Shown here: piece after piece, positions 1-25,242 of the stretch | Layout: each line of letters begins with the position of its first letter | Numbering within the stretch: position 1 is the first letter of the stretch | From: a virus | Length of the DNA stretch: 25,242 bases | Strand: one strand, 5' to 3' | IMG/VR virus record: IMGVR_UViG_3300032278_000109 | Span: 1 to 25,242 of that record | Made by a program: the position numbers and the translations under genes | Notes under the pieces: model-generated | Database searches by the model: none | Seen by the model: the letters and a program-made list of their open reading frames with translations, nothing else | Told to the model about the DNA's origin: nothing

Positions 1-1
1 C

Positions 2-400
2 GAGGTGCAGGCCCGGCACGGCTTCGACGCCGCCACGCTCTCGCACTGGTGCGACCCGGCGGAGACCAACGGGCGCCGCATGCCGGTCACCGCGCTGCAC
101 GAGATCGCGGCAGGGTCCGATCCGGCGGCGCTGGTCGTCGCCCGGCATTACGCCGCCATGGCCGGCGCGGAGGTGCGCGAGCTGGGCGCCGACGACGGCA
201 CGCTCTCGGCCGCCGTCGCGGCCGTGCTTCGCCTGGCGGGGGAGATCGGGGCGCACATGGTCGAGGCGACGGACCCCCGGGGGCCGGGCGGCGCCGGGAT
301 CACGCCCGCCGAGGCCCGCCGCCTGCAGCTCGACCTCGACGACGCGGCCGAGGCCATCGCCGCCGCCCGCGCCCACCTGACCCGGGAGGCGTCGTCGTGA
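2..400 (+). CDS. Putative CII-like phage regulatory protein (5' partial)
   Basis: The reading frame is open to the left edge of the window, so the N-terminus is missing; a GTG at position 5 is the first possible start inside the window but need not be the real one. The visible 131 residues start with a helix-turn-helix-like stretch (HGFDAATLSHWCDP) followed by a helical segment, then a long Ala-rich helical tail ending in LTREASS. The pattern of a 'GFDAATLSHWCDP' segment followed by 'MPVTALHEIAAGSDP' recalls phage CII-type regulators, which bind DNA and control early transcription. That assignment rests on this loose resemblance and on its place ahead of the early genes. There is no sign of frameshift. 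It could instead be another small phage DNA-binding protein. Confidence 0.5.
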   Translation, partial: EVQARHGFDAATLSHWCDPAETNGRRMPVTALHEIAAGSDPAALVVARHYAAMAGAEVRELGADDGTLSAAVAAVLRLAGEIGAHMVEATDPRGPGGAGITPAEARRLQLDLDDAAEAIAAARAHLTREASS

Positions 401-559
401 CCGCTCCCGCCCGTCATCCTCTCCGGCCCGCGTCCGTCCCCTCGGCGCCGGTCGGTGCGCGCCCCGCCTGCCTGACCCCCTCGGCGGCGGGGCGCGATCC
501 TTTTCCCTGTGCGCGCGAGGTGGCTGTCGCCTCCCTCGGTACGGGCGTGCAGGGCGACT

Positions 560-585
560 GCGGCCGGGCGTGCGCGCCCGGCCGC
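560..585 (+). terminator. Perfect 11-bp hairpin, terminator-like
   Basis: gcggccgggcg (560-570) pairs perfectly with cgcccggccgc (575-585) around a 4-base TGCG loop. It is followed by gattt, so there is only a very short T run. It lies 160 bases after the putative regulator stop and could end that transcript or be part of a structured leader. Very stable on inspection; function is inferred. Confidence 0.45.
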
Positions 586-1039
586 GATTTCCAGTTGCCG
601 GCTGGGCGCCTCCCTGCCTGGTCGGCGGCGGCGGAGGGCAGCCACGCGGGCGCCCGCGAGGCCAGCGACACGGCCCCCGCCGCCACCAACGCCGGGGTGG
701 TGACGTTGCTGGACCGGGCTGCTAAGGTTGCCTTCCTGTCGGACTTGCCCGCTGGCCGCTCACCTCGCGGTCGGTGGGCGCTTTTCGGTCAGGAATCTCT
801 CCGAGAAATTTTGTGTTGCGCGGCATGCCCGCTCACGCAAACACTGTTCGGGCTGTCGCGCCTGGGCCTGCGACCCCAGCTTGGCGGCAAGGGACGGCTT
901 GCCTGCCGCCGTCCCGAGAGCGGCCCGTGTCTTCAGTGTGGGGGGGGCACGGGTCGTCTCACGGCTGAGCGTCCGCGCCTTCGGCCCCGAGGCTGGCGTC
1001 ATCACCACATCCTTTCCGGGCGCGGCCCGGTCACGAGGT

Positions 1040-1080
1040 CCCGGCCCGGCGGCCGGGCGTCCGCCGGGTGGTTGCCCGGC
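1040..1080 (+). promoter_or_regulatory. Set of mutually exclusive hairpins before the zinc-ribbon gene
   Basis: Three perfect stems share bases: cccggcc/ggccggg (1040-1046 with 1051-1057), cccggcgg/ccgccggg (1045-1052 with 1061-1068) and gccgggc/gcccggc (1052-1058 with 1074-1080). Only one or two can form at a time, an arrangement seen in attenuators. They end about 70 bases before the ATG at 1148. In GC-rich DNA some of this is expected by chance, so the regulatory reading is weak. Confidence 0.25.
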
Positions 1081-1147
1081 TCCTCCCTGTCGAAACTGCC
1101 CGCCGGTCGGCCCCTGCGCCGCCGGCGTGCCTCTTCGGGGTAGCGCA

Positions 1148-1447
1148 ATGGCCTGGGTCAAGACCTGTCGGGACTGCGAGCAGACCTTCGCGTCGGGGGA
1201 GATCGACCGAAAGGGGCGGTGCGGCGCCTGCCGCACGGCGGCCGCGGCCGAGATCGCCTCGCGTGCGGCGGTCGAGCTGGACCGGACGGTCCGGGCGCAT
1301 GAGGTCGCGGTGCCGCTCGCCCCGGAAGACCGTCGGACGCTGGAGGAGATCTGCAGCGCCGGGGGTTGGTCGTCGCTGCGCGACCTGGTGGGATCGATCG
1401 TGCACGAGGTCTGCGCCGACGATCGGGCCGCGGAGACTGCGGAATGA
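1148..1447 (+). CDS. Small zinc-ribbon-like protein, unknown function
   Basis: A 99-residue protein with two CxxC knuckles (C7/C10 in KTCRDC and C25/C28 in RCGACR) about 15 residues apart, the spacing of a short zinc ribbon. The rest is a charged helical region. I recognise no specific family. The ATG at 1148 is chosen because the zinc knuckle begins immediately after it; the frame is open upstream to 728, but that extension looks non-coding. The Shine-Dalgarno (ggggtag) is poor. The stop overlaps the start of the methyltransferase gene (ATGA at 1444), so the two are likely translated together. Possible roles include DNA or protein binding in early infection; this is inference. Confidence 0.6.
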   Translation: MAWVKTCRDCEQTFASGEIDRKGRCGACRTAAAAEIASRAAVELDRTVRAHEVAVPLAPEDRRTLEEICSAGGWSSLRDLVGSIVHEVCADDRAAETAE

Positions 1448-2094
1448 GCGGGCCGGCGCCGTCCGCCCGGGGGCTGTTTCGAGCCACCGGCAAGGTGTCG
1501 ACTGCGACGGCTCCACGCGAGACGCACGACTTTTACCCGACCCCGCCCGAGCCCACGCGAGCCCTGTTGAGGGCGGAGGCGGTGCGGCTGGCCGGGTTCT
1601 CTGCGATCTGGGAGCCGGCCGCCGGAGACGGCGCGATGGTTCGGGAGATCGTCGCGGCCGGCCATCGCTGCATCGGGTCGGACCTGGTCGATCGCGGATG
1701 CGGCGCTGAGATCCGGGATTTCTACGCCTTCGAGGCCGCGCCCGCGCCGGCGATCATCACCAACCCGCCGTATTTCGAGATCAACGCGCGCGACGGCCGT
1801 GGCCGCTGGGTCGAGCATGCCCTCGGCGCCCTCGACGTCGATTACATGGCCGTGCTCCTGAACTGGAACTGGTTCTGCGCCGCGGGGCTGGACTCGGTGC
1901 TGCGGCGCTGGCCGCCGGCGCGGGTCTACGCGGTCTGCTGGAAGGTGGACTTCACGGGGGCCGGCGCACCGCCTATGAACTCGGCCTGGGTGGTCTGGGA
2001 CCGCGCGGTCAGAGCCTCCGCTCCGCAGCTTCTGAGGCTCCATCGGAACGACGATGCCCGCCAGTCGGACCTCTTTCCGGGAGGCCGGCAATGA
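1444..2094 (+). CDS. DNA adenine-type methyltransferase (NPPY), orphan phage enzyme
   Basis: A 216-residue class I SAM-dependent methyltransferase. Residues 29-36 (DFYPTPPE) form the N-terminal motif common in phage N6-adenine methyltransferases, residues 57-63 (EPAAGDG) are the SAM-binding motif I, and residues 107-110 (NPPY) are the catalytic motif IV, preceded by ITN. The start at 1444 gives an ATGA overlap with the zinc-ribbon gene; upstream sequence in the same frame looks non-coding. No restriction endonuclease lies beside it, so it is probably an orphan enzyme that modifies phage DNA for protection against host restriction or to mark replication. The sequence specificity cannot be read from the protein. 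The stop overlaps the next start (ATGA at 2091). Confidence 0.82.
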   Translation: MSGPAPSARGLFRATGKVSTATAPRETHDFYPTPPEPTRALLRAEAVRLAGFSAIWEPAAGDGAMVREIVAAGHRCIGSDLVDRGCGAEIRDFYAFEAAPAPAIITNPPYFEINARDGRGRWVEHALGALDVDYMAVLLNWNWFCAAGLDSVLRRWPPARVYAVCWKVDFTGAGAPPMNSAWVVWDRAVRASAPQLLRLHRNDDARQSDLFPGGRQ

Positions 2095-2390
2095 ACGCGC
2101 CCGAGTTCCTCGCCCAGGCCGCTGCCGAGATGGCGGACCGCGCCCGCACCTATGACCAGCCGCAGGGCGAGCGGTCCATGGCGAAGACCGTCGCGATGTT
2201 CAACGCCGCGGAGGGCCTCGCCCTGACCGAGGCGCAGGGCTGGCGGTTCATGGTCTGCCTCAAGTACGCGCGCGCCACGCAGGGCGAGCATCGGGACGAC
2301 AACTATACCGACGGCGTGGCCTACTTCGGCCTCGCCGGCGAGGCCGCCGCCCGCGCGAGCAAGGATCGGGGCCTGCGTGATGACGGATGA
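2091..2390 (+). CDS. DUF6378-like phage protein
   Basis: A 99-residue protein with the layout of a widespread small phage family: an N-terminal helix with ARTYDQPQGE (about residues 18-27; the family often has a 'Y-G-x-P' segment here), a middle helix, then a region ending in HRDDNYTDGVAYFGLAGEA (about 73-91), where the family has an 'HxDxxxDxxGY' stretch. Members usually sit among replication and nucleotide-metabolism genes, as here. A nucleotide-related role has been suggested by these His/Asp residues but is not established. Start overlaps the methyltransferase stop; its own end overlaps the next small gene. Confidence 0.65.
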   Translation: MNAPEFLAQAAAEMADRARTYDQPQGERSMAKTVAMFNAAEGLALTEAQGWRFMVCLKYARATQGEHRDDNYTDGVAYFGLAGEAAARASKDRGLRDDG

Positions 2391-2574
2391 TCCCGAAGGC
2401 TTCCGCCACCTGGGCGGCGTGGCGGCGCAGCTGGTAGCGACCGCGCAGCTCGCCCGCATCGCCCGCCTCCACGCGGAGCGGCGCGCCCCCGACCTCGGCG
2501 ATGGCGAGGGGCCCGTCGACGCGCCTGCCGCTGCGGGTGGCAGCCGCGCCGCGGACAGCGCCGGGCGGGCCTGA
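2380..2574 (+). CDS. Small protein of unknown function
   Basis: A 64-residue product (MTDDPEGFRHLGG...) wedged between the DUF6378-like gene, which it overlaps by 11 bases, and the primase gene, whose ATG overlaps its stop. A GTG at 2377 is an alternative start one codon upstream. The first two thirds are helical and charged, and the C-terminus is a low-complexity Ala/Gly/Pro tail. No domain is recognised. The tight overlaps on both sides support it being translated as part of the early operon. Confidence 0.5.
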   Translation: MTDDPEGFRHLGGVAAQLVATAQLARIARLHAERRAPDLGDGEGPVDAPAAAGGSRAADSAGRA

Positions 2575-3779
2575 TGGGGTACGATCTGGATGAGGTCCGG
2601 GCCCTCGCGCCCATCGAAGCCGTGATCGGTCGCCACGTCGACTGGGACCGCGGAAAGACGCGGGCGGCGAAGGGCGAGTTCTGGGCCTGCTGCCCGTTCC
2701 ACGCCGAGCGCTCCCCCAGCTTCAAGGTCGACGCGCAGCGCGGGTTCTTCCGGTGCTTCGGCTGCGGGGCCAAGGGCGACCTGTTCAGCTTCGTGATGCA
2801 GATGGACGGCGTGGAGTTCGCCGAGGCCGTCCGACGCCTGGCCGAGGGCGCCGGCGTCGACGCCGAGGGCGAAAGCCCGGCCGAGCGGCAGGCGCGGCGC
2901 GAGGCGCAAGCCCGGCGCCGCGCCGAGGCGCAGGCTCGCGAGGCCCTGGACCGCGCGGGCCGCATCGAGGGCGCGGCCGAGATATGGGCGGCCGCCCAAC
3001 CCGACCACCCGTTGTTGGCCGCCTACCTCGCGGCCCGGGGCGTCCTGGTCGATGCGATCCGCGATCGGACCGGGGCCCTGCCGGCCACGCTGCGCCTGCA
3101 CCCGGACCTGCCGTTCTGGGCGCGCCGGAAGGGAGCCTCGCGGCCGGAGATCCTGCACAGCGGCCCGGCGATGATCGCCCGCATCGGCCGCGAGGGACGG
3201 TTCCGCGGCGTGCACAGAACCTGGATCACCGAAACCGGCCGGGCGAGGGTCGGCGGGCGGAAGCTCGACAAGCGCATGCTGGGCGAGGTGAAGACCTTCG
3301 GCGTCCGCTTCGGCCGCCCCTCGGCGCGCATGGTCGCCGGCGAGGGCATCGAGACGACCCTGTGCGTGTGGTCGCGCCTGCTCGCCCGCGGGGAGACGGA
3401 CTGGTCCGCCGAGGCGGCGCTGTCGCGCGACGCGCTGGCCGGGCCCGGGCTCGACCACGTCGGCGAGCGGCGGATCAACCCCGTGACCGGCCAGCCATGG
3501 CCCTCGGCCTTCCCGGATTTCGAAGAAGAGGCGTGGTTCGCGCCCGAGGTGGTCGACGAGCTGGTGCTGCTGGCCGAGGGGAGCGCGAAGGACCCGGTCA
3601 CGGCCGAGATCCTGACGCGCCGGGCTGAGCGCCGACACCGGGTCCGCCCCAGCGGCGCAGCGCGCATCTGCACCAGCCGCCTGCCGGGCGGGCGTTGGGA
3701 TTCCGACCTCGACTTCGCCGACCTGGCGGCCGCCGAGATCGAGGCGGGGGAGCGAGGGGGAGGGTCGCGTGGAAGATGA
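2574..3779 (+). CDS. Primase-like protein: CHC2 zinc finger plus Toprim domain
   Basis: A 401-residue protein. The N-terminal CHC2 zinc finger has C40, H43, C61 and C64 (CPFH and CFGC) and contacts template DNA in DnaG-type primases. Residues 100-130 form a charged helical linker. The C-terminal Toprim-like half has the conserved GEGIET (256-261, E257). Where phage Toprim primases usually have the metal-binding DxD, this protein reads LLAEGSAKD (332-340), and DLDFADL near 378-384 follows. It would lay down RNA primers together with the D5-type helicase encoded next. The start at 2574 overlaps the preceding stop (TGATG), and the 3' end overlaps the helicase GTG by 11 bases. The altered DxD site raises doubt about catalytic competence. 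Confidence 0.82.
   Translation: MGYDLDEVRALAPIEAVIGRHVDWDRGKTRAAKGEFWACCPFHAERSPSFKVDAQRGFFRCFGCGAKGDLFSFVMQMDGVEFAEAVRRLAEGAGVDAEGESPAERQARREAQARRRAEAQAREALDRAGRIEGAAEIWAAAQPDHPLLAAYLAARGVLVDAIRDRTGALPATLRLHPDLPFWARRKGASRPEILHSGPAMIARIGREGRFRGVHRTWITETGRARVGGRKLDKRMLGEVKTFGVRFGRPSARMVAGEGIETTLCVWSRLLARGETDWSAEAALSRDALAGPGLDHVGERRINPVTGQPWPSAFPDFEEEAWFAPEVVDELVLLAEGSAKDPVTAEILTRRAERRHRVRPSGAARICTSRLPGGRWDSDLDFADLAAAEIEAGERGGGSRGR
3746..3765 (+). repeat. Outlying copy of the G-rich replication-region repeat
   Basis: GGGGGAGCGAGGGGGAGGGT matches 5448-5467 at 19 of 20 positions (an A for a T at one site). It lies in the last codons of the primase gene and directly before the helicase GTG at 3769, where its GGGGGAGGG also serves as a possible Shine-Dalgarno. 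The match to the cluster after the helicase gene is too long for chance. Confidence 0.75.
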
Positions 3780-5424
3780 GGGGAACCCTGGCGGCGCGAT
3801 GGGCGACTTCGACGCCGGGCCGCCGGAGCACGAGGCGGATATCCTGACGCGGGCGCGGTTGCCGCGGACCGACGTCGGCAACGGGCGGCGCCTGCGCATG
3901 GCGCATGGGGACTCGGTCCGATATGTGCCCGGCCGCGGCTGGATCGTCTGGAACGGGCGCATCTGGGAGGCCGAGTTCGGCGACACGGCGATCCTGTCGG
4001 TCGGCGAGACGCTGCCCGACCTCGTGCTCGCGGAGGCGGCCGCGCTCGCCGAGGGGCCGGTCTCGAAACACGAGATCGCCGAGTGGCTGAAGGACAACGA
4101 CAGCGACGACCAGGCGGCGGCGCGCAAGGCGATCAAGTCGGCCCGGAAGAAGACCCATGCCGGCTGGGCGAAGACCTGCGGGGCGCTCGCGCGGATCAAT
4201 GCCGCCCTGACCCTGCTGCGGGATCACTGCCGCGCCCGGGTGATCGACCTCGACGCGAAGCCCTTCTCGGTCACGGCGCAGAACGGCGAGATCGACCTCG
4301 AGGCGCTGGCCGGGGTGGACCTCGGCGCCCGCGCCACGGCCGACCCCGATGACCCGGACGACGTCGCGGCCGTCGAACGCGAGATCAGGGAAGCCCTGGC
4401 GGCGGCGCAGCGGCCCTTCGACAAGGCCGGGCTGTCGACCCGGATGCTGGGCTGCGACTTCGATCCCTCGGCCGAGGCGCCGCGCTGGCGCAGGTTCCTC
4501 GAGATCGCCCTTCCCGACCCCGAGATGCGCGCCTTCGCGCAGCGGCTTGCGGGCTACCTCCTGTCGGGCCGAAACGAGGCGCAGATCGCGCTCGTGCTCC
4601 TGGGGCCGGGCGGGAACGGCAAATCGACGTTCATGGCCGGCTTGTCCCGCGTGCTGGGAACCTACGCCGCCGCCTGCCGCATCGAGATGTTCCTCGAGTC
4701 CCGGACGGCGACGCAGGGCCCCACGCCCGAGGAGGCGATCCTGCCGGGCGCGCGGGCCTATCCCGCCTCCGAGCCCGAGCCCGGGGCGACGCTGAGCTCA
4801 TCGAAGATCAAGGGCATGACCGGCGGGGAGCGCCGACTCGCCCACGCCAAGGGCAAGGATCCTTTCGAGTGGCTTCCCCAGGGCGTCCCGATCCTGAGCT
4901 TCAACAAGGTCCCGCGCATCACCGACGAGTCCGACGGCATGTGGCGGCGGCTGACCTTCCTGCCGTTCGGGGTCTACCTGCCGGCGCTGCCGGGCGACCA
5001 GCGGGTCAGCCCTGCCGAGATGGAGCGCATCGTCGACGCCGAGGCGTCCGGCATCCTCAACTGGATGGTCGAGGGCTGGATCGCCTACCGCGCCTCGGGC
5101 CTGGCCCCGCCGGCCGAGGCCGATGAGATCAAGGCGCGCCAGCGGGCCCTGGCCGACCCCATCGGCGAGTTCCTGGCGGACTGCACGGTGTCCGAGCCCG
5201 CCACGTCGCTGCAGTCGTCGGAGATGCACAAGGTCTTCGAGAAGTGGTGCGAGGCGAACGGCACCCAGCCGCATTCCATCGTCAAGTTCTCCAAGACGCT
5301 CCTCGACAAGGGGTTCGTCCGGTCGAAGGTCCGGGGCGTGAACGTCTGGCGCTTCCTCGCCTGGAACCCCTCCGACGACGTCTGGCAGCTCCGCCTGAAG
5401 GCCGACCCGGAGGCGCGGCCATGA
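3769..5424 (+). CDS. D5-type SF3 replicative helicase (phage/plasmid primase-helicase family)
   Basis: A 551-residue protein. Residues about 100-245 resemble the D5 N-terminal domain. The SF3 AAA+ domain has Walker A GPGGNGKST (279-287), an acidic Walker-B-like segment ARAYPASEPEPG (328-339), sensor 1 SFNKVP (377-382) and an arginine-finger region DGMWRRL (389-395). A C-terminal winged-helix-like region (about 480-540) ends the protein. Such proteins unwind DNA at phage and plasmid origins and often pair with a separate primase, as here. The GTG at 3769 follows a strong purine tract; an ATG at 3799 is an alternative start. The stop overlaps an ATG at 5421 and is followed at once by the repeat cluster. 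Confidence 0.88.
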   Translation: MEDEGNPGGAMGDFDAGPPEHEADILTRARLPRTDVGNGRRLRMAHGDSVRYVPGRGWIVWNGRIWEAEFGDTAILSVGETLPDLVLAEAAALAEGPVSKHEIAEWLKDNDSDDQAAARKAIKSARKKTHAGWAKTCGALARINAALTLLRDHCRARVIDLDAKPFSVTAQNGEIDLEALAGVDLGARATADPDDPDDVAAVEREIREALAAAQRPFDKAGLSTRMLGCDFDPSAEAPRWRRFLEIALPDPEMRAFAQRLAGYLLSGRNEAQIALVLLGPGGNGKSTFMAGLSRVLGTYAAACRIEMFLESRTATQGPTPEEAILPGARAYPASEPEPGATLSSSKIKGMTGGERRLAHAKGKDPFEWLPQGVPILSFNKVPRITDESDGMWRRLTFLPFGVYLPALPGDQRVSPAEMERIVDAEASGILNWMVEGWIAYRASGLAPPAEADEIKARQRALADPIGEFLADCTVSEPATSLQSSEMHKVFEKWCEANGTQPHSIVKFSKTLLDKGFVRSKVRGVNVWRFLAWNPSDDVWQLRLKADPEARP

Positions 5425-5447
5425 CCCCCCGCACCGTCATCGACGCC

Positions 5448-5751
5448 GGGGGAGCGTGGGGGAGGGTTGGGGCGCAACTCTCCCCTGAACCCTCCCCCGG
5501 AGCCTCCCCCCGGCAGGGCGCCCGGGCCGCGGCAGCGGCGACGCGCGCCGTGAAGCCTTGCGAACTCTCCCCACCCTCCCCCAACCCTCCCCCGGTTTCG
5601 ACGCGAATAAGCGTTGAGGATCAACGACCCGGGGGAGGGTGGGGAGGATGGGGAGGGTTGCCCTGTGCGCATCTATCCGCCCGCACCACGTCCTTAAGAG
5701 GGAAATATACTATGAGCAGGAAAAACCCTCCCCACTCTCCCTCTCTCCCCC
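5448..5751. repeat. Cluster of GGGGGAGGGT iteron-like repeats in both orientations; candidate replication origin
   Basis: The core GGGGAGGGT occurs seven times here: + orientation at 5459-5467, 5632-5640 and 5650-5658; - orientation (ACCCTCCCC) at 5489-5497, 5573-5581, 5584-5592 and 5725-5733. They fall into five blocks (5448-5472 G-rich, 5476-5513 C-rich, 5563-5595 C-rich, 5628-5660 G-rich, 5725-5751 C-rich). Blocks three and four form a perfect 12-bp inverted repeat (5584-5595 with 5629-5640). Between them is a less GC-rich 33-base spacer holding a second dyad, cgttga-gga-tcaacg (5612-5626). Iterons next to a D5-type helicase gene are typical of replication origins. The frame through this region stays open, so a coding role for part of it is not excluded. 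Function is inferred. Confidence 0.65.
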
Positions 5752-6434
5752 AGGGGCCATCCGTCGACTGGTCAGCCGCCTACGGCGTTCGCGTCGCGCC
5801 GCAGGAGGTCGCGCTCGCGAAGCACGTCGAGCGGGTGATGACCGGCGCGCGCGACCGGCTCGACGGCCCGCTCAACGACGTAGGGCCGCGCGGCCCGGCC
5901 CGGCCCGAGCTGCGGCGCGAGGAGGTCGAGGTCGCGGCCTATGATCCCGCGGCGCGGGTGATGAAGACCACCACCCAGCAGGTGATGCGCCGCGCGCCTG
6001 CGCGGGTGCTGCGGGGCCTGCCGGACGGCTGCCAGGCCGCGGCCCGCGAGTACGAAGGGCTCGTTGAGCGGATCGCCTCGATCCGCGGCCCGGGCGACGG
6101 CCGAGGCGGCGGGGTGAGCGACGGCGGCGCGACGACCCGCTGCGCCTGGGCGGAGCGGCTGCGCACCTGGGAGGCGGTGATCGGGCAGGAGGTGGTGATC
6201 GCCCAGCGGGGCGTGCACGCCCATGCCGACCGCGGGCGACGGGCGATCACGCGGCTCGACGTGGTGCGGGCCGTGGTGCTCGACGGGAAGGGGACCGGCG
6301 ACGTGCTGGCGCGGTTCGGGTGGTCGAGGCTTGCGGCCAACCAGGTGGCCGTCCGCGAGGCTCTGTGCGAGGCGTTGATGGACCTCGCCGAGCATCTGGG
6401 ACTGGCCGACCCACGGGCGCGACGACGGGCTTGA
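5712..6434 (+). CDS. Putative phage regulator with C-terminal helix-turn-helix-like region
   Basis: A 240-residue protein. The ATG at 5712 is preceded by AAGAGGGA (5696-5703), a good Shine-Dalgarno, in a short AT-rich patch. The frame is open upstream to an ATG at 5421 that overlaps the helicase stop, which would give 337 residues, but the extra part only translates the repeats into Pro/Ser/Gly. Residues 71-125 are helical; residues 180-228 look like a helix-turn-helix unit (LDVVRAVVLDGKGTGDVLA then RFGWSRLAANQVAVREALC). A DNA-binding regulator placed between the replication and packaging genes could switch on late genes, as Q or ArpU proteins do elsewhere. This role is inferred from layout; no family is recognised with confidence. 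Confidence 0.6.
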   Translation: MSRKNPPHSPSLPQGPSVDWSAAYGVRVAPQEVALAKHVERVMTGARDRLDGPLNDVGPRGPARPELRREEVEVAAYDPAARVMKTTTQQVMRRAPARVLRGLPDGCQAAAREYEGLVERIASIRGPGDGRGGGVSDGGATTRCAWAERLRTWEAVIGQEVVIAQRGVHAHADRGRRAITRLDVVRAVVLDGKGTGDVLARFGWSRLAANQVAVREALCEALMDLAEHLGLADPRARRRA

Positions 6435-6460
6435 CGAGAACATCACATTCAACGTAGCTT
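6431..6460 (+). promoter_or_regulatory. Possible promoter after the regulator gene
   Basis: TTGACG (6431-6436) overlaps the regulator stop codon and matches a -35 box at five of six positions. TAGCTT (6455-6460) is a weak -10 candidate 18 bases away. It sits in an AT-richer stretch than its surroundings and ahead of the 6545 gene and packaging genes. The -10 is poor, so this is only a candidate late promoter. Confidence 0.25.
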
Positions 6461-6479
6461 CCTCGCCATGCTGTAGAAC

Positions 6480-6511
6480 CGCGCCCGGATGGCTCCCGCC
6501 GCCCGGGCGCG
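6480..6511 (+). terminator. 9-bp hairpin between regulator and late genes
   Basis: cgcgcccgg (6480-6488) pairs perfectly with ccgggcgcg (6503-6511) around a 14-base loop and is followed by tctcgttc, with scattered T residues. It lies in the 110-base gap between the regulator and the 6545 gene and could separate early from late transcripts. Confidence 0.4.
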
Positions 6512-6544
6512 TCTCGTTCAAGCCCCCGCCATCGGAGATCGACC

Positions 6545-7339
6545 ATGTCTCGCGTGACCTTGTCCGGGCCGCCGGGCAGGCCGATCACCGGCCGCGGGAT
6601 CGGCGGCAACACCCGTTTCGCCATGGCGCAGGCTCTGACCTACGCGGCGAAGGACATGGAGGCGGAGGCCAAGCGCGAGCTGCGGCTGAACCTCCACAAC
6701 CCGTCGAGCTACACGCTCAACGCGTTTCGCGTGAAGCCGGCGACCAAAACCGACCTTACGGCGGCACTGCTGCCGAAGGACGGCGCAGGCAAGTCCGTGT
6801 CGGCGTGGAAGTATCTGATCCACATGGAGACCGGAGGGCTGCGCGCGGCGAAGCGGTTCGAGGCGGCGTTGATCCGGGCGGGGATCTTGATGCAGGGGCA
6901 GCGGGTCGTGCCGGCCGATGGCGGGACATTCGATGTCGAGGGCCGCAACTTGGGCGGCCGCTACACGAAGCTGCTGTCGCAGCTGCGCGCGTCGTCCGAT
7001 CCCTTCCAGAACGCCAGCCTGAGCAACATCCGCAAGGGGAAGTCAGGTCGCCGGAAGAAGTCGGCCTACTCGGCATGGGTTCAGCGAAACGACGCAGGCG
7101 TGCCCATCGCCATCTGGGATCGAGGCTCCTACTCGGCAGCGCGCCGAGACGGGTCGACTGTGCGCCTGTATGGGGCGCGGCCAGCGCTGCTCATCGTGAA
7201 CGGCGCTCGCTACGGAGACCGGCTCGACATCCAGGAGCGGGCCGAAGCAGAGGCCAAGCGGCGAGTGCCAGTGCATTTCGGCGCGGCGTTCACGCGAGCC
7301 CTCGCCGGCATGGGGCTGCCTCCGGTTTCGAGGGCCTGA
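6545..7339 (+). CDS. Phage protein of unknown function upstream of terminase
   Basis: A 264-residue protein with start supported by cggag (6533-6537) seven bases before the ATG. From residue about 23 (TRFAMAQALTYAAKDMEAEA) it has a helical start, then SSYTLNAFRVKPATKTDL, a basic middle with a SGRRKKSAY stretch, and a C-terminal segment (RPALLIVNGARYGDRLDI) ending in a helix. This order recalls a conserved family found next to the terminase genes in many siphophages and, loosely, minor tail proteins of the lambda Z type. I know no proven function. Its place just before the packaging genes and its size suggest a structural or morphogenesis role. It contains no recognisable catalytic motif. Confidence 0.55.
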   Translation: MSRVTLSGPPGRPITGRGIGGNTRFAMAQALTYAAKDMEAEAKRELRLNLHNPSSYTLNAFRVKPATKTDLTAALLPKDGAGKSVSAWKYLIHMETGGLRAAKRFEAALIRAGILMQGQRVVPADGGTFDVEGRNLGGRYTKLLSQLRASSDPFQNASLSNIRKGKSGRRKKSAYSAWVQRNDAGVPIAIWDRGSYSAARRDGSTVRLYGARPALLIVNGARYGDRLDIQERAEAEAKRRVPVHFGAAFTRALAGMGLPPVSRA

Positions 7340-7340
7340 C

Positions 7341-7359
7341 TTTCGCCAGAGTGGCGAAA
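7341..7359 (+). promoter_or_regulatory. Operator-like inverted repeat before the terminase genes
   Basis: tttcgcca (7341-7348) and tggcgaaa (7352-7359) form a perfect 8-bp dyad around a 3-base gag spacer, starting right after the stop at 7339. Moderate AT content at the outer arms and no T run after it make it more like a protein-binding operator than a terminator. It opens a 150-base gap before the terminase small subunit. Confidence 0.4.
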
Positions 7360-7466
7360 ACGTAAATGAAATCAGCGTCTTGACGCCGCGAAGCGGGTCC
7401 TTCCGCCCGGATCCAGCACGCGGGATATTCGAACCCCGGTTCTCGCAACTTTGTTCAGTGTGGCAA

Positions 7467-7490
7467 GGGGTTAGGTTGGGGTTGGGGTTG
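7467..7490 (+). repeat. TTGGGG repeat tract abutting the terminase small-subunit start
   Basis: The tract reads GGGG-TTAGG-TTGGGG-TTGGGG-TTG and ends at the base before the ATG at 7491. Four G runs separated by two T (or TTA) bases could form a G-quadruplex in the + strand or its mRNA. It occupies the place where a Shine-Dalgarno is expected. It could be a terminase recognition site (cos region) or a translation control element; both are inferences. Confidence 0.5.
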
Positions 7491-8105
7491 ATGTTGGACG
7501 GCGACGATCAGGTCGATCCGGCCCGGTACCCTCTTCCCGAGGGCGTCCAGGACGCGACCGTCAACAAGGGCCAGCTCGCTGAGGCGTTCGCCGTCTCGGA
7601 GACCACGGTCGACAAGTGGCTGCGCAAGGCGGGGTTCCCGATCCTCGAGGGCGGCGCCAATGGAGTTGCCTACAAGTTCCAGTTGTCCGACGTCTGGGCC
7701 TGGCGCGAGGCGCAGAAGGCGCAGACCCGCGCCGAACAGGCCGCGACGAACGACGCGGTGCGTCAGCTGCGCATGCTGCTGCTCAACGTCGACGACGGCT
7801 CCGAGGCCGCCCAGCTCGGGCCGAAGGAGCGCCGGGACGAGTACGCGGCCGAGGCCCAGTACCTGGTCACGGCCCGCCAGCGGCGGGAGGTGGTTCCGAC
7901 CGTCGAGGTGCTGGCGCTGCTGGAGTCGATCTTCGGCCTTGTGCGCGACGGGCTCGACGCTCATCCGGACCGCATCGCGCGGGAGCTCGGCCTCGACGGA
8001 ACCGCGACCGAGAAGCTGGTCCGGCTGAACGACGAGCTGCTCGGCTCGCTGCGCGCACGTATCGCCCAGGAGCACCTTGGCCCAAAGCCGGACCGTCTCG
8101 TCTGA
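7491..8105 (+). CDS. Terminase small subunit (Nu1-like)
   Basis: A 204-residue DNA-recognition subunit of the packaging motor. Residues 24-47 (VNKGQLAEAFAVSETTVDKWLRKA) form the winged-helix/helix-turn-helix of the Nu1 family, followed by a GFPILEGG wing. The middle and C-terminal parts are helical and charged, as needed for oligomerisation and binding to the large subunit. The ATG at 7491 lies just before the conserved domain; upstream codons in frame back to a TTG at 7380 look non-coding. No normal Shine-Dalgarno is present; the TTGGGG tract occupies that site. The stop overlaps the large-subunit ATG (TGATG at 8103), which suggests coupled translation. It is expected to bind the cos or pac site, not identified here. 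Confidence 0.85.
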   Translation: MLDGDDQVDPARYPLPEGVQDATVNKGQLAEAFAVSETTVDKWLRKAGFPILEGGANGVAYKFQLSDVWAWREAQKAQTRAEQAATNDAVRQLRMLLLNVDDGSEAAQLGPKERRDEYAAEAQYLVTARQRREVVPTVEVLALLESIFGLVRDGLDAHPDRIARELGLDGTATEKLVRLNDELLGSLRARIAQEHLGPKPDRLV

Positions 8106-10240
8106 TGGGGCTTCTGGACTTCAAGGGGTATCGGGAGGCTGATGGAAAGCTCCCCCGGCATCCGAGCATGGCGGAGCTGCTGGAGGAGACGCTGCCGGCG
8201 CTGACCCCGCCGTCGCGGATCACGGTGGACGAAGCGGCGGCGAAGTCGCGGATGACCCGCGTCGGCCTGTCCTGGCTGCCGTGGGACAACGCGGCGGCTC
8301 CCTACATGATCGAACCGCAGCGGATGGTCACCTCGCGGCGCTACGCCGTGGTCTGCTTCGTTGGACCCGCGCAGAGCCTGAAGACCTCTGCGCTGATCGA
8401 GAACCCGATCGCCCACGCCATCACCTGCCAGCCTCGGCCGGTTCATGTGGTGCAGATGGACCGCAACGCGGCTCGCGAGTTCTCAATCGAGAAAATCGGG
8501 CCGATGATCCGACGCTCGCCCGAGCTGATGGAGCGCCAGGCGCTGGGAAAGGGCGCCGACAACACGTTCGACAAGGTCTTTCGGGGCGGAATGCGGCTCT
8601 CCATCGGCTGGCCCGTTGTGAGCCAGCTCTCCAGCCGCGCGATTCCGCTGGTGCTGCTGACGGACTACGATCGCATGCCCGAGAACGTCGAGGGGGAGGG
8701 CTCGCCCCTGGCTCTCGCGCGCAACCGCCCGAAGACCTTCGGGTCGCTCGGCAAGGTAGTGGTCGAGGGGTCGCCGGGCCGCCCGATCGAGCGCGAGGAC
8801 TGGACGCCCGACGGCCCGCACTCGGCGCCGCCGACGTCGGGGATCCTGGATGTCTACGAGGGCGGCACGCGGGCGCGCTGGTACTGGCGCTGCCCTGACT
8901 GCACGGAGCTGTTCGAGCCTCGGCTCGACCGACTCGACTGGCCCGAGGACGCCGCCTCTCCGGCGGAGGCCGGGCGGCGCACGGTGATGGTCTGCCCCTG
9001 CTGCGGATCGGTGATCCCGCCGGGGATGAAGATGGCGCTGAACGCCGGCGGCGTCTGGATGCACGAGACGCGAGACGGGAGCATCGCCCCGCTCGGAGAT
9101 GAGACCCGGGAGAGCGACGTCGTCAGCTACTGGCTCCAGGGGCCGTCGGCGGCGCTGTCGTCTTGGGCCGACCAGGTGACTCAGTATCTGAAGGCCCGCC
9201 AGGTCGCTGAGAAGGGTGGCGACGAGAACAACCTGCAGACGGTGCTCAACACGCAGTTCGCCATGCCGCACCGCCCGCTGGCGATGCGGGACGAGGCCGG
9301 GCTCGATGCGAACAGGCTGCGGGAGTCGGCCGAGCCGCGGCCGCTGGGTGTCGCGCCGGTCGAGGCGCGGTTCCTGACCGTAGCTGTCGACATCCAGGCG
9401 AACCGCTTCGTCGTGCAGGTCGATGCCTGGGGCCCGGATCTCGAACGTTGGCTGATCGACCGCTTCGACCTGTTCACGCCGCCGGCGGATGCGCCCGGCG
9501 CCGCCGCCCGCGCGCTCGATCCGGCGCGCTACGCGGAAGACTGGGCCGTGCTCGTCCCGCTTCTCGACCGGGTCTGGCCGGTCGAGGGGTCCGATTGGGG
9601 GCTGATGCCGGTCGGCGTCGCCTATGACAGCGGCGGCGCTCCGGGCGTCACCGAGAACGCCTACCGCTTCTGGCGGGCGCGTCGGAAGGAAGGCCGCGGC
9701 AAGGAATGGCGCCCGGTGCGGCCTCGCGGCGGGCTCAACCTCACCGACCGCGCCTGGCTCGAACGGCCCAAGCGGGGCCATGGGGGGCGCAAGGCCGCGA
9801 GCGACGTGACCCTGCTGTACGTGGCGACGGACCGGCTCAAGGATGCGGTCTCGGCCCAGCTGCTGCGCGCGGATCCCGGCGTCGCCGCACACCACCTCTC
9901 GTCGGCGCTGCCGACGGAGGTCTTCGACGAGATGGCGGCGGAGCGACGCACGGCGAAGGGCTGGGAGCTGAAACCGGGCGTGCGACGCAACGAGGCGCTG
10001 GACCTCGCCGGGTACGGTCTCGGCCTGGTGCTCACGCTCGGCGGCGAGAAGATCGACTGGAACCGGCCGCCGGCCTGGGCGGCGGAGCTGCGGTTCAACC
10101 GCCGGGCCGTGAACCTGGCGACGCAAGCGCAAGAGGCCGCGCCGGCCTCCGAGGCTGCTCCACGAGCGACGCCGCCGCCGCGCAAGCGGACGGCGCGACG
10201 CGGCGGCGTCGAGATCCCGCTCCGCCGGGACTGGATCTAG
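8105..10240 (+). CDS. Terminase large subunit (GpA family)
   Basis: A 711-residue packaging ATPase/nuclease of the lambda GpA type, near full family length. The ATPase has a P-loop-like GPAQSLKTS (87-95) and a Walker-B-like LLTDYDR (184-190). Two CxxC knuckles (C263/C266 and C297/C300) form a zinc-binding insert. The C-terminal nuclease has VAVDIQ (D429) and VAYDSGG (D508) as probable metal-binding acids. It cuts concatemers and drives DNA into the prohead through the portal. The start at 8105 overlaps the small-subunit stop. GpA-type terminases usually make cohesive ends, so a cos mechanism is likely. The P-loop has a Leu where related proteins often have Gly; its effect is unknown. Confidence 0.93.
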   Translation: MGLLDFKGYREADGKLPRHPSMAELLEETLPALTPPSRITVDEAAAKSRMTRVGLSWLPWDNAAAPYMIEPQRMVTSRRYAVVCFVGPAQSLKTSALIENPIAHAITCQPRPVHVVQMDRNAAREFSIEKIGPMIRRSPELMERQALGKGADNTFDKVFRGGMRLSIGWPVVSQLSSRAIPLVLLTDYDRMPENVEGEGSPLALARNRPKTFGSLGKVVVEGSPGRPIEREDWTPDGPHSAPPTSGILDVYEGGTRARWYWRCPDCTELFEPRLDRLDWPEDAASPAEAGRRTVMVCPCCGSVIPPGMKMALNAGGVWMHETRDGSIAPLGDETRESDVVSYWLQGPSAALSSWADQVTQYLKARQVAEKGGDENNLQTVLNTQFAMPHRPLAMRDEAGLDANRLRESAEPRPLGVAPVEARFLTVAVDIQANRFVVQVDAWGPDLERWLIDRFDLFTPPADAPGAAARALDPARYAEDWAVLVPLLDRVWPVEGSDWGLMPVGVAYDSGGAPGVTENAYRFWRARRKEGRGKEWRPVRPRGGLNLTDRAWLERPKRGHGGRKAASDVTLLYVATDRLKDAVSAQLLRADPGVAAHHLSSALPTEVFDEMAAERRTAKGWELKPGVRRNEALDLAGYGLGLVLTLGGEKIDWNRPPAWAAELRFNRRAVNLATQAQEAAPASEAAPRATPPPRKRTARRGGVEIPLRRDWI

Positions 10241-10252
10241 GGAGGATCGCCG

Positions 10253-10459
10253 ATGGCGACGCTCAGCGAAGAGATCGCGACCCTGAAATCCGCGATCCGT
10301 CGCGGCGTGAAGCAGGTCTCCTACGATGGCCAGACGGTCACCTACCGATCGCTGGCGGAGATGCGGTCGACGCTGGCCGAGATGGAACGCGAGGCCGGCC
10401 TGACGTCGAAGCCCGCCGACGGCGGGCGCTTCTATCCGACCTACAGCAAGGGCGTGTGA
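10253..10459 (+). CDS. Head-tail joining protein, gpW-like
   Basis: A 68-residue protein with the gpW pattern: an N-terminal helix (LSEEIATLKSAIRRGVKQV), a short beta hairpin (SYDGQTVTYRSLAEM) and a second helix (TLAEMEREAGL). gpW seals the filled head after packaging and prepares it for tail addition. Start has a good Shine-Dalgarno (ggagga, 10241-10246). It lies between the terminase and portal genes exactly as in lambda, and its stop overlaps the portal ATG. Confidence 0.85.
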   Translation: MATLSEEIATLKSAIRRGVKQVSYDGQTVTYRSLAEMRSTLAEMEREAGLTSKPADGGRFYPTYSKGV

Positions 10460-11955
10460 TGAACCTCTTCGATCGCGCGCTCGCCGCGGTGAGCCCGGAG
10501 CTCGGCTTGCGTCGAGCCCGGGCCCGGGCCGGTATCGCAGCCCACGAGCGCGTCGCGCAGATGAACTACGACGCGGCGACGCCGGGGCGGCGAGCGTCCA
10601 GCCTGCGGGCGAATGCCGGCGACGCCGACCTGGCCGCCGCTCGCCGGGCGCGGCTCGCGTACATCTCGCGGGACATGATCCGCAATTCGCCGTTCGCGGT
10701 TCGGGCGCAGACGGTGATCGCGAACAACGTCGTCGGCGATGGGATCGTGCCCGGAATCGTCGGTTCGGCACGGGCGAAGAAGCGGGGCATGGAGCTGATC
10801 CGGGCCCATCTCGACACGGTCGCGATCGACGCCGACGGGTTGAACAACCTCTACGGCCTCCAGCGCCTGGCGATGAACTGCATCGTCGACAGCGGGGAGG
10901 TCCTGATCCGCCGCCGCCGTCGGCGCCTCTCGGATGGGCTGCCGATGCCCTTCCAGATCCAGGTGATGGAGCCCGACTTCCTCGACACGCGGTTCGACGG
11001 CCGGACGCCGGCGGGCAACACGGTCCGCGAAGGCATCGAATACGACGATCTCGGCCGCCGGGTGGCTTACCACCTGTTCCGCCACCACCCGGGCGCCGTG
11101 GGGCGCTTCGGGGCGTTCCTGTCCCCGGAGTCGCGGCGCGTGCCAGCCTCGGAGGTTCTGCACGTCTTCCGCCAGGACCGGCCCGGGCAGATGCGAGGCG
11201 TCAGCTGGTACGCGCCGGTGGCGCTTAAGCTGCAGGACAACGACGACCACCTCGATGCGCAGCTGATGCGCCAGAAGATCGCCGCCTGCTTCGCGGCCTT
11301 CATCTACGCCGACGACCCGGACGAGGCGCTCGAGGACCAGGTCGGCGCGACGCTGGCGCCCGGCGCGATCCAGACCATCGGAACGGGGAAGAAGATCGAG
11401 TTCTCGAAGCCGCCCGGCGTCGAAGGCTTCGACGCCTTCACGGCGACGGTGCTCCGCTCGATCGCGGCGGGCATGGGCATCACCTACGAGTCGCTGGTCG
11501 GCGACCTGAGCCAGGTCAACTACAGCTCGGCGCGCATGGGACGGCTCGAGATGGACCGAAACGTCTCGTCCTGGCAGTGGCTGATGATGATCCCGCGGAT
11601 GATGGCGCCGTTCGCCGGCTGGTTCCTCGAGGCGTGGGAGGCGCTGGAGGAGCGGCCGCTCCCCGCCGGCGTCGGCTTGACGTGGACGCCGCCGCGGCGG
11701 GTGATCGTGGATCCGTCGAAGGAGATCAAGGCCATGGGCGAGGAGGTCCGTCACGGCTTCCGGTCGCGCCAGGCAGTGGTGCGCTCGCTCGGCTACGACC
11801 CCGAGGAGGTCGACCGGGAGATCGCCGAGGACAACGCCCGTGCGGACGAGCTCGGCCTCGTGCTCGACAGCGATCCGCGCAAGGGCAAGGCCGGCGCGGA
11901 GCCGGCGGCGGCCGCCGCTCCGGCGGCTGAAGACGGGTCGGGCTCGACCGACTGA
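10459..11955 (+). CDS. Portal protein, lambda gpB family
   Basis: A 498-residue portal protein that forms the dodecameric DNA entry ring. It opens with MNLFDRALAAVSPE and has the family's early segments MNYDAATPGRRASS (about 35-48) and RARLAYISRDMIRNSPFAVRA, then NNVVGDGI. Later come QVMEPDFLD, a VLHVFRQDRPGQMRGVSWYAP segment and the LSQVNYSSARMGRLEM stretch typical of lambda-type portals. The C-terminus is Ala/Pro-rich and low in complexity. The ATG at 10459 overlaps the gpW-like stop; the frame stays open upstream but that part shadows the terminase gene. Confidence 0.92.
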   Translation: MNLFDRALAAVSPELGLRRARARAGIAAHERVAQMNYDAATPGRRASSLRANAGDADLAAARRARLAYISRDMIRNSPFAVRAQTVIANNVVGDGIVPGIVGSARAKKRGMELIRAHLDTVAIDADGLNNLYGLQRLAMNCIVDSGEVLIRRRRRRLSDGLPMPFQIQVMEPDFLDTRFDGRTPAGNTVREGIEYDDLGRRVAYHLFRHHPGAVGRFGAFLSPESRRVPASEVLHVFRQDRPGQMRGVSWYAPVALKLQDNDDHLDAQLMRQKIAACFAAFIYADDPDEALEDQVGATLAPGAIQTIGTGKKIEFSKPPGVEGFDAFTATVLRSIAAGMGITYESLVGDLSQVNYSSARMGRLEMDRNVSSWQWLMMIPRMMAPFAGWFLEAWEALEERPLPAGVGLTWTPPRRVIVDPSKEIKAMGEEVRHGFRSRQAVVRSLGYDPEEVDREIAEDNARADELGLVLDSDPRKGKAGAEPAAAAAPAAEDGSGSTD

Positions 11956-11975
11956 CCACCATCGGAGGATCGGGG

Positions 11976-14096
11976 ATGGATGACGACGATGATCTGATCG
12001 TCGGCGGCGAGCTCGTGCTGTCGGGCTATGTCGGCGACGATTTCTGGGGCGACGGCTTCACTTACGGCGGCGTGGTCCGTGCCCTCGCGTCGCTCGGCGC
12101 GGGACCGGTGACTGTGAGGCTGAACTCGGGCGGAGGCATCGCCACCGACGGCCAGGCGATCTACGCCGCGCTGAAGGCGCACCCCGGCCGGATCACGATC
12201 CGGATCGAGGGCGTCGCGGCCTCGGCTGCGTCGCTGATCGCCATGGCCGGCGACGAGATCGTGATGTCGCTGGGCGCGATGATGATGATCCACGACCCCT
12301 CGGGCATCACCTGGGGCACGGCCGAGGATCACCAGCGGTCGGCGGACATGCTCGACAAGATGGCCGACAACTACGCGGCGGTCTACGCGGCGCGCTGCGG
12401 CAAGGCCCCCGACGAAGTGCGCGCGCTGATGCGCGAGGAGATCTGGCTCACCGCCCAGGAGGCGGCGGAACAGGGCTTTGCCGACCGCGTCGAGGACGAC
12501 GCGGAGGCCGGCCTCGCGGCCGTCGCCGCCTTCGATTTCAACGTCTACGCCCATGCGCCGCGCGAGTTGGTGCGCATGAGCAACGAGAAGGGCTGGGTGT
12601 TCCAGTCCGAGAACCGGGCCGCCGCGGCCCATCACAAGGAGGGCGCCATGCCTGACGATCCCAAGCCGGCGGCGAAGACCCCCGCCGCACCCACCGCGCC
12701 CGCGAAGACGCCGGCGCCCGCGCCTGCGATGTCCGCCGAGGACATCTCCAGGGCCACCGCCAAGGCGGCGGCCGAGGCCGTCGAGATGGAGCGCAAGCGC
12801 GCGGCCGGCATCCGCGAGATCGTCGCGAAGGCGAAGATCCCCGCCGCGATGCGGACCTCGCTCGAAGCGGAGCTGATCGACAGCGGCGCCACGCTCGACA
12901 AGGCCCGCGAGCGGGTGATCGACGCATGGGCGTCGTGCGGCGACACGGTCGAGGATTCGGCTCCGCGTCCGACCGCCCAGGTGATCAGCGATGCCGACGA
13001 GCGCCGGATCGACGCCATGGCCTCGGCGATGGGCGTGACCCTGTTCGGCGGTCAGCTCGAAGGGGCCGCCGCCGAGTTTCGCGGGCTGACCCCCAAGAAG
13101 CTGGCGATGCACCTTTCGGGAGGGCCGCGCTTCGGCGTCTCCGACCATGAGGCGGTCAAGGCCGGGATGCGGGCCCGCGGCGTGCTGATGTCGGGCGGCA
13201 TGCACTCGACCTCGGACTTCACCTACCTGACGACCGAGGTGATGAACCGGGCCCTGCGGGCGGCGTATGCGGCGCGCCCCGGGACCTGGCGCCAGATCTC
13301 GCGCCAGCGCACGGCGACCGACTTCCGGACCATGTATTCGGTCCAGGCCGGCGCCGACGTCGAGATGCGCAAGGTCAACGAGCACGGCGAGTACCAGTCG
13401 ACCGTGCTGAGCGACGACGGCGAGAAGTTCGCCGTCGAGCGCTATGGCCGCGAGGTGCACATCACCTTCGAGGCGATCGTGAACGACGACCTCGGCGCCT
13501 TCTCCCGGCTGCCGCAGGACTTCGTGCGCGGCTGCCTCAACCTCGAAAGCCGCATCGCCTGGGGGCTGATCACCGCCAACGGGAACATGGCCGACGGCAC
13601 GGCCCTGTTCGCGACCGCCGCCAAGCGCAAGAACCTCGCCTCGTCGGGCGCCGCGATCTCGGCGACGTCCGTCGGGCTCGGCCGCAAGGCCATGTGGGAG
13701 CAGCGGCCGCTGGGCGCGAAGGCGGACGGCGACGACTTCATCTCGGCGAACCCCGACCTGCTCGTCGTGCCGCCTGCGAAGGAGCTGATCGCGCTGCAGT
13801 TCGTGACCGCGACCATCCCCGACTCCGACGGCAACACGAACCCCTTCAAGTCGACGATCACCCCGGTCGTCGAGCCACGTGTCGGCGGCGCGGTGGCGGG
13901 CGGCTCGGACACGGCCTGGTATCTCTTCGACACCAGCCTTCCGACCCTCGAGCACGCGTTCCTGTCGGGCTACGAGGCGCCCATGATCACGTCCGAGGAC
14001 GAGATGAACCCGAAGGGCGTGACGCTGATCGCCGAGCACATCTTCGGGGCCGGCGTCGTCGAGTTCCGCGGCGCCTACAAGAACCCCGGCGCGTAA
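11976..14096 (+). CDS. Prohead protease / scaffold / major capsid fusion protein
   Basis: A 706-residue polyprotein. Residues 45-175 form a ClpP-like serine protease: LNSGGG (49-54), nucleophile S83 in GVAASAAS, H106 in MMMIHDPSG. Residues 225-255 are a Pro/Ala/Lys-rich linker, and 252-320 a long charged helix that looks like a scaffold. Residues 405-706 are the capsid part (SDFTYLTTEVMNRALRAAYA, then ERYGREVHITFEAIVNDDLGAF). Lambda makes C, Nu3 and E separately; here they are joined and must be cut apart by the protease domain. The start at 11976 has a good Shine-Dalgarno (cggagga). An internal ATG at 12648 has an even better one, listed separately. Confidence 0.92.
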   Translation: MDDDDDLIVGGELVLSGYVGDDFWGDGFTYGGVVRALASLGAGPVTVRLNSGGGIATDGQAIYAALKAHPGRITIRIEGVAASAASLIAMAGDEIVMSLGAMMMIHDPSGITWGTAEDHQRSADMLDKMADNYAAVYAARCGKAPDEVRALMREEIWLTAQEAAEQGFADRVEDDAEAGLAAVAAFDFNVYAHAPRELVRMSNEKGWVFQSENRAAAAHHKEGAMPDDPKPAAKTPAAPTAPAKTPAPAPAMSAEDISRATAKAAAEAVEMERKRAAGIREIVAKAKIPAAMRTSLEAELIDSGATLDKARERVIDAWASCGDTVEDSAPRPTAQVISDADERRIDAMASAMGVTLFGGQLEGAAAEFRGLTPKKLAMHLSGGPRFGVSDHEAVKAGMRARGVLMSGGMHSTSDFTYLTTEVMNRALRAAYAARPGTWRQISRQRTATDFRTMYSVQAGADVEMRKVNEHGEYQSTVLSDDGEKFAVERYGREVHITFEAIVNDDLGAFSRLPQDFVRGCLNLESRIAWGLITANGNMADGTALFATAAKRKNLASSGAAISATSVGLGRKAMWEQRPLGAKADGDDFISANPDLLVVPPAKELIALQFVTATIPDSDGNTNPFKSTITPVVEPRVGGAVAGGSDTAWYLFDTSLPTLEHAFLSGYEAPMITSEDEMNPKGVTLIAEHIFGAGVVEFRGAYKNPGA
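12636..12650 (+). promoter_or_regulatory. Strong internal ribosome-binding site and ATG inside the capsid polyprotein
   Basis: AAGGAGGG (12636-12643) lies 4 bases before an in-frame ATG at 12648 (M225). Translation from here would give a 482-residue scaffold-plus-capsid product lacking the protease domain, at the very point where the Pro/Ala linker begins. It parallels lambda, where scaffold Nu3 starts inside the protease gene C. The sequence is plain; use in vivo is inferred. Confidence 0.6.
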
Positions 14097-14123
14097 GTCT
14101 CGCGCCGCCGCCCGGAGCCTACT

Positions 14124-14150
14124 GCGGACGGCGGGTGATCCGCCGTCCGC
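14124..14150 (+). terminator. Perfect 11-bp hairpin after the capsid gene
   Basis: gcggacggcgg (14124-14134) pairs perfectly with ccgccgtccgc (14140-14150) around a gtgat loop. The following bases are C/T-rich (caccctcccccgatcatctttcc is partly T-rich from 14162). It lies 28 bases after the capsid stop and could be a partial terminator or an mRNA-stabilising structure that sets capsid levels apart from the downstream genes. Confidence 0.55.
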
Positions 14151-14189
14151 CACCCTCCCCCGATCATCTTTCCTTCGGAGGCCATGAAC

Positions 14190-14549
14190 ATGGCGACGAA
14201 CTTCCTGCAGCACGGCGACTCGCTGACGGTTGCCGCCCCGGCCGCCAAGTCGAGCGGCGACGGCGTCCTTGTGGGCGACGTGCTCTTCGGCGTGGCGATG
14301 GCCGACGCCGAAAACGGCGCCGACCTGGTGATCAAGACCACCGGCGTCTTCGAGCTGCCCAAGACCTCGGCCCAGGCCTGGGACGTGGGCGACGCGATCT
14401 ACTGGGACGACGATGGCGACGGCGCGACCACGGCGACCACCGCCGGCAACGTCTACATCGGCGTCGCGATCGAGGCGGCGGCCAACCCGTCCAGCACGGG
14501 CAAGGTTCGCCTCAACGGCTCGATGCCGCCCGCGGCCGAGTCCGCCTGA
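14190..14549 (+). CDS. Capsid decoration protein, DUF2190 family
   Basis: A 119-residue protein (MATNFLQHGDSLTV...) with the DUF2190 pattern: an early GDSLTVAAPAAKSSGDGVLVGD, then DAENGADLVIKTTGVFELPK, a DVGDAIYWDDDG turn and a final VYIGVAIEAAANPSSTGKVRLNG. These proteins bind the outside of the capsid and stabilise it, like lambda D. Two ATGs are possible, 14184 and 14190. GGAGG at 14177-14181 is 2 bases from the first and 8 from the second, so the second is the better start. The gene follows the capsid gene as expected. Confidence 0.87.
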   Translation: MATNFLQHGDSLTVAAPAAKSSGDGVLVGDVLFGVAMADAENGADLVIKTTGVFELPKTSAQAWDVGDAIYWDDDGDGATTATTAGNVYIGVAIEAAANPSSTGKVRLNGSMPPAAESA

Positions 14550-14854
14550 TGAGCTCGCCTTTCGACGGCCTGCCCGACGTGTTTACGACGGCGCTCGGGC
14601 AGACCGTCACGGTGGTGGATGCGCTCGGCCGCAGCCGGGAGGTGCAGGGCATCTTCCGTCGGCCGAGCGCGAGCGATCTCGAGATGACGTTCCGAACGGC
14701 GACGCTCGACCTGCGCGAGGCGGATGCCGATCAGCTGCACGACGGCGTCGAGTGCCTGGTCTTCATCGGCGAAGAGACCTTCGTCCTGCGGGCGCCTGAG
14801 CCGGACGGCAAGGGCATGGTGAAGTTTCCGCTGAGCCTGCGGGATCCGGAATGA
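14549..14854 (+). CDS. Head-tail connector, gpFII-like
   Basis: A 101-residue protein, beta-rich, starting MSSPFDGLPDVFTTALGQTVTV and ending in VKFPLSLRDPE. Size, the early 'F-G-x-x-V-x-V' strand pattern and position after the decoration protein match lambda FII-type head-tail attachment proteins, which link the head completion protein to the tail terminator. The ATG at 14549 overlaps the previous stop (TGATG), and its own stop overlaps the next start (ATGA at 14851). Sequence similarity in this family is low, so position counts for much of the call. Confidence 0.7.
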   Translation: MSSPFDGLPDVFTTALGQTVTVVDALGRSREVQGIFRRPSASDLEMTFRTATLDLREADADQLHDGVECLVFIGEETFVLRAPEPDGKGMVKFPLSLRDPE

Positions 14855-15270
14855 CCTTGCCGCGAAAGGAGCTGCGGGACGCCGCCAAGGCCGCGTTGAA
14901 GACCATTCCCGGCCTGACGGTGACCGGGCCGCACGCATTCCTGCGAGGCGTCGCAGGCATGCCTTCTGCCGAGGTCGTGGTTTCGCAGGAGACGACGTCG
15001 CGTCTCAGCATGGACGGCGACCTGGAGCGGCGCATCCGCCTGTTCGTCGTCCTCCATGGAACCGGCGCTGACGTCGACGACGTCCTCGACGACCTCGCAG
15101 AGAAGGTGGAGGCCGCTCTGTATGGCTCGGCCGCCATCATGGCGCTGGTCGGCTCCAGCGACGCTTTCGATGCCACCGGCGCCCAGTTCGAGATCCCCGA
15201 AGAGGGGAGCGACCGGCCGGTCGCCCGCCTGCACCTGAGCTTCGAGGCGACGGTCTACTCCGAATCCTGA
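14851..15270 (+). CDS. Tail terminator, gpU-like minor tail protein
   Basis: A 139-residue alpha/beta protein. It opens with a helix (LRDAAKAALKTIPGLTV), then FLRGVAGMPSAEVVV, a strand RRIRLFVVLHGTG, a helix (DVDDVLDDLAEKVEAALYG) and two final strands (RPVARLHLSFEATVYSES). This order matches lambda gpU, which caps the finished tail tube and joins it to the head. It sits between the FII-like gene and the tail tube gene, where lambda has Z and U. Only one gene is present here, so either Z has no counterpart at this site or it lies elsewhere. Confidence 0.7.
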   Translation: MTLPRKELRDAAKAALKTIPGLTVTGPHAFLRGVAGMPSAEVVVSQETTSRLSMDGDLERRIRLFVVLHGTGADVDDVLDDLAEKVEAALYGSAAIMALVGSSDAFDATGAQFEIPEEGSDRPVARLHLSFEATVYSES

Positions 15271-15271
15271 T

Positions 15272-15295
15272 CCGGGGCCGGACGACCGGCCCCGG
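15272..15295 (+). terminator. Perfect 10-bp GC hairpin before the tail tube gene
   Basis: ccggggccgg (15272-15281) pairs perfectly with ccggccccgg (15286-15295) around an acga loop, beginning 2 bases after the gpU-like stop. It is not followed by a T run. It may protect or separate the mRNA of the abundantly needed tail tube protein. Confidence 0.55.
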
Positions 15296-15363
15296 CCTTC
15301 GCGCGGGCGATGGCTCCGCGCCTTCCAGACACCGATGCGATCGCCAATCGAGGAGGGCTGCAC

Positions 15364-15795
15364 ATGCCTGCGATCAAGGGTTCCAAGGTTCGCCTGAAGC
15401 AGGGTGATGGCGGCGATCCAACGGAGGCCTTCGCCACCGTCGCCGCCTCCCGCGACATCTCGTATTCGATCGAGGGCGGCGATGCGGACACCACCAGCCA
15501 GGACGAGTACCACGAGGCGAGCGGCGAGCACTGGACGGCGGACATCGTCGGCACCCTCACCATGGTGGTGAACGCCAACATGCTGGTGAAGGACAAGACG
15601 TCCTATGCCGGGATCATCGCCGACCGCATCGCCGGCACGGTGCGCAACTACCAGATCGAGGTGGTGGGTTTCGGCTCCTGGGAGGGGCCGTTCCGCGTCT
15701 CGGCGTTCAGCGGGAGCGGCCAGTTCGACCAGGCGGCCCCGTACACGATGACGCTGCGCAGCCAGGGTCGCGTGACCTTCACCACGGCCGCCTGA
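15364..15795 (+). CDS. Major tail (tube) protein
   Basis: A 143-residue beta-rich protein: MPAIKGSKVRLKQGDGGDPT, then ASRDISYSIEGGDADTTSQDEY (the family pattern of a strand followed by 'D-T-T-S' residues), and the C-terminal GPFRVSAFSGSGQFDQAAPYTMTLRSQGRVTF. It stacks as rings to form the tail tube of a siphophage. The ATG at 15364 has a strong Shine-Dalgarno (AGGAGGG, 15351-15357); an upstream ATG at 15310 in frame lacks one. The gene stands apart from its neighbour by a hairpin-bearing gap, fitting high separate expression. Confidence 0.87.
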   Translation: MPAIKGSKVRLKQGDGGDPTEAFATVAASRDISYSIEGGDADTTSQDEYHEASGEHWTADIVGTLTMVVNANMLVKDKTSYAGIIADRIAGTVRNYQIEVVGFGSWEGPFRVSAFSGSGQFDQAAPYTMTLRSQGRVTFTTAA

Positions 15796-16166
15796 TGCGC
15801 ACGCGGGTGGAGAGGCGGATCGGGGGTGAGATGGTCGCCATGGAAGCGACCGTCGGCGCCCTCGAAGCGTTGGCTGCGATCGAGGACTCGATCGCCATCG
15901 CCCTGGCGCGCCTGCGGCAGGGGTCGGTGACCCTTACCCGCGTCGCGGTTCGCGAGATGACCGCCGCCGCGGGGCGGCCACGGTCGACCTTCGACGCCTG
16001 GTACGACGAGGCGGTGGAGCGCTGCGGGCTCGCCCCGTTCGCAACCCTCGCCTTCGAGGCGCTGGCCGACGCCTACGCGAAGGCGGCGCAGACCAGCGAG
16101 GACCTCGAGGGAAACCCCGCGGCCGCGATGGAGACGGCGACGGACGATTCCGGATCGACCGACTGA
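15795..16166 (+). CDS. Tail assembly chaperone, gpG-like (zero-frame product)
   Basis: A 123-residue helical protein (LEALAAIEDSIAIALARLRQ..., then ALAFEALADAYAKAAQ) ending in a flexible acidic tail DDSGSTD. Position between tail tube and tape measure identifies it as the G-type chaperone that coats the tape measure during assembly. Codons 105-107 carry the slippery heptamer GGGAAAC (16109-16115), so part of the product should continue in the -1 frame as the GT fusion. The ATG overlaps the tail tube stop (TGATG). Confidence 0.8.
   Translation: MRTRVERRIGGEMVAMEATVGALEALAAIEDSIAIALARLRQGSVTLTRVAVREMTAAAGRPRSTFDAWYDEAVERCGLAPFATLAFEALADAYAKAAQTSEDLEGNPAAAMETATDDSGSTD
16109..16115 (+). promoter_or_regulatory. 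Programmed -1 ribosomal frameshift site GGGAAAC
   Basis: In the zero frame the bases read G GGA AAC, a canonical X XXY YYZ slippery heptamer in the last part of the chaperone gene. A -1 shift leads into a frame open from here to 16348. Lambda uses the closely related GGGAAAG to make gpGT at the same place in the gene order. The following ccccgcggccgc stretch could fold or pause ribosomes. Confidence 0.85.
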
Positions 16167-16348
16167 TCGCCTCGGGCGCGAAGATGGGCTGGACCTCGGC
16201 AGAGGTTCGGGCCGCTTCGCTCTCCGACTTCATCGCGGCCGTCGACGGGTTCCGCGATTTCCACTGCGCGCCCAATGGCGACGCTCCTCGCATGACGCGC
16301 GCCGAGGCCGAAGCTCTCCGCGCCGAGCTCGACGAAGAGGGATGGTGA
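16115..16348 (+). CDS. Tail assembly chaperone extension, T part of the GT frameshift protein
   Basis: The -1 frame is open from the slippery site to a TGA at 16346-16348, adding 77 residues to 107 from the zero frame (184 in total). It contains FRIDRLIASGAKMGWTSAEV (from about 16148) then RAASLSDFIAAVDGFRDF, which looks like the conserved domain of GTA and siphophage chaperone extensions ('W-t-x-x-e-v-R-x-x-S-l-x-D-F'). Its T domain should recruit tail tube protein to the tape measure. An ATG at 16184 could also start a 54-residue protein, but no clear Shine-Dalgarno precedes it. It ends 4 bases before the tape measure ATG. Confidence 0.8.
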   Translation, partial: PRGRDGDGDGRFRIDRLIASGAKMGWTSAEVRAASLSDFIAAVDGFRDFHCAPNGDAPRMTRAEAEALRAELDEEGW

Positions 16349-16352
16349 ACCG

Positions 16353-18077
16353 ATGACGGACATCTCGCGCCTCTCGGTCGAGCTCGTCGCCCGAATGGAG
16401 GGCTTCGAGCCAGCCCTCCGCAAGGGTGATGCCGCCCTCGGTCGGGCGACCCGGTCCATGGGCGCAAAGGTCGATGCGTTCGACCAGCGGCTCGCCAAGG
16501 TTGGCGGCAACAAGCTGATGGGTCTTCAGCAGGCTGGCTACCAGATCGGCGACTTCGCGGTCCAGGTGGCGAGCGGGCAGAACGTCCTCACCGCCTTCAT
16601 CCAGCAGGGATCGCAGGTGGCCGGCGCTTTCGGTCCGTGGGGCGCGATCATCGGCGCGGCCGGTGCGGTGGCCGGCGCGCTCGCCGTGTCGCTCTGGGAC
16701 AGCGGCGACGCGGCCGAGAAGCTGGAGCTGGACATCGGCGGGCTGGAAAGCGGCGTTGGCGCCCTCGAGACGACGGTGCGCGCCTACATCGACGCGATCG
16801 AGGACACTTCGACCGCGCAGTCGGCCGCCACCAGCAAGATCGTCGCCGACACGAAGCGGGAGTTCGAGGCGAAGAAGGAACTGCTACGCCTCGAGGTTCT
16901 TCGGCAAGAGGCGCAGCAGGCCGAGCGAGGAATTCAGATCGCGGCCGCCGAGGCCGAGCTGGGCCGGCTCGACGAGGTCCAGGGGCGGCTTGACCGCATG
17001 TCGGACGCTCAGCGCCGCCGCCGCGGCGGCGCCCTCGAAGTCCAGCTCGAAGGACGGGACGAGGCGAGCGCCGCATATCGCCAGCTGGTCGCCGAGGCGA
17101 CGCTGGCCGAGATCGCCATCGAGCGGGCGAATGAAGCGATCGCTCTCTCCTTCGACGAGACGGTCGCCGCGGTGATGGCCGACGACGACAGTGGGAGCGG
17201 GGCCCGCGAGAAGATCGACAAGCTCGCGTCCTCGCTGGAGTCGCTTCGCGACCGACTCGAGGCCATGCGCGAGCGCGCCGAGAGCGGCGCCGCAGCCATC
17301 GGTCTCGAAGGCGAGGCCCTTGCCCGGCACAACGCCCAGGTCGAGGTGGCCGCCCTCAAGCAGGGGTTGCTGAACAAGGCGCGCGACGAGGGCCGGGCGC
17401 TGACGCCGGAGGATATCGCCAGCATCGACAGGCTCGGCTCCGCCTATGTGGAGGCGGCGGTTTCGGCCGAACGGCTGAAGGAGGCCGAGGAGGATCGCAT
17501 TGAGGCTGCCGAGGAAGCCGCCCGCGTCAACGAACAGACGGTCGACAGCTTCTCGAACGCGATCACGCAGGCCGAAAGCTTCGCGGACGCCCTGCGGAAC
17601 GTGGCTCTGGCCTTTGTCGAGATGGCCGCGAAGGGCGCCCTGCTTGGGGAGGGGCCGCTCGGTGGCCTGCAGCAGGCGTTCTCGGCGGTGGCCGCGCCGC
17701 TGCTCTCTGCCTCCGCCGCGCCGAGCGTCGCCGACCAGTATGCTCTCTATGGCGCCGGCAAGCGCGCAGCCGGTGGGCCGGTCCTGGCGGGACGGTCCTA
17801 CATGGTCGGCGAGCACGGGCCGGAGCCGTTTGTGCCAGCCATCGACGGCCGGATCCTGTCGATCCCGCAGGCACAGGCGGCGGTGCGCGGCGACGCCGGG
17901 ACGGGTGGCCGTCAGGAGATCCACATCACGCTCGAGACGTCGCAGGATCTGAGGACGGTCGCCGAGCAGATCGGCGCCACGGCCGGCGCGGGCGCGGCGG
18001 TGAGCATCGTGCGGAAGTCGATGAAGCCGACGAACCTTGCGCGGTCGGTGCAGAATGCCGGGAGGCGCGCCGGATGA
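16353..18077 (+). CDS. Tail tape measure protein
   Basis: A 574-residue, largely helical protein that sets tail length and is ejected with the DNA. Residues 91-115 (GAFGPWGAIIGAAGAVAGAL...) form a hydrophobic, membrane-compatible segment. Residues about 150-240 and 280-390 are charged coiled-coil regions. The C-terminal MVGEHGPEPFVPA motif (about 484-496) is typical of tape measure proteins. At about 1.5 angstrom per residue this suggests a tail of some 85 nm, a short siphovirus tail. The ATG at 16353 follows the chaperone extension by 4 bases, and the stop overlaps the next start (ATGA). Confidence 0.9.
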   Translation: MTDISRLSVELVARMEGFEPALRKGDAALGRATRSMGAKVDAFDQRLAKVGGNKLMGLQQAGYQIGDFAVQVASGQNVLTAFIQQGSQVAGAFGPWGAIIGAAGAVAGALAVSLWDSGDAAEKLELDIGGLESGVGALETTVRAYIDAIEDTSTAQSAATSKIVADTKREFEAKKELLRLEVLRQEAQQAERGIQIAAAEAELGRLDEVQGRLDRMSDAQRRRRGGALEVQLEGRDEASAAYRQLVAEATLAEIAIERANEAIALSFDETVAAVMADDDSGSGAREKIDKLASSLESLRDRLEAMRERAESGAAAIGLEGEALARHNAQVEVAALKQGLLNKARDEGRALTPEDIASIDRLGSAYVEAAVSAERLKEAEEDRIEAAEEAARVNEQTVDSFSNAITQAESFADALRNVALAFVEMAAKGALLGEGPLGGLQQAFSAVAAPLLSASAAPSVADQYALYGAGKRAAGGPVLAGRSYMVGEHGPEPFVPAIDGRILSIPQAQAAVRGDAGTGGRQEIHITLETSQDLRTVAEQIGATAGAGAAVSIVRKSMKPTNLARSVQNAGRRAG

Positions 18078-18793
18078 GCCTGCCTGAAGGCGTTGGGATC
18101 GCGTCCGAGACCTGGCAGGTCGTCCAGGGCGCGCGCGACAACGGACCGGGCATCTCCGGTCAGACCCAGCTAGTCCAGACCGGCGGCCTGCCGTGGCGGG
18201 TGACCTATGAGATCATTCTGCGAAACGCGGTCGTTCCCGCCTGGAAGACTTGGATAGTTCGCCAGCGCGACGGCCTCATTCCGGTGATGCTGGGCCCGAG
18301 GTTCTACCGAAGCGAAGCCGAGCAGCTCTACGCCGAGGATGGCGGGTTCAGCGACACGACCATGTTCTCGGACACCACGGGCTTCGCCGAGGATCTGGAG
18401 ATCCCGGTTCCGGTGGCGCTGAACGGGGCCCATGCCGCGGGCGTCGTTTCACTGAGCATTGAGCGGTTCATGGGTGACGGCGACACCCAGGACGGCCCCC
18501 CCGTGGTCGCAGACGACTACTCGCCAGGCGAATACATCGGCATCGGGGGGCGGCTTTACATGATCACCACCGTCGAGGCCGGGTCGCCTGCCTACCGCTA
18601 CGCCACGCTCGGCATCTGGCCGCCGCTGCGTTCGGCCCTGGGTGACGGTGCGGGTGTAGACGATCCGCCCAGGACGAAGATGCGCCTGGAAGAGAAGGGG
18701 TCCGGAGGCGTTCCGGATCTGGTGGCGGGCGGCGCGACCCGCTTCACGATCTCGTTTATCGAGTACCTCGGCGCCCGGGAGCCGCTGGAATGA
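18074..18793 (+). CDS. Minor tail protein, distal-tail or gpM position
   Basis: A 239-residue beta-rich protein (MSLPEGVGIASETWQVVQGARDNG is its start). It has a segment GGLPWRVTYEIILRNAVVPAWKTWIV, an acidic repeat-like stretch (GGFSDTTMFSDTTGFAEDLE, about 91-110) and an ending FTISFIEYLGAREPLE. Its place right after the tape measure is that of lambda M or a distal tail protein, which forms the ring at the tail tip. I recognise no family with confidence. ATGA overlaps link it to the genes on both sides. Confidence 0.6.
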   Translation: MSLPEGVGIASETWQVVQGARDNGPGISGQTQLVQTGGLPWRVTYEIILRNAVVPAWKTWIVRQRDGLIPVMLGPRFYRSEAEQLYAEDGGFSDTTMFSDTTGFAEDLEIPVPVALNGAHAAGVVSLSIERFMGDGDTQDGPPVVADDYSPGEYIGIGGRLYMITTVEAGSPAYRYATLGIWPPLRSALGDGAGVDDPPRTKMRLEEKGSGGVPDLVAGGATRFTISFIEYLGAREPLE

Positions 18794-19383
18794 GCGACCT
18801 TCCTGCCGCCGTCGTCGCCGAGCTCACCTCCCTCGAGCTGGTCGCGGCCGTCCTGGTCGAGATGGATTTCGACGGCGGGGCGGTGCGCGTCTGGAACGGA
18901 CCGGGCCAGCTGACGGCCGGGGGCGAGACCTGGGAGGGCGTCGGCCAGTTCGGCGCGATTTCCGAGATCGAGGAGAGCTCGGCCCTCGACGCCTCCGGCT
19001 TCACGCTGGAGCTCTGCCACTTCGGCGAGGCCGACCTGACCGACGAGTCCGAGTTCATCGCCGCGTTTCAGGCGGCGCTTGACCAGGACGTGTTCGGCCG
19101 GGCGGTCAGGATCTACCTGCAGGTCTTCGACGTCGACACCAACGCCGCCATCGGCGCGCCGCAGGCGGTCGCCTCGGCCCGGATGGTGCATGTCGAGGCG
19201 GATTGGCAGTCGGTGGAGACGGCGGCGGTCCGAATCCAGTGCGAGCACGTGCTCGCCTGGGCTCGCATGGCGCCGGCGGCGTACCTGACCGACGCCGACC
19301 AGCAGGCCCGCCACCCCGGCGACCTCGCCTGCGAGCTGACGACCATCATCCCGACCCGCGAAGTGACCTGGCCGCGAGACTGA
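18790..19383 (+). CDS. Tail-tip protein, DUF2163-like / gpL position
   Basis: A 197-residue protein. It has an early strand VAAVLVEMDFDGGAVRVWNG, a central region (DVFGRAVRIYLQVFDVDT) and a C-terminal segment YLTDADQQARHPGDLACE that matches the 'D-x-D-Q-x-x-x-x-P-G-D' ending seen in DUF2163-like tail-hub proteins. Lambda L, in the same position, binds iron-sulfur through cysteines; only C77 (ELCHFGE), C151 and C183 are visible here, and a four-cysteine set is not, so a cluster is unlikely. Probably a tail-tip hub subunit. Confidence 0.6.
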   Translation: MSDLPAAVVAELTSLELVAAVLVEMDFDGGAVRVWNGPGQLTAGGETWEGVGQFGAISEIEESSALDASGFTLELCHFGEADLTDESEFIAAFQAALDQDVFGRAVRIYLQVFDVDTNAAIGAPQAVASARMVHVEADWQSVETAAVRIQCEHVLAWARMAPAAYLTDADQQARHPGDLACELTTIIPTREVTWPRD

Positions 19384-19387
19384 CCCC

Positions 19388-19738
19388 ATGCATGACGCCT
19401 TCCGCTGGGGCTCGCGCGACTGCGCGACCCTCGCCGCCGACCACGTTCTGGCGATCACGGGGCGGGACCCAATGGCCGACCTCCGGGGGCTCTACGCCTC
19501 GCCCCGCGCGGCCGCGCGGGTGCTGGAACGGTTCGGCGGGCTGGTCGGCGCGGTCGATGCGCTGATCGGCTGGCCGCGGGTGGAGGCGGTGCGGGCGGAG
19601 GTGGCGGCCCTGCCGACCGACCGCCGCCCGGTCCTCGCGGTGCGCTCCGGCGAGTGGTGGGTGTTCCCGAGCCCGCAGGGAGAGTCGGTCGCCCGCATCT
19701 CGATGGTCCGCCCTCTTGCCTGCTGGGGTCCAGCCTGA
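19388..19738 (+). CDS. DUF6950-like protein with NlpC/P60-like N-terminus, gpK position
   Basis: A 116-residue protein starting MHDAFRWGSRDCATLAADHVL. The W-G-S-R-D-C motif (C12) resembles the catalytic-cysteine entry of NlpC/P60 peptidases, and DUF6950 proteins have this start. A full peptidase would need a His later in the chain; none is visible at a clear match, so activity is doubtful. Position in the tail-tip block equals that of lambda K, which may help penetrate peptidoglycan. The stop overlaps the next ATG (TGATG at 19736). Confidence 0.6.
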   Translation: MHDAFRWGSRDCATLAADHVLAITGRDPMADLRGLYASPRAAARVLERFGGLVGAVDALIGWPRVEAVRAEVAALPTDRRPVLAVRSGEWWVFPSPQGESVARISMVRPLACWGPA

Positions 19739-21849
19739 TGCCGGCCGCGATTCCCATCGTGGCCGGCGTCGCGGCGACGGCGGCGGCAGGGTCTGGCGGC
19801 GCGCTGCTTGCGGGGACCGCGCTCGGCGCCTTCCTGGGCGGCCCGGCGTTGTTCGGGTTGACCACTGTCGGCGGTCTGGTGGCCGGCGGGATCGTTGCCG
19901 GCGGCGGACTGTTGTCCGGCGCTCTCGCCCCCGACATGGCCGGCCCGCGCCTCTCCGCCGCCGCCACCGGCACCGTATCCGAGAGCGCCGGAGCTCGCTG
20001 GAACGTCCTCGGGACCTGCCGCTCGGCCGGATCGTGGCTGCTCTACGACGCCTCCGCCGAGAACGAGCTGTGGCAGCTGATCACCATCGCGTCGCACGAG
20101 ATCGACAGCATCGTCGAGCACCGGCTCGACGACGAGGTGGTGACGCTGGACGGAAGCGGCTGGGTCCAGACGCCCCTGAAGTGGCAAGACCGGGTGCAGA
20201 TCCAGGTGCTGGACGGCAGCCACGCGGCGACGCTTTCCGACCTGACCTCGGCGTTCGCCTACTGGACCGCCGCGCACAAGGGCCTCGGGCTCGCGCAGGT
20301 CGCGATCCGGCAGGTCGCAGTCCCCGCGTCCGAGATCGGCAAGGTCTACCCCGGCCCTGCCCGCCGGCTGCGCTACAGCGCGACCGTCAAGGGCGTCGCC
20401 GACCTGCTGGACCCGCGGGACGACTCGACGGGCTGGTCGGCGAACGCCGCGCTGCACGTCCTGGGCCACCTGCGCCGCGCGACGCAGGACGGCGGGCTCG
20501 GTCTCACGAATTCCGAGATCGACCTCGCCTCCTTCGAGGCCGCGGCGGACCTCTGCGATGAGAACGTCGCGCTCGCCGCGGGCGGGACCGAGAAGCGCTA
20601 CAGGGTCGGAGGCATCCAGAGCCGAGACGACGATCCGCGCGACGTCCTGGCGGCGCTGCTCGACGCCATGGACGCCATGGTCTACCTGACTCCAGCGGGG
20701 AAGGTGGCGATCCGCACCGGCTTCGACGACGCCCCGGGGGCCGACGAGACCTTCGACGACACGCACATCCTCGCCGCCACCTGGCGGCGAGGCCCGAGCG
20801 GGATCGAGCGTTACAACCGCGTCGTGGCCCGCTACCCCTCGGCCGCCCACGGCTACCAGGAGCAGACCTCGCCGCCCTTCGACGCGACGCTCGCCGCCGG
20901 CGAGGCCCGCCGCGCCTACCCGCTGGCCCTGGCGTTCGTGACCTCCGGGACGCAGGCGCAGCGCCTCGCCCTGCGCCGCCTGCAGCTGCTCAACGCGCCC
21001 TATCACGCGACCGTCAGCATGGACATGGCGGGCCTGATCGCCGTGCCCACCGGGCCCGCGAAGTTCAACGGCCCGCGCTCTCACTGGACCGGCGCGATGC
21101 GCGTGCAGCGGCGCACCATCGGCGAGGGGCTGGCGAGCGTGCAGCTCGAATGCGTGGCCAAGCCGGCGAACTACGGCGCCTGGGACGAGACCACCGACGA
21201 GAAGCCGATCAGCGACCAGCCCGCTCTTGGCGCCACGGACCAGATCCTTTCGGCCCCGACCGTCACCAGCACCGAGGTCGTCCCGGTGATCGTGAACCAG
21301 GGGGCCAAGGGCGCCCGGATCAAGGTCAATTACACCGCCCTCGCCGCCAAGGAGCAGGCCGAGATCGAGATCGAGTGGAGCGTCGCGAACGCGAACGACT
21401 GGGAGGGCGCGCGACGGCAGAGCGCCAGCGGCGGCACGGTACGCACCGCCACGCTCGACGACGGCGAGACCTATGACGTCCGCGTCCGCTTCATCGGCCC
21501 GGGCGGCGGCGCCACGGACTGGACCGTCGAGGAGGACATCGACGTGATCGCCTACGTCGACCCGCCCGACGCCCCGACCGGGACCGCCGCGAACGCCGTG
21601 GGCGCGGTGCTGGGCATCTCGGCCACCGCCCCGGACGACGACGACCACCGCCGCCTGGCGTTCTGGTACTCGGCCACGAACGACTTCGGCACGGCGACGC
21701 TGGCGGGCACGCGCCGCTGCGACCCCGGCGCCACCGCCTCGGTGAGCGTCAGCCCCGGCCCGGGGACCTGGTACGTCTGGGCCACCTCCCGAAACGCATC
21801 CGGCCTCGACAGCACCGAAGACGGCCCGGACTCCGACACCACCACCTGA
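19738..21849 (+). CDS. Tail tip attachment protein, gpJ-like, with hydrophobic N-terminus and FnIII-like C-terminus
   Basis: A 703-residue host-specificity protein. Residues 1-65 are a Gly/Ala-rich hydrophobic stretch (VAGVAATAAAGSGGALLAG, then GLTTVGGLVAGGIVAGGG), like the membrane-compatible segment of lambda gpI, here joined to the J-like protein. The middle (about 70-500) has the hub fold pattern of central tail-tip proteins. From about 505 come two fibronectin-III-like domains (strands IKVNYTAL, EIEIEWSVA, YDVRVRFIGPGG; then GISATAPDDDDHRRLAFWYS and TWYVWATSRNASG). Start overlaps the previous stop. It is shorter than lambda J (over 1,100 residues), so receptor contact may rest with the proteins encoded after it. 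Confidence 0.8.
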   Translation: MPAAIPIVAGVAATAAAGSGGALLAGTALGAFLGGPALFGLTTVGGLVAGGIVAGGGLLSGALAPDMAGPRLSAAATGTVSESAGARWNVLGTCRSAGSWLLYDASAENELWQLITIASHEIDSIVEHRLDDEVVTLDGSGWVQTPLKWQDRVQIQVLDGSHAATLSDLTSAFAYWTAAHKGLGLAQVAIRQVAVPASEIGKVYPGPARRLRYSATVKGVADLLDPRDDSTGWSANAALHVLGHLRRATQDGGLGLTNSEIDLASFEAAADLCDENVALAAGGTEKRYRVGGIQSRDDDPRDVLAALLDAMDAMVYLTPAGKVAIRTGFDDAPGADETFDDTHILAATWRRGPSGIERYNRVVARYPSAAHGYQEQTSPPFDATLAAGEARRAYPLALAFVTSGTQAQRLALRRLQLLNAPYHATVSMDMAGLIAVPTGPAKFNGPRSHWTGAMRVQRRTIGEGLASVQLECVAKPANYGAWDETTDEKPISDQPALGATDQILSAPTVTSTEVVPVIVNQGAKGARIKVNYTALAAKEQAEIEIEWSVANANDWEGARRQSASGGTVRTATLDDGETYDVRVRFIGPGGGATDWTVEEDIDVIAYVDPPDAPTGTAANAVGAVLGISATAPDDDDHRRLAFWYSATNDFGTATLAGTRRCDPGATASVSVSPGPGTWYVWATSRNASGLDSTEDGPDSDTTT

Positions 21850-21865
21850 ACGCGAGGCGCATCGC

Positions 21866-24073
21866 ATGGCCACCGATCCCAATACCGTTTGGGTCGACAG
21901 CTCTCCTGTCGCAAAATCCAGCGTCCGCGCACTGATCGCGGAGTTGCAGGCCGCCGCGGCTGCGGCGTTCTCCGCCCGCTGGGCCGTCGCCCGGCCGAAC
22001 GCCGGCTACCCTGACGGCACGAGCGACCTGTCGGTCGAGATCAGCGGCACGAGCATGACGGTCTCGTGGACCGACCTTCGCCTGATCGACGGCAACGCCA
22101 CCACGATCCGCGAGATCGCCGACCTGTCGGAGACGACGCTCACCGCCGGCCAGGCGCTCTACATCGCCGAGGACGCGACCTATGACGGCGGCTCCGGCGG
22201 CTGGCCCGTCTCGACGGGAACGGTGACCAGCCTCGGGGTCGACGCCGTGACGGGCGGCGACGTCCTCCTGCTGGGCAATTGGTATGGATACCCGCTCGGC
22301 CTGCTGGCGGATATTGCGGCGGAGCGCGCCATGAACGCAGTCGTGCAGTCCATGGCCCGGACGCAGGTCACCAAGGGCCGCAGCGTCACTCCCGTGACCG
22401 GCGAGGCGATCCCTGATCGCACCTATGTCTTCGGCGGCGCGGCTGCTGTGGACAGCTACGTGCGCCGCGTCCGCTGCTATGCGTCGGACGCCGACGTGCT
22501 CCGGATCGCGGCCTATTCCAGGAGCGGCGACGACTTCACGCGCGAGCGCTTCGTCGAGGTCGACGTGTCGGCGGGCGCGAATGAAATCGAGATGGGGCAG
22601 CTCCTGAAGGTGCTGGCCGGCGAGTTCGTGGGCGTCCATGCCAAGGCGCAGGAGGCCTTCGTCTATACCGCCGAGCTGGCGGACGGCACGGGGCATTACA
22701 CCAACTCGACCGGGTTCGCGGAGAGCTTCACCGACGCGACGCTTTCGACCGCATCGCGCCTGCAGCTCGGCCTCGATCTCGAAGAGATGTGGACGACCGA
22801 GAAGATCACCGACACGCGCATCGACTCTGGGCGCCGCGAGATCACCCGCGGCCGCGCGGCCGACCCGGTTACCGGCAGCGCGGTCGCGAGCCCCCGAACC
22901 TTCGTCTTCGCCGACCCCGCCAACGTCACCGGCCTTCTGTACCGCATGAGGGTCTACGGCGTGTCGGAGGGCTCGATCTACATCCGCACCTATGACCGCT
23001 CCGGCTCGACGCTGACGATGGCAGCGCAGGTCGAAGCCTTCTTCGACGCGGGGTTGAGCGAATTCCTGTTGCCCGAACCGCTGGAGGTGCTGGAGGGCCA
23101 GTACATCGGCTGCCACAGCCCGGGCGCGGATTTCGTTTTCATTTCGGCGAGCGGGGATTCCGGGGGCTACTACTCGTTTACCAGCGACATGACCTCGGGC
23201 ACGCTCCCGAGCATCAACACCGTCTCGCAGCTGCAGATCGGCTTCGACATCGTGCAGGCGGACGCTTTCGAGCGGCTGTTGGCTGCGGGCGACATCGCCG
23301 GCCCCGGCCCCTCGCGGGCCCCGGATGGCGTGGTGCTGGTCTGGGTGCTGGGGCAGTCCAACATGTCCGGGCGCGGCCCGGGCTACGGCGCGATCCAGCT
23401 CGATGCCGGCGAGAGCTGGATGTGGGACCGCTCCGGTGCGGCGCTCGTAACGCTCGCCGACCCCACCGGCAACGACGCCTCGGCCGCCGGCTCCGCCTGG
23501 CCGGCGATGGGGCGCGCGGTGCTCGATCAGACCGATGGGGCCGTGGGCGTGGTCGTGGTCAACTCGGCCGAGGGTGGCACCAACGTCGGGAGCGACTGGG
23601 GCGCGGCCGGCTCGGCCTGGACCACGGCGCAGAGCGACCTTTCCGACGCGCTCGCCGCAGTGGCCGCGGCCGGGCTCAATGTGATGGGGTGCTGTGTCGT
23701 CTGGGGGCAGGGAGAGAGCGACGCGGTGCTCGGCACGTCCGGGGCCACCTACAAGACCAGCTTCGCCGATCTCGGCGCCCGGATCGACGCCGAGACCGGG
23801 ATGACCGGGACGCCCATCCTGATGGTGCAAACCGGGGTCGATATCGACGGCGACACGGCGGCCTGGCAGGCGATCCGCACGGCGCAGGCCGAGATCGCCC
23901 GCGATACGGCCAACGTCTGGATGGTGCATGCCGGGGCCAAGAGGTTCGCCGCGTCCGGGCAGATGATCGACGATTACCACTATGCGCAGTCCGCCTATGA
24001 CCAGATCGGCCGAGCCGTGGCGGCCGCCGCGCTCTCGCGTGGGCTGGGCGTGCGGTGGGATGGTCTGGACTGA
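21866..24073 (+). CDS. Receptor-interaction protein: duplicated domain plus SGNH/SASA-type esterase
   Basis: A 735-residue protein. Residues 1-155 are a beta-rich start. Residues about 160-310 and 314-466 are two copies of one domain: GRSVTPVTGEAIPDRTYVF matches GRAADPVTGSAVASPRTFVF, and ASRLQLGLDLEEM matches VSQLQIGFDIVQA. Residues 488-725 are an esterase of the sialate O-acetylesterase (SASA, SGNH) type: nucleophile S498 in LGQSNMSG, WGQGESD (613-619) and DDYHY with D702 and H705. It probably binds and removes O-acetyl groups from surface polysaccharide. It lies where tail fibre or tailspike genes sit. The ATG at 21866 has only a weak Shine-Dalgarno. Confidence 0.85.
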   Translation: MATDPNTVWVDSSPVAKSSVRALIAELQAAAAAAFSARWAVARPNAGYPDGTSDLSVEISGTSMTVSWTDLRLIDGNATTIREIADLSETTLTAGQALYIAEDATYDGGSGGWPVSTGTVTSLGVDAVTGGDVLLLGNWYGYPLGLLADIAAERAMNAVVQSMARTQVTKGRSVTPVTGEAIPDRTYVFGGAAAVDSYVRRVRCYASDADVLRIAAYSRSGDDFTRERFVEVDVSAGANEIEMGQLLKVLAGEFVGVHAKAQEAFVYTAELADGTGHYTNSTGFAESFTDATLSTASRLQLGLDLEEMWTTEKITDTRIDSGRREITRGRAADPVTGSAVASPRTFVFADPANVTGLLYRMRVYGVSEGSIYIRTYDRSGSTLTMAAQVEAFFDAGLSEFLLPEPLEVLEGQYIGCHSPGADFVFISASGDSGGYYSFTSDMTSGTLPSINTVSQLQIGFDIVQADAFERLLAAGDIAGPGPSRAPDGVVLVWVLGQSNMSGRGPGYGAIQLDAGESWMWDRSGAALVTLADPTGNDASAAGSAWPAMGRAVLDQTDGAVGVVVVNSAEGGTNVGSDWGAAGSAWTTAQSDLSDALAAVAAAGLNVMGCCVVWGQGESDAVLGTSGATYKTSFADLGARIDAETGMTGTPILMVQTGVDIDGDTAAWQAIRTAQAEIARDTANVWMVHAGAKRFAASGQMIDDYHYAQSAYDQIGRAVAAAALSRGLGVRWDGLD

Positions 24074-24083
24074 GGAGCGCCCC

Positions 24084-24539
24084 ATGCTGACCCCCACCAC
24101 CGACCTCCTGCGCGCCGCGGTCTCCGCCGCCGCAGACATCCGGCGCAGCGCCGTCGCCATGCACGAGGCGACCACGCTGCCCGCCTCCCGCCTGGCGGCC
24201 GAGGCCACGGCCCTGCAGGCTCGCTTCGAGGCCGTCGCCCCCGTCCTCTCCCATGCCCTGGGCGGCGAGGATGATGCGGCCGAGGTCCAGGCCGCCGCCG
24301 TGGCGCTCTACGGCCGTCGGGCGCCGGGCGACGTCGTGGGGCTGATCCTGGCGGCGCAGGCGGCGGGCGCCGTGGCCGTCAGCGCGATCCGCGGCGTGAT
24401 CGGCGATAAGGTCGAGACGCATATCTGGAACGAACCGAGCGGCCGCTATCTCCCGATCATCAAGGCGGGGACGGACCTCGACCCGCTGCGGGCGCCGCTG
24501 GCCGCCCTGATCGCAGCGCTGGACCCGATCAGTGGCTGA
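24084..24539 (+). CDS. Small helical protein of unknown function after the esterase gene
   Basis: A 151-residue protein, mostly helical and Ala-rich (DLLRAAVSAAADIRRSAVAMH, then APGDVVGLILAAQAAGAVAVSAI). The C-terminal third carries THIWNEPSGRYLPIIKAG. Start at 24084 is preceded by tgaggag (24071-24077), overlapping the upstream stop, a good Shine-Dalgarno. I recognise no family. Its place between two fibre-type genes suggests a chaperone or accessory subunit of the receptor apparatus; inference only. The last bases overlap a possible GTG start of the next gene. Confidence 0.6.
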   Translation: MLTPTTDLLRAAVSAAADIRRSAVAMHEATTLPASRLAAEATALQARFEAVAPVLSHALGGEDDAAEVQAAAVALYGRRAPGDVVGLILAAQAAGAVAVSAIRGVIGDKVETHIWNEPSGRYLPIIKAGTDLDPLRAPLAALIAALDPISG

Positions 24540-24561
24540 TCTCATCTCGCCGGGGTCGGCC

Positions 24562-25242
24562 ATGATCGACCGCTTTCGCATCGAGCCCGCGACGGGCCGG
24601 ACCTACCATGCCCCCCAAGGTGGAGGCGGGGGCTACGACCCCGGCGTAACCACCAGCCGGCTGCGGGGCGCGATACTGGACAAAGGCACGGGCGCGCTCG
24701 TGATCTCCGATCTCGCATCGGTGAACGTGACGCGGCCGGCGAGCACGCTGCAGGACGGCCTGACGTTCGGATGGGCGCCTGCGGTCCAGGGGGGCGGCTC
24801 TTCGCTCACGGACTACTCGGGGCAGGGGCGACCCGGCGCCTTCCTCGGGTCCCCCGCTTGGGGCTCGGGCGGCCTCGTGCTGTCCCCCGCTGCAGCCGCC
24901 CGGGTTTCAGTGCCCCGGGCGGGCATCGTGTCGGGCGCGTTCACGATCTACGCCCGCTGCTCGGTGGCGGACCCGAGCCGCCTCCAGTGGATCTGGGGCG
25001 CGCACTCCTCCAACGCCGATGGGATGTCGCTGTGGGTGTTCGACGGGAGGTTTCAGATCGGGTCCTGGAATGGCGGCGGGGGCGGGACGTTCGCGGTCTC
25101 CGCGGGCACGACTTATGACCTCGCCATCACCAGCGAGCAGACCGGCGCCGGCCTGTTCCGCCACCGCCTGCATGTGGACGGCAGTCTCGCCTATGAGCGG
25201 ACCGGCTCGTTCTACACCGCCTCCCAGTCCGGCAACCTGTGC
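24562..25242 (+). CDS. Phage adhesin with LamG/concanavalin-A-like domain (3' partial)
   Basis: The frame is open from here to the right edge of the window; the C-terminus is missing. The ATG at 24562 is preceded by ggggtcgg; a GTG at 24532 in the same frame is an alternative start that overlaps the previous gene. The first 70 residues (MIDRFRIEPATGRTYHAPQG...) lead to a Gly-rich region. Then comes a jelly-roll-like stretch: AGIVSGAFTIYARCSVADPS, LQWIWGAHSSNADGMSLWVF, RFQIGSWNGGGGGTFAVSAG and TTYDLAITSEQ, a strand order typical of LamG/ConA-like sugar-binding domains. It is probably a receptor-binding or capsule-binding protein. Confidence 0.65.
   Translation, partial: MIDRFRIEPATGRTYHAPQGGGGGYDPGVTTSRLRGAILDKGTGALVISDLASVNVTRPASTLQDGLTFGWAPAVQGGGSSLTDYSGQGRPGAFLGSPAWGSGGLVLSPAAAARVSVPRAGIVSGAFTIYARCSVADPSRLQWIWGAHSSNADGMSLWVFDGRFQIGSWNGGGGGTFAVSAGTTYDLAITSEQTGAGLFRHRLHVDGSLAYERTGSFYTASQSGNLC

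Follow-up and report, generated by a model that had tools for sequence, protein, structure and literature searches.

The segment at 5449-5750 is very probably an iteron replication origin of a tailed phage, read by the phage's own D5/SF3 helicase. It lies in a 25,242-base IMG/VR virus record (hereafter, the window) with a GC content of about 70%. A candidate origin beside the D5 gene had already been proposed from the letters of this DNA, as a kind that could not be named. The location is supported, as repeat arrays are present beside the D5 gene in most of the D5 relatives examined, and the kind does have a name: it is that of P4 crr, the SaPI ori and phage A2, in which an iteron origin follows immediately on an SF3/D5 helicase gene. 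Origins of this kind are known from other viruses; here, the spacing of the sites is kept exactly while the letters of the iteron change.

Iteron sites downstream of the D5 helicase gene

The 9-mer GGGGAGGGT was present in nine exact copies in the window, compared to 0.44 expected from shuffles. Seven of these copies lie within 5459-5733, three on the + strand (5459, 5632 and 5650) and four on the - strand (5489, 5573, 5584 and 5725), so the count given in the sequence-only reading (seven copies, four of them inverted) was exact. With up to two mismatches to the 9-bp GGGGAGGGT consensus allowed, 14 sites were found in 5449-5750, seven of them exact. The array begins 25 bases past the D5 stop codon and consists of short iterons in both orientations (Table 1). 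The segment's own first-order Markov model produced at most one exact GGGGAGGGT copy in 1000 trials, and other clusters in the window reached at most eight sites for any word, compared to 12 sites in this array.

Table 1. Positions of the proposed origin's elements and of the neighbouring genes in the window.
Feature	Positions	Strand	Basis or remark
DnaG-type primase (CHC2 zinc finger, DUF7146)	2574..3779	+	
D5-type SF3 helicase, 551 aa, predicted initiator	3769..5424	+	Pfam D5_N, Pox_D5, DUF5906
D5 C-terminal winged-helix domain, proposed iteron reader	5137..5424	+	AlphaFold2 model, pLDDT 91
Accessory 5' iterons	5449-5457, 5459-5467	+	site scan
Accessory 5' iterons	5477-5485, 5489-5497, 5501-5509	-	site scan
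Core left array, inverted	5564-5572, 5573-5581, 5584-5592	-	steps 9, 11; layout kept in relatives
Spacer between core arrays	5593..5631		holds inner dyad 5612-5626
Core right array, direct	5632-5640, 5641-5649, 5650-5658	+	steps 9, 9
AT-rich segment, candidate unwinding element	5691..5730		60% AT in 40 b, top 0.024% of window
Next gene, likely start ATG 5712	5712..6434	+	
Third array, inverted	5725-5733, 5734-5742, 5742-5750	-	overlaps start of next ORF

In the window, three inverted sites (steps of 9 and 11) are separated by a gap of 40 from three direct sites (steps of 9 and 9), and a third, inverted set follows. Counted from the D5 stop codon, the 5' ends of the core sites fall at 148, 157 and 168 bases (inverted) and at 208, 217 and 226 bases (direct). 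In L006, the nearest D5 relative found (63% identity), the corresponding position is occupied by an AT-rich stretch and by G-rich repeats of both orientations, and the window's accessory 5' iterons are partly matched there at about equal offsets (24 bases, direct; 61 and 83 bases, inverted). The core spacer is AT-rich in many relatives and less so in the window. Folding of 5520-5565 of the window was no better than that of shuffles. GC skew, which had been suggested as a check on the origin, gave no clear signal and no switch at the array in the window, a linear 25-kb contig that may be incomplete.

The D5 protein matched the DNA primase family phrog_1156 with an E-value of 4e-100, and its AlphaFold2 model (pLDDT 87) matched the ASFV primase-polymerase, the SaPI5 primase-helicase (7ola) and poxvirus E5. 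The DnaG-type primase is the likely partner of the D5 helicase. For the last 95 residues of D5, the best PDB match by Foldseek was the DNA-binding domain of RFX in complex with X-box DNA (1dp7); the match is clean but weak (TM 0.74 normalised to the target, E 0.004). From the model, the C-terminus is predicted to fold as an RFX-like winged helix, and RFX relies largely on its wing to read DNA. The origin-binding domain of P4 alpha was absent among the 50 matches listed for the D5 C-terminal domain. No Pfam match was found for the next gene; its frame is open throughout 5421-6434, from an ATG at 5421, and the array may therefore be partly translated as an N-terminal extension of that gene.

Iteron-like sites were also seen at two other places in the window. 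Two tandem copies (GGGGGAGCGAGGGGGAGGGT) lie at 3746-3765 (+ strand), just 5' of the D5 start codon, and include a further exact GGGGAGGGT copy at 3757-3765, right before that codon; these copies are possibly an autoregulatory site or a ribosome-binding site. A lone exact iteron is found at 14152-14160 (- strand), shortly 5' of an ORF start at 14184.

Spacing of the sites in relatives

A search of genome contigs with a single D5 protein as query found nothing, and the search with a D5 alignment as the query was successful. The iteron of the array differs from relative to relative (e.g., GGTGAGGAA, AGTGAGGCT, TTGGGGATG and GGTGACAGA). Some of the relatives' flanks were read by eye, and the statistical claims rest on separate computed scans. 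Pairs of RGKGA cores exactly 9 bp apart on one strand were found 51 times in 22 kb of D5 flanks, a density of 2.29 per kb compared to 0.016 per kb in the remainder of these loci.

A layout scan scored whether six 9-mers at set offsets agree mutually, whatever their sequence, with a maximum score of 54. The layout 9-11-gap-9-9 ranked first of 320 in 18 relatives with the window left out, and it was also first of 320 in the window alone. Scores of at least 42/54 were obtained 34 times in D5 3' flanks (nine phages) and never outside them, over approximately 1.4 million position-gap tests; the window had the top layout score, 52/54. Steps of 9, 11, 39, 9 and 9 were present with other iterons in L247, L249, L251, L255 and L256, and relatives keeping the layout had iterons as different as GGTGAAGGG, AGTGAGGCT and CGGCACTTT. 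These data show that the spacing of the sites is conserved downstream of D5 genes, and spacing, rather than sequence, gives a way to find origins. For poorly studied Rhodobacterales-type phages and prophages, the origin is predicted to single-base precision.

Among 58 further non-duplicate loci, five D5 flanks and no positions outside the flanks reached the threshold. Distant D5 phages (RR1-A, KeAlii, R9Y1 and phi_270) had other arrays, or none right after D5. Taken together, the five passing loci and the distant phages indicate that the exact layout belongs to close relatives. One of the five, an Amaricoccus MAG (L300), had the same layout 160 bases past its D5 stop codon with an unrelated iteron, CGGCACTTT, and a score of 47/54.

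Clusters of GGGGAGGGT were also considered as a signature of D5 phages and rejected. A D5_N match was present in only 7 of the 43 contigs examined, one of the seven (L006) having been chosen for its D5 gene and not for the repeat. Taken alone, the 9-mer is thus no marker of D5. Some of the other GGGGAGGGT clusters appear to sit within coding sequence.

Joint change of the winged helix and the iterons

Residue 520, which falls in the predicted wing of the D5 winged helix, is P in the nine phages whose iterons read RGTGA; in close relatives with iterons of the form RGGGA, it is K. Because K is also present with other iterons in remote members, residue 520 is to be taken as a lead rather than a code. 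When the tree was built from the D5 protein minus its C-terminal domain, L285 came out within the P group as the sister of L249 (support 100/97). L285, however, has K520 and GGGGA iterons, whereas its sister L249 has P520 and GGTGA. The two proteins are 82-98% identical before the C-terminal domain and 66-69% identical in the C-terminal segments, where L249 and L253 share 91-97% identity. The tree of the C-terminal domain rejected L249 and L285 as sisters (p-AU 0.0005), in a test for which this pair was picked after the first tree was seen. A single evolutionary event for the change at residue 520 was rejected, as L285 represents a second event in the larger tree.

The simplest account of these sequences is that the winged helix of L285 and the adjacent iterons were exchanged together. 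A joint exchange of domain and iterons would support the D5 winged helix as the reader of the iterons, and L249/L285, as a naturally occurring pair, would allow initiator specificity to be tested directly by swapping the domain. A wider proposal, toward which we are close to neutral but lean slightly against as a whole, is that the winged helix and the adjoining origin form one exchangeable cassette, in which the D5 oligomer sets the spacing and wing residue 520 (K/P) helps to choose iteron base 3 (G/T). If this were true, iteron spacing would stay fixed because it is dictated by the oligomer, and a phage would change its origin specificity by replacing its iterons jointly with the 3' end of its helicase gene.

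We infer the following course of initiation at the array. The predicted C-terminal winged helix of D5 would bind the 9-bp iterons, and two D5 oligomers of opposite orientation would assemble on the inverted and direct core triplets, which lie approximately 40 bp from each other. Melting would occur at the core spacer or at the AT-rich segment 5691-5730. D5 hexamers would then load and act as helicases in opposite directions, making initiation bidirectional, and the neighbouring DnaG-type primase would prime. An accessory or regulatory role is possible for the third array, which covers the start of the next gene.

Known origins and alternative explanations

By analogy, P4, SaPI and phage A2 are precedents for an origin at the 3' side of the helicase gene. 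P4 alpha binds origin repeats through a winged helix, and pRN1 has an essential region downstream of its replication gene (PMC4234260). In SaPI, the C-terminal domain of Rep reads iterons that lie immediately downstream of the gene encoding Rep (PMC7581432). Like the window, the SaPI Rep-ori and the putative origin of SCCmec Cch2 combine an SF3/D5 helicase with iterons directly downstream; unlike the window phage, they belong to staphylococcal satellite and cassette elements. In Lactobacillus phage A2, the annotated rep_origin overlaps the D5-type primase gene at its 3' end, and iterons near AACGGGAGGA lie in both orientations around an AT-rich stretch, but the genome is AT-rich and both iteron and layout are different. 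Dinoroseobacter phage R4C and Rhodobacter phage RcCronus (Cronusvirus), with approximately 35% D5 identity, have the same gene order as the window and, after D5, G-rich iterons in both orientations together with an AT-rich stretch; iteron sequence and exact spacing vary. The R4C and RcCronus literature checked yielded no text on the origin.

P4 resembles the window in that a D5-family helicase gene is followed immediately by short repeats (GGTGAACA), which are spaced by 9 bp and occur in both orientations; crr begins just past the alpha stop codon. The type 1 repeat of P4 differs from the window iteron, and only the RGKGA core pattern is common to both; the core of the P4 repeat, GGTGA, conforms to the RGKGA pattern seen in closer relatives of the window. 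In P4, unlike the window, a separate origin carries another array, crr is a duplicated element of 120 bp, and primase and helicase are fused; the layout scan did not find the 9-11-40-9-9 layout in P4.

The comparison with P4 raises the alternative that D5 binds the array as a crr-like accessory or copy-control site while initiation takes place elsewhere. P4 crr is needed in cis, yet the annotated origin is a separate ori, and the P4 record puts crr directly 3' of alpha with the origin approximately 4.5 kb away. We consider this explanation unlikely for the window, which contains no second cluster of comparable density, and the annotated origin of phage A2 lies at the equivalent place. The array might instead be an operator or terminator array that controls the next gene and is unrelated to replication, as its sites lie between two genes and the third array overlaps the start of the next ORF. 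This is quite improbable, given that no sigma-70-like promoter or terminator was found and that the array goes with the D5 gene and varies together with the D5 winged helix.

The sequence-only reading had described an origin built around an inner dyad and capable of forming G-quadruplexes. G4 motifs do alternate between strands here, and the array holds five of the six canonical motifs of the whole window, on both strands, consistent with alternating-strand, four-stranded structures that drive or regulate initiation or transcription. However, 14 of the 27 scanned D5 flanks had no canonical G4 motif on either strand. The motifs are thus not conserved across D5 flanks, as a G-quadruplex-dependent origin would require, and relatives with the same layout and iterons such as AGTGAGGCT (L247, L251, L253 and L256) lack them. 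Quadruplexes would also leave the exact, sequence-independent 9-bp spacing unexplained. We regard this explanation as highly improbable, and a quadruplex mechanism is no longer needed for the origin. A literature search for the repeat returned papers on the c-MYC quadruplex and none on phages.

The perfect 12-bp inverted repeat (5584-5595 / 5629-5640) and the inner dyad, CGTTGA-GGA-TCAACG, are both present as described. Perfect stems of at least 6 bp with loops of 3-5 are found once per 355 bases in the window, so the dyad alone is unremarkable, and none was seen at that place in L006; it was rejected as a conserved element and does not hold up as a working principle. The G4 motifs and the dyad are best read as by-products of G-rich iterons, and they are possibly helpers in the window phage. 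Functionless simple-sequence drift in G-rich DNA, for which the high GC content of the genome might be cited, deserves almost no credence, as the chance controls and a layout kept across divergent iteron sequences make it very unlikely.

Other sequence elements were seen in the relatives. Eight of them (L247, L249, L251, L253, L254, L255, L256 and L259) have a hairpin 93-168 bases past the D5 stop codon, one per locus, with a perfect stem of 7-8 bp whose bases covary and a TNGTC loop. This hairpin, which is absent from the window in that form, may be a site of priming or of single-strand initiation. In L248, L266, L268, L155, L061 and L274, inverted repeat arrays are separated by alternating GC/GT (Z-DNA-like) tracts, and many roseophage-type relatives have CCCCGCGCCCC right after the D5 stop codon. 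Repeats of the GGGGAGGGTGACA type, seemingly within a helix-turn-helix gene, were seen by eye in L033 (2984 onward), L017 and L172, and these resemble lambda O iterons.
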